In this document: positions 1 to 64,000 of the stretch, piece by piece
Position numbering within the stretch: the first letter of the stretch is position 1
How the letters are laid out: each line of letters begins with the position of its first letter
Assembly (NCBI RefSeq): GCF_039851975.1
Contig: NZ_CP156660.1
Span: 3,291,035 to 3,355,034, forward strand
Length of the DNA stretch: 64,000 bases
Source of the DNA: Desulfoscipio sp. XC116
GTDB taxonomy: Bacteria > Bacillota > Desulfotomaculia > Desulfotomaculales > Desulfallaceae
Direction: 5' to 3'
The notes under the pieces: model-generated
Database searches by the model: none
What the model was told of the DNA's origin: nothing
What the model saw: only the letters and a program-made list of their open reading frames with translations
Made by a program: the position numbers and the translations under genes

Positions 1-99
1 TTCAACGTTTTATCATTTAAATAGACAAATATTCCCCCTTAACATATTTTACCTATTGGCTTATAATATGGTAAAAGGTTTAATTAGGGGTGATACTTT

Positions 100-342
100 T
101 TGGCTAAGATTATTAAAGAAGGAGCCTCTTACAGTCAACGTGAAGTTGTGGACTTGCTGGTGGAGTTTTCCTCGTTTAAGGATCGGGTGGAAAAAAAGTT
201 TAAAATACTGGCTAACGAGCTTGAAGGCAAAAACAATGAGCATGACCTCTGGGTCAACTTATACCTCATTTCCACCGATTATTCGGAAGAAATGCAAACC
301 AAGCGGCAGAAACAAACTGAAAATTTGCAGAAAATTTCTTAG
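100..342 (+). CDS. small hypothetical protein, 80 aa
   Basis: Unrecognised charged, probably helical cytoplasmic protein. I chose the TTG start at 100 because an AGGGGTGAT ribosome-binding site sits just upstream and no better ATG exists in this frame. The second half is rich in Lys, Glu and Gln and lacks membrane segments or cysteines. It is a single-gene unit, since a strong intrinsic terminator follows 10 bp after the stop. No function can be assigned. Confidence 0.6.
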   Translation: MAKIIKEGASYSQREVVDLLVEFSSFKDRVEKKFKILANELEGKNNEHDLWVNLYLISTDYSEEMQTKRQKQTENLQKIS

Positions 343-352
343 CTTTCCATAC

Positions 353-376
353 GTCCGGCAGCCACCGGACTTTTTT
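353..376 (+). terminator. Rho-independent terminator
   Basis: GTCCGG and CCGGAC form a 6-bp GC-rich stem around a 6-nt loop, followed directly by six T residues. It closes the small gene ending at 342. Confidence 0.85.
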
Positions 377-543
377 GTGTTTTATATTACCGGTAATCTC
401 AGTATTGCAATAATGTCAACTGTTCAGCGAATTACACCTTACCATACATCAGTGTATAGAAAATGCCTTCCCAGGCAATATATTTAATAAAATAACTTCT
501 AAGATTGGCTTTCGGACAAATTAATATACGGGAGGCGTTACTT

Positions 544-720
544 TTGCAAGGTATTACAACCAGTTGGATCGTAGTTGGTTTGGGTGTGATTGTTTCTTTG
601 ATTGGTTGGTATGTAGGTGGTTACTGGGGTGCCGGCATACTGGGTTTCGGTCTGGCCCATATACTGCTGGGAGCCCTGGATATGTTCAGGCCCACAGTTG
701 GAAACGAAGAGCAGCAATAG
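544..720 (+). CDS. small membrane protein, ~58 aa
   Basis: The best start is the TTG at 544, eight bases after a GGAGG at 531-535. The frame is open further upstream to another TTG at 505, but that one lacks a ribosome-binding site. The product has two hydrophobic, glycine-rich segments (roughly residues 6-25 and 28-48) and a short charged tail ending in Glu-Glu-Gln-Gln. It is probably a two-pass inner-membrane peptide. I do not recognise a family. Confidence 0.6.
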   Translation: MQGITTSWIVVGLGVIVSLIGWYVGGYWGAGILGFGLAHILLGALDMFRPTVGNEEQQ

Positions 721-772
721 TACAACCATTAACTATATCCGAGAGCTGCCGGATCATTGGTTAAAATTTATC

Positions 773-862
773 GAATTCCAGGACTCCCACTTCTATAGTG
801 GGAGTCCCTGTTTTTACTTCAGGTGGAATGGAATTCCACCCGGACCCCCGATGCTCAGCTTT
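773..862 (+). repeat. IS200/IS605-end-like repeat, copy A
   Basis: The copy begins with the GGACTCCCAC hairpin, continues through a TTTTTACTTCAGGTGG segment with a second small palindrome, and ends near CCCCCGATGCTCAGCTTTA. Copies B (21787-21855) and C (38690-38800, opposite strand) share this order of blocks. Nested hairpins of this sort resemble right ends of IS200/IS605 elements, where omega-RNA-like transcripts end. That identity is inference. Confidence 0.55.
781..815 (+). terminator. Rho-independent terminator
   Basis: A 10-bp perfect stem (781-790 pairs with 798-807) with a 7-nt loop is followed by CTGTTTTTA. It sits after the small membrane gene. The same hairpin is the first part of a repeat seen elsewhere in the window, so it may be an IS-derived end that works as a terminator. 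Confidence 0.75.
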
Positions 863-970
863 ACCCCAGCCGCGCCATCGGCGAGCATTTCAGCCGTATT
901 TACCATGACTTGCCAAATACTATTTACCCCATTCTTGCATAACCAGGCCACAAGCGCACAAAATATAGCC

Positions 971-1381
971 ATGTTTACCAGATTTATTATCTACGGACTT
1001 TTGGGCTGGAATGTGGAAGTAATTTTTACCGGTCTCATGTCCGGCCTGCAGGGCAATCCTCGTTTAACAGCCCACACGTACCTGTGGATGCTGCCTATTT
1101 ACGGATTAGCGGTGCTTTTTGAGCCGCTGCACAACATCATGCGCCCATTGCACTGGTACCCGAGGGGTATGATCTGGGTGCTGGTCATTTGGACAGTAGA
1201 GTTAACTACGGGCGGACTAATTCGCGCTTTTGTCGGCACCAGCCCGTGGATTTACCGGGACGGCTGGCAAATAGCAGGCCTGATTCGCCTGGACATGGCT
1301 CCGCTGTGGTTTGGTGCGGGATTGTTATTTGAACAAATTCATGACCGATTGACGAACAGACGCATCTTACTAATCAAGTAA
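971..1381 (+). CDS. putative ABC transporter permease-like membrane protein (CmpB/PF06541-like), 136 aa
   Basis: A hydrophobic protein with about four membrane segments. The opening Gly-Trp-Asn-Val-Glu, a Pro-rich loop and a closing Trp-rich region match the small "putative ABC-transporter type IV" membrane family common in Clostridia. I take the ATG at 971 as the start because everything upstream in frame lies over the terminator/repeat and is not membrane-like. The ribosome-binding site is weak, so the start is uncertain. It is a single gene converging on the uracil-DNA glycosylase gene, with 4 bp between the stops. The transport role is unproven in this family. Confidence 0.6.
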   Translation: MFTRFIIYGLLGWNVEVIFTGLMSGLQGNPRLTAHTYLWMLPIYGLAVLFEPLHNIMRPLHWYPRGMIWVLVIWTVELTTGGLIRAFVGTSPWIYRDGWQIAGLIRLDMAPLWFGAGLLFEQIHDRLTNRRILLIK

Positions 1382-1385
1382 AAGT

Positions 1386-1964
1386 TTACTGCCTCTCCCG
1401 CAGCCAAACACCCAGCTTATTGAAATCCTCCTCAATTACCTCTTTCAATGCCCGGCGGTAAATAGACGCCGCCGGGTGATACATGGGAAATACGATGTAT
1501 TTCTCCAGTTCAAAGGACCGGCCATGGCAGCTGCCTATACGCATACTGCCGCCGCCCAGCCTTTTCAAAGCTACATCACCCAGGGTGACAATCACCCCGG
1601 GCGACAATATCGCCAATTCTTCATCCAACCAACGGGCACAGTGTTTTATTTCACATGTCCCGGGCTTGCGATTAGCCCGTCCGCTATTTTGTGTGGGGCG
1701 GCATTTTACCGTATTGGTAATTAATATATCTTTGCGCCCCAGGCCGGCCAACTTCAAATACCCATCTAAATTAAGCCCGGCTTGACCGACGAAGGGCATG
1801 CCCTGCTTGATTTCTTCGCCCCCCGGCGCTTCGCCCAAAAAAACAACGCCGGCTTCGTAATTACCGCGGTCTCTGACCAATCCGGCCCCCGTTCTCTCCC
1901 CCGGGCACGGACAACAACAATTTATTATGTGACTGTACAACTGCCGCAACAACTTTTCCTTCAT
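1386..1964 (-). CDS. uracil-DNA glycosylase, family 4 type, 192 aa
   Basis: Removes uracil from DNA in base-excision repair. The active-site motif GEAPGG followed by Glu and G-x-PFVG-x-AG is near residues 45-65, and the HPAA motif is near residue 165. Cysteines near the N-terminus (CCCPCPG) and in the middle (a Cys-Arg-Pro and a later Cys-x6-Cys pair) fit the [4Fe-4S] cluster of family 4/5 enzymes. I chose the ATG at 1964. The in-frame GTG at 1970 is part of the AGAGGTG ribosome-binding site. Length is normal for the family. Confidence 0.9.
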   Translation of the reverse strand: MKEKLLRQLYSHIINCCCPCPGERTGAGLVRDRGNYEAGVVFLGEAPGGEEIKQGMPFVGQAGLNLDGYLKLAGLGRKDILITNTVKCRPTQNSGRANRKPGTCEIKHCARWLDEELAILSPGVIVTLGDVALKRLGGGSMRIGSCHGRSFELEKYIVFPMYHPAASIYRRALKEVIEEDFNKLGVWLRERQ

Positions 1965-2120
1965 AAGCACCTCTTTATATGCTAAGTAAATTTACCGCTT
2001 GTTAGTGCTTTAGGCACTGATAAATGCAGTAAAGTAAGATAAACATCACATTTGTTGGACTAGGACTGGGAATGGCTGAGAAAAAGCAAGAGAACCGTCC
2101 CTACACTTCCTATACACTTC

Positions 2121-4739
2121 CTATAATGATGATGCCCAGCAGACCAGAGGCAATTCAAAGTGGTGGGCAAAGTGCGGGCTGTGAGGGCGAACGCGTACCG
2201 TGTAGCCAAAGGTGCCCTGAGGCAGGCTGATGTCTCCCGTATAAACAACCCGCCCCTGTTCGCCGGACGCGCGCTCCTCATGTAAAGCCATAGTTTTAAT
2301 TGACTGCAGCCCCCATCTGGTGGCTTTACCATACACCATTTCCACGCACACGTGCTCCCGACGTACCGGGCCCAGCTCTACGGTGGCCCGCACCGTTAAT
2401 TTTTCTTCCGGATGCATACTTTCGGCGCCGCCGGTTTCAACGCTATAAATTTGTATATGGTGCCAGTTATCACGCAAGAACCTTTTCAACTCGTACAATT
2501 CTCCGGCTGCCCGATATCCGTCCGCACTAAATGTTTGGCTTCTTTGATTAGCCCGCAAGTAATACTCTTGAGCATATTCCTGCACCATCCGCTCGGTGCT
2601 GAAATGCGGGGCAATAGTTATAATGGACTGTTTCATCCACTTCACCCATTTTCGGGGCACCCCGTTCGTTTGGTCATAATAAGCCGGAATAATTACTTTT
2701 TCCAGCAGCGCATACAGCGCGTAAAAATCATGCTGATCACGAGCCTCATCATCGGGGAAATCCCAGTCCTCACCCACGGCAAACCCGTTTTCTCCATTAT
2801 AAGCCTCGGGCCACCAGCCGTCCAGCACGCTGCAATTCAGTACACCGTTGACAGCGGCCTTCATACCGCTGGTACCACTGGCCTCCATCGGACGGCGGGG
2901 GGTATTCAGCCACACATCCACTCCCTGCAATAAATAGCGTGAAATATTAATATCATAGTTTTCTAAAAAAATAACCTTACCCCGAAAGCGATCATCGGCA
3001 GAAATTTCATTAATTAATTTAATCAGATCCTGTCCCGGCCGATCGGCGGGATGAGCCTTGCCGGCAAAGATAAACTGCAGCGGCAACTCGCGGTTATTGA
3101 CCAGCGCGGCCAGCCTGTCTTTGTCCCTGAATAGCAAGCCAGCCCGCTTATAGGTGGCAAACCGGCGGGCAAAGCCAATGGTCAAAGCCTTGGGATCCAG
3201 GCAGCTTTCCACTTCATTTACCTTATCCGGCGTTTCCTGGTTACGCACCCGCTGCTGGGCCAGGTGATGGCGAGCTAAGATAATCATCTTCTGTTTTAAA
3301 CCCGCGTGAACTTCCCACAGCTCTCGCTCAGGGATACCGCTCACCTTCTCCCAATCGGGGGGATAAAATACACACCGCTTCCATTCCCGACTCAGGTACC
3401 TGTTAAACAGTTCGCGCATCTCCGGGGCCAGCCAGGTTAGGGTATGCACGCCATTGGTCACCTGCCCGACAGGCACTTCCTCCAGGGGAACGCCCGGGTA
3501 AAGATGATGAAACATGGAGCGGGACACAGCGCCGTGCAAACGGCTGACTCCATTGGAAAAACCGCACTGCTTCAAGGCCAGCATAGTCATGTTGAAGCCG
3601 CTACGCTCCTGATCGGAAGCCAGCTGCATAAACTGCTCCCGGGCGACACCCAACCGCCCGTACAAATAACTAAAATAACGATCTATCATTTCCTCGCTGA
3701 ATACATCATGCCCGGCAGGCACCGGAGTATGGGTGGTAAATAAAGTGTCCGCTCTCAGAGCCTCCAGCGCCGTACCCGCCGACAACCCCTTATCCTCCAC
3801 CAGCTCCCGCAGACGCTCTAGCAGTAAAAATGCGGCGTGACCCTCATTAATGTGCCACACAGTAGGTGCTAATCCCAGGGCTCTGAGCGCCCTTACCCCG
3901 CCTATACCCAGCAATATTTCCTGGCCAATGCGCGTTTCCTTATCGCCGCCGTACAACTGCCCGGTAAGCTCCCGGTCTTCACGACTGTTGACCGGCAAAT
4001 CAGCATCCAGAAAAAAAATACTGATTCTACCAACTTGCATATGCCATACCCGGGCCTGCACCTGCCGACCCGGCAGGTCAACCTCCACCACCAAATCCCG
4101 GCCGCTGCCGTCAAGGGCCGGAGTGATGGGCAAAATACTAAAATTTTGATAGCGATAATGCGCTTCCTGGCACCCTTCCCGGTTAATCAGCTGGGTAAAA
4201 TAGCCGTGCTTATATAATAGTCCCACGCCCACAAAAGGCAGTCCGAGGTCACTGGCCGCCTTGCAATGATCCCCGGCCAGCAGACCCAGGCCGCCGGAAT
4301 AGGTGGGATATGATTCATGCAGGCCAAATTCGGCTGAGAAATAAGCAATTAAGCAATTTTCGCCATCGGTTTTTTTCTTATTGCTTGCACACTCGCTTTG
4401 CGGTTCCGGCGCCTTCCGCCCTGCCGTACTGCACTGCGTAATGTGTTTATCATACCAGGTTTGCTGCTGCATATATATATCGAATGAGTCTATCGCCCGA
4501 CGATACTGGCCTAAAAATTGCTCATTGGCCGCCGCCCTTTGCAAATCTACTTCGTTTACTTGCAATAAAAACTGCACAGGGTTATGGTAGACTTCCTCCC
4601 ATAAATCCCGGTTAATAGCCCTGAACAAGTCCACGGCACAATCGTTCCAGCTAAAATAGAGATTATAGGCTAATTCCCTCAACCGCTTAATCTCCCCGGG
4701 TAAACGAGGGATGACCGTAACAGTGCGATACGAAAACAT
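2121..4739 (-). CDS. glgP: alpha-glucan (glycogen) phosphorylase, 872 aa
   Basis: GT35 enzyme that releases glucose-1-phosphate from glycogen or maltodextrin using pyridoxal phosphate. The N-terminal ~110 residues match the DUF3417 cap of the long bacterial/archaeal phosphorylases. The core has the E-x-NGVH region near residue 400 and, near residue 640, the EASGTSGMKAAVNG segment carrying the PLP lysine. The ATG at 4739 is preferred to the GTG at 4754, which overlaps the GGAGGT ribosome-binding site. It is transcribed away from the DUF4912/GH57-GT4 pair, so glycogen breakdown and synthesis genes share a ~250-bp divergent control region. Confidence 0.93.
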   Translation of the reverse strand: MFSYRTVTVIPRLPGEIKRLRELAYNLYFSWNDCAVDLFRAINRDLWEEVYHNPVQFLLQVNEVDLQRAAANEQFLGQYRRAIDSFDIYMQQQTWYDKHITQCSTAGRKAPEPQSECASNKKKTDGENCLIAYFSAEFGLHESYPTYSGGLGLLAGDHCKAASDLGLPFVGVGLLYKHGYFTQLINREGCQEAHYRYQNFSILPITPALDGSGRDLVVEVDLPGRQVQARVWHMQVGRISIFFLDADLPVNSREDRELTGQLYGGDKETRIGQEILLGIGGVRALRALGLAPTVWHINEGHAAFLLLERLRELVEDKGLSAGTALEALRADTLFTTHTPVPAGHDVFSEEMIDRYFSYLYGRLGVAREQFMQLASDQERSGFNMTMLALKQCGFSNGVSRLHGAVSRSMFHHLYPGVPLEEVPVGQVTNGVHTLTWLAPEMRELFNRYLSREWKRCVFYPPDWEKVSGIPERELWEVHAGLKQKMIILARHHLAQQRVRNQETPDKVNEVESCLDPKALTIGFARRFATYKRAGLLFRDKDRLAALVNNRELPLQFIFAGKAHPADRPGQDLIKLINEISADDRFRGKVIFLENYDINISRYLLQGVDVWLNTPRRPMEASGTSGMKAAVNGVLNCSVLDGWWPEAYNGENGFAVGEDWDFPDDEARDQHDFYALYALLEKVIIPAYYDQTNGVPRKWVKWMKQSIITIAPHFSTERMVQEYAQEYYLRANQRSQTFSADGYRAAGELYELKRFLRDNWHHIQIYSVETGGAESMHPEEKLTVRATVELGPVRREHVCVEMVYGKATRWGLQSIKTMALHEERASGEQGRVVYTGDISLPQGTFGYTVRVRPHSPHFAHHFELPLVCWASSL

Positions 4740-4988
4740 GCTAAATACCTCCACTCACATCAATTGCATTTTTTATTCCAACCCTAAATATTATAATATG
4801 GCCGGTCCGCTTTTATTAGTAATTTAAACTCCCTTAGCATAATTTTTATTTTTTACATAATCTTAACATAATTTTGCATAGATTTCTCGAAAACTCTGCT
4901 ATACTTTAAGTAATTTTACCTAACTCCATGCTTTAGGAACGGCTTTACAAAAAATGAGGATTTAATTTCCAATAAGAAGGTGATTATT

Positions 4989-5489
4989 ATGTTAAAGCTC
5001 ATCGACCGGATGGAATTGCCCCAGTGGTATGACGAAAACAAAATGGTTTTGCTGGTGGTCGACCCTTATACCGTTTACTTATACTGGCAGCTGGCCTTCA
5101 GCCAATGTAAGGCTATAAAGGAACACCAGCAGGTATTACGCTTATTTGAACTGCCCCCGGAGCAATTAGCGCACGAACAGCCCGGATTGTTAAATAGTAT
5201 ACTTTTACCCGCCTTCACCGATAACTGGTATTTCAATGAACTAAAGCCGGGCTGCCGTTACCAGGCGGATATGGGCTGGGAACAAAACGGTGTTTTTTAT
5301 AGCATAATCAAATCCAATACCGTTAATATGCCGCCAGCCGCGCCTTCAGCCACAACAAGTCAGGCAAAATGGCGGCCTGTGGAGCATCTGCAGGAGACCG
5401 CCATTATCCCTGCGGCACTGCCTACACAAACAGTCAAAGAGTTAATTCAGCAAATGTCCTTTTACATGGGCATTAACGAAGCATCCTGA
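4989..5489 (+). CDS. DUF4912 domain protein, 166 aa
   Basis: The N-terminal ~100 residues match the DUF4912 pattern (a D-P-Y-T-V-Y-L-Y-W-Q core, then an aromatic strand ending in Y-x-A-D-x-G). This small domain is typically encoded beside GH57 and glycogen genes in Firmicutes, and is probably glucan-binding or a helper. The C-terminal ~60 residues are low-complexity and then helical. The ATG at 4989 follows AAGAAGGTGAT at good spacing. The GTG at 4980 is inside that site. The next gene starts 17 bp after the stop, so the two are co-transcribed. Biochemical role unknown. Confidence 0.75.
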   Translation: MLKLIDRMELPQWYDENKMVLLVVDPYTVYLYWQLAFSQCKAIKEHQQVLRLFELPPEQLAHEQPGLLNSILLPAFTDNWYFNELKPGCRYQADMGWEQNGVFYSIIKSNTVNMPPAAPSATTSQAKWRPVEHLQETAIIPAALPTQTVKELIQQMSFYMGINEAS

Positions 5490-5505
5490 CAATGGGGGTG
5501 ACATA

Positions 5506-8286
5506 ATGAGCACCGGTTACCTGGCACTGGTACTGCACGGGCACCTCCCCTATATACATCACCCTGAAATGCCTGAAATGATGGAAGAAAGGTGGCTGTT
5601 TGAAGCACTGACCGAATGCTACTTACCGCTGCTGAATGTATTTGAGTCACTGCAAGAGGACGGAGTGCCTTTTCGGCTCACCTTTTCTCTCTCCCCCACT
5701 TTAATCACCATGTTAAACGACCAAATGCTGCAGGAACGTTATTTGGAACACCTGCAAAAGTCCATCGTATTGGCCGGTATGGAACGTGAACGCCTCCAAG
5801 GCGACCCGGACTACAGGCATCTGGCCGGTTTTTATCTCGAAACACTTTCTGAAATAAAAAAACAGTATGAACTGTATAACGGCGACTTGATTAAACCATT
5901 TAAAAAACTGCAGCGGCAGGGTTGTTTGGAGGTAATAACCACTTGCGCCACCCACGGCTTTTTACCGCTAATGGCCAACCGGTCCAGCTGGCGGGCCCAA
6001 ATCCAGACAGCCCTGGAACTGTACACAGGTTATTTCGGCCACCCGCCCGCGGGCATGTGGCTGCCCGAGTGCGCCTATGCACCGGGCCTGGAAAAAATGC
6101 TTAAAGATTACCGGATCGGTTATTTCTTTGTGGACAGCCACGGCATTACCAACTGTAAGCCATCTCCATTATTTAGCACCTACGCGCCGGTCTGCACCGA
6201 AACCGGGGTGGCCGCTTTCGGGCGGGACCCCGCATCCTCCCGGCAGGTGTGGGACCGGCACGGCGGCTACCCGGGCGACCCCTTATACAGAGAATTTTAC
6301 CGGGATATCGGCTTTGATCTGCCCTTGGATTATATCGGGCCATTTCTGCCCGGTGATAATATCCGGGTGGATACCGGGTTTAAGTACCACCGCATCACCG
6401 GCGGCGGTCCGCACAAGGAGCCCTACCTGCCCGCCATGGCCAGAGAACAGGCGGCCCGCCACGCCGAAGATTTTTTACAACGGCGCTGCGAACAGCTAAC
6501 CAGGGCGGCCCGCAATATGAACCGCCGCCCGCTGGCAGTGGCTCCTTATGACGCCGAACTGTTCGGGCACTGGTGGTTTGAGGGTCCGGCCTGGCTGAAT
6601 TTCCTTTGCCGGGAAGCCGCCGCCAACAGCTCATTGCGCCTGGTCACTCCGGCTGAATACCTGCAGGAGTATCCGGACAACCAGGCAGTGGAGCTGCCCA
6701 TGTGCAGTTGGGGCGAGGGCGGTTATAACCAGTTCTGGCTTAACCCGTCCACCGACTGGATCTACAAGCATCTGCATCAGGCCGAAGATAAAATGACCGG
6801 GCTGGCCGACAGTCACCGTAATGCGCAAGGTCTGCAGCAAAGATGTTTGAACCAGGCCGCCCGGGAGCTGCTGCTGGCCCAGAGCAGCGACTGGCCCTTT
6901 ATCATTCACTCGGACACAGCGACAGAATATGCGGTACAGCGCTTTAAAAACCATATCGGCCGGTTCAATACACTGGCCCGGATGCTGGAAACCGGCGACA
7001 TCCATATTGATATATTAGAGGGTATAGAAGCGCGGTCCAAGTTCCTGCCGAATATCGATTATCACGTTTATTGCACCCACGGCACAACCGAACGCCCGGC
7101 CACCACACGGGCGAGCTACCGCATTTTAATATTATCCTGGGAATACCCTCCTAAAACAGTAGGCGGACTGGCCAGACATGTCCATGATCTATCATGCGCC
7201 CTGGCGGCCCTGGGGGACGAAGTGCACGTAATCACCTGCCCGGTATCAAGCAAGGGCGTCTACAGCCTGGAACAAGGCGTACACGTACACCGCATCCCCA
7301 CTGATTTGCTTAACGCGGAAAATTTTATGGAGTGGGTAGGGCAGCTTAATAGCGGCATGCTCGAACTGTCCGGCAAGCTGGCGGAGGTATTCGGGCCCTT
7401 CGACCTGGTACACGCTCACGATTGGCTGGTGGGCGAAGCAGGCGGTCAAATATGCAACCGGATGAACCTGCCGCTGGTGGCCACCATCCATGCTACCGAA
7501 TACGGGCGCAACCAGGGTCTGCACTCCGATTTACAAAAGCATATTCACAGTCTGGAACAAAAGCTTACCGAACGAGCCGCTTTAATTATCGGCTGCAGCC
7601 GTTACATGAGCCAAGAAATCGCCCGTTTATTTAACCAGCCGGCTGACAAAATAATCGTTATTCCCAACGGGGTAGAGCCGGAAAATATTTTACCCGAACG
7701 GGAAAAAGCACCGTCCGAAAACAGTCGGGAAAAAAGCATCGTTTTTCTGGGCCGCCTGGTACCTGAGAAAGGCGTACAAGTATTAATCGAAGCACTGCCG
7801 CTGGTCATGCAAAAGGCTGGGCCGGTCAGACTGCTTATTGCCGGTAAAGGGCCATACCAGTCCGATCTGGCCGATCTGGCTCAAAGACTGGACGTGGCCG
7901 GCCAGGTGAGTTTTGTAGGCTTTGTCAATGACCACGCTCGCAACGAACTGCTGGGCCGATCTGATGTGGCTGTTTTCCCCAGCCTTTATGAACCCTTCGG
8001 TATCGTAGCACTGGAAGCAATGGCCGCGGGTATACCTGTGGTGGTGTCTGAAACCGGGGGACTGCGGGATATTATTGAGCACGGCGTGGACGGCTACTGC
8101 GCACCGCCCGGTGATGCCGCTATGCTGGCCCATTACATTGCCGAGCTGCTTAACAACCCCGAGCTGGCCCAGCATTTTACCAGGCGGGCCAGGCGCAACG
8201 TAGCCGTTAAATTTAACTGGCAGCAGATTGCTGCCGCCACTTTGAAAGTTTACGCCGGGGCCATCAGCCGGATTTCAACTAATTGA
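5506..8286 (+). CDS. GH57 (1,4-alpha-glucan branching type) - GT4 glycogen synthase-like fusion, 926 aa
   Basis: Two enzymes in one chain. Residues 1 to ~525 are a glycoside hydrolase family 57/DUF1957 protein of the branching-enzyme type. HGHLPY is at residue 11, the presumed nucleophile Glu188 lies in GMWLPEC, and the presumed acid Asp349 lies in APYDAELFGHWW. A short linker (527-537) leads to a GT4 glycosyltransferase (538-926) with the GG-L-A-R-H donor loop near 553, a HAHDW motif, and E-P-F-G-I-V-A-L-E-A-M-A near residue 830. The likely job is building and branching an alpha-glucan, opposite to the divergent glgP. Start ATG 5506 follows GGGGGTGAC. Whether the GT4 half uses ADP- or UDP-glucose cannot be told from sequence. 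Confidence 0.88.
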   Translation: MSTGYLALVLHGHLPYIHHPEMPEMMEERWLFEALTECYLPLLNVFESLQEDGVPFRLTFSLSPTLITMLNDQMLQERYLEHLQKSIVLAGMERERLQGDPDYRHLAGFYLETLSEIKKQYELYNGDLIKPFKKLQRQGCLEVITTCATHGFLPLMANRSSWRAQIQTALELYTGYFGHPPAGMWLPECAYAPGLEKMLKDYRIGYFFVDSHGITNCKPSPLFSTYAPVCTETGVAAFGRDPASSRQVWDRHGGYPGDPLYREFYRDIGFDLPLDYIGPFLPGDNIRVDTGFKYHRITGGGPHKEPYLPAMAREQAARHAEDFLQRRCEQLTRAARNMNRRPLAVAPYDAELFGHWWFEGPAWLNFLCREAAANSSLRLVTPAEYLQEYPDNQAVELPMCSWGEGGYNQFWLNPSTDWIYKHLHQAEDKMTGLADSHRNAQGLQQRCLNQAARELLLAQSSDWPFIIHSDTATEYAVQRFKNHIGRFNTLARMLETGDIHIDILEGIEARSKFLPNIDYHVYCTHGTTERPATTRASYRILILSWEYPPKTVGGLARHVHDLSCALAALGDEVHVITCPVSSKGVYSLEQGVHVHRIPTDLLNAENFMEWVGQLNSGMLELSGKLAEVFGPFDLVHAHDWLVGEAGGQICNRMNLPLVATIHATEYGRNQGLHSDLQKHIHSLEQKLTERAALIIGCSRYMSQEIARLFNQPADKIIVIPNGVEPENILPEREKAPSENSREKSIVFLGRLVPEKGVQVLIEALPLVMQKAGPVRLLIAGKGPYQSDLADLAQRLDVAGQVSFVGFVNDHARNELLGRSDVAVFPSLYEPFGIVALEAMAAGIPVVVSETGGLRDIIEHGVDGYCAPPGDAAMLAHYIAELLNNPELAQHFTRRARRNVAVKFNWQQIAAATLKVYAGAISRISTN

Positions 8287-8393
8287 AACGAACTATGATA
8301 ACCCCATATTATGAAATAACACAAAGCGACCTGTTATGGCCACCGGACTTAATACTTATCATGCTCCATATCACCAAAACCCGGAAGCAAAAA

Positions 8394-8426
8394 GAAATCC
8401 CCTTCCCAAAAAGGGAAGGGGATTTC
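8394..8426 (-). terminator. intrinsic terminator (minus strand)
   Basis: A 14-bp near-perfect stem (GAAATCCCCTTCCC and its complement) with a 5-nt loop. On the minus strand it is followed by a T-run (complement of the A-run just before 8394); on the plus strand no T-run follows. It could end transcripts coming leftwards through the repeat array. It may also protect the 3' end of the GH57-GT4 message. Confidence 0.55.
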
Positions 8427-8504
8427 AACTTCAAGCCCGTAATGACCTGCGCTACAACCACTATGAGTATCTGCATAGCCCACGGCAACCTTTCGGCTGT
8501 CATG

Positions 8505-8825
8505 AACCATTACGACACCCATAATGATCTTTGCTCGACCATTATGGATACCTGATGAGCCTATAATAATCTCTCGACTATTACAAACCCAAAAAATTAA
8601 CAACCACGGTTAAAATATACGGCACCCATAATAATCTTAGCTCGACCGGTAAACATCCCTTACGACCATATAATAATCTTTAGGACTATTATATAGCCTG
8701 CCACAACATTTACCGATCTGCCCGCCGACTAATACCGAGCCTTACGACCCGATATTAATCTTTGGCCGACTGTTACAGAGCCTTTACGACCCCATAACAA
8801 TCTTGGCTCGGCCATTACGAACCTT
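8505..8825. repeat. degenerate ~42-bp repeat array with hairpin units
   Basis: At least six diverged copies of a unit close to CGACCCCATAATAATCTTTG followed by GCTCGACCATTAC and a GAGCC-like tail, starting near 8513, 8560, 8620, 8662, 8744 and 8787. Spacing is irregular. Several copies can fold: CCATAAT with ATTATGG around 8519-8546, and TATAATA with TATTATA around 8669-8694. There is no convincing reading frame. Function unknown. Confidence 0.6.
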
Positions 8826-8916
8826 GCATTATTATATTGCCCGCTTTAACAGCCGGCTATTACTGGTAAATTTTAACCGACACAATTTTGATAATCGAAA
8901 AGTTGCAATAAGAAAC

Positions 8917-8947
8917 GCAAAAATAAACGCCCCGCAAGGCGTTTATT
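8917..8947 (-). terminator. intrinsic terminator of spoVT
   Basis: AATAAACGCC (8922-8931) pairs with GGCGTTTATT (8938-8947), followed on the minus strand by a T-run. The stem includes the spoVT stop codon. Confidence 0.85.
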
Positions 8948-9476
8948 CTTCCATTTGTTTGGCTAAAAACGAGGCCGCTGTTTCCGAGAGTTTTTTCTCC
9001 AGATCGCCCATGCGGGCCTCTCCGCTGGTAGTGATGATCACGGCGCCGATGGCATCCCCGTTGGCAATAATAGGGGATATAACGCTGTTTTTAAGCATCG
9101 TACGGTCATCCACAGTAAAGCTGTGCTCCTCTTCGACTATCCGGGTCTGCCGGTTGTTAATGATCTCCTCAAGCATACCACTAATGGGCTTTTTCATTAA
9201 TTCTTTTTTTAATCCGCCCGAAACAGCAATTATTTCATCACGGTCAGCAATACATACCACATGTCCCAGAGCCTCATGCAGCGAATCGGCATACTCCTTG
9301 GCAAACTCACCCAATTCATTAATGGGAGAATATTTCTTTAAAATCACTTCCCCCTCACGGTCAACATATATCTCCAATGGTTCGCCTTCACGGATTCGCA
9401 TGGTGCGCCTGATTTCTTTGGGAATAACTACACGGCCAAGATCGTCTATTCTTCTCACAATGCCAGTGGCTTTCAT
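8943..9476 (-). CDS. spoVT: stage V sporulation protein T, 177 aa
   Basis: AbrB-family transcriptional regulator of forespore (sigma-G) genes. The N-terminal ~50 residues are a swapped-hairpin AbrB DNA-binding domain (MKATGIVRRIDDLGRVVIPK). Residues ~55-177 form a GAF-like domain. Length and sequence are typical of SpoVT rather than AbrB or Abh, which lack the GAF part. The ATG at 9476 follows AGAGGAGGTACAGGG. It is a monocistronic gene with its own terminator, and indicates an endospore former. Confidence 0.95.
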   Translation of the reverse strand: MKATGIVRRIDDLGRVVIPKEIRRTMRIREGEPLEIYVDREGEVILKKYSPINELGEFAKEYADSLHEALGHVVCIADRDEIIAVSGGLKKELMKKPISGMLEEIINNRQTRIVEEEHSFTVDDRTMLKNSVISPIIANGDAIGAVIITTSGEARMGDLEKKLSETAASFLAKQMEE

Positions 9477-10005
9477 CCCTGTACCTCCTCTATTAAGTCT
9501 TGCTTTAGTAGTATCCTAATTTTGACCAAACCATTACAGGAAACCATTGCAAAAAAATACCTTTTTAAAAACCCAAATCCGTTTTAAATTCAAGCAAAAC
9601 CAGTGTTATGTAGGAATTTTGCCCATAAAAGTGCTATATAAAAGCTACATTAAAAAAAAATAACACTTTATGGTAACCCCCCCTCAATTGACTTAATTTT
9701 AAAAAATTTTTTAAAATCAATTTTTAAATATTAAAAATTATAAACTTTTTCATTGACAGCAGCCAGAAATACCATTGCCTACACTCAGGCACAAAAGTTG
9801 CTATATAAAACACCAACTGTTGCGATAGCCCCTAAACTACATAAAAAGCCGACACACAGCAAAACAACCGGCAGTAAAATAAATTCCTTAATTAAAGGAA
9901 CTTTATCAATCGGTGTCTAATTTTTAAATACTAAACTGATTTAAAATTTTTAGATAAACGAATTAGCAAATAATTTAATTATATATTTCAAAGGAGGCGA
10001 TAGTT
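9477..10005. other. long AT-rich intergenic region upstream of frdCAB
   Basis: No gene seen. The stretch is strongly AT-rich, with A- and T-tracts around 9650-9740. A motif close to AAAAGTGCTATATAAAA occurs at 9627-9643 and, with one extra T, at 9793-9810. A TTGACT/TTGACA at ~9689 or ~9754 could be a -35 element, but no clear -10 partner could be assigned. It probably holds the spoVT and frd promoters. Confidence 0.4.
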
Positions 10006-10098
10006 ATAGAAAACAAGCCCACCCCCCAACGCCGGGCCGGCTACTACAACCCCAATAAGAAAGGAGAAGAAGCTGTTGCTACAGAGAACCCTAGCTAG
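10006..10098 (+). CDS. possible 30-aa leader peptide with ATA start
   Basis: An AAAGGAGGCGA ribosome-binding site at 9990-10000 has no ATG, GTG or TTG at usable distance. Nine bases after GGAGG is ATA at 10006, opening a 30-codon frame rich in Pro, Asn, Lys and Glu. It ends at TAG 10096-10098, overlapping the first 23 bases of frdC. Possible readings are a short leader translationally coupled to frdC, a degenerate former start codon, or a sequencing error that hides a longer frdC N-terminus. Low confidence. Confidence 0.25.
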   Translation: MENKPTPQRRAGYYNPNKKGEEAVATENPS

Positions 10099-10708
10099 AA
10101 GCAACAAGACCGACCTGTATCTGGATCTGATTGAATTAACCAGCGGGTTTATCCTGGTGGGATTTTTATGGACCCACATGCTTTTCGTGGCTACCATATT
10201 AATCTCCCCGGAAACGTTTAACTTATTATCCGAACTTTTGGATACTTATTACTTGTCTTACATCGGCATCCCGTTTGTTGTAGTGGTTGCACTCATGCAC
10301 TTTGTTATCGCGGGACGCCGCATACCCACCCGGATGCAGGAACAGCGCATTGTCTGGCAGCACGCCAAGATGCTGCGTCATACCGATACCTGGACCTGGG
10401 TGTTTCAGGCCATTACCGGTATGGCTATTTTGGTACTGGCCAGTATTCACGTATGGCTGGTGGTCACAGGGTGGCCTATCCGTGACTTTACCAGTGCCCA
10501 GCGCATGGAATCATTTTGGTGGTTCTATCTAATACTGCTCATCGTTGGCGAATATCACGCGGGATTTGGCATTTACCGCCAGTTCGTCAAGTGGGGCTGG
10601 TTCCCGCGCAAACCCATCGGCTATATTTCTAAAGCTATTACCGCCATTATACTTGTCCTGGGACTGGCGGCAATGGTGGTCTTTGTCCAGTTAGGAGGTA
10701 CCCTATGA
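10076..10708 (+). CDS. frdC: fumarate reductase (menaquinol) cytochrome b subunit, 210 aa
   Basis: Di-heme membrane anchor of Wolinella-type quinol:fumarate reductase, with five membrane segments. The predicted heme-ligand histidines are His34 (WTHM), His74 (MHF), His124 (SIHVW) and His160 (GEYHAG). Glu158 sits where the essential Glu of the Wolinella E-pathway lies. The TTG start follows AAAGGAG. The stop overlaps the frdA start by 4 bp (ATGA), and the C-A-B order equals that of Wolinella. It links menaquinol oxidation to fumarate reduction, or the reverse reaction (succinate oxidation), which sequence cannot separate. Confidence 0.9.
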   Translation: MLQRTLARSNKTDLYLDLIELTSGFILVGFLWTHMLFVATILISPETFNLLSELLDTYYLSYIGIPFVVVVALMHFVIAGRRIPTRMQEQRIVWQHAKMLRHTDTWTWVFQAITGMAILVLASIHVWLVVTGWPIRDFTSAQRMESFWWFYLILLIVGEYHAGFGIYRQFVKWGWFPRKPIGYISKAITAIILVLGLAAMVVFVQLGGTL

Positions 10709-12528
10709 GCATATACCAAACACACATAACCGATGTACTAATCGTAGGTGCGGGCCTGGCCGGTGAAAGAATTGCCGTGGAGGCGGCTTCCGCGGGACAT
10801 GATGTGACACTGCTCAGCCTGGTGCCGCCGCGCCGTTCGCACAGTACCGCAGCCCAGGGAGGCATGCAGGCATCTTTGGGCAATTGCGCCATGGGCGAAG
10901 GCGATAACTCCGATGTACACTTTGCAGACACCGTAAAAGGTTCCGACTGGGGCTGTGACCAGGAAGTAGCCAGGCTGTTCGTAGAAAACGCCCCCCTGGC
11001 GGTTAGGGAAATGGCCATCTGGGGTGTACCCTGGAACCGTGTGGTAGCGGGCCAGAGAAAGCTCCCCGACGGCAGAATGCTGGAAGAGAAAAAAGAAAAA
11101 GAGGGGTTAATCACCGCCCGGGACTTCGGCGGCACCGCCAAATGGCGCACCTGTTATACCGCTGACGGCACGGGACATACCCTGCTATATACTATGGACA
11201 GCATGGTGATTAAAATGGGCATCACGGTGCATGACCGCACCGAGGCCATCTCTCTTATTCACGACGGGGAGCAATGCATTGGCGTGGTGGCCCGCTGCCT
11301 GCGTACAGGCGACCTGCGGGTTTATATAGCCAAAACCACTGTCATCTGCACCGGCGGCTACGGCCGGCTGTACAGCGCCTCAACCAACGCTGTTATAAAC
11401 GAAGGCAACGGCATGTTCGTGGCCCTGAACACAGGCATCATTCCCCTTGGTAATATGGAAGCAGTTCAATTTCACCCCACAGGCATGGTGCCGGTATGGA
11501 TTCTCATTACCGAAGGTGCCCGGGGCGACGGCGGCTACTTGCTGGATAAAAACAAATACCGCTTTATGCCGGATTATGAGCCCAAGAAGAAAGAACTGGC
11601 CTCCCGGGACGTGGTGTCCCGCCGCATGACCCAGCATATACGGGCCGGTCACGGCGTAGACAGCCCTTACGGCCCACACCTGTGGCTGGATATCCGGCAC
11701 CTGGGTGCCCAGCATATCAATACTAATTTACGGGAAATCGCCAACATTGCCCGCAATTTTGCCGGCGTCGACCCGGTTAAAGATTTAATCCCCGTGCGGC
11801 CCACCCAGCACTACAGCATGGGCGGCGTACGCACCAATAAGGACGGCGCCGCTTACGGTCTGAAAAACCTGTTTGCCGCAGGCGAGGCAGCTTGCTGGGA
11901 CCTGCACGGTTTCAACCGCCTGGGCGGCAACTCCCTGGCTGAAACTATTACGGCCGGCCGGATTATCGGTAAAAAAGTGGCCGAATATACTAAAGACGCC
12001 ACCTTGTCATACAGTTACAAACTGGTTGATGACGCTGTTAAAGAGCAGGAGAACCGCATCAAAGCACTGGTGCACGGTTGGAACGGCAAAGAAAACGTAT
12101 ATGATGTCCGCAACGAGATGGAAAAGAATCTAATGGACTACGTGGGTATTTTCCGCAATGGTACAGATTTGCAGAAAGCCGTCGATAACCTGCGGGAAGT
12201 ATATCACCGCTCGCTCAAGATCGGTTTAGAATCCAACGGCGAAGGACCCAACCCGGAACTGGCTCAGGCACTGCGCATGACCGGCATGGTCCGCCTGGCG
12301 CTATGCATAGCCTATGGCGCACTGACGCGCACGGAAAGCCGCGGCAGCCACGCCCGGGAGGATTATCCCAAGCGGGATGACACCAACTGGCTTAAGCGCA
12401 CTTTGGCTTACTGGCCCCAAGATGCAGATCTGCCCGAATTGAAATATGAGCCCGTCAAGATCACCGAACTGCCACCTGGGGACCGCGGTTACGGCGAATC
12501 CTCGGCTCAATCAAAAGGAGGCAAATAA
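10705..12528 (+). CDS. frdA: fumarate reductase/succinate dehydrogenase flavoprotein subunit, 607 aa
   Basis: Cytoplasmic catalytic subunit. The Rossmann GAGLAGE motif is at residues 16-22. His46 in RSHSTAAQGG is the covalent-FAD histidine. The active-site HGFNRLGGNSLAE motif is near residue 405, and the C-terminal domain carries the conserved R-G-S-H-A-R-E-D-Y-P segment. Length is normal. The start overlaps frdC (ATGA) and the stop overlaps frdB by one base (TAATG), a tightly coupled operon. Confidence 0.95.
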   Translation: MSIYQTHITDVLIVGAGLAGERIAVEAASAGHDVTLLSLVPPRRSHSTAAQGGMQASLGNCAMGEGDNSDVHFADTVKGSDWGCDQEVARLFVENAPLAVREMAIWGVPWNRVVAGQRKLPDGRMLEEKKEKEGLITARDFGGTAKWRTCYTADGTGHTLLYTMDSMVIKMGITVHDRTEAISLIHDGEQCIGVVARCLRTGDLRVYIAKTTVICTGGYGRLYSASTNAVINEGNGMFVALNTGIIPLGNMEAVQFHPTGMVPVWILITEGARGDGGYLLDKNKYRFMPDYEPKKKELASRDVVSRRMTQHIRAGHGVDSPYGPHLWLDIRHLGAQHINTNLREIANIARNFAGVDPVKDLIPVRPTQHYSMGGVRTNKDGAAYGLKNLFAAGEAACWDLHGFNRLGGNSLAETITAGRIIGKKVAEYTKDATLSYSYKLVDDAVKEQENRIKALVHGWNGKENVYDVRNEMEKNLMDYVGIFRNGTDLQKAVDNLREVYHRSLKIGLESNGEGPNPELAQALRMTGMVRLALCIAYGALTRTESRGSHAREDYPKRDDTNWLKRTLAYWPQDADLPELKYEPVKITELPPGDRGYGESSAQSKGGK

Positions 12529-13289
12529 TGGCTGATCGTGAGTTAACCTTTGAAATATTTCGTTATAATCCTGCCAGACCCGAAATTAAGCCGCACATGC
12601 AGACATATAAACTCAAAGAAACCACGGGCATGACCATATTTGTGGCACTGAATATGATTCGGGAACAACAGGACCCGTCATTGATGTTTGACTTCGTGTG
12701 CCGGGCCGCCATTTGCGGCTCCTGCGCCATGATCATCAACGGGCGTCCCAAACTGGCTTGCAAAACGCTAACCAATACACTGCCCAAGAAAATAAAACTA
12801 TTCCCGCTGCCCGTGTTTAAATTAATCGGCGATTTGTCCGTGGACACCGGCACCTGGTTCAGGAACCTGTCTCTGAAAACCGAATCATGGGTGCATACCG
12901 GCAAAACCTTTGATTCCGCCAAGCAGGAAGAGCACATGGACAATAAAACCGCCCTGGAGATATACGAGGCGGAACGCTGCATTGAGTGCGGCTGCTGTAT
13001 ATCGGGCTGTGCTACCGCCAATATCCGGGACGAGTTTTTAGGCGCGGCGGGCATCAACCGGGTAGCCCGGTTCATGGTGGACCCCCGGGATGAACGCACT
13101 CCGGAGCAATATTTTGAAATAGTAGGCTGCGAGGAAGGGACCTTCGGCTGCATGGGCCTAATGGCCTGTGACGATAACTGTCCCATGGAACTGCCCCTGC
13201 AGATGCAACTGGCTTTTGTCCGGCGCAAGATGGCTTCCATCGGCTTGGGCATTAAGCAGGAGAGTAAAATTAAAATGGGAATCGGCTAA
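12528..13289 (+). CDS. frdB: fumarate reductase/succinate dehydrogenase iron-sulfur subunit, 253 aa
   Basis: Carries electrons between FrdA and the hemes of FrdC. The [2Fe-2S] cysteines are C58, C63, C66 and C78. The CIECGCCISGC motif (C150, C153, C156, C160) and the later C200, C207, C213 and C217 provide the [4Fe-4S] and [3Fe-4S] ligands. Last gene of the operon. The coding strand overlaps frdA by one base, and the ribosome-binding site AAAGGAGGC lies within frdA. Confidence 0.95.
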   Translation: MADRELTFEIFRYNPARPEIKPHMQTYKLKETTGMTIFVALNMIREQQDPSLMFDFVCRAAICGSCAMIINGRPKLACKTLTNTLPKKIKLFPLPVFKLIGDLSVDTGTWFRNLSLKTESWVHTGKTFDSAKQEEHMDNKTALEIYEAERCIECGCCISGCATANIRDEFLGAAGINRVARFMVDPRDERTPEQYFEIVGCEEGTFGCMGLMACDDNCPMELPLQMQLAFVRRKMASIGLGIKQESKIKMGIG

Positions 13290-13435
13290 TATAAGGGGTC
13301 AGGCTTTAACTTTATTAACTTTATCTAAGCAGATTTTCCCAAAACAGCCATGCCATTATACGGCGCCCATAAAAAGATAAAATGCAGTATAGTACGTCAT
13401 CGCTATGAATAAAATCTGTGATACTTATTAAAGTC

Positions 13436-13540
13436 CGTCATTGCGGGCTGCGAAGCGACGAAGCAATCTCGCTTGCAGCCCGCATTTCTTTGGGAGACCA
13501 GCTTCGGAGTATGGATTGCTTCGCTACGCTCGCAATGACA
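13436..13540. repeat. REP-like palindromic repeat (GTCATTGCGAG family)
   Basis: The ends are inverted copies: CGTCATTGCGGG at the left, and CGCAATGACA preceded by GATTGCTTCGCTACGCT at the right. An inner GCGGGCTGC/GCAGCCCGC pair is also present. This matches the widespread intergenic repeat with CGTCATTGCGAG...GAAGCAATC ends known in many bacterial genomes. No coding content. Confidence 0.8.
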
Positions 13541-13591
13541 TTAGCCAGCAATGACATATATTCGTTTATCGTAGTGCGTGCAACGCATGAT

Positions 13592-13623
13592 AATTGCGAA
13601 GAGCAAAGCGAAGTAGCAATCTC
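13592..13623. repeat. partial second copy of the GTCATTGCGAG repeat
   Basis: ATTGCGAAGAGCAAAGCGAA followed by GTAGCAATCTC is a diverged half of the preceding element, 52 bp downstream of it. Confidence 0.6.
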
Positions 13624-13759
13624 ATATCGCAACAAACCGCCAACTCATTGAAATTGCTATACAATGTTTCCATTTGAAGTCCCCTGCCTTGCATAATTTT
13701 CGATAAACACCTAATAATAAGCAAGATAACATAAACAACTATGCAAAGGGAGGAATTCC

Positions 13760-14467
13760 ATGAAAACGGGGACCCGCGAGGCAATGGTACTCAGCGAAGT
13801 ACTGCGAGGCAACGCCTGCATGATTGACCATTACAACCTGTACATGATTAGCTGCCAGGATCAGCAGCTGCGTTCCGTGCTGGATCGCCAGCAAAGACAT
13901 GCACTGGATAGTTTCCAAAGACTGACCCAAATGATGCAAGGTCACGGACTGGACACTAATAATATCCCGTTGCCCACCACCATGTCTATAACCGGCGGCG
14001 GCACCATGACCACGACTACTTCCGCACCGTCTTCATACGGCACACAATGGGCTGCGCCGCAATATGGCACCGGACAAACCGGCACTGCACCCTACTCTAC
14101 GCAAACTATAGGCAATCAGGAGGTAGGTATGGCAACGCCGCCCGCCCCTACGCAGGGCCATTTAGGCATGCAAATGGGTATGCAAACCGGCACGCAAGGA
14201 ATTGCAAGCGGCGGTTTTAATGACCGCGCCATCGCCGAGGGAGCGCTGCAATTCCACAAGCTCGGAGCCGATGTCACTACACGGGCCGCCCTGGAAAGCT
14301 CGGAGCCCCACATCCGCACCGCGCTGACCGACATGGCCCGCAACTGTATTGCAATGTCCTACGAGCTCTATACTTATATGTCCCAGCGAGGCTGGTATCA
14401 ATTGCCCAGCACTCCGCAAAATTTTATTTCTCATTCACCGGCACAGCAACAATACACCCAGCAGTAG
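13760..14467 (+). CDS. spore coat protein, CotF type, 235 aa
   Basis: The C-terminal region (about residues 150-218: NDRAIAEGALQFHKLGADVT and on to the YELYTYMSQRGWYQ segment) is a coat F domain. The N-terminal ~70 residues also look like a ferritin-like helical pair, so the fold may be split by the insert. Residues ~75-150 are low-complexity, rich in Thr, Gly, Gln and Met. The start ATG follows GGGAGGAATTCC. Probably a forespore/mother-cell structural protein; the regulator is not visible. Confidence 0.85.
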   Translation: MKTGTREAMVLSEVLRGNACMIDHYNLYMISCQDQQLRSVLDRQQRHALDSFQRLTQMMQGHGLDTNNIPLPTTMSITGGGTMTTTTSAPSSYGTQWAAPQYGTGQTGTAPYSTQTIGNQEVGMATPPAPTQGHLGMQMGMQTGTQGIASGGFNDRAIAEGALQFHKLGADVTTRAALESSEPHIRTALTDMARNCIAMSYELYTYMSQRGWYQLPSTPQNFISHSPAQQQYTQQ

Positions 14468-14504
14468 CACAATCAATAACATCCGCAACAGTACGGGGGA
14501 TTAC

Positions 14505-14547
14505 AAAAAAAACAGCCGACCTACCGATTAAGTGTAAGTCGGCTGTT
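14505..14547 (-). terminator. intrinsic terminator between coat gene and Crp/Fnr gene
   Basis: AACAGCCGAC (14511-14520) pairs with GTCGGCTGTT (14538-14547). The T-run is on the minus strand (complement of A-run 14505-14510), so it mainly serves the convergent Crp/Fnr gene, and may also stop the coat message. Confidence 0.8.
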
Positions 14548-14572
14548 CTTACATTCTCTCTAATTGCGCCGG

Positions 14573-15274
14573 TTATGCCAGCCACTTGGCCAATTTATCG
14601 GGGTTAACAATGCGTATTGATTTGCCTTCGTAAACAATACTGTTCTCGTGTTTAAAAGTATTTAAAAATGAGGTTACTGTTTGTCGGGAGGTACCTACCA
14701 TACTGGCCAATTCTTCATGAGTCAACTGCAAATTTATTTTAATGCCATTCTTAGTCGGCTCACCCATCCGCTCCCCCATTTTGATGAGCATGTGAGCAAG
14801 CCTGCCCGGTGCCTGCCAGCACACCATTTCATGAATGATAGCCTCAGCCTCCCGCATTCTGACAGCCAGTAATTCAGCCACTTTTATGGACAAAAAAGGA
14901 TACTGGGCCATTAATTCTTCAAACTTCTTTTTGGTTAGTACCACCATGGTGACATTATTTATCGCCCCGGCAAAACAAATACGATCCACACCCAATAAAG
15001 CCTCCGCCAATCCCATAAGTTCACCCGGACTGCGTATACTGCCCACAGTCACCCGTTTGCCGTCGACAGAAATTCTGTATATTTTTACCCAACCGCTTTC
15101 CAGCAGGTACACCCTATCCGCAATATCCCCAGCCGCAAATATCACATGATCCTTGGGATAATGTACTAGTGATCCGGCCTCTCTAATTAACATTTTTTCA
15201 ATATCGGATAATACCGGTTCCACCTTGGATATGGTGTTATCGAAAAAATCCATCGTGCCCATATGCATAGCCAT
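14573..15274 (-). CDS. Crp/Fnr family transcriptional regulator, 233 aa
   Basis: The N-terminal ~140 residues form a cyclic-nucleotide-binding-type beta barrel (G-x-V/I-A-D-x-V-Y-L-L-E-S-G-W-V region near 50-65 and S-P-G-E-L near 83). The C-terminal HTH_Crp domain has LTHEELASMVGTSRQTVT as the recognition part. It lacks the N-terminal cysteine cluster of Fnr, so it is probably not an Fe-S oxygen sensor. The ATG at 15274 follows GGGGTG. A close paralogue lies at 26119-26790, with long runs of identity in both domains. Three operator-like repeats lie upstream, suggesting autoregulation. Confidence 0.9.
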   Translation of the reverse strand: MAMHMGTMDFFDNTISKVEPVLSDIEKMLIREAGSLVHYPKDHVIFAAGDIADRVYLLESGWVKIYRISVDGKRVTVGSIRSPGELMGLAEALLGVDRICFAGAINNVTMVVLTKKKFEELMAQYPFLSIKVAELLAVRMREAEAIIHEMVCWQAPGRLAHMLIKMGERMGEPTKNGIKINLQLTHEELASMVGTSRQTVTSFLNTFKHENSIVYEGKSIRIVNPDKLAKWLA

Positions 15275-15304
15275 AATCGCACCCCATGTAAATAATTACT
15301 TATA

Positions 15305-15332
15305 CTTATACTTACTATAAAATATCAGACAA
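15305..15332 (-). promoter_or_regulatory. candidate promoter of the Crp/Fnr gene
   Basis: On the minus strand TTGTCT (15327-15332) and TATAAG (15305-15310) are separated by 16 bp, about 30 bp upstream of the start codon. Reasonable but not perfect sigma-A match. Confidence 0.4.
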
Positions 15333-15345
15333 TTCAAAAAAACAA

Positions 15346-15407
15346 TGTCGCTTTTGCGACAGTAAGGTGGTCATTCGAACGACAATATTCCTGTCATCTG
15401 CGCGACA
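15346..15407. promoter_or_regulatory. three tandem 16-bp palindromic operator sites, 23 bp apart
   Basis: TGTCGCTTTTGCGACA (15346-15361), GGTCATTCGAACGACA (15369-15384) and TGTCATCTGCGCGACA (15392-15407) share the pattern (T/G)GTC-N8-GACA. Their centres are exactly 23 bp apart. They lie just upstream of the candidate promoter of the Crp/Fnr gene. Size and dyad symmetry fit a Crp/Fnr-type dimer site. The binding protein is inferred. Confidence 0.6.
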
Positions 15408-15580
15408 TATATTAATTATTTTATCCGATACCCAAAACCACAAATAATGTATAATTGTTTTTACATTTTGGTATTTTATTTAATAAGCTAATATTTGCAA
15501 CCAGACACCCAGGAGTGTATAATCAATCTTATACAAAAGAAAGACATATAGGTCATAAAGGACCCGGCATAAGGCAACGA

Positions 15581-15619
15581 CGCCTGGCATTTCCTTTCTA
15601 TGGAATGCCAGGCGTTTTT
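15581..15619 (+). terminator. intrinsic terminator, possibly of a short leader RNA
   Basis: CGCCTGGCATTTCC pairs with GGAATGCCAGGCG and is followed by TTTTTA. It lies upstream of the HD-domain gene with no coding gene before it on this strand. It therefore ends either an untranslated leader/attenuator or a small RNA starting after the TATAAT at 15450. Confidence 0.65.
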
Positions 15620-15736
15620 ATTCAAGCATATCGGCATAATAAATATAAGTATTACAAATGGGAGTAAGGAATATGCATATAGCAACATAGATCCCGTAGA
15701 GGTCTTGTAAAGCAAAAGAAAAGGTGTGATAGTTCT

Positions 15737-16240
15737 ATGGATATCATTAGTGAGACCATTAAAAAAATGTTATTATATTTTGATGGTGATGTTAAACGAA
15801 TAAACCATGCATTGAAGGTGTATGCATTCGCCAAAAGCATAGGAGAACTTGAGGGCATTCCGAAAGAAAAGCTTAAAATACTTGAAGCTGCTGCTGTTCT
15901 ACATGATATTGGGATAAAAGAAAGTGAAATAAAATACTCATCGTCTTCGGCGAAATACCAACAGTTAGAAGGACCATCCGCAGCACGTGCTATTTTAAAG
16001 GAATTTAATTTAAGCAAAGGTTTTATCGACAGAATAAGTTATTTAATAGGCAACCATCATACATACGATAAAATAGACGATGTAGATTTTCAAATCCTTA
16101 TTGAAGCAGATTTTCTTGTCAATATTTTTGAAGATAGTATCGGAGAAAAGCAAATAAAAGTTATAAGAAAAAAATACTTTAAAACTATCACGGGAACGCG
16201 TTACCTGGATAGTTTATATAGCATACAACCGGATTTATAA
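15737..16240 (+). CDS. HD-domain phosphohydrolase, 167 aa
   Basis: HD metal-binding pattern: His24, His56-Asp57 (AAAVLHDIG), and the later IGNHHTYD and IEADFLVN segments. This is the small stand-alone HD type found in Clostridia; it probably hydrolyses a nucleotide or phosphate ester, but the substrate is unknown. The ATG at 15737 follows AAAGGTGTGATAG. It stands alone, with an untranslated stretch and a terminator upstream that could attenuate it. No membrane segment or partner domain. Confidence 0.8.
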   Translation: MDIISETIKKMLLYFDGDVKRINHALKVYAFAKSIGELEGIPKEKLKILEAAAVLHDIGIKESEIKYSSSSAKYQQLEGPSAARAILKEFNLSKGFIDRISYLIGNHHTYDKIDDVDFQILIEADFLVNIFEDSIGEKQIKVIRKKYFKTITGTRYLDSLYSIQPDL

Positions 16241-16433
16241 TATTGTTAAACCAATTATTCAAGGTGCCAGGACTCCGAACCTACTCATCTTTTAACTACT
16301 TATAAGGATATTTCAGCAGAGTTATGGCATCTAAAGAAAGCAACCCGCCAGTATAAAAGATAACCAGGGAATAATAGGTGCCCGCCCCAAGGCAATAGTT
16401 ACCGGCCCCCAACTTTCATGTCCCACACCATTC

Positions 16434-17537
16434 TTATACCCGGGCTGGGTTTACCACCTCTTCTTTTAGGACTTCGCCTTCCGGAGGGATTTCCTCGGGA
16501 CCAATTGGCGGGCCGGAGGGTGCGTAAGGCATTTTAAACCAAAAAGAACTGTGCAACATCAATATAATGCAAAGTAGGTTCAATGGTAAGTTAATAATCA
16601 TATTTGAAATGTCACAGGCAACTCCGGCAGCGTTTGCTTTTGCCAAAACCGGTGTCATAATAAACCGGAGCAACGGAATCCAGATAGCCACCATGGCAGC
16701 AACAACTATTAAATTATAAATTCCCCTTTTAGGCTGGATCTGTTTGATATTTGGGAAATACGCGAAAGCTGTTGCTTGAAACAAAACCATAGCTATAATT
16801 GAGCCGCCCAAGATAGCCCAGGAAGAACTCGGACTCATAAACTTTAATGAAACAGTCCAACAAATATAGCCCAGAATACAATCCACAACAGTAAGCACTA
16901 TTTTACCCAGGGGGTCGCCTAACTTATAAAAGGGGTATCCTTGTAACGACATACCAAAAATCATAATCCAAACAATAATCCAGATCAGCAGTCCCAACAT
17001 AAAGTCCGCATCTAACAATCCGTTAGGATTAAAAGCTGCATCAGCCCAAGGCGTTCCTTGAAAATTAAATAACGTCAACCAGAGAATGACAGTAATCGCC
17101 AAAATGACAATAGCCCCCACTACCACGTTTACCGCCCCCGATTTATTAGCAATCGGATAGGCGCACCAGTTCAGGGCGTACCATAAGGTGACCGTAAAAA
17201 GTAAGACCCCGAAATATAAGCCGATCGGGAATAACGGGAAAGCCGGCCAAATGTTGATTAAAAAGAGCGTGGTCAATGCGGCCGGTACAATTGATAATAT
17301 TGTCATTAGTAAACCAGCCCCAGCTTTACTCATACCTGGTTTCCAGTAACCTTCCGGCGGCGTTCCGGGCCACCCGCGGCCAACTACCGTCAGAATCATT
17401 AACCAAAACAGCCAACAGAATGAAAAGGGTACATAGATTGTAAAAAATATTTTGGAAGGAACAAGATACATTACTAACCAGGCAACAAGCATGGCTGCCA
17501 AAAATGTGATTGAGTTTTCTCGCAAGGCCTTATTCAT
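16434..17537 (-). CDS. multi-pass membrane protein of unknown function, 367 aa
   Basis: About nine hydrophobic segments spread over residues 10-345, Trp- and Pro-rich loops, and a Pro/Glu-rich C-terminal tail that should face the cytoplasm. I do not recognise the family. It is the last gene downstream of the three-subunit molybdenum hydroxylase, 86 bp after its large subunit with a GC-rich hairpin between. Co-expression suggests it moves the substrate or product of that enzyme, which is inference. The ATG at 17537 follows AAAGGAT. Confidence 0.6.
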   Translation of the reverse strand: MNKALRENSITFLAAMLVAWLVMYLVPSKIFFTIYVPFSFCWLFWLMILTVVGRGWPGTPPEGYWKPGMSKAGAGLLMTILSIVPAALTTLFLINIWPAFPLFPIGLYFGVLLFTVTLWYALNWCAYPIANKSGAVNVVVGAIVILAITVILWLTLFNFQGTPWADAAFNPNGLLDADFMLGLLIWIIVWIMIFGMSLQGYPFYKLGDPLGKIVLTVVDCILGYICWTVSLKFMSPSSSWAILGGSIIAMVLFQATAFAYFPNIKQIQPKRGIYNLIVVAAMVAIWIPLLRFIMTPVLAKANAAGVACDISNMIINLPLNLLCIILMLHSSFWFKMPYAPSGPPIGPEEIPPEGEVLKEEVVNPARV

Positions 17538-17623
17538 GATTTATAAAATCCTTTCAATATGCTGCTCAATAAGATCACAAGCCTGCCGCATTCTGCGGTC
17601 AGGCTCAGACCCGTTTTTTTCCT

Positions 17624-19927
17624 CTACTTTATGTTTTCTTTCAGAGCCCGGTACACTCTTTCCTCGGTAAGAGGTATTTCACAAATGCGAACGCCGATGG
17701 CATTATAAACAGCATTAGCAATCGCTCCCGCCGTTGGAATCATTCCAGTCTCACCTACTCCTTTAGCTCCAAAAGGCCCGGAGGGTTCATTAGCCTCAAC
17801 TATAATCACATCTATCTCCGGTATGTCATCCGCGGTTGCCAGCATATACTTGTGGTAACCGTCATGCAACTGCTTACCTTTTTCGTTGTACTTTATTTCC
17901 TCACTTGTCGCATAACCGATTCCCATCAGAACTCCACCCTCAATTTGTCCTTCAACAATCATTGGATTGATGGCTTTGCCGATATCATGAGCGGCAACGA
18001 CTCTTAAAACTTTTACCTGACCCAATTCAGTGTCTACTTCAACCTCGGCAAAGTGAGCATGCCAGGGAGGAGCATTATCAGAATCGGGAGAACCTACTCC
18101 GATAAACGCCTTGCTATGCAAGTGCGCATGATATGCCACTTCTTTTAGGGAGATACTTTTCCTTTCGGGCCCGTCACAATCGTCCCCCATCTCCTGCCCG
18201 GCAAAGCATACAACTGAATCCTTTATCTCCAGCCTCTCCGGTGCAACGTTCAATAATTCGCCCGCATATTCAAGCACCTGTTTTCTAACATCCGTTGCAG
18301 CCAAGAACACTGCTTTGCCCGCCGAGTAACAGCTGCGGCTGGCGTGGCTGCCGATCTCGAAGGGGGTCGATGCCGTATCGGCTACAGTAATGTTGACCTT
18401 GTCAAGCCCGACTCCCATTACTTCAGCAGCCATTTGAGACAACGTGGTGATTGTGCCGGTACCCATATCGACCACCCCCGAGGCAACGTGAACCGAACCG
18501 TCCTGCTGAACTGTGACATAAGCATTGGAGTAATCCCCGCAAAACGGCCAGGCGGTGCTGCCATGTGTGCCTATTCCCACACCGATTCCCTTCAGCTTTT
18601 TAGCGCCCGGCTGGTTTAACTTGCCACGCCTTTCCCAGCCAATTTTCTGCGCGCCTTTTTTAATACACTCGGCCAGACCGGTTGAACGCAATTTGTAGGG
18701 AAGCGGATAGGGATCTCCCACCTGTAAAATATTCTTCAGGCGAAGTTCAAGCGGATCCATGCCTAACTTTTCCGCTACTATATCAACAAGCGACTCAATG
18801 GCAAACATCGCCTGGGGATTGCCAAAGCCTCGCACAGCGCCGCTGGGGGTGGTGTTGGTATAGACACTGTGACCGAAATAATGTATATGGGGACAACGGT
18901 AAACCGCAATGCCATTACTGCCAAGCACGGCGGGGGTTTCAACGCTGAAGCTGCAGTAAGCGCCGCCGTTGAGAACCGAACTCAATTTAAAGGATTGGAA
19001 GGTGCCGTCATTTTTTACTCCCAGCTTAAAAGTGACATAGCCGGAATGCCTGGTATCCGAGGCAATAAAATCTTCCTTCCGGGTATATACTACTTTAACC
19101 GGCCGTCTGGCCAACATGGACAAGGCTACGGCAATTGGCTCGGCTTTAGCGCTGAGGCCGATCCGAACGCCAAATCCACCGCCGATGTAAGGCGGGTTGA
19201 GCACCCTGACTTTACTCTCGGGAAGACTAAATATCTTGGCTAAAATCTGCTTAACCGGGTGCGGCGTCTGGGTCGTGCACCAAACCGTAACATTTCCGTC
19301 CATCCCAAAGTGGGCAACGGCAGCCTGGGTTTCCATCTGTGCTTGTTTCTGCACCGGGACTTTGAACGTTTTTTCGATTATCAGATCGGATTCAGCAAAA
19401 CCTTTTTCCACGTCGCCGACCGGTATATCTATGACCTCACCGGGCACATTTTTTTTGTCGGACTCGTGGATTACAGGCGCTTCCGGCTTCATCGCCTCCA
19501 GCGGGTCAAAAACCGCGGGAAGGAGCTCATATTCAACTTTGATTAACTTCAAAGCCTCTTCGGCAATCTTCTCGCTGGTCGCGGCGACAGCTGCAACCTC
19601 GTCACCTACATAGCGCACAACGTTGTCAAAAATATACTGATCTAGTACAGGCCGTTGTGGAGGTTGTGTAAAGGTCATTGTAGCAGATGTGTTAAACAAC
19701 TCCCTGGGGGTGTTTTTATAAGTCGCAACAGCCTTTACACCCGGCAGCTTTTCAGCCTCAGTTGTGTCAATGTTAACTATCCTGGCATGTGCGTGCGGGC
19801 TGCGCAGCACTTTGCCGTATAACATGCCCGGCATTTTCAAATCGGTAGTAAACGTAGCCGTACCGGTAGCCTTTGCTACCGCGTCCAGCCTCCTGACACT
19901 ATGGCCAACGACATTATGTTCTTTCAT
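17624..19927 (-). CDS. xanthine dehydrogenase/CoxL-family molybdenum-binding subunit, 767 aa
   Basis: Catalytic subunit of a molybdopterin hydroxylase. The N-terminal aldehyde oxidase/xanthine dehydrogenase a/b hammerhead spans about residues 15-125. The molybdenum-binding domains follow, with the GGGFG motif near 250, an AVRGFGNPQ segment near 375, and the active-site Glu in G-V-G-E-T-G near residue 725. It does not have the AYRCSFR signature of true CoxL, so it is not a classical CO dehydrogenase. It is third in the order FAD - [2Fe-2S] - Mo. The substrate is unknown (purine, aldehyde or N-heterocycle). Confidence 0.88.
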   Translation of the reverse strand: MKEHNVVGHSVRRLDAVAKATGTATFTTDLKMPGMLYGKVLRSPHAHARIVNIDTTEAEKLPGVKAVATYKNTPRELFNTSATMTFTQPPQRPVLDQYIFDNVVRYVGDEVAAVAATSEKIAEEALKLIKVEYELLPAVFDPLEAMKPEAPVIHESDKKNVPGEVIDIPVGDVEKGFAESDLIIEKTFKVPVQKQAQMETQAAVAHFGMDGNVTVWCTTQTPHPVKQILAKIFSLPESKVRVLNPPYIGGGFGVRIGLSAKAEPIAVALSMLARRPVKVVYTRKEDFIASDTRHSGYVTFKLGVKNDGTFQSFKLSSVLNGGAYCSFSVETPAVLGSNGIAVYRCPHIHYFGHSVYTNTTPSGAVRGFGNPQAMFAIESLVDIVAEKLGMDPLELRLKNILQVGDPYPLPYKLRSTGLAECIKKGAQKIGWERRGKLNQPGAKKLKGIGVGIGTHGSTAWPFCGDYSNAYVTVQQDGSVHVASGVVDMGTGTITTLSQMAAEVMGVGLDKVNITVADTASTPFEIGSHASRSCYSAGKAVFLAATDVRKQVLEYAGELLNVAPERLEIKDSVVCFAGQEMGDDCDGPERKSISLKEVAYHAHLHSKAFIGVGSPDSDNAPPWHAHFAEVEVDTELGQVKVLRVVAAHDIGKAINPMIVEGQIEGGVLMGIGYATSEEIKYNEKGKQLHDGYHKYMLATADDIPEIDVIIVEANEPSGPFGAKGVGETGMIPTAGAIANAVYNAIGVRICEIPLTEERVYRALKENIK

Positions 19928-19940
19928 GCTGTCCCCTCCT

Positions 19941-20420
19941 TTATTTATTTTCTCTCATCTTTTCTGCGGCCGACAGCACCGCTTTCTCAATCTTAACGTA
20001 ACCTGTGCAGCGGCAGATGTTGCCGGCAATAGCTTTTTTAACTTCTTTTCTGGTAGGGCTCGTCGTTTTGTCCAACAAAGCCTTTGAGGACATAATCATG
20101 CCCGGCGTGCAAAAGCCGCACTGGATAGCCCCCAAATCCATAAAGGCCTCCTGCAGCGGATGGAATTTATCAGGAGTACCAACTCCCTCGATAGTTTCGA
20201 CATTGGCGCCCATGGCTTTCATGGCCGGCACCATGCAGGAGTTCACAGCCTCACCGTTAATAATCACTGTGCAGGCGCCGCACTCTCCCGCGCCGCAGCC
20301 TTTTTTTGTCCCGGTCAGATCAAACCTGTCCCTTAAAACGTCAAGAAGCATATCATCGGGAGCAACAGCTATTTCCGTCGGTTCCCCGTTCAGTGTAAAT
20401 TTAAGGATCTTCGAGCTCAT
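19941..20420 (-). CDS. molybdenum hydroxylase [2Fe-2S] subunit, 159 aa
   Basis: CoxS/XdhC-type small subunit. A plant-ferredoxin-like cluster has C42, C47, C50 and C62. The all-helical second domain has CGFCTPG and CRCTGY motifs. It passes electrons from Mo to the FAD subunit. The ATG at 20420 follows AAGGAGGTCTATC. It sits between the FAD and Mo subunit genes with short gaps. Confidence 0.92.
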   Translation of the reverse strand: MSSKILKFTLNGEPTEIAVAPDDMLLDVLRDRFDLTGTKKGCGAGECGACTVIINGEAVNSCMVPAMKAMGANVETIEGVGTPDKFHPLQEAFMDLGAIQCGFCTPGMIMSSKALLDKTTSPTRKEVKKAIAGNICRCTGYVKIEKAVLSAAEKMRENK

Positions 20421-20441
20421 GATAGACCTCCTTTTTAAAAT

Positions 20442-21317
20442 TTAATTAATTGAGCCTCCGGCATTGGCGACAGCCTGTTCCAGGGCTCTCCTGATCAGCG
20501 TTGGGAGCACGCTTGTGCGGTATTCTTTAGAACCCCTTAGCGCGCTGCTTCTCGGATTAGCCTGTTCCAACGCCGCTTGCGCAGCTTTTTCAATCACTTC
20601 CGGAGTGACCTCGGCCCCATTTAAAATCTGCTCCGCGTTTAACGCCCGCACAGGTCCGGGGCCGACCGGCGCCATAGAAATGCGGGCCCACGCGAACTTA
20701 CCGTCCTCCAGCGCTACCATAGCCGCTACGTTCAGCATAGGCAAGGCCAGCGCCTTACGCTGCTGCAGTCGTACAAAGGCCGTTCCCTGGCCTTTTTGGG
20801 CTGCCGGAAAGCTCACCTTGGTAACCAATTGCCTGGAGCTGTCAACAGTAGACCTTCCGACCCCGGCATACATTTTTTCCACCGGAACAGATTCCGTGCC
20901 ACCGGAAGCGGCTATTTCCGCAACGGCCCCGAGCGCTACCAGAGCCACGGCAGTATCGGCGGCGGGTTGAGCGTTACAGACATTACCGATTACGGTAGCT
21001 GAATTTCTTATTTGATAAGAACCGACACAGCTTGCAGCCTGCGCCAGAGCGGCCGCTTTTTCCCGAATGAGCTCCGACTCCGCGGCCCGGTTGTGGGTTA
21101 CCGCCGCCCCAATAGAGATCATACCCTCCTCCAGGGTGATTGCACTAAGTTCGGAGATACGGCTGATATCAACAAGATTGCTTGTTTTAATTTTGCCGGC
21201 GGGAATATCCAACAGAAGATCGGTGCCGCCTGCAATGATTCTCGCCTGTCCCTCTTTGTTGTTTAAGATGGAAACGGCCTCACTAACAGTTTCCGGAAAT
21301 AGGTAATCCTTCAGCAT
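20442..21317 (-). CDS. molybdenum hydroxylase FAD-binding subunit, 291 aa
   Basis: CoxM/XdhB-type flavoprotein. The IAGGTDLL motif is at residues 28-35 and an IGNVCNAQPAAD segment near 110 binds FAD. A CO-dehydrogenase-type C-terminal domain follows. It lacks the cysteine-rich insert seen in the second FAD subunit of this window (54992-55963). First gene of the operon, ~110 bp downstream of a good sigma-54 promoter. Confidence 0.9.
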   Translation of the reverse strand: MLKDYLFPETVSEAVSILNNKEGQARIIAGGTDLLLDIPAGKIKTSNLVDISRISELSAITLEEGMISIGAAVTHNRAAESELIREKAAALAQAASCVGSYQIRNSATVIGNVCNAQPAADTAVALVALGAVAEIAASGGTESVPVEKMYAGVGRSTVDSSRQLVTKVSFPAAQKGQGTAFVRLQQRKALALPMLNVAAMVALEDGKFAWARISMAPVGPGPVRALNAEQILNGAEVTPEVIEKAAQAALEQANPRSSALRGSKEYRTSVLPTLIRRALEQAVANAGGSIN

Positions 21318-21430
21318 AAATTAACCTCCTTTTGAAAAATTTTGAGCATTGCCATTCAGAAGACAAAGGTCAATATCTTTTTCCTCAATCAGTTATTTGG
21401 GCAGGTCGGTCACAAAACCATTTAATCTTT

Positions 21431-21447
21431 TTGCAACTAATATGCCA
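21431..21447 (-). promoter_or_regulatory. sigma-54 promoter of the molybdenum hydroxylase operon
   Basis: On the minus strand TGGCATATTAGTTGCAA matches the -24/-12 consensus (TGGCAY-N5-TTGCW), with 10 bp between GG and GC. It points at the FAD subunit start (21317), giving a ~100-nt leader. A sigma-54-dependent response regulator is encoded just upstream (21854-23311). Confidence 0.75.
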
Positions 21448-21639
21448 GAAAGAATATTGTTCCGCGATGCCGGTTCTTATCTCGACAGCCGCCAATTTAT
21501 CTGACTTTTCAAAGCTTACATAATTTAAATTGAAATTTGCCGGGCTATATTCAGCCGAAAAAATTGTCAGACCGCCAACAAATCGGCGGCCCAACAAAAA
21601 ATTCCTTGTGTTGTTTCAAAAGGTTCTTCTATCAAAGAT

Positions 21640-21785
21640 AAAGGGAGTGTCGCAAAACTACTTTCTTGGAGTAGTGAGCGACGCTCCCTTTCCTGGATTC
21701 AGCCAATTATTCCGATAATAATCCGGTATCTTACAAAAAGCTGCCGCACTATGAACTATTTAGCCCGTTGTGCAACAGCCCCTTT
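21640..21785. mobile_element. MITE-like element, ~146 bp
   Basis: AAAGGGAGTGTCGCAAAAC at the left end and the complement of AAAGGGGCTGTTGCACAAC at the right end form imperfect 19-bp terminal inverted repeats (15 matches). The inside holds a 13-bp stem (21641-21653 with 21678-21690) and no gene. The ends resemble those of transposases of the IS1182/IS4 kind. No clear target duplication is visible. Confidence 0.45.
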
Positions 21786-21786
21786 A

Positions 21787-21855
21787 TTTTTACTTCAGGT
21801 GGGGCAGAATCCCCCCGTCTGAAACCCCGATGTCCAGCTTTAACTGAACGAGTTC
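21787..21855 (+). repeat. IS200/IS605-end-like repeat, copy B
   Basis: It starts at TTTTTACTTCAGGTGGGG and runs through a small palindrome, CCCCGATGTCCAGCTTTA and AACTGAACGAGTTCACTT, abutting the response-regulator stop codon. It lacks the first hairpin block present in copies A and C. Confidence 0.55.
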
Positions 21856-23311
21856 ACTTTTTCTCGTTAAGCAGGTACCTCAAGCCCCTTAGATTTACAT
21901 TCAATCGTCTGGCAGTCTCCGATCTGTTATAGCCCGTTTCTTCAAACACTCTCTCGGCTATATCCTTGATAATGCTGTCTACTTCTCTTCTTAACAGTTT
22001 TGAAATCTCTTTTATATCTATACTTTCATTGTCCGGAATTACCTTCCGGGCCCTTTGTGACAGCTCATGAATCGTTACCTCCAGGTTCTGAGATGAATTT
22101 CCGGTCTGTTCCAAAAATCTTTTGCTGTTTTGGAAAGAAATACTATTGGGCAGGCATTCAGGCCCCATGCTCGAACTCTCCCTAATCGCCATCGCCCTTG
22201 CCACCACATTGGAAAGTTCTCTGACATTTCCCGGCCAGTTATAGTTAAACAACAATTCCCGGGCCTCCGGACTGAATTCCACATCTCTCCGTACGTCCTC
22301 CCCCGGAAGATTTTTTTCGATAAAATAGTTGACTAAAGGTATTATATCCATCCTTCTCTCCCGCAGGGGAGGTATGTTTATACACACACAGTCAAGCCGG
22401 TAAAGCAGGTCTTGTCTAAACAGTTTGTGTCCCACGGCTTCGTGCAAGTTTTTGTTGGTGGCGGCAATTACGCGTACGTCAGACTTAATCGCCGTTTCAG
22501 ACCCCACCCTGAAAAATTCACCGATTTCCAGAACCCTAAGCAGTTTCACCTGTATCGACGGAGTAGCTTCGCCTATCTCATCCAAGAAGAGCGTTCCCTT
22601 GTCGGCCAGCTCGAATATTCCGTGTCTTAATCCCTGTGAGCCTGTAAAAGCTCCCTTTTCATGTCCGAATAGTTCACTTTCCAGCAAGGTCTCAGTTAAG
22701 GCGCCGCAATTAATACCGAAAAACGGGAAATCAGCACGGGTACTGTTGGCATGAATAAACCTGGCCACGACTTCTTTTCCCGTTCCCGTTTCACCCTCAA
22801 TCAAAATTGATAATTTTCTGGGGGCCACTTTTTTGCACAAAAGCAGTAAATCCTTAAACGGGCTGTCCTCTGACGTAATAATGCCGTATTTCGAGGAAAA
22901 GTCTTCAATTTCCTCACCGGCAATATTCTTCTTATTTAATATCCGGTTCACAGCGTAGTCGATTATTTTATCCAGTTCATCCAAGTCTTTAAATGGCTTG
23001 TCGATATAATCGAGGGCGCATAGCTTCATTGCCTCCACCGCTGTCCTTACCGTGCTGTAACCGGTCATTATGATGACTTCACAAACCGGATTGATTTCTT
23101 TTATCATCTTTAGCAATGTGATTCCATCCGTATCAGGCAGCTTTAAGTCAACCATGGCTAAGTCGAATTTCTTCTCCTTCAGCAGCACCTTGGCCTCCCC
23201 GCCAGAGTTTGCGACATCTACCGGATAGCCTCTTTCTACTCTAAAATAGTATTCCAAAAAGGTTCCAACTTCAACTTCGTCGTCAATAATCAGAATTGCT
23301 GGTTTTTTCAA
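21854..23311 (-). CDS. sigma-54-dependent response regulator, NtrC family, ~485 aa
   Basis: Receiver domain (about residues 1-115; acidic IDDE pocket, phospho-Asp in MVDLKLPD), AAA+ sigma-54 interaction domain (Walker A GETGTGKE, GAFTGS loop in GHEKGAFTGS, GTLFLDEIGE), and a C-terminal Fis-type helix-turn-helix (GYNRSETARRLNVN). The TTG at 23311 with GGGGGAG upstream looks the better start. A GTG at 23350 would add 13 residues. It is co-transcribed with the kinase gene (23364-24962) and faces the molybdenum hydroxylase operon in the same direction, so it probably activates the sigma-54 promoter at 21431-21447. Confidence 0.9.
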   Translation of the reverse strand: MKKPAILIIDDEVEVGTFLEYYFRVERGYPVDVANSGGEAKVLLKEKKFDLAMVDLKLPDTDGITLLKMIKEINPVCEVIIMTGYSTVRTAVEAMKLCALDYIDKPFKDLDELDKIIDYAVNRILNKKNIAGEEIEDFSSKYGIITSEDSPFKDLLLLCKKVAPRKLSILIEGETGTGKEVVARFIHANSTRADFPFFGINCGALTETLLESELFGHEKGAFTGSQGLRHGIFELADKGTLFLDEIGEATPSIQVKLLRVLEIGEFFRVGSETAIKSDVRVIAATNKNLHEAVGHKLFRQDLLYRLDCVCINIPPLRERRMDIIPLVNYFIEKNLPGEDVRRDVEFSPEARELLFNYNWPGNVRELSNVVARAMAIRESSSMGPECLPNSISFQNSKRFLEQTGNSSQNLEVTIHELSQRARKVIPDNESIDIKEISKLLRREVDSIIKDIAERVFEETGYNRSETARRLNVNLRGLRYLLNEKK

Positions 23312-23363
23312 GGTTTTTCTCTCCCCCGTGCCGGTTGCGCTTTTTAACACTCCGGGTTTGATT

Positions 23364-24962
23364 CTATACAGGCAGGATTAAGGTAAATGTACTCCCTGAA
23401 CCCGGTTCACTGATAACATCTATTCTGCCGTTATGGGTTTGGGCTATGCCCAGACTGACCGAAAGTCCCAACCCGGTTCCTCGGGTTTTATCCTTTGTAG
23501 TAAAAAAGGGGGTAAAAATATCGCTTTGAATATCGGGAGCTATCCCCCGCCCATTATCAATCACCTTTATCACTATAGCCGGGCTTTCTGTCTCCGGATC
23601 CTCAATTACTTCCGTACAGATCTCAATTTTCCCCTCACCCATACCTTCCAGGGCATCACGGGCATTAAGCAAAAAATTAATGATTATTTGTTCCAGTTGC
23701 TGCTTGTTACCCATAATCATGGGGATATTGTTACTTGTTTTTTTCACAATGGTCATTGTATTGTTTTTAATCTGGTAGGAAATGAGATAAAGGCTGTTTT
23801 CAACAATGTCATTTACCGAAACCGGCTCAAATGAATAACTATCCTGCCGGGCGAAAGTTAAAAGATTTTGAATTACCCGCATGCTTCTCTGGCCGCAGTT
23901 TCTAATATCCTCCAAAAGTCTATAATGGTCATCATCGCAGGCGGTTCTTCTCAATATCAAACCGGCGTTACCGATAATGGCTGTAAGCGGACTGTTTAAT
24001 TCATGCGCCACTCCCGCCGCCATCTCACCTATGGCCGCAAGCTTGGCCGACTGGACAAGCTGGGCCTCCATATTTTTTTTAACTGTTACGTCATTCAAAT
24101 AAACAACCATGGCGTAAAGCTCGTTGTTTTCGTTATAAACAGGATAAGCTGAATGATTAAAAATAGATCCGGTCAAAGGGTGGGTTATCTCCCGGACGGT
24201 AGGCATGCCGGTTCTAAATGCTTCGCTGGCAGGGCAAAGCTGCCGTTCGGAACCGCAACAGTCTATAAGCTGGTAGCATTTATTTCCTATGCCGTTTTGA
24301 TCCATTAGAGAATCTTCATATTTATTGCATCTCAGCACATTAAACGAACGGTCAATCAAGAACAGCTTATCAGGAACCGCTTTGAACGTTTCCTCCCATT
24401 CTCTTTTACTTCTAAAAACCTTCTCGAACAAACGAGCGTTATTGATACAAACCGCAAGCTGGTCGGCAAGCTGCTGCACGAAAATAAAGTCTTGCTCCGA
24501 ATAAGCATAACTCTTTTTACTGCCGAAATTTACAGTGCCTATAACCTCGTTGTTTATCAGAAGCGGCGCTATAATTGCTGAATTAATACCAATCTTTTGC
24601 AAATACTCATCGTCCTGGTACTTTTGGGAATCATGCCAAATATCTTGTCTTATATAGCCCACTTTATCGTTAAAAGCCTTCCAGACCGCCGTGCTATAAC
24701 CCTGGTGATACACAAAGCCCATTTTAAGAATTTCCGGTTCCTTGGGAATACTTGCCTTAACAATCAACTGCCCCTTTTCCATCAATATAAAACTGAGTAA
24801 ATCATATGACAACACACCACTCAGAGGGGCAGCCACTTCGTTGATGATCTCTTCATAGGTCATTTCTACGTTAATACTTTTGGCTATCTGTTGAATGATC
24901 GCCATGCGGTTATTCTGCTTGGTCAACTCATCGACAATTTTGGCCCTATATCTCTTAGCCAT
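23364..24962 (-). CDS. sensor histidine kinase with GAF and PAS domains, 532 aa
   Basis: Cytoplasmic kinase without membrane segments. A GAF domain covers residues ~20-165, a PAS-like domain with a Cys-rich loop (DCCG and LCPASE) covers ~175-300, then HisKA with the phospho-His in AAGVAHELNSP and a HATPase domain (N-box NARDAL, G1 DNGRGI, G2 GTGLGL). It ends a few bases before the response regulator and is its cognate partner. The ATG at 24962 follows GGGGGGTGAAA. The GTG at 24977 is inside the ribosome-binding region. The signal is probably cytoplasmic: a ligand or the redox state of the Cys loop (inference). Confidence 0.9.
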   Translation of the reverse strand: MAKRYRAKIVDELTKQNNRMAIIQQIAKSINVEMTYEEIINEVAAPLSGVLSYDLLSFILMEKGQLIVKASIPKEPEILKMGFVYHQGYSTAVWKAFNDKVGYIRQDIWHDSQKYQDDEYLQKIGINSAIIAPLLINNEVIGTVNFGSKKSYAYSEQDFIFVQQLADQLAVCINNARLFEKVFRSKREWEETFKAVPDKLFLIDRSFNVLRCNKYEDSLMDQNGIGNKCYQLIDCCGSERQLCPASEAFRTGMPTVREITHPLTGSIFNHSAYPVYNENNELYAMVVYLNDVTVKKNMEAQLVQSAKLAAIGEMAAGVAHELNSPLTAIIGNAGLILRRTACDDDHYRLLEDIRNCGQRSMRVIQNLLTFARQDSYSFEPVSVNDIVENSLYLISYQIKNNTMTIVKKTSNNIPMIMGNKQQLEQIIINFLLNARDALEGMGEGKIEICTEVIEDPETESPAIVIKVIDNGRGIAPDIQSDIFTPFFTTKDKTRGTGLGLSVSLGIAQTHNGRIDVISEPGSGSTFTLILPV

Positions 24963-25475
24963 ATTTTCACCCCCCACCTAAGCATCCGTTTTTTTGCACT
25001 CCGCTCACCCAATGTCTAACTTAATATTATAACCCGCACCCGGTAAGTTGCTCTTGTGCTTCATCTTGGCTTTCATGGTTAGAACAAGCTGATTACTTCT
25101 TTGAGCTTTTCAATACCTTCGATATTCCCGATCAGGTTTGGTGTTCCTCTTTTTTTTGTCAAAATTTTTACAAAAAAAAATGGCGTTTATACCACATAAT
25201 ATTAGAATTACAATTACTGCATTAGCCGGGGAAATGCTGGTAAGGATTGACACTATCGCGGCAAATTGCCGAAGACAATAAAAGCCCGTAATTTTTACGG
25301 GCCTTCCAAATTAAATTTATATGCCGCGGCAGCTAAAAAGCGCGGCACAGCATCTTAGATCCGAAGTATACTTTGTTAAAATGTTTAGCATTTTATTAAA
25401 CATTCTTAAACTCCGGCCGAAAGATAGTATATATAGTGTATAATTTATAATAAAGCTAAAACCAGGAGGTCAATT
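24963..25475. other. intergenic region, divergent between kinase and LysE exporter genes
   Basis: No gene seen. An AAGCCCGTAA/TTACGGGCCTT hairpin at about 25279-25305 is terminator-like with a weak T-run. A long A-run lies near 25165. The ribosome-binding site AGGAGG of the exporter is at 25464-25469. Both divergent promoters should lie here, but none is clear enough to mark. Confidence 0.35.
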
Positions 25476-26117
25476 ATGCTGGATCCCGATAGCTACAGAC
25501 TATTTGTTATAGCAGCCCTTTTGCTGCTTCTGATTCCCGGCCCTTCCGTTCTCTATATAACGACACGCAGTATTGACCAGGGGCGTGTGGCGGGTCTCGT
25601 ATCAGTACTTGGCAATGCACTCGGGAGTGGGGTTCTGGCAATAGGCGCCACTTTTGGATTGTCAGCTATTCTGGGTTCATCGCATGTTGCCTTCAGCACA
25701 GTAAAATATATAGGCGCCGCTTACTTAATTTATCTCGGTATAAGACGCCTATTTAGCGACGATAATTACACTTCAGCCGTAACCCAACGTAAAAAACTGT
25801 CACATATATTCTTCGAAGGAACATTTGTAGCGGTTTTGAACCCTAAAACAGCACTTTTTTTTCTTGCATTTCTTCCTCAGTTCGTAAATACATCAAGGGG
25901 ATTTATCTGGGAACAAACACTCCTTCTCGGGTTAACACTTGTTGGACTGGGAATTCTCACTGACAGTATCTATGCATTGTTGTCCAGCACAGCCGGAAAT
26001 TGGCTGAAGCAGCGAGGCGCCTTACAAAAAAGGCAACGATACGTTTCCGGTGGCATCTATCTGGCACTGGGCCTGGTTTCCGCTTTTTCAGGCCATGATC
26101 AAGAGATACCAAGCTAA
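25476..26117 (+). CDS. LysE/RhtB family exporter, 213 aa
   Basis: Amino-acid or small-metabolite exporter of the inner membrane with about six hydrophobic segments. Family marks are the IPGPSVLYITTRSIDQGRVAG segment near residues 19-38, the G-x-A-Y-L-I-Y-L-G segment near 78-90, and NPKTALFFLAFLPQF near 122-136. The ATG follows CAGGAGGTCAATT. The stop codon is one base from that of the convergent Crp/Fnr gene. Substrate not predictable. Confidence 0.88.
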   Translation: MLDPDSYRLFVIAALLLLLIPGPSVLYITTRSIDQGRVAGLVSVLGNALGSGVLAIGATFGLSAILGSSHVAFSTVKYIGAAYLIYLGIRRLFSDDNYTSAVTQRKKLSHIFFEGTFVAVLNPKTALFFLAFLPQFVNTSRGFIWEQTLLLGLTLVGLGILTDSIYALLSSTAGNWLKQRGALQKRQRYVSGGIYLALGLVSAFSGHDQEIPS

Positions 26118-26118
26118 T

Positions 26119-26790
26119 TTATACAACCCATTTGGCCAGTTTATCAGGAAAAATAACCCGTATCGCTCTGCCTTCAAAGATGACGCTTTTCTCTTGTTTA
26201 AAAGTGTTCAACAACGAAGTAACCGTCTGCCGTGACGTTCCTACCATATTGGCTATTTCTTCGTGTGTTATGTTTAAATTTAAGCAGGTTCCATTATTGG
26301 TCTGCTTACCCATTCGCTCACCCATCCGCATTAGCATTAGGGCTAATCTACCGGGAGCTTGCCTGCAGACCAATTCGTAATTGATGCCCTCAGCCTCACG
26401 CATCCTGGCACCAAGTAATTTAGCCACTTTAATGGATAAAAAGCTGTGTTCTTCCATTAGTTGCTCAAAAGTTTGCTTACTCATCATTACCATGGATACG
26501 TTACCAATGGTGCAGGCAAAACAAGTCCGGTTTATGCCCAATATTGTTTCAGACAAGCCCATCAATTCCCCTGGATTACGAATACTGCCTACTGAAACCT
26601 TCCTGCCTTCTGTGGAAATCCTGTATATATTTACCCATCCGTTCTCAATTAGATATACCCGATCAGAAATATCACCAACGGCAAATACCGTATGTTTTCC
26701 CGGATAATGTACTGTTATGCCGGCTTTCCTAATGATCATCTTCTCCATGTCGTTTAGTACCAGATTTGACCTTGGTATACTATTACTCAT
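26119..26790 (-). CDS. Crp/Fnr family transcriptional regulator, 223 aa (paralogue)
   Basis: Same architecture as the protein at 14573-15274, with clear paralogy: the V-G-D-I-S-D-R-V-Y-L-I-E-N-G-W-V barrel, N-P-G-E-L-M-G-L, and the HTH part ITHEEIANMVGTSRQTVTSL are nearly the same. Again no Fnr-type cysteine cluster at the N-terminus. The TGTC-N8-GACA operator array found before the first copy is absent upstream of this one, so the two are probably controlled differently. It converges on the LysE gene. Confidence 0.9.
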   Translation of the reverse strand: MSNSIPRSNLVLNDMEKMIIRKAGITVHYPGKHTVFAVGDISDRVYLIENGWVNIYRISTEGRKVSVGSIRNPGELMGLSETILGINRTCFACTIGNVSMVMMSKQTFEQLMEEHSFLSIKVAKLLGARMREAEGINYELVCRQAPGRLALMLMRMGERMGKQTNNGTCLNLNITHEEIANMVGTSRQTVTSLLNTFKQEKSVIFEGRAIRVIFPDKLAKWVV

Positions 26791-27382
26791 AATTACTCCT
26801 CCATTATATAAAACTGCATATAAAACAAAATATATTTTAAATCGTCAGGAATAGTTATAATAACTTAAAATAATTATTATGAACATTTCTTCAAAACAAT
26901 AGAACACTTCTTTATAGCTGATAATAATTTAATATCAACTGTACATTAACTCTTTAATAGCAACATCTTCATTAAGACAAACCAACCGATAAGTCATATT
27001 ATAAAAATTATATTATGTATAATTTTTTTTGACCAATTTTTATTTATAATTCTGTTTATAACTAATACTTATAAATGCTGGTCCTTTCACGGCATCGCCC
27101 GCCCGACACTGTCTATAACGCCGATCCAGGCTCTGGGGTTGGGATTTCAATATGTATATGTATCTTAATTTTGCCGCATGGGCAACCTTTTTTACTAATA
27201 CAAGCACAGCAGCAGCCATTTTAAATCGGCTGCTGCTGTGCTTGTATTTAACTTACGGGGAAATAGTTACCGGATGAGAGACCCCTTGAAAAGATGGTAT
27301 ACCACGCTTTAAGAGGCATTAAGAGGTATATTCCATGAGAGGTTGCTATGAAGTTGAAATACCTGTGATCTTAGCTTTATCT
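26791..27382. other. intergenic region with a perfect 21-bp inverted repeat
   Basis: Very AT-rich from 26791 to 27070. No gene recognised. It contains the palindrome listed separately at 27197-27248 and short G-rich stretches before the oxidoreductase gene. Confidence 0.4.
27197..27248. repeat. perfect 21-bp inverted repeat
   Basis: AATACAAGCACAGCAGCAGCC (with its last base at 27217) pairs perfectly with 27228-27248 around a 10-nt loop. No proper T-run follows on either strand, although TTTTTTAC precedes it on the plus strand. It may be a strong transcription barrier for one or both flanking genes. Confidence 0.6.
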
Positions 27383-28462
27383 TTATTTGATTTTACAGGA
27401 TACCCCATTACCTGATGCCGCAGCTATAAAACAACTATTATCCGATATGCATTCCGCTTTGCGACGATCTCCGGATTTCCAGCGGTCAATCAAATTAGGC
27501 TCCCTGATTAACGGGCGGCTCATGGAAATATAATCTGTTACTCCCTCTTCAACCAGGCGCTGGGCTATCGAAAAGGAACGCATACCGCCCACCAGTATTA
27601 GCGGAATAGAGATGGAATTTTTGAAACGACGGGCCTCTTCTTTGAAATAGGCCTCATCTTCCTCTGTTTTTATGCCGGTGCGGCTGGGGGAAAGTTTTTT
27701 ATCTATAAGCAGTCCGCCGCTTAATTCGATGGCATCCAGTCCTTCATCGGCCAGTATCCGGCCAACCTGAAGGGATTCTTCGCATGTTAACCCGCTCTCA
27801 TTAAAGTCACTGCAGTTCAGCTTAATCAATATCGGGAAATCTTCACCCACGGCTTCTCTAACTGCCTGGTAAACTCTAACAAGAACGCTGGATCTGTTTT
27901 TGATATCTCCTCCGTAGGCATCCCGGCGTCGGTTAAATACCGGTGATAGGAACTGGCTGAGCAGGTAGCCGTGAGCTGAATGTATTTGAACCCCATCAAA
28001 GCCGGCCGCCTTAGCCCTACCTGCCCCATCAGCAAAAGCAATCACTAAATCACATATATCCCGATCGGTTATTTCATGGTATCCTTTACCCGGTTCTTCT
28101 GAAACGACCAACGGTGTTTGACCGGTTAGTTTTTTTGCCGCAAATCTACCGGCATGGGAAATCTGCATAACAATCTTGGCGCCGTAATCGTGAACAGCTT
28201 TGGTCATTTCCCGCAGTCCGGGTATGAGTTCGTCCTTGTACACGCCAAGCTGAAAAGGACCCGCCTTTCCCTCCGGCCGGACATAGCTATGGCTTGTAAT
28301 AATTAAGCCCACGCCGCCTCCGGCAAGCTCAACCATTGTATCAATCAGCTTGGGGGTAACGGATCCATCATCGGCGGCCATACCTTCCCAGGTTGCCGAG
28401 CGGACAAAGCGATTAGACAATACCATACTGCCAATAGCTGTTTGTTCAAACATTATACTCAT
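27383..28462 (-). CDS. NADH:flavin oxidoreductase, old yellow enzyme family, 359 aa
   Basis: FMN-dependent TIM-barrel oxidoreductase. Visible marks are LSNRFVRSATWEGMA near residue 15, QISHAGRFA near 100, the substrate-binding FDGVQIHSAHGYLLSQFLSP segment near 155-175, and VGGMRSF near 290. There is no C-terminal NAD/FAD and Fe-S extension, so it is the short type, not 2,4-dienoyl-CoA reductase. Three cysteines close to the C-terminus (C-x5-C...C) are typical of clostridial members. The ATG at 28462 follows GGAGGTC. Stand-alone gene; substrate unknown. Confidence 0.9.
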   Translation of the reverse strand: MSIMFEQTAIGSMVLSNRFVRSATWEGMAADDGSVTPKLIDTMVELAGGGVGLIITSHSYVRPEGKAGPFQLGVYKDELIPGLREMTKAVHDYGAKIVMQISHAGRFAAKKLTGQTPLVVSEEPGKGYHEITDRDICDLVIAFADGAGRAKAAGFDGVQIHSAHGYLLSQFLSPVFNRRRDAYGGDIKNRSSVLVRVYQAVREAVGEDFPILIKLNCSDFNESGLTCEESLQVGRILADEGLDAIELSGGLLIDKKLSPSRTGIKTEEDEAYFKEEARRFKNSISIPLILVGGMRSFSIAQRLVEEGVTDYISMSRPLIREPNLIDRWKSGDRRKAECISDNSCFIAAASGNGVSCKIK

Positions 28463-28539
28463 TAATAATTTAAGACCTCCTCGAACTTTTTTTACATAGT
28501 ATAAGAATAATTCAATTTCGGATTTTATTCCACTATTGA

Positions 28540-28809
28540 TTGAGTACAGGATTATTCGATATGCTAGAAATAGCGCCTCCGGGAGAGATGAACGCGGCGG
28601 AATATTGGCTGACCTTTATGAAAAACGCCCATAAATCGGACGGCAAAGATTTACTCCAAAAATTAATGGGCCGTAAGGAGGAATTAGCTATGGCCATAGA
28701 TATGCTGGAAGAAATAAGCGCCGATGAAAGGTTGCGGCAAAAGGCCTATGCACGGGAAAAGGCCAGACTGGATGCTGTCTCCAGAATCAAAATTCATTTA
28801 GTTGGTTAA
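28540..28809 (+). pseudogene. C-terminal remnant of an Rpn/PD-(D/E)XK nuclease-family transposase protein
   Basis: The 89 residues (LFDMLEIAPPGEMNAAEYWL then DMLEEISADERLRQKAYARE and a short tail) match the C-terminal part of recombination-promoting nuclease (Rpn/YhgA-like) proteins, which are ~280-300 aa when complete. The nuclease domain is missing and no frame upstream restores it. I read it as a decayed remnant. Confidence 0.55.
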
Positions 28810-28858
28810 ATAATTAACAAGTGAGGGAATGTTCCTTTTAGGAAGTTTTTGGAGAAAC

Positions 28859-28896
28859 GTAAAACAGGTCCCGCTTTGAGCGGGACCTGTTTTACG
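28859..28896. terminator. bidirectional intrinsic terminator
   Basis: GTAAAACAGGTCCCGCT pairs perfectly with AGCGGGACCTGTTTTAC around a TTG-type loop, giving A/T-runs on both sides. It ends the SLH protein message (minus strand) and any plus-strand transcript. Confidence 0.85.
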
Positions 28897-28984
28897 TCGT
28901 GTGTCGCGGTCCGGCCCGCGCACCGGCGCGGCGCGGCGCAGGGGCACGGAAGTGATCTGCCGGACTGTTTCAAGGGTCTTGCGT

Positions 28985-31900
28985 CTATCCGGCAACGTCC
29001 TCACAGAAGCGCATGAGGATAGAGGCCACCTCGGCCCTTGTGGCGGTACCGTCCGGCGCAAGGCCGGTCGCCGTGCGGCCCGTAATCAGGCCCGCGGCGT
29101 TGGCCCATTGCACGGCCTCCCGCGCCCAGTCGCTAACCTTGGCAGCGTCGTTAAAAGCCGCCAGATCAGTTGTGGCTGTCACATCATAGCCTTTATGCCT
29201 GGCGTAGTTATGCAGAATCGCCGCCATTTGCTGGCGGGTAACGCTGTCGTTCGGTCCGAACAGCCCGCCGCCGTAGCCGGTCACGATGCCTTCGGCATTG
29301 GCCCAGATAACGGCGTCGGTGTACCACTGGCCGCTCCTTGCGTCGGTGAAGCTGTTGCTGCCCGTGACGGCAGGCTCGCCTTCCAGGCGGTACAGAACGG
29401 TCACCAGCATGGCCCGGGTCATCGGTTCATTGGGGCTGAAAGCCGTGGCGCTTGTGCCGCTGAACAAGTCGTTCCGCACAGCAAAAGCCACGCTGTTATA
29501 GAACCAGTCGGCCGGCTTCACGTCGGTGAAGGGGTTGGCCCAGGCCGGCGTTACAGCTTCCCGCGCTGCCTCGGCATAGCCCACCACGTAGCAGGACAGG
29601 TGGTCCGTGGTGAAGATGGCCATCCCGGTTCCCGGGTCGTAAGTGCAAGCTATCTGCTCCAGCTCTCCAGCATCGTTCAGGTACCAGACGGTGACTCCTG
29701 CCGGGTCTTCTCCCTCTTGCAGGGTATAGGGGAGGGAGACGGTGATGCTCTTTCCTCCGAATCCGGAGATGTTCGTTCCTCCGCTCGTGACATTGAGGTC
29801 ATAGACCGGGTTATCTCCCGCCGCCTCTTGCTGCTTCGCTGTCAGGGAGGAGTTGTCCACACGCGCCAGACTCACCGTGACCGCGCTTCCTTTAGCTTGG
29901 GAGGCGATGGAGGCCAGAGCGCTGTTGGGGATGGTGAGGCTGCCGACGGCGGTCTTCACTACCAGATTGGCGTCCGTCTCCGTAGCAATGGAGGCCAGGG
30001 ATTCCCTGGGCATGTTCACGCTGATCTTGCTTGCCGTTCCCGCGATCTCCGGGGCAATCAGAATGGAAGCGCCGCCGTTTTTCTTGGCCGCGGCAATCGC
30101 GGACGCCATATCGGCCGCCGAGACGGTTGCCGACGCAACGCCGTTCTTCGCCGTAACCTTCGGAGCTAAAGCGGCGGAATCCGATGCGGCCGTCGGGGTG
30201 CCGCCGCCCCACTTCTCGGTGCCTTCTTCCTGGGTATAGTCGTCGGTGTAATGGAACACAATTCTATCTTCATTTTCCAGGAACTGTTCCGCGACACCGA
30301 GTGACGGATGCGTACCGTTGAGGGTATACATCCAGCCCGAAAGTCCTCCATTGGTGAGTTCCGCAAGCGTCACGCCGTCCTTGGTTATTGATTCCACATA
30401 GTTGCCGTTCGGGTTTGAGTATCTCCAACCTTTCTCGTCAAGAGCGGTTTTTAAAACGTCCCAAACCGTCGCGTTCAAGTCAACCTCGTACGCGGTCCGC
30501 GGAATCCAGGTTTTCAGGTTGTTGTTCTTCAAGGTTTGCGGAGTGCCCGTATAATCTTTGCCGCGCGCGTCGGCGCCCAATAGTGTCAAATAGACCTTGA
30601 TGGTATTCTGATCCGGGTCCGGACCCGGGCGGATCAAAACAGTTACTGTCAATTCCGCCGTCGCCGCGCCGTAGGCAAGCGTCACCGTCTTTACCCCGCG
30701 GGTTGAACTGTCATAGCCGGACACTTTAACGTCGCTCAACGCCGGCTTGGTTTCGGCGCCGTCCGACCAGTGCGCCGTAATGTCAATACCGGACAGGTCG
30801 AGAGGTTCGTCAATGTAGTACTGGGTCTTGTACTCGCCGGAGAGTTCCAAGCTATGGACAATTGGCTCGCTGCTCAAATACGGGTATTTTTCGCCCTGGC
30901 ACCAATTCCTGTAACTTGTCTCAGAGCCGTTCAGGAGCTTGACAACCGTACCGTCAGCAAATTGCGCTGCGCTCATGGGCTTGCAGACATCGTTAATAAC
31001 GAATTCGTCCGCTATTCCCCACTGCTCGCCATATTCGCTGTGGTCGGTGTAAATAATGGTGCCGATATACCCAATGCCGTTTTTCTCACTGCCGCCGGTG
31101 TCATGAAAATAGTTGTTGGAAATATGTTGCGCCTTATCGACACTGCGCAGGAAGCCCACGATACCACCGGCAAATTTGCCGCTGGCGCCGGCAATGGTGC
31201 TCTCCTTGTCCGCGCTGACTTGTCCGATGAACGCGTTATCGGTAATCCAACTTTCGTTCCAAGCGCAGACCAAGCCGCTTTCGCCGCCGAACACGCCGCC
31301 CACGGCGTTGCCGCCCGAAATGCTGCCGATTACCAGGCAGTTCCGAATCGTGACGGGGACTGGGTTAGCACACCCCCCATACCCCATACTGAGTATGCCG
31401 CCCGCGAACCTTCCGGAGGCGTGTACGTTGCCCTGGAATAACGAGTTGTATATCATACAGTCGCCCATCGACTGACCTTTTGCACCCACCAGACCGCCCA
31501 CATAATCTGCTCCGTAAACGTTTGCGTAACTGGCGCTGGATTTTATCACGCCGTTAAGTTCCCCGACAAAAGAGCCAATAGCCTTAGAGTTGCGATCGTA
31601 GCCAACGATTACATCTTCCTCTACCGTGCAATTGGTAATGCTAATATCATTTACACTTGAACCGGAGCCCTGCAGCAATCCGGACCGCAGCGTACTGCTG
31701 CCGGATTGCAGGGTAACCTTGTCCAGGGTGATCATAGCCGGGTCGCCCACCGCATATTCGCCGTCCGTGCCATAGTCGACAAATAATTTGTCCACAAGAC
31801 CGGCGCCGGCAATCTTAACGCCGTAGATATTCAAATTTTTCACCGTGGCGCTGCGGACATAATTAAAAAGCGGCAGTCCGTTTTCCGGCACGGTAATGGT

Positions 31901-34453
31901 GTGTCCGTCGCCATCCAGCCTGCCGCTGAACGGCGCCACATTTTTACCGTTTTGAGGGTTTAGATAGGTTTTGCCTTCTATTGTTTGCGTAATAGTCGGG
32001 TCGATTATCTCACCGAGAGGCTCCCAGCCAACGGGCAGAGTAATATCCGCGGTCAGCTTGAAATGCTGTCCTTCAAGATAGTAGCCGTCCTTTATGAGTG
32101 CCCGGATGGCCTCCAGATCGGCAACGGACGTAATCAAATACGGATCGGAGGATTTTCCCGAACCGGCCAGCGGCACGAGGTCGCCCATTTCAGAAAAGGT
32201 TATCTCCAAAAAATCGCTTACCGTCTCAACCGGCTCGCATCCAGCGGCGTATGCTTTGGCAACGACATAGTAATAATACGTCCCGGGTTCCTCTTGGGCG
32301 AATGATTCGAAAATACGTTTAAATCCATGTATATCCCCAACATTGTACGGCCCGCTAGTATCAGGGTAATCGTTTACCAAAACACCGTTCTCTGTGCTTG
32401 CGGTTGTATTATAGAACAATGCATAGGATACATTATTTACTGTAGAAACCCCTTCGTCAGGCGCGTATACAGCAAATCTAACTGATTCCGGCTTCTCATT
32501 GCAAAAATAGCTTTTCTTGTAATCTCCGTGTCCCGGCTGCAAAAGAAATACGATTGGAGATATATAGGTCAGATTGACCGTCGCCCGCGCCCTGTCGGTA
32601 ATCGTTTGATACTCGACTCCGTTTACCGTGTTTTTCACGATGCAGTCATAATCATACGTGCTGGCGTAGCTCGTAGGAACAGAATAGGCGGCTTCCGTTG
32701 CGCCGTTTATGAAAACAGGATTTGCGTTTGAAGTGTACCGTCTCCACTGATAGCTCAATGTTCCGGACTCGGGTGTTTGGACTTGCACAGACAGTTCGGC
32801 ATCCTCATCTTTTTCACAGTTGACATTCGCCGGTTGTCCGGTGATAACGGGAGAATGATCAAACAAGCTGACCGTCAGCGTATACTCCGTGTCCGCGCCG
32901 GCGCCGGAGCCCTCATAGCGGAGGTTGATGGGAATGGTAATTTTATTGTCAACCACGTTAAAGTCGCCAAGGGTAATCCGGTGCGGCTGGGCAGGGTCGT
33001 CCACCTTCCGATCCCCGATATACACCGCCGTGTCCTTAAGGGTTCTTGGAAGGGCGGTAATCTTCAGCGCCTCGGTTCCCTCCGGCACAACCGCAGTATA
33101 TTGGCGGGTGTGAATGTTTTTCGTTTCGGGGACACTTACCGTCCAGCTTGGCGTGGTGTCGTACTTAATATCGGCATCGGTTGCGTCGGTGATCAACAGC
33201 GATTTAAGGGCTTCCTCACGCCGGACGGTGAAGTCATAGGTATCTGTTTGCTTGTATGTTCCGCCGTCTTTGATACCAATGACAATGGAAAATTGCAGCG
33301 GCGATGCGGAATCAAGCTTACACCCAGTAAAAAGAGTAGCCGGACTGATAGAAGTGACGCCATGCTTTGCGTCACTTGCCGCCGCTTCTTTTACTTGCGA
33401 GCCCGACTTCATTATTTTCACATACACGTTTTCCGGCAAATTGTTCCCCCAGGTTATATCAATCTTGTAAAGGCTTTGCCCGTCGGTCACGTTTATGCGG
33501 TAATCGGTGGTATGCGGGCTAAAAGTAAAATTAGGCACATCGGGGGAAACGATGCCGCTCTGAGTTGCATAGATTCTCAAATTTGAAATATAATTGTATA
33601 CATCTTCGGTCACCGTCACGCCGGCAATATTGCTGGCCGCCGCGGCCGTGCCGGTTTCGAGGGTGTGGGTGGCGATGGCATAATAGTAAACCGCGCCCGC
33701 CACCGTCGTGGACGGGGTATAGCTGGCGGCCGCGGCCGCCGCGATGGGCGTTCCGCCGTCGACACTGTTGGTGGTGTTGCTGTACCACTGGTAGGTGATC
33801 GCACCCCCGTCCGCCGCGTATGTGGCGACCCGCACCGTGAGGGCGTCCGCCGCAGCGCCGACGCTGTAGGTAACAACGTCCGGACTGAGATCCTGCGTGA
33901 AGAAGAGCGCCGCCGGCGCTTTCTCCGCCGCTGGAGCCTCTTCCGGCGTTGCCCCGCCCGCCGGCGCTTCGGTCACCATTACGCCGGCAATGCTGCTGGC
34001 CGCCGTGGCCGTGCCGGTTTCGAGGGTGTTAGTGACGATGGCGTAATAGTAGACCGTGCCCGCCGCCGTCGTGGGCGGCGTGTAGCTGGCGGCCGCGGCC
34101 TCCGCGATCGGCGTTCCGCCGTCGACGCTGTTGGTGGTGTTGCTGTACCACTGGTAAGTGATCGCGCCCCCGTCCGCCGCGTATGTGGCGGCCCGCACCG
34201 TGAGGGCGTCCGCCGCGGCGCCGACGCTGTAGGTGACAACGTCCGGGCTGAGATCACGGGTAAAGAAAGGCGCCGCCGGTCCCTTTTCATCCGGCGAGGC
34301 GCTTCCCGGTGTTGCCCCGTTCGCAGGCGCTTCGGCCGCCGTCACACCGGCGATGCCGCCGCCCGCCATGGCCGTGCCGGGCAGCGCCGCGAATAGCATG
34401 ACCAGCGTCAGCAACAGTGCCAAATAACGCTTGGAAACTTTTTTGTATTTCAA
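28985..34453 (-). CDS. SLH-anchored multi-domain surface protein with DUF4430-like domain, 1822 aa
   Basis: Large exported protein. The signal peptide ends near residue 30 (LFAALPGTAMA). Two ~121-residue near-identical repeats start near 63 and 184. Beta-rich regions follow at 283-530, then an Ig-like domain (531-640), a GLUG-like region (758-1185), a bacterial Ig-like domain (1198-1280) and a DUF4430-like (transcobalamin C-like) domain (1283-1410; V-W-D-V-L, L-S-G-W-M-Y-T-L-N-G, F-x-Y-T-D-D). Three SLH repeats (1638-1822) would tie it to the cell wall. The TTG at 34453 follows GGGGGAG. It lies downstream of another DUF4430-like secreted protein and a cobalamin riboswitch, so surface corrinoid binding is plausible. 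GC content is clearly above the flanks. Confidence 0.85.
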   Translation of the reverse strand: MKYKKVSKRYLALLLTLVMLFAALPGTAMAGGGIAGVTAAEAPANGATPGSASPDEKGPAAPFFTRDLSPDVVTYSVGAAADALTVRAATYAADGGAITYQWYSNTTNSVDGGTPIAEAAAASYTPPTTAAGTVYYYAIVTNTLETGTATAASSIAGVMVTEAPAGGATPEEAPAAEKAPAALFFTQDLSPDVVTYSVGAAADALTVRVATYAADGGAITYQWYSNTTNSVDGGTPIAAAAAASYTPSTTVAGAVYYYAIATHTLETGTAAAASNIAGVTVTEDVYNYISNLRIYATQSGIVSPDVPNFTFSPHTTDYRINVTDGQSLYKIDITWGNNLPENVYVKIMKSGSQVKEAAASDAKHGVTSISPATLFTGCKLDSASPLQFSIVIGIKDGGTYKQTDTYDFTVRREEALKSLLITDATDADIKYDTTPSWTVSVPETKNIHTRQYTAVVPEGTEALKITALPRTLKDTAVYIGDRKVDDPAQPHRITLGDFNVVDNKITIPINLRYEGSGAGADTEYTLTVSLFDHSPVITGQPANVNCEKDEDAELSVQVQTPESGTLSYQWRRYTSNANPVFINGATEAAYSVPTSYASTYDYDCIVKNTVNGVEYQTITDRARATVNLTYISPIVFLLQPGHGDYKKSYFCNEKPESVRFAVYAPDEGVSTVNNVSYALFYNTTASTENGVLVNDYPDTSGPYNVGDIHGFKRIFESFAQEEPGTYYYYVVAKAYAAGCEPVETVSDFLEITFSEMGDLVPLAGSGKSSDPYLITSVADLEAIRALIKDGYYLEGQHFKLTADITLPVGWEPLGEIIDPTITQTIEGKTYLNPQNGKNVAPFSGRLDGDGHTITVPENGLPLFNYVRSATVKNLNIYGVKIAGAGLVDKLFVDYGTDGEYAVGDPAMITLDKVTLQSGSSTLRSGLLQGSGSSVNDISITNCTVEEDVIVGYDRNSKAIGSFVGELNGVIKSSASYANVYGADYVGGLVGAKGQSMGDCMIYNSLFQGNVHASGRFAGGILSMGYGGCANPVPVTIRNCLVIGSISGGNAVGGVFGGESGLVCAWNESWITDNAFIGQVSADKESTIAGASGKFAGGIVGFLRSVDKAQHISNNYFHDTGGSEKNGIGYIGTIIYTDHSEYGEQWGIADEFVINDVCKPMSAAQFADGTVVKLLNGSETSYRNWCQGEKYPYLSSEPIVHSLELSGEYKTQYYIDEPLDLSGIDITAHWSDGAETKPALSDVKVSGYDSSTRGVKTVTLAYGAATAELTVTVLIRPGPDPDQNTIKVYLTLLGADARGKDYTGTPQTLKNNNLKTWIPRTAYEVDLNATVWDVLKTALDEKGWRYSNPNGNYVESITKDGVTLAELTNGGLSGWMYTLNGTHPSLGVAEQFLENEDRIVFHYTDDYTQEEGTEKWGGGTPTAASDSAALAPKVTAKNGVASATVSAADMASAIAAAKKNGGASILIAPEIAGTASKISVNMPRESLASIATETDANLVVKTAVGSLTIPNSALASIASQAKGSAVTVSLARVDNSSLTAKQQEAAGDNPVYDLNVTSGGTNISGFGGKSITVSLPYTLQEGEDPAGVTVWYLNDAGELEQIACTYDPGTGMAIFTTDHLSCYVVGYAEAAREAVTPAWANPFTDVKPADWFYNSVAFAVRNDLFSGTSATAFSPNEPMTRAMLVTVLYRLEGEPAVTGSNSFTDARSGQWYTDAVIWANAEGIVTGYGGGLFGPNDSVTRQQMAAILHNYARHKGYDVTATTDLAAFNDAAKVSDWAREAVQWANAAGLITGRTATGLAPDGTATRAEVASILMRFCEDVAG

Positions 34454-34478
34454 TTTTTGCTCTCCCCCTGTAAACATT

Positions 34479-34511
34479 GGGGGGAACGGGCAAAGCTGTT
34501 CCGTTCCCCCC
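34479..34511 (-). other. GC-rich hairpin between the two secreted-protein genes
   Basis: GGGGGGAACGG pairs with CCGTTCCCCCC around an 11-nt loop, without a T-run. A second GC-rich stem-loop follows on the plus-strand side near 34522-34558. They may slow RNA decay or lower expression of the SLH gene compared with the small protein. Confidence 0.5.
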
Positions 34512-34597
34512 GGTGCATGTCGCCCGCCGGCGGCCTTGGCCGTTATTGACGGCGGGTGTTTCGTGACAACTTGCGCCGCCGGTTAATCTTCATCCGG

Positions 34598-35230
34598 TTA
34601 ATCTTCATATGGATAGTAGAACGACAAAGTTGTGTAGTTCCAGGTAATGGTCATCCCATCCGTAAGCTCCACGTTTGACGCATAGAGACCGCTGGTCATC
34701 GTGGGGTCGGCCGGCACAACCACATTGCCGTCCGCGTCCCGCACTTCATAAAGCCAGGCGTCACCCTCCCAATATCCATCGTGCCCGGGAGTTGGAAGGT
34801 ATGAATTGCCCGAATCCGCCGTTACCATGTCGAACATCCCGTCCACCCATACCCCGCGCCACTCAACCGTGCCGTCCGCATGGGGTTTCTTATCCCAGCC
34901 CCAAATAAATTCATCGCCCGCTATACCCATTTCCTCAAATGCCTGCCAGGATGCGTCAAGTACCGAGGGGCGGTCAGCCGGAAAGACTACATGTTCATTA
35001 TAGTAGTTGTCCGGCGGCAACGTGTCGTGCCATTCATATGTGCTGTTGATGTCGAAGGGCACATTAACCGTAGTGGGCCATTCCGTTGGGTCCGCACCGT
35101 AAAATTCAACCACTACCGTAGCGTCAATGGTACTGTCTGCAAACGCGCTCGCGGGGAAACCCGCGAAAAGCGCGAATACCATAACCGCCGCAAACATAAG
35201 GCTCAGCAGCTTTTGTTTTTTGATTCTCAT
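34598..35230 (-). CDS. secreted DUF4430-like (transcobalamin C-like) protein, 210 aa
   Basis: The signal peptide (residues 1-32: MRIKKQKLL, hydrophobic core, ASAFA cleavage site) is followed by one compact beta-rich domain. The pattern V-L-D-A-S-W-Q-A-F then G-D-x-W-L-Y-E-V-R and finally L-T-D-G-M-T-I-T-W-N-Y matches DUF4430, a domain related to the C-terminal part of transcobalamin/intrinsic factor. It has no anchor motif, so it is free in the wall or released. The ATG at 35230 follows AGGAGG; the TTG at 35239 overlaps that site. First gene after the minus-strand cobalamin riboswitch, which strongly suggests a corrinoid-related role. The match is by eye. Confidence 0.7.
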   Translation of the reverse strand: MRIKKQKLLSLMFAAVMVFALFAGFPASAFADSTIDATVVVEFYGADPTEWPTTVNVPFDINSTYEWHDTLPPDNYYNEHVVFPADRPSVLDASWQAFEEMGIAGDEFIWGWDKKPHADGTVEWRGVWVDGMFDMVTADSGNSYLPTPGHDGYWEGDAWLYEVRDADGNVVVPADPTMTSGLYASNVELTDGMTITWNYTTLSFYYPYED

Positions 35231-35411
35231 AATAGACAATCCTCCTGTGATTTAATTTTTTTCCCGCTCGGTGAGTAGCCGCGCTAAATTATAAGCATCA
35301 CCTCTCACTGACAAAGTCCGATATCTGCACGGGGCTGAATTTTTGTTCTTTTGCCCCGGATTATGTTTTAAGTCTGAACACTAGCGTCGCAGCGCCGGTT
35401 GCTAAAACGAC

Positions 35412-35452
35412 AAAAAACGGCTGCGACAATCCCTTGGGATTGCCACAGCCGT
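35412..35452 (-). terminator. riboswitch-associated terminator (minus strand)
   Basis: ACGGCTGTGGCAATCCC and GGGATTGTCGCAGCCGT form a long stem followed by TTTTTTG on the minus strand. It lies ~60 bp downstream of the cobalamin aptamer, as expected for a transcriptional OFF switch. Confidence 0.85.
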
Positions 35453-35507
35453 ATTCCTGCGCCACACGATCAGCCCTGTCACCCGTTTGCCAACGGGCAG
35501 GGCCATT

Positions 35508-35700
35508 CCAAGCAGGTCTTCTGACTTGCGCCTATGGTAAAAAATTTCCTGCGGCCTACACCCTGCCTTCCCGGTTTCCCAGTGACCGACTTTCGTCGAC
35601 GGATGCGGCCTCGGCGCTCACAGCGGCGGTTCCGTCCGGGTTTTGCACCCGGTTCCCTATTCTTCCCCCGGGGCCGTACGCCCGGAGGGACACTTGAAAC
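35508..35700 (-). promoter_or_regulatory. cobalamin (B12) riboswitch, minus strand
   Basis: Read on the minus strand: the conserved core GGTGCAAAACCCGGACGG then CCGCCGCTGTGA, and the B12 box AGTCAGAAGACCTGC at 35512-35526, in the correct order for an adenosylcobalamin-type aptamer. A terminator follows at 35412-35452 and then the secreted DUF4430-like gene. It should switch off the two surface-protein genes when corrinoid is plentiful. Confidence 0.93.
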
Positions 35701-35919
35701 GATATGCAATTTTTTAGGCAATTAATTGATTGCATAAAAGCCTTGGTAATATTTACTACAGTTTAGCACATTATTTTCTATATTTCCAATATCTTTTTTT
35801 GAAAAAACTAAAAATTTATCGGACAATTGTTTTTAATTTCTCCGGGGAGTATCCTTCATTAAATAATAATAGACAAGATAACTGCATAGTGTTAATATAC
35901 ATAATAATTAAATAATTTG

Positions 35920-36090
35920 TTCAGGCGCCTCCGGTTATGCCGGGGGTGAAAAGGGAACTCGGGTGCAAATCCCGGACGGTCCGGCCACTGTAAGTGGGAA
36001 ACAACCTTTCAAATGCCACTGGGTATTATATTAGCCCGGGAAGGCGGGAGGATGTGCTTTTTACCATGAGTCAGGAGACCTGCCTGGGCA
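35920..36090 (+). promoter_or_regulatory. cobalamin (B12) riboswitch, plus strand
   Basis: GGTGCAAATCCCGGACGGTC and GGCCACTGTAAGTGGG, then the B12 box AGTCAGGAGACCTGCC at 36069-36084, form a typical cobalamin aptamer. A terminator follows at 36168-36205, and then cbiZ. It lies back to back with the minus-strand copy, about 220 bp apart. Confidence 0.95.
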
Positions 36091-36167
36091 AAGAATAAAG
36101 TATCGCCTTCCGTGGAAAGGTCAGGTGCTGACAGGGTGTGGACTTTAAGGTAGCATGCCTTTGGGAA

Positions 36168-36205
36168 GAACCCGGCTTTTACGGAAAAGCCGGGTTCTTA
36201 TATTT
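36168..36205 (+). terminator. riboswitch-associated terminator (plus strand)
   Basis: GAACCCGGCTTTT pairs with AAAAGCCGGGTTC around a 4-nt loop, followed by TTATATTT. A further hairpin (TTCCCGGTG/CACCGGGAA, ~36308-36333) lies between it and cbiZ. Confidence 0.85.
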
Positions 36206-36502
36206 CCATGTGAACCTCCTCCGGGACGAGCCCGTGGGTTTTCAGAGGCAGGTTTTTATAAAGGCTTGATATATTTTTTAAAACCCTACTCTTTCTCTCC
36301 TTAATTATTCCCGGTGGGCAAGCTCACCGGGAACTTATTTCAAAGAAATTGTTGCCAACCGCTTGCCGCCGGGGCGGCGGTCATATGCGGCAACATATGG
36401 ATACAAGGCGGGATCATTTTCATACTGTGTCCGTAAGATGGGATGTTGTTTATGCAATTTACCCGAAAGGGTTGTAAAAAACGGCGAGTGGAGTGAGACT
36501 AA

Positions 36503-37222
36503 ATGCTTGAAGAACTTACCGCCTTCAACTCCGATGTTCCGATTAAAGGTATTAGATTTTATCTGGCGGGGGGGCGTACTTTTTTAATTGTTTCTCTGCG
36601 CCGGTTAAAGATTTTAAGCTCTACGGTCATGGAGGTGAAGCGAAAGCGGGTCAATTTTATTATAAGCCATACTGTGGGAAAAAAATTCACCAGTGACAAT
36701 CCGGCTGAATATCTTGCCTGTTTGGCTAAAAAGATGAATTTGGGTGAACAGGTTTTGGGTTTAATGACGGCGGTTGACGTTAGACACACGGTAATGAGTT
36801 CCGATACAAAACGAGGACTGGCGGTGGCCACACTCTGCGCGGCCGAGGTGGATCGTGCCTGTTCGGACGAAGGTGTTGCCGCTCAGACAAGCATAACCGC
36901 GCCGGGTGCAATTAACCTAGTGGTTCTGATTGACGGGAATCTGTCCGAGGCTGCCATGCTCAACGCCTTAATCACGGCTGCGGAAGCCAAAACAATGGCG
37001 GTGATGCGGTCCGGCATTCGCCTGCCTTACGGTACACCGGCCGCAGGCGCCACCAATGACGCCATCGTCATCGCTTGCACCGGAAGAGGAAAACCGCACC
37101 CCTATGCCGGGGCGGCAACCGACCTGGGATTCTTAATTGGACGGACGGTGTACCGGTCGGTAACTTGGGGTATCGGTGACTGCTTGGTCGCTAACGGTGC
37201 TGCCAGGCTGAAAGGATGCTAA
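36503..37222 (+). CDS. cbiZ: adenosylcobinamide amidohydrolase, 239 aa
   Basis: CbiZ cleaves the aminopropanol side chain of (pseudo)cobamides or cobinamide to adenosylcobyric acid, allowing salvage and lower-ligand remodelling. Family marks are LSSTVMEVK near residue 38, D-V-R-H near 90, PGAINLVVLIDGNLSEAAM near 138-157, AGATNDAIVIACTGRG near 183-198, and the YAGAATDLGFLIGRTV segment near 203-219. Length is normal. The ATG at 36503 has a GGAGTGAG site. It is preceded by a cobalamin riboswitch and terminator, as expected for corrinoid-repressed salvage. Cytoplasmic. Confidence 0.9.
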   Translation: MLEELTAFNSDVPIKGIRFYLAGGRTFLIVSLRRLKILSSTVMEVKRKRVNFIISHTVGKKFTSDNPAEYLACLAKKMNLGEQVLGLMTAVDVRHTVMSSDTKRGLAVATLCAAEVDRACSDEGVAAQTSITAPGAINLVVLIDGNLSEAAMLNALITAAEAKTMAVMRSGIRLPYGTPAAGATNDAIVIACTGRGKPHPYAGAATDLGFLIGRTVYRSVTWGIGDCLVANGAARLKGC

Positions 37223-37338
37223 GCTTGCCCTTGATACGGAAATGCGGATCCCCAAAAGCACAAGCGATATATGAGTTATTGCCGGAAAAAGCACAAAGTG
37301 TGTACTCTGAAGTATAAAACATTAATAGCGTTGGTTGA

Positions 37339-37380
37339 AGCCTCTCCCGTCTATAGAGGCGGGAGTCCTCCGGGCGAATT
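37339..37380 (-). repeat. partial IS200/IS605-end-like repeat, copy D
   Basis: On the minus strand GGACTCCCGCCTCTATAGAC followed by GGGAG has the same hairpin as the first block of copies A and C, again preceded by AATTC. Only the hairpin block is kept. Confidence 0.4.
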
Positions 37381-37381
37381 A

Positions 37382-37390
37382 TGATATAAT
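37382..37390 (+). promoter_or_regulatory. extended -10 promoter element of the radical SAM gene
   Basis: TGATATAAT (TG-N-TATAAT) lies about 30 bp before the start codon, with AGGAGGAATAGGT between. No convincing -35 element. It suggests transcription partly independent of the cbiZ riboswitch. Confidence 0.4.
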
Positions 37391-37420
37391 GAATATAAAA
37401 GTAATACAGGAGGAATAGGT

Positions 37421-38395
37421 ATGTCGATCCATAGTTTATTATCGTCCGCCAGGCACGGGAGGTTACTAAATAAGGATGAAGCAATTAAATTGCTAAACAT
37501 TGATTACCGGAGCGAAGACTTTTACGAATTAATTTCTACTGCAAATTACATTTCCCGCACTAAATTTAACAACAAAGGGCTGGTTTTTGCTCAAATAGGC
37601 ATAAATGCCGAACCCTGTTCCGTTAACTGCAAATTTTGCTCCATGGGGCGAGACCATTATTCTTTACCCGTTACTTGGAGGAAAAACGCTGCAGAGATAT
37701 TGTCGGAGCTGGAATTATTCATTGCCAATGGTATTAACGACCTTTTCTTAATGACCACCGCCGATTACCCGGTCAGTAGCTTTCTGGAAACTTCCCAAGT
37801 GATAAGAAAGCACTTGCCTGATCATATTAGATTTGTTGCCAATATAGGAGATTTTAATTTTGAAGCTGCCAGGAAGCTTAAAGAGGCGGGATTTACAGGT
37901 GCTTATCATATTAACCGATTAAGAGAAGGTATTGACACCACAATAAAGCCTGAAACCAGGATAAATACTCTCAATGCCATTCGTGACGCCGGTTTAGACT
38001 TATATTACTGTGTTGAGCCCATTGGTCCGGAACATACATATGATGAATTGGTGACCGAAATGCTTAGAGCAAGATACTATAATGCTCAAGTAATGGCCGT
38101 TATGCGACGTATACCGGTCAAAGGAACACCCTTGTATGATAAGGGACAAATTCCCGCCATAGAGTTAACTAAAATAGCTGCCGTTGCCGGGATCGTCACC
38201 CTTCCCCCAAGAGCCATGAATGCCCATGAAGTTACCCCCATGACGCTACTAGCCGGTGTGAACCAACTTTATGCGGAATATGGAGCCAATCCAAGGGATA
38301 CAGAATCTGAAACTGAAAAAAACAGGGGTTTCTCAGTTGAACGGGCTTGGCACATGTTATGGGAAGCAGGTTACGAAATTACTAAACAAAATTAA
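37421..38395 (+). CDS. BioB/HydE-like radical SAM protein, 324 aa
   Basis: Radical SAM enzyme with the [4Fe-4S] motif C66-x3-C70-x2-C73 (PCSVNCKFC). The N-terminal Leu-rich entry, the G-F-T-G-A-Y-H-I-N-R-L-R-E-G segment and the EVTPMTLLAGVNQLYAEYGANPRD end resemble the biotin-synthase (BATS) branch. It keeps none of the standard biotin synthase [2Fe-2S] ligand pattern I would expect, so it is probably not BioB. It follows cbiZ by ~200 bp, so a corrinoid-related role is possible but unproven. The ATG follows AGGAGGAATAGGT. Confidence 0.8.
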   Translation: MSIHSLLSSARHGRLLNKDEAIKLLNIDYRSEDFYELISTANYISRTKFNNKGLVFAQIGINAEPCSVNCKFCSMGRDHYSLPVTWRKNAAEILSELELFIANGINDLFLMTTADYPVSSFLETSQVIRKHLPDHIRFVANIGDFNFEAARKLKEAGFTGAYHINRLREGIDTTIKPETRINTLNAIRDAGLDLYYCVEPIGPEHTYDELVTEMLRARYYNAQVMAVMRRIPVKGTPLYDKGQIPAIELTKIAAVAGIVTLPPRAMNAHEVTPMTLLAGVNQLYAEYGANPRDTESETEKNRGFSVERAWHMLWEAGYEITKQN

Positions 38396-38502
38396 ACCTT
38401 TACACCTGCCTATATCCATCAACTTGATTCAAAAGCCCGGGCAGAGTCTAAATGTATGCGACATAATTTCACGTTTGTCTTTAAAGGGATGTGTAACTAC
38501 TC

Positions 38503-38685
38503 TTGAAAGCACAATCTTCGGCTGCGGGAAAAGCCATAAAAAAATCTTATGAGCCGGGAATATTTAAAATCAGCGGCGGGCAGGCCGCCAAAACCGCCGA
38601 CGGCTTTGTTCAATGGTATATCAATACCGACGGAGGGATTTTATATAACAAGAGGAGTTCAGCCGAGGTATATCTAGCCAGTTGA
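38503..38685 (+). CDS. short uncharacterised open frame, ~60 aa
   Basis: TTG-initiated frame with a weak ribosome-binding site (AAGGGATG, rather far away). The product has a core PGIFKISGGQAAKTADGFVQ then WYINTDGGILYNKR, which looks like real protein sequence, but I do not recognise it. It may be the tail of a decayed gene, lying just before repeat copy C. Confidence 0.3.
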   Translation: MKAQSSAAGKAIKKSYEPGIFKISGGQAAKTADGFVQWYINTDGGILYNKRSSAEVYLAS

Positions 38686-38689
38686 AGTG

Positions 38690-38800
38690 AACTCGTTCAG
38701 CTAAAGCCGAACTTCGGGGCTTCAGATGGGGATTCCACCCCATCTGAAGTGAAACTGGGAACTCCCACTTATAGAATTGGGAGTCTTGGAATTTGATAAA
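38690..38800 (-). repeat. IS200/IS605-end-like repeat, copy C (most complete)
   Basis: Read on the minus strand: AATTCCAAGACTCCCAATTC hairpin block, TTTCACTTCAGATGGGG/CCCCATCTGAAG palindrome, CCCCGAAGTTCGGCTTTAG, and AGCTGAACGAGTTCACTTC. It has all blocks found separately in copies A and B. No transposase gene is attached. Confidence 0.6.
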
Positions 38801-38880
38801 AACGGAATACTCTATTCATTAAACTAATAAAAGCTAAGCATTTCCATGACACTGGGGGGAATCTGCTTTATGCGACCTTG

Positions 38881-39594
38881 TCAGAGGACAGGACAGGGAT
38901 AAGTCCCCCCTGCGGTAAGCGCAAGCACACTTTTTTTCACTGTGTTTATATAAGCGCTGTCTTTACTTTGTTCTCTTCTAATGCGACTCTCAACCACACC
39001 GGCTATTTGGGCGGGACAGTTTTTCAGTATAAAAATTCTGTCAGCCATAAATACGGCTTCATCAATATTGTGAGTCACAAATATTATGGTAACGTCTGTC
39101 TTATCCCAAAGCTTTAACGTTTTTTCCATTATGTCATGTTTAATATTAATATCCAATGAACTGAAAGGCTCATCCATCAAAAGCAATTCCCCTTCATAAT
39201 TAAAAGCACGCGCTATAGCACAGCGTTGTCTCATACCCCCACTCAGTTGATGCGGATAATAGTTTTCAAAACCACAAAGTCCTACGTCTGAAATAAGCTT
39301 GTCGGTACTATTTTTTTCAGTATTTTCCCTCACGATCAGTATATTTTGAAACACCGTTTTCCATGGCAGAAGCCTGTCTTCCTGGAATATGCACCCTATC
39401 TTCTTACTCATGTTATTGACTTGTCCCGCATCCGGTTTTATTGTCCCGGATATTATATTCAACAAGGTAGTCTTCCCGCAACCGGATGGCCCGGTTATCG
39501 CCGTAATCTCTCCCCGTTTTATGCTAAGGGAAAAGTTCTTAAACACATCTCTGCCACCAAAGCTGATGTTTATGTCTTCAAGTGTTAAAATCAT
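38881..39594 (-). CDS. ABC transporter ATP-binding protein, NitT/TauT type, 237 aa
   Basis: ATPase of an uptake system. Walker A GPSGCGKTT near residue 35, Q-loop FQEDRLLPW near 78, signature LSGGMRQR near 122, Walker B LLLMDEPFSSLD near 140, H-loop VTHNIDEA near 175. The "EDRLLPW" Q-loop is typical of nitrate/sulfonate/taurine family importers. The ATG at 39594 follows GGGAG. It overlaps the permease gene by 17 bp. Last gene of the operon starting at 45992. Confidence 0.92.
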   Translation of the reverse strand: MILTLEDINISFGGRDVFKNFSLSIKRGEITAITGPSGCGKTTLLNIISGTIKPDAGQVNNMSKKIGCIFQEDRLLPWKTVFQNILIVRENTEKNSTDKLISDVGLCGFENYYPHQLSGGMRQRCAIARAFNYEGELLLMDEPFSSLDINIKHDIMEKTLKLWDKTDVTIIFVTHNIDEAVFMADRIFILKNCPAQIAGVVESRIRREQSKDSAYINTVKKSVLALTAGGTYPCPVL

Positions 39595-40354
39595 AGACAT
39601 CTCCCTTCGATTTGGCGTACTTTGTTTTAAATATACTTTGCAGCCCTTTGTCAAAAATATAATAAAGCAGCACCACATCGATAGTTAGAGCAAAAAGCCT
39701 TGCGGTGTTAATATTCAGGCGCGCATTGGTTATTTCAGCTCCTATCCCGGAGTTTGAACTAAGCACTTCGCCCATTATTACAAGCTTCCACCCTAAGCCA
39801 ATAATTATTTCAAGGCCGGATTTAAAAGGAGCTTTTAACGCAGGCAGTACTATATGCCGAAGTATTTTGAACTTTGAAAAGCCAAATATCCTGCCCATAT
39901 GCAATAGCTTTACATCAATATTCTTTATGCCCTCCATAACATTAATTATCATGACCGGAGCCGCGGCCATAAAGATTATAAAAATCGTGGCCTGTCCATT
40001 TACCCCAAACCATATTAGCGCCAGCGCCAGCCACGATATTGGCGGTACGGCCTGCAATATATTGATCAGCGGATTCAACAAATTCTTAAATCCCTCATTT
40101 GCCGCCGCAAAAAAACCGGCGGCACTTCCCACAACAACCGCCAACACAATGCCAATCAGCAACCGACCGATGGTTATAAGCACATCCAGGTAAAAATCTC
40201 TTGTCCCTAAAGTGCTAAAAAGCTCGATGAAAGTTTCCTGAGGGCTTGGGATCATCACCGGCGAATAAGCCAGTGATAACCCCTCCCATGCGGCAAGTAT
40301 AATTAATAGTGTCACCAAGCCGTATTTTTTACTTCCCGTAATAAAATGCTTCAT
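39578..40354 (-). CDS. ABC transporter permease, NitT/TauT type, 258 aa
   Basis: Inner-membrane permease with about six segments and the BPD_transp_1 EAA-like loop (GRIFGFSKFKILRHIVLPALKA near residues 160-180). The start at 40354 lies inside the end of the binding-protein gene, with GGAGG upstream, so translation is coupled. Partner of the ATPase and lipoprotein on either side. Confidence 0.92.
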   Translation of the reverse strand: MKHFITGSKKYGLVTLLIILAAWEGLSLAYSPVMIPSPQETFIELFSTLGTRDFYLDVLITIGRLLIGIVLAVVVGSAAGFFAAANEGFKNLLNPLINILQAVPPISWLALALIWFGVNGQATIFIIFMAAAPVMIINVMEGIKNIDVKLLHMGRIFGFSKFKILRHIVLPALKAPFKSGLEIIIGLGWKLVIMGEVLSSNSGIGAEITNARLNINTARLFALTIDVVLLYYIFDKGLQSIFKTKYAKSKGDVYDFNT

Positions 40355-41327
40355 CAGGCAGCTTGCCTCCTATGCATTGCACCTCGAAGCCGGATAAGAC
40401 ATTATAATATTTCTCCAGCTCTGCCTTTGCGTCAATTGCAGACTTATATTTGAGCGCAAGATTAGGCATAGCTTTTTCTATGAGCTCCTTTTTAAAACCA
40501 AGGTGTTTTTCCGCAAGAGCCCCGGCTTCTCCCGGATTCTCAACAGTCCACTTCAAAGCCTTCTCATATTCCGCCTGGAACTTATCCGCAAGCTCCCTAT
40601 GCTCGTTTATAAATTTGTCCTTGAACACTATTCCGGCATTGGGCAAATCAAATTCATCACCCTGTATCTTTCTCCATTCGCTACCGTAACCGGCTATTAT
40701 CCGTATATTATCTCCTTCACTTCTACCGGCCTGAATAAAGGGTTCGATATTAACAGCATTTTGAATTTTCCCTCCCTTTAGAAGCTGGGCTACTTCCGCA
40801 GGCGTTGAATATATCATTTCCACATCCTCGCCGGGGGTCAGACCCTTCTCTTGCAGCAAATATTTTGTTATCATATCGGGCGGCGCCCCTTTAAATGCTA
40901 TATAAACAGCCTTACCTCTAAGATCCGCCCAATCCTTGACCGCCGGATCGGAGCTGACGAGATAAATAACGCCCCACGTATTGACATTAGCAAGCTTTAT
41001 ATTGATTCCCTTGTTATAGAGCTGCGCACCCACGTTTACCGGCACCGCCATAATCGGATAGCTATCGTCTGAAGCCATGGCTATCATATTTTCAGTGCTC
41101 TCCCAAATGGCAAGCTCCAGCTTGACATTTCCACCCAGGGCATTGGTCTCCATCATTCTAAGCAGAGGAAGGGTTGGAGGAGCCTTCGGCATGCCCAGTT
41201 TCAATTCAATTGGTTCAGTTCCTTCATGACCTTCCTGCTTCTGCTCTGTATTGTCGGAATCGCCGCAGCCCGTGACCAAGGATAATATGATAAAAGCCAG
41301 AACAAGAATATACGGTAATCTTCTCAA
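40329..41327 (-). CDS. ABC transporter substrate-binding lipoprotein, NMT1/SsuA-like, 332 aa
   Basis: Lipoprotein signal with lipobox LVTGC (Cys ~21) and a Glu-rich linker, then an NMT1/TauA-type bilobed domain. Segments such as GMPKAPPTLPLLRMM, a WADLRGKAVYIA motif near residue 138 and a STPAEVAQLLKGG loop near 178 are typical of the family. Members bind nitrate, sulfonates, pyrimidine precursors or aromatic acids, so the substrate is open. The TTG start at 41327 overlaps the upstream cupin stop. It should act on the outside of the membrane. Confidence 0.88.
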   Translation of the reverse strand: MRRLPYILVLAFIILSLVTGCGDSDNTEQKQEGHEGTEPIELKLGMPKAPPTLPLLRMMETNALGGNVKLELAIWESTENMIAMASDDSYPIMAVPVNVGAQLYNKGINIKLANVNTWGVIYLVSSDPAVKDWADLRGKAVYIAFKGAPPDMITKYLLQEKGLTPGEDVEMIYSTPAEVAQLLKGGKIQNAVNIEPFIQAGRSEGDNIRIIAGYGSEWRKIQGDEFDLPNAGIVFKDKFINEHRELADKFQAEYEKALKWTVENPGEAGALAEKHLGFKKELIEKAMPNLALKYKSAIDAKAELEKYYNVLSGFEVQCIGGKLPDEAFYYGK

Positions 41328-41689
41328 CTTTTTCCCGCCCCTTCTTTTTGTGATTTCACTATCACAATCATCATTTTCGCCGGTTCCACCGCGTCAATAC
41401 TATGAGGCACATCTGCTGGGACAACTAAGGTTTGTCCTTCTTGAAGGGTAAATCTTCCGCTCTCTCCAAGGACAACCTCAACTCCGCCATCGTATATGTG
41501 CAGCATTGTATCACCGGGCATTGAGTAAGCGCTTATACCTTCCCCCCGGTCCAAGGCAAATAATGTAAGGCTAAAATCACCTCTCTGGACAAGAGTGCGG
41601 CTTACGACCCCGCCTTTTACACATTCAACTAAATTATTCAGCGCCAATGCCTCTTTATGATTTATATTTTTAATGTACTTGTCGTTCAT
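41324..41689 (-). CDS. small cupin protein, 121 aa
   Basis: Single-domain cupin. The first motif (GEGISAYSMPGDTMLHIYDGGVEVVLGE) lacks the usual H-x-H pair, and the second (L-V-V-P-A-D-V-P-H-S-I-D-A) keeps one His. Metal binding is therefore doubtful. It is a near relative of the next gene upstream, so the pair is a tandem duplication. It overlaps the binding-protein start by 4 bp. A sensing or ligand-binding role is possible. Confidence 0.82.
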   Translation of the reverse strand: MNDKYIKNINHKEALALNNLVECVKGGVVSRTLVQRGDFSLTLFALDRGEGISAYSMPGDTMLHIYDGGVEVVLGESGRFTLQEGQTLVVPADVPHSIDAVEPAKMMIVIVKSQKEGAGKS

Positions 41690-41703
41690 AAAATCTCCAC
41701 CTG

Positions 41704-42066
41704 CTATATATTTTCTTTTTGAGGCTTAACAACAATAAGCAGCATTTTGAATTTTTCTACAGCTTCCAACGCATGTGGTATATTTGCCGGCATAACCGCT
41801 GTTTCCCCCTCTTTTAATACAACCTCGACCTCTGTATCCATTCCAATGGTGACTCTGACACTTCCTTCCGTTATATATACCATTGCATCTCCGCTTGCGG
41901 AGTGGGTACTTAAGCCCTCTTCTTTATCAAAGGCAAATAGCGTGATAGTAAGATCATCCCTTTGTACCAATGTCTTGCTAATTACCCTGCCTTCCGAATA
42001 GTCCACCAACTCTTTCAGCTTTAAGACTTCCGCGAAGGGTATATTCTTTATAAATTTATCTTTCAT
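41704..42066 (-). CDS. small cupin protein, paralogue, 120 aa
   Basis: Paralogue of the protein at 41324-41689: shared K-x-I-K-N-I/N, L-V-Q-R-x-D, and V-x-P-A-x-I/V-P-H segments. Motif 1 has THSASGDAMVYITEGSVRVTIG with one His, and motif 2 ends in MPANIPHALEA. The start at 42066 follows GGAGGAACATGAA. The longer GTG frame to 42096 runs through the ribosome-binding site. It lies directly after the large activator gene. Confidence 0.82.
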   Translation of the reverse strand: MKDKFIKNIPFAEVLKLKELVDYSEGRVISKTLVQRDDLTITLFAFDKEEGLSTHSASGDAMVYITEGSVRVTIGMDTEVEVVLKEGETAVMPANIPHALEAVEKFKMLLIVVKPQKENI

Positions 42067-42113
42067 TTCATGTTCCTCCTCACATTTTCCAACCAATTAA
42101 TTACTTAAATTGT

Positions 42114-45100
42114 TTACGGTAAATACTTTATAAAAGTATCAAGCAACTCTCCGTTCCGGCTGTGGTCGTTATGATCAAATTGCAGTTCAAGAACCGGCTT
42201 TTCTATTTCATCTTCATTACCTCTATTAAGTATTCTTAAAGCAGTAGCGGTATTTTCATACATTGAGCTAATAATAATCGTTCCGTCTGCCTTGTCTTTT
42301 GCAAAAAACAACTTGCTCATGCGGTATCGTCCGGTTCCCCCGGCATAAAGCCCCAGCTTATTATCAGCCTTTTCCAAAAGCCTCTTAATACTCTCTTCAA
42401 ATGGGCTGTGCTTACCCAGCACCGATGAGAGCTCGAATAAAAATTTCTCTAATCTTTCTAAAATATCCGGAGAATCCTTTCCTTTTTTATTTTCACGCAG
42501 CTTGTCAAACCATAGAAATAATAAATTCTCAAACAGCGGCTGATAGATAATTTTATGATTTTTTTCAAGAGCTTCAAGCTGAAAGCCGTTTAAAAAGTCA
42601 TTGAATAAAACAGAAAACTCGCCTAAAACACATATCCTCTTTTTATTGCTTTTTCCCCCTGTTCTTTCCGATATCTCCCTGGCTACGCTTATTAGGGCGC
42701 TTTCACTTACACTATTTTCCCTAATCATTTTCAGGATAGCCTCAAGATAATGGTCCCTGTCTTCCTTGTCCGCGGCCATGATAAGATCACCGGCAGCCAA
42801 TAAAAGAGCAGCTTCATAGCCATATGCCTTATCATCCGGCATGTCCTCAATAAAGGGGGCTAATATTCCCATGTTATACCCCTGCTTCTTAAGTTCATTT
42901 TCTATAACTTTGAAGTATTGGCCCGGTACTTCGCTGCCTTCACAGGTTGGTATAAATATCGAATAATTTTCTTCATCCCGCTTTTTTACATTGAACAAAA
43001 CATCGCCTGCCAGAGCTATCATGGACAAGTACTCCTTCGCTACCGACAGCTTTTTGCCTAAATCCATTGATTCCTTGCCGGTTGGTTCCATTCCTTTGGC
43101 CGCTATTCCCTTTTTGCTTAAAAACGCACTAAAAACAGTACTGTATGGATAAAGGCAGGGAAGTAAAAGCTTTGGTGGCAGGTTCTCTCCTTCTTGCTTG
43201 CCGCAGGGTTTGCCTTTTACGTTTTTCCCGGTATCCTTTTTGCTCTTGCAATAGTTTTCCACGCTATTTACAAAGGCTTCGACTCTTGTCATAACCCCTA
43301 TCGAAGAATAATGCTCGTCTGTCTCTATATGAAGATAAGGCTTGTTTATTGCTTCTTCCTTAAAATACCGGCTAATGACAGTATCCGGCCCACACCCATG
43401 ATTCGTTATATAAATGGGGAATAATTGCGGATTCTTTGCCGCGATCTTTATACCGGAAAGAATATGCTGGCCGAAGGGCCAATACATATTAGGATAATCC
43501 TCTGCAATATCAAGATTATGGGCTGGGATATGTGACAGGCTGATAACCTTATATCCCATTTTTTTCAGCTTTTCCGGGATCTGCATATTTAGCCTGGGGT
43601 CAGCAATATTGTACGCGCGGCTTATTATTATAAAAACTTTTTCCTCGGATGTCAGTTTGGCAATAAGCTCGCTTCCCAGATTCTCAAGCTCTTTTTCAAA
43701 CTCCAAAAATCGCTTCATACCCGACATGACAGCCAACATCATTTGAGACCTTGACTTCTTGAGTATTTTCCCCATACTTACAAGCTCTTCCACCAGATAA
43801 TCCTTGCCGAAACGAAAAGATAAGCCGGGCGATATTAACACGATGCCCCTGTCTTCAAGCCCCATTACTCTATTTACAAGCTTTGCCGCCGTCTGCATAT
43901 ATACGCAGGCATAGTCCTTGCGCGCTTTCGAGCAGGAATGCTTCATGGTATGGAGGCTTGGCAGGAATATATAATCCACGCCCTGATTCAAGAGCTGCGC
44001 CACGTGTCCGTTTATCAGCTTTATTGGAAAACAGGTTTCATCAAGGCTGTATTTCCGGCTAAGCGCTACGATCTCATCATCGGTAGACCTTGAAAGCAGC
44101 ACGTTAAGACCAAGGTTTTTGAAAATTTCATTAAACATGGGGAAAAGCTTATTGATGAAAAGCACCCTCGGTATGCCTACGGTTTTTTTATTCGGATCGC
44201 GTTCTTCCGTATAGCCTTTTAAAAAAGCTTTTTGACTAAGTTCTTCAATATCATAATCCTCGGACACCGCTTTCTTTTCTTGACTTTGCCGTGATTTTTC
44301 TTTTGCCAACAGCGCGCTTCCCAATGCTCCTGTGACGCTGAAAAACATTGGAACCCTCACTTCTTTTTTGAGCATTGCCCTAAAGGCGTTAACTATGGCT
44401 TGGTTATAAGCGATCCCCCCTTGAAGCAGTATTTTATCGCCTATTTTTCTGTTTCCAACTACCCGGTTAAGATAATTGCCAACTATGGAAAATGCGAGCC
44501 CCGCGGCTATATCCTTAATTTTCTCGCCCTTGGCCAGCGCTTTTGCAATATTTCCTTCGATAAACACGGTACACCTGTCCCCAAGATCAAGAGGATTTCG
44601 GCTTTTTAAAGCAATGCCTTCAAAATCCTGAAGTGTTATGCCGAGCTTTTTTATTTGTTCTTCAATAAAAGCACCGGTACCGGCGGCACAGATTTTGTTC
44701 ATTTCAAAATCCGTAACCATACCGTCTTTAATACTGATGTATTTTGAGTCCTGCCCCCCGATTTCAAAGACAGTATCCACTGTGCTGTCTGCCTGAACGG
44801 CTCCGCGTGCCTGCGCCGTTATCTCGTCAACCACAAGGGAGGCGTCAAGCTTTTGTCCAATAAGCACTCTTCCCGAGCCGGTGACGCCGGTGCTTTTTAT
44901 CAAAAAGCCCTCACCAAGAGATTTTTTAAGCTCCGCCATACCTTTTTCCACAGCTTCCAGCGGTTTTCCGGCCGTTCTCAGGTAGGAATTGAATAGTACG
45001 TTGTTCTGAGCGTCGATCACTACAAAATTCGTACTGGTGGAACCAATGTCTATGCCCAGATAACCTTCCCCCACCCCAATAGAATTGCAGATATGCTTGT

Positions 45101-45992
45101 TCAGGCTGTCCCCGCTTCCGAATCCGTCAAGAGTAGTTCCCATTGCCGTGCTTTCTTCTTCATCCACATTTTTAAAGCCCTCCCTGACATAACCAAGCTC
45201 CACCGCATCTTTCTCTTTTTTTGCGCAAAGAGCCGCACCAGTTGCCGCAAAATATTGAAAGCGTTCCGGACGAATCACGTCCTCGTCCAAAAGTCCGAAT
45301 ATATCCTTTATCGCTCCAACCACATTTTCCGAACACATTACACCTCCGATGAGCAGCACAGGCTTATGCAGCGGGTGTTTTTGCACCACGTTTGCTTTAT
45401 AATTCCGTATCAGGGCATAGACAAGCCCCTGCAAAATATCTTCGATAGCAACGCCTAGCTGCTGGTGATGAATCATATCGGTTTTTGAAAAAACACTGCA
45501 CCGTCCTGCTATACCGGGAATTGCTTTTGCCTTTTTTGCCATTTTGTCAAACCGTTCAAAATCAATCCCCAAGCGCTGAATCTGTTCCTCAATAAAGGCA
45601 CCGGTACCGGCGGCGCAGCTGCCATTCATGGCAAATACTAGATTTGCCCTTTCCTCCCTGGAAAAACCCGTTATATATTTAGCTTTTTGAGCGCCGATTT
45701 CCATTATGGAGCGTGCTGCGGACCCTTCATTTTCCACAGCCTCTATGATAGAAGTCGTCTCATTAATATAGAAAGCTGACAGTGCTTTATATCCCGCAGC
45801 CAGATCCCCGGTGATACCGATAAAAACTCTGCTGTTTCCTAACATTTTTTCTATCTCAGTAAAAGACGACATGACAGCTTTTTCAATATTGCCTTTATGA
45901 AACGTACACCGGCTTTTTAAAACACCCCCCTCTTTGTTCAAAATCACATATTTCATTGTAGAACAACCAAGGTCAAGACCTACCGAATACAT
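42114..45992 (-). CDS. fused 2-hydroxyacyl-CoA dehydratase activator / DUF2229 reductase-like protein, 1292 aa
   Basis: Two BadF/HgdC-type ATPase domains in one chain: domain 1 at 1-275 (LDLGCSTMK start, Cys126 in SCAAGTGAF, Cys165 in GRCSVF) and domain 2 at ~309-565 (IDIGSTSTNF, Cys434 in ICAAGTGAF, Cys473 in GDRCTVF). These cysteines should hold one [4Fe-4S] cluster per activator. The rest (~600-1292) is a DUF2229 plus HgdB-like part with many cysteines (FPIKL, HSCSKAR, NHGCGPD). Proteins of this kind drive electrons to low potential with ATP for a difficult reduction. The ATG at 45992 follows GGAGG. First gene of a six-gene operon with two cupins and an ABC importer. Confidence 0.88.
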   Translation of the reverse strand: MYSVGLDLGCSTMKYVILNKEGGVLKSRCTFHKGNIEKAVMSSFTEIEKMLGNSRVFIGITGDLAAGYKALSAFYINETTSIIEAVENEGSAARSIMEIGAQKAKYITGFSREERANLVFAMNGSCAAGTGAFIEEQIQRLGIDFERFDKMAKKAKAIPGIAGRCSVFSKTDMIHHQQLGVAIEDILQGLVYALIRNYKANVVQKHPLHKPVLLIGGVMCSENVVGAIKDIFGLLDEDVIRPERFQYFAATGAALCAKKEKDAVELGYVREGFKNVDEEESTAMGTTLDGFGSGDSLNKHICNSIGVGEGYLGIDIGSTSTNFVVIDAQNNVLFNSYLRTAGKPLEAVEKGMAELKKSLGEGFLIKSTGVTGSGRVLIGQKLDASLVVDEITAQARGAVQADSTVDTVFEIGGQDSKYISIKDGMVTDFEMNKICAAGTGAFIEEQIKKLGITLQDFEGIALKSRNPLDLGDRCTVFIEGNIAKALAKGEKIKDIAAGLAFSIVGNYLNRVVGNRKIGDKILLQGGIAYNQAIVNAFRAMLKKEVRVPMFFSVTGALGSALLAKEKSRQSQEKKAVSEDYDIEELSQKAFLKGYTEERDPNKKTVGIPRVLFINKLFPMFNEIFKNLGLNVLLSRSTDDEIVALSRKYSLDETCFPIKLINGHVAQLLNQGVDYIFLPSLHTMKHSCSKARKDYACVYMQTAAKLVNRVMGLEDRGIVLISPGLSFRFGKDYLVEELVSMGKILKKSRSQMMLAVMSGMKRFLEFEKELENLGSELIAKLTSEEKVFIIISRAYNIADPRLNMQIPEKLKKMGYKVISLSHIPAHNLDIAEDYPNMYWPFGQHILSGIKIAAKNPQLFPIYITNHGCGPDTVISRYFKEEAINKPYLHIETDEHYSSIGVMTRVEAFVNSVENYCKSKKDTGKNVKGKPCGKQEGENLPPKLLLPCLYPYSTVFSAFLSKKGIAAKGMEPTGKESMDLGKKLSVAKEYLSMIALAGDVLFNVKKRDEENYSIFIPTCEGSEVPGQYFKVIENELKKQGYNMGILAPFIEDMPDDKAYGYEAALLLAAGDLIMAADKEDRDHYLEAILKMIRENSVSESALISVAREISERTGGKSNKKRICVLGEFSVLFNDFLNGFQLEALEKNHKIIYQPLFENLLFLWFDKLRENKKGKDSPDILERLEKFLFELSSVLGKHSPFEESIKRLLEKADNKLGLYAGGTGRYRMSKLFFAKDKADGTIIISSMYENTATALRILNRGNEDEIEKPVLELQFDHNDHSRNGELLDTFIKYLP

Positions 45993-46690
45993 AAAAACCT
46001 CCAAAGTTTTATTCATTGTGTTGATATTGATTATCATTATCACCTATAATATAGTTGCCTGCATTATTTTTCTGTATCTCATAAAACACTTTTGAAACTT
46101 TTTAAAGGGAAAAGGTGACATGCTAAATATTTTAAAAAAAACACCGCTATTTAAAGGTAAAAATACCGACGAAATCAAAAAAATATTAGCCGGTACAAAT
46201 TATACCGTGGAAAGATATAAAAAAGGCGAACAGATCTTTAGAATTGATCAGTCCGCCAATCGCATTGGAATTCTTTTAAAAGGACATGTTGTTGTAGAAA
46301 AGTACAATGGACCCCAATGTCAAGACACAATTTTTCAAATTCAAAGCGACACTGAGTAAGTATTAACAGCAAGGCCTTCATGGTCGAATGTTTCGATACG
46401 TTAGAAAGCCGCATTAAGGTAAACACATGCTAGCTAGCCTAATATTTGACAGTAGTCATAAAATGTGGCGGTCTCCAGAGGGAGGGTACGTTATCCCTAT
46501 TCACAAAACCTAGCCGCCGCTTGCGGTCGGAGCGAAGCGGAGAGCCTTGACTCCATGTGCTAGACTTAAACAACCCGACCGAAGGCAAATATTTTTTTGG
46601 CGTATATCCGTCGGTCGGGTTATCTATTAAGCGGCACATGGAGTCAAGACCGGCGGCCTCTTTGTTTACATCCACTTTCAAATATCTTGG

Positions 46691-47557
46691 TTATGCAGAT
46701 TGCTGCGATAAGTTGTTAGTAGCATAATAAGCGCTTGCTGGAGTCCTCTTGCCAATAGATGTATGTGGACGCTCGAAATTGTAATAACGCATAAAAGCAG
46801 CAATTCCTTGTCGGAGAGTACGGGGGGTTTCATAATTCTTCAGGTAAATATCTTCCCATTTAATGGTTCTCCAAAAGCGCTCTGTAATAGCGTTATCCAG
46901 GGCCCTACCTTTACCGTCCATACTGATTTTGATGCTATGTTCTTTGAGTGTATTTATATAGACAGGGCTGGTAAATTGACTGCCCTGATCAGAATTTAAT
47001 ATGATAGGAGTTCCGTGTATTTCGATGGCTCTGTTTACAGCTTTAATGACAAATTCCTTATTCATCGTATCGGAGAGCTCATATCCAACAATCATCCTGG
47101 AGTACCAGTCAATTATAGCCACCAGGTACATCCAGCGGCCTTGCATGGCACAATACGTAATATCAATTCCCCAGACATGGTTGGGGTGGGCTGCTTTGAC
47201 ATTCCGAAGCAGGTATGGGTAAACATACTGAGCTCTGTTACGTTTGCTGAGGTTGGGGCCGGGGTAAATCACCCGTATTCCCATTTCCCGCATATATTTT
47301 TGAATGCGTTTGCGGTTGACCTTGTAATCTACATCATCCATGTTATTTATGTCGTCAACAATCCGCCTGGAGCCTTTAAATGGATGCTGCGTGTGGATCT
47401 TGTCAATCAGATGTTTAATCTCCACTTCGTGTTTAGACACCTTTTGGGCAGTCCAGTATAAACCCGTTCGATTCAAGGATAATAGCTCGGCCTGAACTTT
47501 TATGGTTAAATGTGAATTTGTGATATCCCAATTCACCATAGCTTTGCGTTCATTCAC
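46691..47557 (-). CDS. IS3-family transposase OrfB (DDE integrase), 288 aa
   Basis: HTH_21 region near residues 45-100, then an rve integrase core. The catalytic triad is visible as Asp in HVWGIDITY (~130), Asp in LNSDQGSQFTS (~195) and Glu in NAITERFWRTIKWE (~230). The end has FERPHTSIGKRTPASAY. The GTG start overlaps orfA by 8 bp. Relative to orfA it lies in the +1 frame, and an A9 run is just upstream in the overlap zone. Confidence 0.92.
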   Translation of the reverse strand: MNERKAMVNWDITNSHLTIKVQAELLSLNRTGLYWTAQKVSKHEVEIKHLIDKIHTQHPFKGSRRIVDDINNMDDVDYKVNRKRIQKYMREMGIRVIYPGPNLSKRNRAQYVYPYLLRNVKAAHPNHVWGIDITYCAMQGRWMYLVAIIDWYSRMIVGYELSDTMNKEFVIKAVNRAIEIHGTPIILNSDQGSQFTSPVYINTLKEHSIKISMDGKGRALDNAITERFWRTIKWEDIYLKNYETPRTLRQGIAAFMRYYNFERPHTSIGKRTPASAYYATNNLSQQSA

Positions 47558-47858
47558 GGGGTAAGATGCCGCTAGATTTTTTTTTAAGCCAATCCAACTG
47601 TGTTGTTAGACGGCCGACTTGCGCGTATAAGTTCTCGATGGTTTCTTCTTGTTTGCGCTTTTCTTGGGCAGCGGCTTTAGCATTCTTAGAGGTGGCGAAT
47701 ACCTTGTCGGCGCCTTCTAAGAGCTCCTTCTTCCAGCGGTGAACCACACTCACATGTACTCCGTATTCCGAGGCAATTTCGCCTATGTGGCGTTCTTCTT
47801 TTAAGGCTTCTAGAACTATCTGCAGTTTTTGCTCCGGTAACCATTGTTTTTTTTGCAT
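47550..47858 (-). CDS. IS3-family transposase OrfA, 102 aa
   Basis: HTH_8/helix-turn-helix protein (QKLQIVLEALKEERHIGEIA then SEYGVHVSVVHRWKKELLEG) followed by a coiled coil (EETIENLYAQVGRLTTQLDW) that serves dimerisation. The ATG at 47858 follows AAAGGAG. The longer frame to 47876 runs through that site. It ends in LKKKSSGILPRE. Confidence 0.9.
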   Translation of the reverse strand: MQKKQWLPEQKLQIVLEALKEERHIGEIASEYGVHVSVVHRWKKELLEGADKVFATSKNAKAAAQEKRKQEETIENLYAQVGRLTTQLDWLKKKSSGILPRE

Positions 47859-48541
47859 GGGATATGCTCCTTTCACTTAGTTATTTTACTTCGAGATTGG
47901 TGTCGCTTATCCCTCGCAAAATCGTGTCGCATTTCCTGGGTCCATTATAAAGAACCTGGCTTGTGGAAAAGTTACGCCTGTTTTCTTAAAGTATCCGGGG
48001 CAAATTTTTGGCGAGGCGGCAGTTTTTTCCCGTGCGGATACATATCCCTGCAACGTGATTAGTTTATGTGACAGCGAAGTGCTTTTATTTTCAAAAAAGA
48101 CAATGCTTAACATGATTTCCCGGGACACGACAATACTTTCTAATTTTCTTTTACTTTACGCCGACAAAATACTTGAACTTAACATAAGAACAGAACTTCT
48201 ATCCTATAATTCTATCAGCCAGAAAATCTCCTTCTCACTAATTTATGAATTAAATAAATATTATCGGGGAACGACTGTTATACTGCCTTTTTCAAAGAAA
48301 TTCTGGGCTGAAAGCCTGGACGTATCAAGGCCCTCGCTTTATAGAGTGCTACGCGACATGGAACGTGCAGGCCTTATCCGTCTTTCAGGCAAAAGCATTA
48401 CCATATTAAACAAAAATAAACTCAGCCATATATTATCTGAGTAAATTTATTTGAGTGCGGTCTTATCCTTTGTATTTCTTGGTCTTTTAACATTACGCGG
48501 GAACTCGGAATGAAAAATATGTAAACCTTTATAATCTTCCA

Positions 48542-48578
<37 letters not shown>

Positions 48579-48604
48579 AGACGCCGTTTACCGGGGCATT
48601 TCAG

Positions 48605-49765
48605 CTAAACTACTAAGCCATTCGTAGAAATACCCATGAAAGTATGATAACGATTTATTTCAGACTTGGTCATTTTACCATGAATAACATTAATCATTTC
48701 TTCATAAATCAATTTGCTGGACTGATTCAAGTCAAACAAACCCTCTGTTACATATGAGATATCCAGGTCTATACAGTCTTCCAGCCTATGTGCTGTTTCT
48801 TCATTAGAAGTTATCTTTATGACAGGCACGAAAGGAAAACCATGTGGGTCCCCAATGCCCGTGGTAAGCAACACCAAATGACAACCAGCAGCAGCCAGCG
48901 CGGTTAAGGCCTCAGGCTCCCTTCCGGGGAAATCCATTAGGTTCAATCCCTTTTCGGTGACGCGTTCCCCATAACGATGCACTTTCTTTATTTTTTGGTT
49001 GCCACACTTGGAGACAAACCCCAAGGCCCTTTCTTCAATTGTTGTCAAACCAATATTGTAATTTATTAAAGCTTTTTGATCCTTTATGTAATTATCGTCA
49101 CTTTTATTAATTCTATCTTTTGTTTGCACGATCAGTTTCCGTACTTCCTCGCAGACATCGTCAGTTTCTCCTCTTTTTGAAATTAAGTTCTCAGCATAAA
49201 TAAACTCAGATACTTCTCCAAAAACTATCGTGCCTCCCCGTTCAACAACTTTATCTGATACTATCCCTATTGAAGGATTTGTTATAAGGCCTGAAGTAGA
49301 GTCTGAAGCACCACATTTCAGACCAATCACCAAGTCGGAAATTGATGTCTCCACACGCTTTATCCCGGAAGCGTCTCTAATCATTTTTTGTCCTAAAAAT
49401 ACGCCCTGAGATATGCTTAAGGTCAGCCCCCCCTCAGCCCAAATACTGATTAGGCCAATAGGCTTACCGGATTGCCTGGCATGGTATACAATATTATCGA
49501 CATCAATATTTTCACAGCCTAAACTGACGAAAATCACACCGTATAAATTCGGATTGTATGCCAGTGATATCAAAGTCCTTGCAACAATTTTCAAGTCTTC
49601 ATTCAATTGGCAGCAACCCTGATTATGAGTAAATGCCACAGCCCCGTTCAAACTGTTAGCTATCCTCACAGCAAGCTCATTGGCACATACTGAACAAGAG
49701 ATAATTCCTAAATAATTTCTTATACCTACAGAATTATCCGGCCGTTTAAATCCATAAAAACTCAT
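48605..49765 (-). CDS. UxaA-family dehydratase/lyase large subunit, 386 aa
   Basis: Altronate/galactarate dehydratase C-terminal family (UxaA/GarD/SuyB superfamily) without an N-terminal SAF domain. Motifs: VGIRNYLGIISCSVCANE at the start, NQGCCQ near 50, GLKCGASDSTSG near 150 and DFPGREPEALTALAAAG near 278. Family members are iron-dependent dehydratases or, in the SuyB branch, sulfolactate sulfo-lyases. It is a paralogue of the gene at 59111-60283 at the other end of the cluster. Only one SAF gene (60389-60673) is present, so it could be shared. The ATG follows GGAGGTAGCGATT. Substrate unknown. Confidence 0.82.
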   Translation of the reverse strand: MSFYGFKRPDNSVGIRNYLGIISCSVCANELAVRIANSLNGAVAFTHNQGCCQLNEDLKIVARTLISLAYNPNLYGVIFVSLGCENIDVDNIVYHARQSGKPIGLISIWAEGGLTLSISQGVFLGQKMIRDASGIKRVETSISDLVIGLKCGASDSTSGLITNPSIGIVSDKVVERGGTIVFGEVSEFIYAENLISKRGETDDVCEEVRKLIVQTKDRINKSDDNYIKDQKALINYNIGLTTIEERALGFVSKCGNQKIKKVHRYGERVTEKGLNLMDFPGREPEALTALAAAGCHLVLLTTGIGDPHGFPFVPVIKITSNEETAHRLEDCIDLDISYVTEGLFDLNQSSKLIYEEMINVIHGKMTKSEINRYHTFMGISTNGLVV

Positions 49766-50352
49766 AATCGCTACCTCCGTTTGTGCAAATCCCTTAAATT
49801 AAAAACCAATCCTATATTTTATTAAATTAGAATATAGAGATCCACTTTGATAACAATAGGGCAAGCGCAATATTGTAACATACCTAACCATCTCACTGCT
49901 TCTATCCCTGCAGATTCTATTAAGTCCCGTGATGTTTCTAATGTATAGTAACCATTAGTAGTGTATCACTTCGTATGAATATTTTAAATAGGTATTTGAC
50001 TGGTCAATTTAGAATCACGACCGGTGCGCAGTGGCTATCTAATCTTCATCACATACTTGAGGCAGCAAATTTAGCTACAGCCGATTTGAGGTTATAAGTT
50101 TATTAACCAGGACGCAACCTTAAATAATTTATCAAAAAAACGCCATCATTAAATATTAACTGTGTTAGCTAATATTCAATGATGGTATAAGAAAGCAGGG
50201 GGAGAATATGGGTATGCCCCGCGTAATAACCTCCGCGCCCATCATATGTATGGCTGACGATTCAAATCATCACCGGGCTCCGGGACAAAGATATGCCGTC
50301 TACCAATCTTCAACAGTTCAGCAATATCCTCCAACCGGATTACATGGCTTCT
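49766..50352. other. intergenic region with hairpin and possible transposase remnant
   Basis: No intact gene. A hairpin (CCATCATT...AATGATGG, inner ATATTA/TAATAT, 50143-50185) is present. Between ~50208 and 50352 a broken frame reads M-P-S-T-N-L-Q-Q-F-S-N-I-L-Q-P-D-Y, which resembles the start of an IS4-type transposase. Weak evidence. Confidence 0.3.
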
Positions 50353-51378
50353 TTAAGCAGTTTTCTCACCGGCGGCGGCATCAATTTTGCATTTATTCTG
50401 CTGCGAATAGCATATAAAACTGTATATGACAGTCAGGGCCAGTATACCGGCAGCAATATATTCAGCTTCGTAAACGCCTTTTGGAATAATTGTCATCAGC
50501 ACAAACGAAACAACTGCAATAGCGGTTGCCGGAGGGTCAACGTGAGTGTCGCCGTAACAATAAAATGTTCTTGCAAAAAAATCACCTGCAAAAGCAGCCA
50601 CAACCGCCGCCGCAAATCCCCACCAGATACTCCCGCCACTGGCGACTACCGCATATGAAGCACATATGGTTATGTGATGGGTTACAGGTATCTCTGCTCC
50701 GAAGAACATCATAATCAGTGATACCGCGGATATACAAAATCCCACAAACGCAGCGACCGGAGCAGTTTCAGGATTTTGCAGCATCAAATACGTTAGGTAA
50801 ACTGAAACACCACCGGCAGTGATTCCAATTATAGTTTTTTCACATGTAGCAGACATATACGGCAGCCATAGGTTTTGGCACCGCATACAATACCGTCCAC
50901 CGATTTTCTTAATATCTTCCGACTCCCTACCGAATATCTCTCCGAATCCCGAGGTTCCGAACGCAACTTTTGCTACAATTGCCAGGATAAATACAGTTAA
51001 TGCCACTGTATCTAGTTTAATCGGCAATAAAGCAATACCTGTATTTAACCCATAGCCCATCATGCCGAAAATGCCGCCTATAACCAACACGCTTGGCTTT
51101 TTTAACCCCGATAATGATTTCAAGATGTCTTTTCCCGATTCAATATATCCCATTTTTCTCGCGAAAGCTGCAGCTGCTACACCGCCTGCGAAGGATATAT
51201 GCGGGCCGAAATAGGTGCCGAAAGCAACATTCCCCAGAAAATTAAAACTCGCGCCTGAAACAGCCATCGTTATACCTATCAATCCCGCAATGCCAGTGAA
51301 GACGAAGGCCCCAAGAGCTCCCAAAGTCGCGCCAAAAGCGCCACCACAAAAAGCAATTATTAAAGTTAAAAAATCCAT
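50353..51378 (-). CDS. multi-pass membrane protein, 341 aa
   Basis: About nine to ten hydrophobic Gly/Ala-rich segments (opening LIIAFCGGAFGATLGALGAF, later GTYFGPHISFAGGVAAAAFA), a Cys pair (RYCMRCQNLW) in a polar loop, and a conserved-looking GDTHVDPPA loop near 280. I do not know the family by name. Placed between the Etf/hydroxylase genes and a UxaA homologue, it is the best candidate for a substrate transporter of this cluster (inference). Confidence 0.65.
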   Translation of the reverse strand: MDFLTLIIAFCGGAFGATLGALGAFVFTGIAGLIGITMAVSGASFNFLGNVAFGTYFGPHISFAGGVAAAAFARKMGYIESGKDILKSLSGLKKPSVLVIGGIFGMMGYGLNTGIALLPIKLDTVALTVFILAIVAKVAFGTSGFGEIFGRESEDIKKIGGRYCMRCQNLWLPYMSATCEKTIIGITAGGVSVYLTYLMLQNPETAPVAAFVGFCISAVSLIMMFFGAEIPVTHHITICASYAVVASGGSIWWGFAAAVVAAFAGDFFARTFYCYGDTHVDPPATAIAVVSFVLMTIIPKGVYEAEYIAAGILALTVIYSFICYSQQNKCKIDAAAGEKTA

Positions 51379-51609
51379 TATATTTCCTCCTCGTGGAAAA
51401 TTAACTTAGCCAAAATTTGAGAATCCCAAACCTCATAATACAGAGGGTTGGGAGCTTCTCAAAAAAGTGTATGGTAGACTTTGCCTAGTTTTACTGTCAG
51501 GTCGTAAAGGAGTGGTGTTTTTTCATTAATTACCTTTACCGCAGTCTTTCAAACAACTATTCATATGTGGTTTTTGCCTTAATAAACAATGCCATTGCTA
51601 AGCTATTTT

Positions 51610-52686
51610 CTAAATCGTACTGATAATAGACCCCAGTTTTGCCCCTTCGAAACCAACCTCTATCTGATTAATTTCATCCTCAAGTTCATCATGCACGTAT
51701 GAGGGCATATTTTTCCTTGATACTACAAAGCCGCCAACTACCGGTTTTAAAATTGCATAGCACGAATTAATGTTTTCCAGTCTTTCCCTCATTAGGTTTT
51801 TAGAATCATCCATTTCATTTACACATTCGACAACTATATCCGGCCTGCAAATTCTTTCCGCGTCCGCCACCATGGAGACAGCCTCAACATTATCATCAAT
51901 ATATACTAATAGATCCGGCCTTAAAATGATAAAACCGTATTCTTCAACAAGTGACTCAATTGAATACCATTCTCTTTGATCACTATAACTATTGGCACTC
52001 CACAAGGCGCTGCAAAAAGCCGTTCTAAAAGCGACATACTTATCCAGCCTAGCGGAATGAATTATGGCGTCCGGAGCTAACAGCGCTTGTCTGCGCCCAA
52101 CCTCAAAAGCAAATTGTTTTGATTCAACAGGCAATGGAAGTGATTCTTTAGCAGTAACCGAATGCTTTATCACCTGCTTTGATTCCGGATTCTTAAGAGG
52201 CACATAATAAATTTTATCCGGTTCAAATAGTCTCAATAAAGAAAGAACTGTCCATTTTTCATAACCTTCTTGATACAGCCGCTTAAAAGACGCGTTTATA
52301 TTAACTGTTGTATCTAAAATAAATCTTTGCATTTCTATTTTGCCGCTGAGCAAATCAAACAACGGGTCGAATATTTCCCGTCTCATTTGGTCCAATGGCT
52401 TATGAAGAAATCTTTTAATATCATTCGGCATGAGAATATCATCTAAATCAAGAAGTTTTATCAATTCCCGTTCAATATTCAGGTAAGCCGCGCTCAAGAG
52501 GCCGGCATCATTAAGTAATGCAGGGAATTCTTCAGCGATATAGGTATCTCTAAGCTTATCGAACATAGAATAAAATGTTGGCTGTTTTGATTTGGGTATG
52601 TTTATAAGGTTATCTTGAATATCGACGTCCGGATGTTCCTCAACATACATTTTCAGTTCTCCGTATATGTCCTTCCACTTTTGCAT
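51610..52686 (-). CDS. uncharacterised soluble protein, 358 aa
   Basis: Soluble, acidic, no signal or membrane segment. The N-terminal ~170 residues look all-helical. The C-terminal part (ADAERICRPDIVVECVNEMDDS and later VVGGFVVSRKNMP) has alternating beta/alpha character with an acidic V-x-E-C motif, possibly nuclease-like. Not recognised. It shares direction with the catabolic operon but has ~370 bp upstream, so it may have its own promoter. Confidence 0.6.
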   Translation of the reverse strand: MQKWKDIYGELKMYVEEHPDVDIQDNLINIPKSKQPTFYSMFDKLRDTYIAEEFPALLNDAGLLSAAYLNIERELIKLLDLDDILMPNDIKRFLHKPLDQMRREIFDPLFDLLSGKIEMQRFILDTTVNINASFKRLYQEGYEKWTVLSLLRLFEPDKIYYVPLKNPESKQVIKHSVTAKESLPLPVESKQFAFEVGRRQALLAPDAIIHSARLDKYVAFRTAFCSALWSANSYSDQREWYSIESLVEEYGFIILRPDLLVYIDDNVEAVSMVADAERICRPDIVVECVNEMDDSKNLMRERLENINSCYAILKPVVGGFVVSRKNMPSYVHDELEDEINQIEVGFEGAKLGSIISTI

Positions 52687-53058
52687 GTTTCACAGCACCT
52701 CGTAAAATCTATATTAGAACCACGAATAAGCCTGAAATGCTATATAATGCGTAGTCAGGAAACGGTTATCAGGCAACTGGTGCCTAATGCAAGTTTACTG
52801 CACATAGAACAGTGATTTAAGCCATGCGAATTCTCTGACAATCAAGGAACGCCTGCGACTAATCTTATCTTGTCTTTACAATCCAACCTTGTTACAATAT
52901 ACTCGTGAATTTTTTTAAAGTAGGGTACTGGTGCCAGTATTGCTTTTACAGGAGAAATACTGCAACCCGTACTCTTTCTTGCCTCCCCCAAACCGGACAT
53001 CTGCGTTAACGCTTTTTCCCAATTCCGAGAGGCGCTTATTTCATAACTATTTTGTGTG
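52687..53058. other. intergenic region inside the catabolic cluster
   Basis: No gene, hairpin with T-run or clear promoter was found. It separates etfA from the uncharacterised gene. Confidence 0.4.
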
Positions 53059-54057
53059 CTATAACATCTTTAATTCTTCTATCAAATAAGGAACAATTTC
53101 ATTTAAGTCAGCCTGGATACCTAGATCGCACACATCAAATATTGGAGCTTGGGGGTCTTTATTAATGGCTATAATGTACTTTGATTTAAGAAAGCCGCAG
53201 GTGTAATGAGCGGCTCCACTGGCGCCGATACTTATAAACAGCTTGGGGCTTATAGTTTTGCCGCTGGAACCTATCAAATTGTCTTCCGCTATCCACTGAG
53301 CATCAAGAGCGGGCCTTGTTCCCCCTACGGCAGCGTTTAGAATTTCCGCCAATTCTTTCACAAGTTTAATATCTTCGGCTGACTTTATTCCTTTTCCGCC
53401 GGATACCACGACTGCGGCGCCTTCTACCGGCATAGCGGAAGATTGTTTCTCCACCATTTCTATAGTTTGTATTTTAAGATCTTCATCTGCCGCTTTATAG
53501 TCCACTTCTACTATTACTCCCTGCCTGGATTCATCTTTTTCCGGTTTTTCCGCGGTCCCGGAACTTAAAGTAGCCATGCAGGGTCTCTTTGCATCCCAGG
53601 AGATCTTGACTATCATACCGCCGCTAAAACCGGGAATACTCGCCACTAGCTGAGGTTTATCGCCAATCATATCCATACTCAAGTCAGTGCAATGGGCCGT
53701 CAAACCTGTTCTTACCCTGGCGGCCGCGGCGGGAGCCAGGTCCATACCTATGCTGTTGGCGCCAAATAACATAATTTCCGGTTTATATTGGTTAATGAGT
53801 TCGCTTATTATTCTGGTATAGGCATTGCTTTGGTAATACTTAAGCCGCGGATCCGAAACCAGATAAACCGTTTGTGCTCCGTAGCTTACCAATTCCTTAG
53901 CCAGGTCGCCGACATGATCACCAATCAATACTGCTGACAGCTTTCCACTTATATTTTGAGATAATTCCAGGCCCTTTCCTAATGTTTGGAGGGAAACATC
54001 CATTAATTTCCCATTTCTTTGTTCGACCCATACCCAAATTTCGTTATTTGTACTCAC
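53059..54057 (-). CDS. etfA: electron transfer flavoprotein alpha subunit, 332 aa
   Basis: FAD-binding Etf subunit. N-terminal alpha/beta domain (residues 1-190; AYTRIISELI, GANSIGMDLAPAAAAR), then the C-terminal FAD domain with VSGGKGIKS, VGGTRPALDAQWI, GSSGKTISPKLFISIGASGAAHY and INKDPQAPIFDVCDLGI. The usual G-x-T-G-K is S-S-G-K here. It is 13 bp after etfB. With the molybdenum hydroxylase upstream, it probably takes electrons from that enzyme or a linked dehydrogenase. Confidence 0.93.
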   Translation of the reverse strand: MSTNNEIWVWVEQRNGKLMDVSLQTLGKGLELSQNISGKLSAVLIGDHVGDLAKELVSYGAQTVYLVSDPRLKYYQSNAYTRIISELINQYKPEIMLFGANSIGMDLAPAAAARVRTGLTAHCTDLSMDMIGDKPQLVASIPGFSGGMIVKISWDAKRPCMATLSSGTAEKPEKDESRQGVIVEVDYKAADEDLKIQTIEMVEKQSSAMPVEGAAVVVSGGKGIKSAEDIKLVKELAEILNAAVGGTRPALDAQWIAEDNLIGSSGKTISPKLFISIGASGAAHYTCGFLKSKYIIAINKDPQAPIFDVCDLGIQADLNEIVPYLIEELKML

Positions 54058-54070
54058 TGTGCTCTCCTTT

Positions 54071-54874
54071 TTACAGAATATTTGCCCGGTTTAATTTCTC
54101 TACCACTTTTTTGGCCACCTCTTGCGGCGAACCGCTCAATATTTCTTTTTGCCTGTCTATCACCTGCTTAGAAGTGCCGACTACTTTTGTAGGTGAACCA
54201 TTATTACCGATGTAATCAAGGTTAATCTCCATATCAGCCGCGCTTAAAGTTGTGAAATCTTTATCGCCCGCGTCCATTATTCCCTCGGCAGTAATATCCC
54301 GTACTTCATTAATTTCCTTAACTACCGCAATTAAAGCGGGAAGTTTGACTTTTACTTTTAAATAACCGCCATATTCAATGTTCTGCTTAACGACTATGGT
54401 TGTTTCATCAATAAATCCAGCTTCACTGACACAGGTTACATGGGGAATATTTAATATTTCGGCAAGTTGCGGCGCCACTTGTCCGGTTGCCCCATCCTCG
54501 GTCTGGTTTCCGCAGATAATAATATCGGGATTCCCTATTTTGCGCATATATTCCGCCAGTGTATACGCGGTTGCCAGAGTGTCGGCTCCCGCAAAGGCCC
54601 TGTCGGATAAAAAAACAGCTTCATCCGCCCCTAAAGCCAGGGCCCAATCCAAAACTTCCCTTGCCTGGGGAGGTCCCATAGTTACAACAGTTAATTTACC
54701 TGAGTACTTATCTTTAATCCTCAACCCTTCTTCCAGTGCGTTTTCATCCAGAGGGTTTAATATGGCCGGGATTTTGTCTCTTTGGATACTGCCCGTTACA
54801 GGATCCAAGGTGATCTGAGAAAAGTATTCAGGATCACTTATTTGTTTTATACAAACAGCTATTTTTAAAGCCAT
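54071..54874 (-). CDS. etfB: electron transfer flavoprotein beta subunit, 267 aa
   Basis: EtfB with the start KIAVCIKQISDPE, NPLDENALEEGLRIKD, VTMGPPQAREVLDWALALGADEAVFLSDRAFAGADTLATAYTL and NQTEDGATGQVAPQLAEIL motifs. Length is a little above AMP-type EtfB and close to the versions of anaerobes. Whether the pair bifurcates electrons cannot be decided from these motifs alone. It follows the FAD subunit of the hydroxylase by 117 bp. Confidence 0.93.
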   Translation of the reverse strand: MALKIAVCIKQISDPEYFSQITLDPVTGSIQRDKIPAILNPLDENALEEGLRIKDKYSGKLTVVTMGPPQAREVLDWALALGADEAVFLSDRAFAGADTLATAYTLAEYMRKIGNPDIIICGNQTEDGATGQVAPQLAEILNIPHVTCVSEAGFIDETTIVVKQNIEYGGYLKVKVKLPALIAVVKEINEVRDITAEGIMDAGDKDFTTLSAADMEINLDYIGNNGSPTKVVGTSKQVIDRQKEILSGSPQEVAKKVVEKLNRANIL

Positions 54875-54991
54875 AATTACATCCTTTCCAGCATATTTTT
54901 ATATCTCTCTTTAAGCGTTGACCCGCATCATCGCAGATATACCGTAGAGCTTGGCAAGCTTTTGCTGCCCAAGCTCTACATCTAAAAAATA

Positions 54992-55963
54992 CTATTTACA
55001 GGCTAACAACGTCTTTTTGATCAATGACTTGGAAATTTCAATCTTATATTCGTTCCTTGAGAGAGCCTTGGCATCCTGTAAAGCCAAGTTAACCGCAGTG
55101 TCAACTGTTGCTTCATCCAGGGACTTGCCCTCAACATATTCCTCGGCTTTTTTTGCTGCGTAAGGATTGGCAAATACAGCGTTTAGACATACTTTGGCTT
55201 TCTTGACCGTATTTCCCTCGCATTCAACCAGCGACGCGCAGTTTACAATTGGAAAATCTATGGATTTCCTAATCGCAAATTTCTCGAATTTACTCTTTGC
55301 CTTTTCTGAAGGCCCGGGGATTTGTATTTCGACCACTATCTCGTCAGCATCCAATACTGAAAACTTCATCGGGTCTTCGGTCTGGTAAAAGTCCGCCATT
55401 TCAATGACTCTTTTTGAAGTTTTCACTTTGGCTTCCAATACTATCAGAGCCGGAGCAGTGTCGCTCGGATTGACCGCCAGGCAATCCTTGACATTCCCGA
55501 ATATGGAATGGTATCTGTTTTCTCCTTCTTCAGCATAACAATCTTTTCCGCCTTTTCTGATGCAATTGAACCTGTTGTTTGGCGAGCGATAATACCAGCA
55601 ACGGCAGTGTTGGCATATATTCCCGCCGATAGTGCCCATTTCTCTGATATGCGGAGAAGCCGTATACCGGGCTGCTTCAGCAAGCGCGGTATACTTATCG
55701 GTAATCAATGTATTGTGGGCAATATCCTCAAGCAAAGCCAGTGGGCCGATCTTCAACATGTTGTCTTCTTCCCTTATATAATCCATATCAGGTATTGTTT
55801 TAATGTTAATGAGCGCCTCCGGTCTTTCGGCGAAGACCTCGTCCTTAAACATGCCGATTATGTCGGTGCCACCCGCAATGACTTTTGCTTTGCCGTCAAA
55901 CTCTTTTAATAGGGATATTGCTTCATCTACCGTACGTGCATCGTAGTGTTTAAATCTTTTCAC
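54992..55963 (-). CDS. molybdenum hydroxylase FAD subunit with cysteine-rich insert, 323 aa
   Basis: CoxM/HcrB-type FAD subunit (IAGGTDIIG at residues 29-37, TIGGNICQ near 111). It carries an extra ~40-residue loop with C117, C120, C122, C134, C142 and C161 (RFNCIRKGGKDCYAEEGENR). A loop at this place in 4-hydroxybenzoyl-CoA reductase holds an additional [4Fe-4S] cluster. The first FAD subunit in this window lacks it. The start overlaps the Mo subunit stop by 4 bp. Confidence 0.88.
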   Translation of the reverse strand: MKRFKHYDARTVDEAISLLKEFDGKAKVIAGGTDIIGMFKDEVFAERPEALINIKTIPDMDYIREEDNMLKIGPLALLEDIAHNTLITDKYTALAEAARYTASPHIREMGTIGGNICQHCRCWYYRSPNNRFNCIRKGGKDCYAEEGENRYHSIFGNVKDCLAVNPSDTAPALIVLEAKVKTSKRVIEMADFYQTEDPMKFSVLDADEIVVEIQIPGPSEKAKSKFEKFAIRKSIDFPIVNCASLVECEGNTVKKAKVCLNAVFANPYAAKKAEEYVEGKSLDEATVDTAVNLALQDAKALSRNEYKIEISKSLIKKTLLACK

Positions 55964-58452
55964 TTCAGGCCACCCCGCTTTACGTTTGCTTTACTTATTG
56001 CCTTAAGGACCTTGTCCGGAGTCATTGGGTGATCGTCAACCCATTCGCCAATGGCATTGTAAATAGCTGCTCCAATCACACCCGGTACCACAGTGGCGAT
56101 ATCTTCACCAATACCATTCAACCCGTATGGGCCGTATCCCATTCCCGTCTCAAGGAGCAGGTTTACCGTAGTATCAACATCACGCATTGTGAAAACCTTA
56201 TAATCTATAAAGTTTGCATTTAATTTTACGCCGGTTTTGGGATCGTAAATCATTTCCTCCGCCATAGCTCTGCCGGCTCCCATATAATCCCCGCCATACT
56301 GCTGGCCTTCACATGTTTCAGGGCTTATAGCCTTACCAACATCGTTAATGTTAACTATTTTTTTAATTTCGACCCCGCCGGTGCCGGGATCAACTTCCAC
56401 CTCGGCAAAATACGCCTGCCTGGTCAAACGGTGTCTTCCCTTTTCAGTGCCATACCTTCCCTGACGGTGCCAATTCCAGGTAAAGAGGGGCGCCCTGGTA
56501 CCACCCTGGTTCAGGGTTGCCCGCTTGACAATTTCCGCTACAGGAACATTTATGCAGGGGTCGGCCTTCAGATAAACCACACTGTCCTTAACGTCCAGGT
56601 CGTCCGGATAATTGTCCGGGAAAGCGGGGGGATACGTTATATCAATTAATTTAATAGGAGTTGTGGCATATTCAAGCAGTTTTTGTTTCGCTTCCCTGGC
56701 GGCATTGCGAGTAACGTAAGCATCGACCGCCAGGTTGCAGGAACCGTCCGGCGTCATCATCTGGAAGCCTACTTCTTCAAAGAACCTGAAATTAACGTCT
56801 TCAAGTTTGAGCCCCATCTCTTCCGCAACAATCTGGCAGTGGGTGGTCATTGCATTCAGTCCGTCATCGGATTTTTGCGACAAGATATCCACTGTTCCAT
56901 CGCAGTGCATCAGTACACCGGCGCATGCCACACCGCGGGTGTCGTCCCATTCGTGTGTCCAGGTAAAGCCAATGCCATGCAGCTTGCCGTTCGGCAGCAG
57001 CTTTGTGCCCGGCAGATGCCATTTTTTATCCCAGTCTATAGCTTTTTTCCCAAGTTCTATCGCTTCTTTAAGACTGTCCCGATCGGGGAAGCCATGCTCT
57101 TTCTTAAACTTGGAAAGATACTCCATGTCACGCCCTTCAGTCCCGTCATTCTTTAAAGCGACAAGGGTTGGATCCATCCCCAGCTCGGCAGCCACGTGAT
57201 CAAATACTATGCTCAGACAAAGAGCGTTATGGTTTTGCTCACACCTAAACCAATAAGCGGGCGCGACATTTATATTTGTTTCCAGATAATTCAGCGCCAA
57301 ATTGGGTATCCTGGTATTCTCTTCAAAGTGATCAATGCCGTATTGTCCCATTTTGGCGCAAATGTTATCTATTTTTACCGCTGTGATTGTCCCGTCATTT
57401 CTAAATCCCACTTTAAAAGTGGTATGGCAGTCGGCGTCCTGAGACAAGTTGTAGAAATTATCTCTTCGGTTATAGAATGTCTTAACGGGCCGGCCGGTTC
57501 TCTTGGACAATATACCGCTGATAATATGAACCCCGTGGGTATGGTGCATCATAGGGTTGCCGCCCCCGCCAAACTGAGAACCCTGGTAGGGAACATGAAG
57601 TTTAATCCTGTTTAGCGGAATGCCCATTTTCATGCCAAAAATAATTTTCCCGTCATACGCTTGCTGTTGGTGCGCCCATATTTCTACGTTATCGCCTCTC
57701 CAGAGGATTACGTCGCTCATTGGTTCCGCGTCGGCAACTGAATATGGCCGTCTTCGCGCATCAAACTTAATTACCTTGTCCGCTTCTTTAAAGCCTTTCT
57801 CCACATCGCCATGCTCGATCTTTAATTTCCTGATAATGTTGTTCCTGTTGTTTATTTCAGCGGCCGCTAAAGGCGCTCCCGGTTTTAACGCTTCCATTGG
57901 ATTCAAGACCAGCGGCAGCTCTTCCCATTCAATATCGATCAGGCTCAAAGCTTCTTCAGCCAGTTCGGGAGTATCAGCGGCCACCGCCACTCCAACCGGA
58001 TGCCCTTCCCACCAAGCCACGCCGTCCAGTACGCGCCCCGCTCCTTGCTTCCACTGTTCCTGGGTTACCGCCAACTCTTCTTTACCGTGGTAAAAAGCCT
58101 GTCCATCCGACGCAAGATGGCCGGCATTAAATTTGGTCTCCAGACCGAAAAGCGGCTTGTCCGCCAGCTCGGGGTCGTCATACCGGAGTACGGCCCTTAC
58201 GCCGGGCAGTGCTTCGGCTCTTTCCGTACTCATAGACTTAATTCTAGCGTGAGCATAAGGAGACGGCATGATCCTGCAATATAACATCCCGGGAAGCTTT
58301 ACATCTCTTGTATATTCCGCCCTTCCACCGGCTTTTTCCTTGCCGCACATGCGAGCGATGCCACGTTTACCGATTATCGAGAATTCATCCTGGATATACC
58401 TATCGCGTACTAATGGCTCAATTTCCATTATTCCCAGCTTCTGCTTGTCCAT
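55960..58452 (-). CDS. xanthine dehydrogenase-family molybdenum-binding subunit, 830 aa
   Basis: Large catalytic subunit. An N-terminal extension of ~35 residues precedes the hammerhead domain (GGRAEYTRDVKLPGMLYCRI, ~45-190). The Mo domains have GSQFGGGGNP near 280 in place of the common GGGFGGK, and the active-site Glu in NGIGEDIATVVPG near 790. It is larger than the 767-aa homologue at 17624-19927 and clearly diverged from it. Flanked by its [2Fe-2S] and FAD partners, followed by Etf. The substrate may be an aromatic or heterocyclic acid or a CoA ester (inference). Confidence 0.88.
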   Translation of the reverse strand: MDKQKLGIMEIEPLVRDRYIQDEFSIIGKRGIARMCGKEKAGGRAEYTRDVKLPGMLYCRIMPSPYAHARIKSMSTERAEALPGVRAVLRYDDPELADKPLFGLETKFNAGHLASDGQAFYHGKEELAVTQEQWKQGAGRVLDGVAWWEGHPVGVAVAADTPELAEEALSLIDIEWEELPLVLNPMEALKPGAPLAAAEINNRNNIIRKLKIEHGDVEKGFKEADKVIKFDARRRPYSVADAEPMSDVILWRGDNVEIWAHQQQAYDGKIIFGMKMGIPLNRIKLHVPYQGSQFGGGGNPMMHHTHGVHIISGILSKRTGRPVKTFYNRRDNFYNLSQDADCHTTFKVGFRNDGTITAVKIDNICAKMGQYGIDHFEENTRIPNLALNYLETNINVAPAYWFRCEQNHNALCLSIVFDHVAAELGMDPTLVALKNDGTEGRDMEYLSKFKKEHGFPDRDSLKEAIELGKKAIDWDKKWHLPGTKLLPNGKLHGIGFTWTHEWDDTRGVACAGVLMHCDGTVDILSQKSDDGLNAMTTHCQIVAEEMGLKLEDVNFRFFEEVGFQMMTPDGSCNLAVDAYVTRNAAREAKQKLLEYATTPIKLIDITYPPAFPDNYPDDLDVKDSVVYLKADPCINVPVAEIVKRATLNQGGTRAPLFTWNWHRQGRYGTEKGRHRLTRQAYFAEVEVDPGTGGVEIKKIVNINDVGKAISPETCEGQQYGGDYMGAGRAMAEEMIYDPKTGVKLNANFIDYKVFTMRDVDTTVNLLLETGMGYGPYGLNGIGEDIATVVPGVIGAAIYNAIGEWVDDHPMTPDKVLKAISKANVKRGGLK

Positions 58453-58455
58453 ATG

Positions 58456-58956
58456 TTATTTTTTCCCTCCTTCCAGTTTTCTCCCCGCCTCTAGAACAGC
58501 TCCGATATGAGCCGGGTAAGTGCCGCAACGACATATATTACCTTCAAGAGCGTCTTTTATATCTTCCTCGTCCGGATTGGGGTTCTTGTCCAGCAATGCT
58601 TTGGCAGTCATCACAAAACCGGGAGTACAGTAACCGCATTGCATAGCGTGGTTATTCGCGTACGCATCCACTAACGGATGTCCCACTACTTCAAGGTTCT
58701 CAACTGTTTCTATCTCCCGTCCTTCACATTCAATAGCCAGTGCCATGCAGGATAAAATAGGTCTTCCGTCCATTATGACGGTACAGGATCCGCAGGCTCC
58801 CTTGTCACACATTTCTTTTGTTCCGGTTAACCCTAATTTGTCATGGATAAGCTCTCGCAAGGTCCAATGCGGTTCAATAACCAAGTTATATTCCTGGTTA
58901 TTAATTTTCATGGTGACCTTTTTGTTTCCGCCATCATCTTGTTGTTTTTGTATCAT
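58456..58956 (-). CDS. molybdenum hydroxylase [2Fe-2S] subunit, 166 aa
   Basis: C50, C55, C58 and C70 for the first cluster and the CGYCTPGF/CRCGTY motifs for the second. The N-terminal ~15 residues (MIQKQQDDGGNKKVT) are an atypical polar extension; an internal ATG at codon 16 is an alternative start. First of the three hydroxylase genes, 154 bp after the UxaA gene. Confidence 0.92.
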   Translation of the reverse strand: MIQKQQDDGGNKKVTMKINNQEYNLVIEPHWTLRELIHDKLGLTGTKEMCDKGACGSCTVIMDGRPILSCMALAIECEGREIETVENLEVVGHPLVDAYANNHAMQCGYCTPGFVMTAKALLDKNPNPDEEDIKDALEGNICRCGTYPAHIGAVLEAGRKLEGGKK

Positions 58957-59110
58957 TCCCTTATTGCTCCTTTCATCTTTAGTTGCCGTTTTCTTGTCAA
59001 ATTACCCTTCCGCTACCACCTTCCTTTAGGAAACATACTATAGAAAAATAACTACGCTTTACGATATTTCCTTATCTAATTTTTCATTTTATTTTCTCAA
59101 TTCGCACTAT

Positions 59111-60283
59111 TCAGATTACTGGCCCTGTAACATAAATATTTATGAATTTATTGTATTTATTGATTTCCGCCTTGCTCAGTCTCCCGTTACACACTTCATT
59201 AAAATAACTAAGTAATTTATTACTGTCGGTATCGAAAACCGATTCTATATCAACAACATCATTATCATTTATAGTAAAGCCCACATCAATAAGTTCATTT
59301 AGCTTGTCACATGTCCTTGGGTTTGCCGTTACCTTTATCACCGGGCAAATCGGGTATCCCTGCGGCGCGCCTCTGCCGGTCGTAAATATGATGATTTGAG
59401 CTCCCGCGGCAGCCAGTCCGGTAAGCAGTTCCGGCTCTCTTCCGGGGCTGTCAATCACAGTCAGTTTCCCTTCTCTTACCTGCTCGCCATACTCAATAAA
59501 ATCATCTATAGTCTTTGAGCCTGATTTTATAATCGCACCCAGGCTTTTTTCTTCGATAGTTGTAAGGCCTCCCTTGATATTGCCGGGAGTAGGCTGACCC
59601 TCACGCATATCCTCTCCAACGCTTTTTGCCCTGTTCTCCATGTTGATAATCGAGTTGATGATCTTGTCTTTGATCTCCTGATTTTTTATTCTTCTGATGA
59701 GATGGTTTTCAGCGCCAATCATTTCAGTAACTTCACCAAAAATAACTCTGCCGCCGCAGTCTATTATTTTGTCTACTGCCATTCCTACTATAGGATTTGT
59801 AAGCAGACCCGAAAGTGTGTCCGAAGAACCGCATTTTACACCAACCACCAGATCCGATATGGAGGCCGGTTTTTTCTCTTGCTTATTCAACTCTTCCGCC
59901 ATTAATTCAGCCAATTCAACGCCTTTTGCAACAGCCTTTGAAATGCCCCCTATTTCCTGAATAATTACCTTCTCAACCGGTTTGCCGGCTTGTCTGATTT
60001 TGTTTTCAACCTCTTCCAGATTTACGCCCTCGCAGCCAAGACTTACCAGCAGCACAGCCCCCACATTGGGATTTATCCCGAGTCCGGCTAAAGTAGAAGT
60101 CACCCTCTTTAAATCTATCGGCATCTGGCAGCAACCCTGGGGATGCAAGATAGGGACAGCATCTCTCACTTTATTTGAAATTGCTTCCGCTACTTCATTT
60201 GCACAAATTACTGTGGATATAATAGTAAGGTAATTCCTGATACCAACAGTTCCATCTTTTCTATGGTATCCATAAAAATTCAT
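59111..60283 (-). CDS. UxaA-family dehydratase/lyase large subunit, 390 aa
   Basis: Same superfamily as the gene at 48605-49765: VGIRNYLTIISTVICANEVA start, HPQGCCQMP near 48, GVKCGSSDTLSGLLTNP near 152, DSPGREPELLTGLAAAG near 278. With the separate SAF gene directly upstream it forms a split SAF + catalytic enzyme, the arrangement of two-subunit altronate-type dehydratases and of sulfolactate sulfo-lyase SuyAB. Which one cannot be decided by eye. The ATG follows AGGAGGACAATC. Confidence 0.85.
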   Translation of the reverse strand: MNFYGYHRKDGTVGIRNYLTIISTVICANEVAEAISNKVRDAVPILHPQGCCQMPIDLKRVTSTLAGLGINPNVGAVLLVSLGCEGVNLEEVENKIRQAGKPVEKVIIQEIGGISKAVAKGVELAELMAEELNKQEKKPASISDLVVGVKCGSSDTLSGLLTNPIVGMAVDKIIDCGGRVIFGEVTEMIGAENHLIRRIKNQEIKDKIINSIINMENRAKSVGEDMREGQPTPGNIKGGLTTIEEKSLGAIIKSGSKTIDDFIEYGEQVREGKLTVIDSPGREPELLTGLAAAGAQIIIFTTGRGAPQGYPICPVIKVTANPRTCDKLNELIDVGFTINDNDVVDIESVFDTDSNKLLSYFNEVCNGRLSKAEINKYNKFINIYVTGPVI

Positions 60284-60388
60284 GATTGTCCTCCTGCTGA
60301 AAACAACTATATTGGCGACCTAAAGCATAATTTCGCGTTCTGTTGCTCCGTTTTATCGAAAAAGGATCTTGATCTTGTCCTAAACCGC

Positions 60389-60673
60389 TTATTGATCCCC
60401 CCTGCCTCTCAAACTCTCGACATTATGCACATGCACATAATCTCCAGCGTCAATAAAAGAAGTGCTTACCCCTATTACTTCACCGTATTTAATGATGAGT
60501 GTGTTTTCAAGAACCCTACAAAGTGCAAATTTATGTCCAAAAGGTATGTCTGATTTGACTACGATTCCTTGCCCAGACTTAGATCCAACAATAACCGGCC
60601 TTGAACCTTCGGTGATATCGCATAAAGCCGTTGCTACATTGTCCCTTTCATTCATTACAATTGCCTTGATCAA
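60389..60673 (-). CDS. SAF-domain small subunit (UxaA/SuyA type), 94 aa
   Basis: A SAF domain fills the protein (VMNERDNVATALCDITEG, IPFGHKFAL, IIKYGEVIGVSTSFIDAGDYVHVHNVES). This is the N-terminal domain of fused UxaA or the SuyA subunit. The TTG at 60673 follows GAGGAGGTGATGAA. First gene after a sigma-54 promoter and head of the catabolic operon. Confidence 0.88.
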   Translation of the reverse strand: MIKAIVMNERDNVATALCDITEGSRPVIVGSKSGQGIVVKSDIPFGHKFALCRVLENTLIIKYGEVIGVSTSFIDAGDYVHVHNVESLRGRGDQ

Positions 60674-60718
60674 TTCATCACCTCCTCAAACCCTGAACTT
60701 TATTGTCATTTTTAAGTT

Positions 60719-60736
60719 ACGCAATTTTCATGCCGG
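60719..60736 (-). promoter_or_regulatory. sigma-54 promoter of the catabolic operon
   Basis: On the minus strand CCGGCATGAAAATTGCGT fits the -24/-12 type (GGCA-N6-TTGC; 10 bp between GG and GC), 46 bp upstream of the SAF start codon. A sigma-54 activator is encoded just upstream. Confidence 0.7.
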
Positions 60737-60819
60737 AGCTAAATAACTTAAGTTGTCTGACATTTCTTGCGAATACAAACTGCAATTTTATCATAATGAG
60801 ACATATGCGACGATTTCTA

Positions 60820-60877
60820 AACATGAAACCGGTATCATTGTGAGAATCATGTCTCACAATGATACCGGTTTCATGTT
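60820..60877. promoter_or_regulatory. 26-bp-arm palindrome, candidate activator site or barrier
   Basis: Arms 60820-60845 and 60852-60877 are perfectly complementary around 6 nt, with an inner TGTGAGA-N6-TCTCACA dyad. It lies ~85 bp upstream of the sigma-54 promoter and ~95 bp after the activator gene stop. No T-run follows on the minus strand. It fits an upstream activating sequence; it could also end the activator transcript. Confidence 0.6.
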
Positions 60878-60972
60878 CCCCAACAGCTATCAAACTGGCG
60901 TAGAAAGAACCAAAGGAGCAGCTATCTAATCACCAGGTTATTTAAATACTATTTGGACGTCAACAGACACGG

Positions 60973-62667
60973 CTAGCTTAAGTTATATTTTTTTAGCTTT
61001 CTATATAATGTGGCCCTACTAATTCCCAGTTTTTCTTCAATTTTCTTCTTCCCTTTTTCCGAGAGGCCATAAGTCCCTATGCAAGTTCTTAGAGCATTGT
61101 ATTCAAAGTCTTTAATGGTGTCGATTTGGTATAGACTGGAAGACAAACCGTTGCTTTCTTCAGTTATATAAGTTGGCAAGTCCTCGGGAGCAATATAAGT
61201 ATTGCTAGATATTGAAAACGCATATTCCATTGCATTTTTCAATTCCCTTATGTTGCCGGGCCACGAGTATTTAATGAGGCAGTCACAGGTTTCAGGAGTC
61301 AGTTCTATTATTCTTCCTCCCTTGTTTATACTAAAGCCTTTCAGAAAGTAATTGGCTAAAGGAATTATATCTTCTTTCCTCTCACGGAGCGGAGGAATGT
61401 TGATCTTAATTACGTTGAGCCTATAAAACAAGTCCTTTCTAAAAAGACCCTTGCTCACCATATCTTCCAAGTTTTTATTGGTTGCGGCAATTATACGGAC
61501 ACCAATATCAACTTGCTTATTTGAACCAACAGGTATAATGGTTTTTGTCTCCAACACTCTTAACAATTTTGCCTGCATAGAAATCGGCATCTCCTCAATT
61601 TCATCCAAAAAAAGCGTGCCTTTGTCAGCAGCCTGAAATTTTCCTATTTTGCCACCTTTTTTAGCTCCTGTAAATGCTCCTTCCGCATATCCGAAGAACT
61701 CACTTTCACATAGTGCCTCCGGTACAGCGGCACAGTTAACACTAATAAATTTCCCTTGTGCTCTATCACTTTCATAGTGTATTCCATCAGCGAAGACCTC
61801 CTTACCGGTGCCGCTTTCTCCTTCTAACAGAATCGTGGAATTCGAAGAGGACACCTTCTTTGCGATATCAATAGCCTTCTTAATATTTGGACTATAAAAT
61901 ACCTGGTTATCAAAATAACTTGTGTTTTTTGAATTGGCAGGTTCTATAAAAACAACTTTCAAATCCAATATCTTGTCTATAGTCCTTGGGAATACACTAA
62001 AATACCTCGTTTCACCAGAGACATCAACAGTTAACCGAAAATTTTTGTCACTTGTTTTTAAACTACTAAAAAAAGTTTTTCGAACACCATCAATGTTATC
62101 ATATTCACTTATTCCAAGTATCCTTTTCAAATTATCGTTAATATATAATATGTTATTTTTTTTCGTAACCATTACATTTTTATCTATTAAATTGATAATG
62201 CATTGAATAGATTTTCTACAATCAATTACATCTTTATCATCTAGTGCCCGCCATTCTTTTTCAATTTGTTTACTGAAAAAATCCACTAAATGTAAATATA
62301 AAGAGGTATTATTTAACAACTCCTTTTTGTAATGGTCCTTTACAGCAGTAAATGATAATGACATTATATTATGTTTTTTAACTTTGAAAGGAACGGCAAG
62401 ATGAACCAACCCAGAACAATTATGCAGATACTCACAACTGCTGCAAACCTTATCTTCACGGGGCTTTACCAGTAAATATTTTACCCTGCTTTGAAATAAT
62501 CTATTGTAAAGCGATTTTTCCATTACTTTTTCATTTATTAATCCCGAATATCTGCCAGTACCAATTATTCGCACCAAATTAGAGTTAACTACACATACAT
62601 CCATTTCCACTATTGATGACAATTCGATAATCTTTTGAGAAAACAGCTTTAAACTTTCTTGCTGCAA
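60973..62667 (-). CDS. sigma-54-dependent transcriptional activator, ~564 aa
   Basis: The N-terminal ~150 residues form an unclassified sensor with a Cys cluster (KVCSSCEYLHNCSG). A PAS-like domain follows (~165-260; NNILYINDNLKRILGIS). Then the AAA+ domain has GESGTGKE, the GAFTGA loop (GYAEGAFTGAKKGG) and GTLFLDEIEE, and a Fis-type HTH closes the protein (LGISRATLYRKLKKY). No receiver domain, so it senses a ligand directly. The TTG at 62667 follows GGGGGGTG; a TTG at 62688 is the alternative. It should activate the promoter at 60719-60736. Confidence 0.9.
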   Translation of the reverse strand: MQQESLKLFSQKIIELSSIVEMDVCVVNSNLVRIIGTGRYSGLINEKVMEKSLYNRLFQSRVKYLLVKPREDKVCSSCEYLHNCSGLVHLAVPFKVKKHNIMSLSFTAVKDHYKKELLNNTSLYLHLVDFFSKQIEKEWRALDDKDVIDCRKSIQCIINLIDKNVMVTKKNNILYINDNLKRILGISEYDNIDGVRKTFFSSLKTSDKNFRLTVDVSGETRYFSVFPRTIDKILDLKVVFIEPANSKNTSYFDNQVFYSPNIKKAIDIAKKVSSSNSTILLEGESGTGKEVFADGIHYESDRAQGKFISVNCAAVPEALCESEFFGYAEGAFTGAKKGGKIGKFQAADKGTLFLDEIEEMPISMQAKLLRVLETKTIIPVGSNKQVDIGVRIIAATNKNLEDMVSKGLFRKDLFYRLNVIKINIPPLRERKEDIIPLANYFLKGFSINKGGRIIELTPETCDCLIKYSWPGNIRELKNAMEYAFSISSNTYIAPEDLPTYITEESNGLSSSLYQIDTIKDFEYNALRTCIGTYGLSEKGKKKIEEKLGISRATLYRKLKKYNLS

Positions 62668-63208
62668 ATATCGCACCCCCCTTCCCAAGCGCTTATTTCG
62701 TAGTTTAATTCGTATATCATTCTGAATATTTTAAGTATCAAAATGAGAATTGAAAGCCATACTAATCCCCGCGCTCAGTAAAATTTATAATTTTCCTTAT
62801 ATATTTACTGCCGCAATACTGTCGGAACCATATCAGTTCATCAACGGCGCCATTGACCATGGCAAAATTAATGGGTTAAATTTGCCAATCATGGAGTGCT
62901 GGTTGGCCAAAAAATAATTCATACGCTATTAGTCCTGCCGATTTAATAATTTACAATTATATCCCACTGCCATCATAACATATTTTACTCCCGATGTTCA
63001 CCATTTTTTCAGACTGCTTTGTAGTGTTATTAACTCTCTATTATATTTCGACCGGCCAGCAGATTACCTTTTATATAGTATTGGGAATTTGCACTGCTCG
63101 ATCCGGCCCAAAACCCCAAGGGTGAGCTAATTAAAAACCCCCCGGCATAAAAGGCGGGTAGTCACAAGGACAAATTGTGAACCTACCCCAAAGGTGAACC
63201 GAATACGA
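62668..63208. other. intergenic region between activator and ABC permease genes
   Basis: No gene recognised. AT-rich, with scattered short inverted repeats. The activator promoter should lie near 62690-62760. Confidence 0.35.
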
Positions 63209-63240
63209 ACCGGGAGCAGCACTTAAGTGCTACTCCCGGT
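63209..63240. terminator. hairpin terminator candidate after the ABC permease gene
   Basis: ACCGGGAG and CTCCCGGT flank an inner AGCACTTAAGTGCT palindrome, giving a nearly perfect 15-bp stem just after the permease stop. The T-run is weak, so the terminator call is moderate. Confidence 0.55.
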
Positions 63241-63246
63241 ATTGGT

Positions 63247-63993
63247 TTATACAATTTGATGCTTTTTGAAGGAACGGTAGGCAAACGGCGTAAGCAGAAT
63301 GCTTATTACCGCCGCAAATACCGGCAGAAACACGCAGGGCTTTATGACCAATCCGAACAGCTCGTATTGAATTTCGGCGGCCGCTCCCCAGATGGCCATC
63401 ATATTTGTCGGAAGAAGATGAAACAGATTGTACAGCGTAATGTTTGTTTCTGGGACAAAGAGGAACATTGGCACAATCAGCAGCAGGCCCACAAGAATAA
63501 TCACGCCAAACGGTGATTTCAGCCGCGCGGACAGCAGCATGGTGATTGCCGCCGTCATCAGGCAGGCAAAAAAAGCGCAGGTAGCAAGGATCAGCGCCGT
63601 TTGTTTCATAGTCAGGGGATAGGGCGACATCGGCATATAAAGCTGCAGCGGAACATCCGCGCCGTCAAAGCCGAAGAGGAACAGGGAAAGAAAATAACCA
63701 ACTGTGGTAAGTACCAGGGAAATCGCCGCCGCCAGCGAAAATCCGGTAAACAGCTTGGCCCCGATGAGCTTGTTTTTCCCATGCTTTGAAGCCAGAATGA
63801 GTTGATCGGCGCCGGAAGCGTACTCGCCGGAAAACAGCGGAGCAATGCAGATAGCCATGACAAAGGCGGCTGTCAGGCCGAATGTGTATATGGCAACAAA
63901 AAAACGCGCATAGCCGTCCGTATAGGCAATCGTAAAGGGTGTTTCGATCTGCGCGTCCAAAGCCAGCACGCTATCCTTTGCTTGTTCGCTCAT
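63247..63993 (-). CDS. ABC-2 type transporter permease, probably 5'-partial, 248+ aa
   Basis: About five to six hydrophobic segments (FFVAIYTFGLTAAFVMAICI, LFTGFSLAAAISLVLTTVGY, LLLIVPMFLF and others) with the charged QLILASKHGKNKLIGAK loop typical of ABC-2/DUF-type export permeases of Clostridia (GEYASGAD region). An ATG at 63993 is available, but a first membrane segment seems missing and the frame stays open to the window end, so the gene probably continues beyond 64000. Substrate unknown. Confidence 0.7.
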   Translation of the reverse strand: MSEQAKDSVLALDAQIETPFTIAYTDGYARFFVAIYTFGLTAAFVMAICIAPLFSGEYASGADQLILASKHGKNKLIGAKLFTGFSLAAAISLVLTTVGYFLSLFLFGFDGADVPLQLYMPMSPYPLTMKQTALILATCAFFACLMTAAITMLLSARLKSPFGVIILVGLLLIVPMFLFVPETNITLYNLFHLLPTNMMAIWGAAAEIQYELFGLVIKPCVFLPVFAAVISILLTPFAYRSFKKHQIV

Positions 63994-64000
63994 ATTCGTC

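Follow-up and report, generated by a model that had tools for sequence, protein, structure and literature searches.

How might a bacterium that lacks an outer membrane gather corrinoids at its surface? Capture of corrinoids outside of the membrane, prior to their import, is seen with BtuFCD and with BtuG-type systems. For bacteria without an outer membrane, corrinoid gathering at the surface is, to our knowledge, poorly known. The question is raised by a locus of Desulfoscipio sp. XC116, located within a contiguous stretch of 64,000 nucleotides (hereafter ‘the window’), in which a cobalamin riboswitch precedes the genes of two exported proteins. Do these proteins serve to capture corrinoids and, if so, how closely do they resemble the transcobalamins, in which an alpha domain precedes a beta domain? 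The features of the locus, as positions within the window, are as follows.

28985..34477 (-): large S-layer-anchored protein (open reading frame of 1830 aa from ATG; 1822 aa from TTG at 34453)
29003..29533 (-): three S-layer homology (SLH) domains of the large protein (Pfam, three stretches, 114.4 bits)
30245..30472 (-): DUF4430, i.e., predicted transcobalamin-beta-type domain, large-protein residues 1336-1411 (Pfam, 41.8 bits)
30638..30832 (-): Big_3 Ig-like domain, large-protein residues 1216-1280 (Pfam, 44.2 bits)
31259..32170 (-): GLUG-type repeat region, large-protein residues 770-1073 (by alignment to the sequence L119)
33604..34266 (-): two direct repeats of 300 nt (91% alike), encoding a repeated domain early in the large protein
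34598..35230 (-): small secreted protein, 210 aa (open reading frame and start; hydrophobic, signal-peptide-like beginning, then a predicted transcobalamin-beta-like domain)
35417..35452 (-): intrinsic terminator directly downstream of the aptamer (expression platform; 16-pair stem and T-run)
35494..35712 (-): cobalamin riboswitch aptamer in the leader of the surface-protein genes (RF00174, 93 bits)
35906..36101 (+): second, divergent cobalamin riboswitch, in the cbiZ leader (RF00174, 122 bits)
36503..37222 (+): CbiZ, adenosylcobinamide amidohydrolase (PF01955, 145 bits)

Read along the minus strand, the order thus is riboswitch, terminator, 210-aa secreted protein and then large SLH protein. 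Both aptamers pass the Rfam gathering score of 31.5 bits, that of the surface-protein leader with an E value of 8e-22. A scan of the window for terminators returned four terminator-like sites versus a mean of 3.5 in shuffled sequences, and the terminator at 35452-35417 is accepted not because of that count but instead because its long stem adjoins the aptamer; the stretch containing it, 35380-35500, has a folding z of -4.7. The sequence-only reading had proposed just such a riboswitch and terminator ahead of two exported proteins, with cbiZ on the other side, and these proposals hold, as do its coordinates and its domain order, with cbiZ found as well to lie behind a riboswitch of its own. Located 3' of cbiZ, at 37421-38395, is a radical SAM gene which is BioB-like, though under family cut-offs.

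The large gene may be read from either of two starts, with the TTG at 34453 preceded by GGGGGAGAG and giving the 1822 residues which had been claimed for an SLH-anchored protein carrying a DUF4430-like domain; residue numbers from Pfam refer here to the 1830-aa frame. That claim is borne out, as the DUF4430 match (PF14478) lies well above its cut-off of 23.8 bits and is accompanied by the three SLH domains, with residues 1649-1822 matched in addition by a Sap S-layer protein. A fold model made from the DUF4430 part of the protein covered Big_3 only, and the DUF4430 call rests on Pfam; as a domain prediction we consider it to be safe. The GLUG-type region aligns with residues 33-278 of L119 at 27% identity, and Pfam sees GLUG in L119, whereas for the window protein it reports none at E up to 1. 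The direct repeats, given their 91% likeness, suggest a recent domain duplication within the large gene.

Less straightforward is the small protein. Its open frame spans 34598-35239 if begun at a TTG, while the ATG at 35230, which is preceded by AGGAGG, yields the 210 residues originally described, and no anchor is visible by eye in the translation. The protein was said to be DUF4430-like. Pfam reports zero families for it at E up to 1, so the PF14478 cut-off is not reached; NCBIfam supplies two matches only, both far under cut-off, of which the better spans residues 7-61. Comparison by hhalign of the protein's family (two sequences) with the DUF4430 alignment covers 33 columns, with a probability of 14.9 and an E value of 0.0018. 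Turning to structure, the AlphaFold model is of low confidence (pLDDT 52). Searched by Foldseek against 350,542 chains, that model nonetheless has transcobalamin at ranks 1-14, these being repeated entries of one protein family, followed at rank 15 by 3u7z; the best E value is 0.0086, with no match at 0.001. Similarly, VIA-align fills its rows 1-14 with the carriers transcobalamin, intrinsic factor and haptocorrin (Z of 6.8-7.4; identity of 10-15% across the aligned part); 3u7z has a Z of 6.1, and no unrelated chain scores above 5.7. All of these values are below the Z of 8 under which resemblance may reflect a common arrangement. It is because one family fills the top ranks, no single score being decisive, that we describe the small protein as transcobalamin-beta-like, that is, as having a fold which is supported by the ranking of a pLDDT 52 model. 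The original suggestion accordingly stands in terms of fold ranking and, weakly, via the protein's one clear relative, but not in terms of Pfam; the structural comparison suggested for it likewise came out in favor of the transcobalamin carriers by rank while falling short in model confidence, E value and Z.

That one relative, the only one found in a scan of genome contigs, is encoded by a Clostridiales Family XIII metagenome-assembled genome (MAG), L068, and is 44% identical to the small protein. It matches DUF4430 at 19.6 bits (E 0.0013), i.e., under the cut-off of 23.8. The large gene likewise has an orthologue in L068 (40% across 1599 columns), a sub-threshold cobalamin match is present upstream (20.8 bits versus a gathering score of 31.5; E 0.014 over all Rfam), and the string GAGTCAGGAGACC is present both in the L068 sequence and within the window's plus-strand riboswitch. 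The window cassette thus recurs in L068 as both genes plus a sub-threshold riboswitch. Elsewhere the small protein is scarce. Among 113 genomes of the class there is, besides itself, one weak match, in G293 (E 2.6e-4, residues 14-112), which is lost when 348 genomes of the phylum are searched, and the remaining matches from that latter search, found in 8 genomes, do not extend past model position 75.

A transcobalamin consists of more than its beta domain, however, and in neither the small nor the large window protein was an alpha/alpha-toroid found by an SLH-free profile at E up to 1, nor was PF01122 (eukaryotic cobalamin-binding) found in either by Pfam at E up to 1. With no toroid found, the window proteins are beta-domain-only relatives rather than transcobalamins, though they may work like transcobalamin. 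The description of them as transcobalamin-like surface proteins therefore holds for the DUF4430 or beta-type domain and not for the toroid half. Nor is an importer seen close by. Pfam was run on 27 proteins of the window, with an E limit of 1 for 7 of them and of 1e-10 for the other 20 (the window holds 54 open reading frames of at least 150 aa), and revealed among these no BtuFCD-type gene, in agreement with what had been noted earlier, and no gene for EcfT, EcfA or EcfS.

Is the pairing of DUF4430 with cobalamin riboswitches peculiar to this locus? It had been suggested that DUF4430 genes be surveyed behind such riboswitches, and the pattern which results is wider than had been claimed. Among 21 genomes of relatives, host included, 10 possess DUF4430, and 30 of the 31 matches in these relatives follow a same-strand cobalamin riboswitch at a distance of no more than 10 kb (for two of them, 9.8 and 9.95 kb). 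In a sample of the phylum, DUF4430 is found in 80 of 249 genomes; 77 of the 80 were searched here for riboswitches and the other 3 with the relatives, with 74 of the 77 having a listed DUF4430 match. Among matches listed, 111 of 140 have a cobalamin riboswitch no more than 10 kb upstream of them or, by genome, 58 of 74 have a riboswitch-linked DUF4430. As several matches can share one protein, the genome counts are the safer ones, and as only part of the candidates were scored in riboswitch-rich genomes, the riboswitch counts are lower bounds. A first batch of phylum genomes gave 43 of 54 listed matches as riboswitch-linked, versus approximately 0.35 expected by chance (a figure for that batch only, from rounded genome sizes). 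A second batch, in which riboswitch matches under the gathering score were kept given E up to 0.001, gave 68 of 86, with a wrong-side riboswitch within 10 kb for 16 of the 86. DUF4430 genes are, in short, strongly tied to cobalamin riboswitches.

The exceptions, i.e., those 29 of the 140 listed phylum matches with no riboswitch within 10 kb upstream, consist of 11 from the first batch and 18 from the second. Six of the 11 are found at contig ends (G046, G133 and G145) and the other five are not. In three of the exceptions (G077, G113 and G242), DUF4430 adjoins an EcfS-like gene and no riboswitch was found in these genomes; for G068 and for contig C10 of G173 no ECF gene was called nearby. Pairs of DUF4430 and EcfS-like genes are seen at L112:5481-6382 and L113:7535-8412, within genomes lacking a cobalamin riboswitch match, where they adjoin what by eye are decarboxylase-like and biotin-carrier-like genes. 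The ligand of these latter pairs may differ from a corrinoid.

What accompanies DUF4430 where it is riboswitch-linked was considered for 20 loci from 19 genomes, these hand-picked, most of them with paired DUF4430 matches, and so not a random sample. ECF subunits are present in 19 of the 20 and EcfT, EcfA and EcfS all together in 14, while CbiZ is present in 5, two of these confirmed by Pfam; in a further arrangement, L120, the order is riboswitch, DUF4430 lipoprotein, EcfS and PduO. DUF4430 genes thus are tied in part to CbiZ, PduO and ECF transporters. The EcfS proteins match a riboflavin-type S-component of Pfam above cut-off and folate- and riboflavin-type families of NCBIfam under cut-offs. 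By the SLH-free profile, from which all of these toroid counts are derived and several matches to which span only part of its length, an alpha/alpha-toroid domain is found at all 20 loci, in one chain with DUF4430 at 18 and alone at 10. The toroid lies wholly ahead of DUF4430 in 16 of the 18 chains, the order being mixed in two (L081 and L087).

This toroid, as judged by profile comparison, is of the squalene-cyclase and prenyltransferase kind. The PDB matches of its profile (A4) are to squalene cyclases, complement C4 and prenyltransferases, with no transcobalamin up to an E value of 5; of 10 toroid proteins, 2 match PF01122, and these weakly (best E 0.0034). The DUF4430 profile (A2) has as its best PDB match the beta region of transcobalamin-1 (E 0.016), with unrelated chains close behind (E 0.049), and the lipoprotein alignment (A3) found nothing useful there. 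No toroid was found in viral contigs, nor any DUF4430 lipoprotein on plasmids.

The host itself possesses at least 19 cobalamin riboswitches (150 of 238 candidates having been scored), and a number of these precede further DUF4430 genes. One operon (L028) encodes a protein with toroid, DUF4430 and SLH, the DUF4430 copies of which are two by Pfam and three by custom profile, together with a DUF4430 lipoprotein, EcfT, EcfA, EcfS and a lone toroid. Another riboswitch (L029) precedes the gene of a 1622-aa protein which combines a toroid with DUF4430 and SLH. This protein has in common with the window's large protein the part running from DUF4430 to SLH, at 47%, with GLUG-type repeats found upstream of that part in the window protein versus the toroid in the 1622-aa protein. 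A single riboswitch (L030) serves CbiZ plus a DUF4430 lipoprotein, and two riboswitch-linked proteins of about 410 aa (L034 and L036) have ends which match the custom DUF4430 profile, one of the two also matching Pfam DUF4430 under cut-off. BtuFCD-type genes are present too (L032), in the order BtuF-type and then BtuC- and BtuD-like, behind yet another cobalamin riboswitch. Candidate routes of import are thus available within the host, from the BtuFCD-type genes as well as from the ECF operon, and no unknown importer has to be invoked for the window pair. Finally, at C1:2761267-2761374 (within L006 and L031) a DUF4430 match falls within a short frame that is interrupted by a stop and near which no cobalamin riboswitch was found; this probably is a gene remnant.

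Other host observations may be recorded alongside. The BtuF-type binding protein (L032:4586-6082) has an N-terminal FMN_bind domain. Two CRISPR arrays of one repeat family (RF01315; L029:37-943 and 11454-12613, C1 at about 620-633 kb) flank the riboswitch and gene of the 1622-aa protein. Found behind cobalamin riboswitches as well are a 3008-aa surface protein with Flg_new repeats and GLUG (L039:6164-15190), a 2723-aa surface protein with Flg_new repeats (L040:3621-11792) and, as the second gene in its string, a 1443-aa RHS protein (L034:6328-10659), none of the three having a recognised DUF4430 domain. Cobalamin riboswitches also precede what by eye are oligopeptide/nickel-type ABC transporter-like genes (L044 from 6024 upwards and L042 from 12108 downwards).

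How does the window pair compare with systems already described? With transcobalamin, intrinsic factor and haptocorrin the likeness is that of a beta-type domain fold, as predicted for the pair, and the toroid-first order of those 16 bacterial two-domain chains is that of transcobalamin; the window proteins differ in being bacterial, in being S-layer-anchored or secreted, and in that no toroid was found in them. With BtuFCD and BtuG the proposed likeness is capture outside of the membrane before import, by domains whose folds are not known to be related, and with the window system S-layer-anchored whereas BtuG is an outer-membrane lipoprotein. For 3u7z, i.e., RUMGNA_00854, which is of the same fold family as the window domains and differs in being titled in the PDB as a ‘putative metal binding protein’, we know of no ligand role.

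From the literature, the beta domain of human transcobalamin (TC-beta) is able to bind CNCbl and cobinamide by itself, with TC-alpha and TC-beta co-eluting only with CNCbl (PMC5599065). DUF4430 is described as the C-terminal domain of transcobalamins, with short fish proteins made up of DUF4430 alone (PMC4350170), and CATH 2.170.130.30, for which 3u7z is named, includes transcobalamins and intrinsic factor (PMC13385337). Among ECF transporters, ECF-CbrT, which has an ECF S-component, carries cobalamin and cobinamide (PMC5997447), and CbrUVT is an ECF-type cobalamin transporter (PMC6593275); the 14 chosen loci at which EcfT, EcfA and EcfS all stand beside DUF4430 proteins resemble these, whereas no ECF gene was found at the window locus. 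A DUF4430 protein encoded beside rtpR has been reported, and an ‘additional lipoprotein component of putative cobalamin ECF transporter’ is listed in that same source (PMC9963975), the two being, we would guess, one protein. We found no mention of SLH-anchored giants, of a toroid partner or of a beta-only pair in these accounts of ECF transporters. Nor was a description of bacterial toroid-plus-DUF4430 proteins, or of S-layer forms, found in the literature searched, most subscription journals being outside of its scope.

Building on the riboswitch, terminator, domains, synteny and fold resemblance that are seen at the locus, we think it probable that the window genes represent a riboswitch-controlled corrinoid-capture cassette, the beta-type domains of which would hold corrinoids outside of the membrane. 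The regulation, binding and hand-over that we infer would be as follows. Abundant AdoCbl would occupy the leader aptamer, so that transcription would halt at the terminator; when corrinoids instead are short, the small secreted and the S-layer-anchored protein would be produced. Each beta-type (DUF4430) domain would hold cobalamin, pseudocobalamin or cobinamide near to the wall, the captured corrinoid then entering via the host's ECF or BtuFCD-type importer and, once imported, being remodelled by CbiZ, under the control of its own riboswitch. In the wider family, DUF4430 as joined to or accompanied by a toroid could form a transcobalamin-like clamp, either fused or in two parts, next to an ECF transporter; of this family the window pair would be a beta-only variant working without a toroid. 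More tentatively, that is, as something quite possible that we would stop short of calling probable, there may exist a Bacillota-type transcobalamin system in which toroid and DUF4430, whether within one chain or carried separately by S-layer proteins and lipoproteins, clasp a corrinoid at the cell surface and hand it over to an ECF transporter; the window pair would then be derived, with two toroid-less beta-type domains, one free and the other wall-bound.

Capture of corrinoids is not the only use to which a riboswitch might put surface proteins. It could instead govern a general remodelling of the surface (S-layer, adhesins), e.g., for sticking to corrinoid-producing partners, with DUF4430 being structural or protein-binding and not associating with corrinoids at all. 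Most of the large protein indeed is made up of repeats and of Ig-like and SLH domains, and the host's 3008-aa, 2723-aa and 1443-aa RHS proteins, with no recognised DUF4430, are similarly placed behind cobalamin riboswitches. We nevertheless view this as unlikely, since DUF4430 is repeatedly accompanied by corrinoid genes (of the 20 chosen loci, 19 have ECF subunits and 5 have CbiZ; PduO is found in L120) and since the small protein consists of a signal peptide, a predicted beta-type domain and little else.

The domains might also bind a different ligand (cobalt or another metal, or a haem-like or flavin-like cofactor) that is taken up by the ECF transporter. The metal-binding title of 3u7z, within the same fold family, would fit with that, as would the riboflavin-type Pfam match of EcfS, above cut-off, and its folate- and riboflavin-type NCBIfam matches, under cut-off. 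A B12 transporter, ECF-CbrT, likewise uses an ECF S-component, however (PMC5997447), and the riboswitch class, the CbiZ and PduO neighbours and the beta-domain fold all point toward corrinoids, leaving this alternative highly improbable. We assign the least credence, very little indeed, to the proteins binding corrinoids as an outside store, a decoy or a shared good, i.e., other than for uptake by the same cell. No anchor is visible by eye in the small protein, the large one is S-layer-bound and the scan of 27 window proteins turned up no B12-type importer nearby, all consistent with such a store, but related operons do include an importer, and a riboswitch plus terminator suggests expression upon shortage, which fits with scavenging and argues against storage outside.

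Should the corrinoid-capture reading be true, then DUF4430, a Pfam ‘domain of unknown function’, would be tied to a ligand, bacteria would have a counterpart to the B12 carriers of animals, and testable candidates would be available for corrinoid competition within anaerobic communities. The pairing of riboswitch and DUF4430 in many related bacteria points to a little-described surface capture of B12-type molecules.
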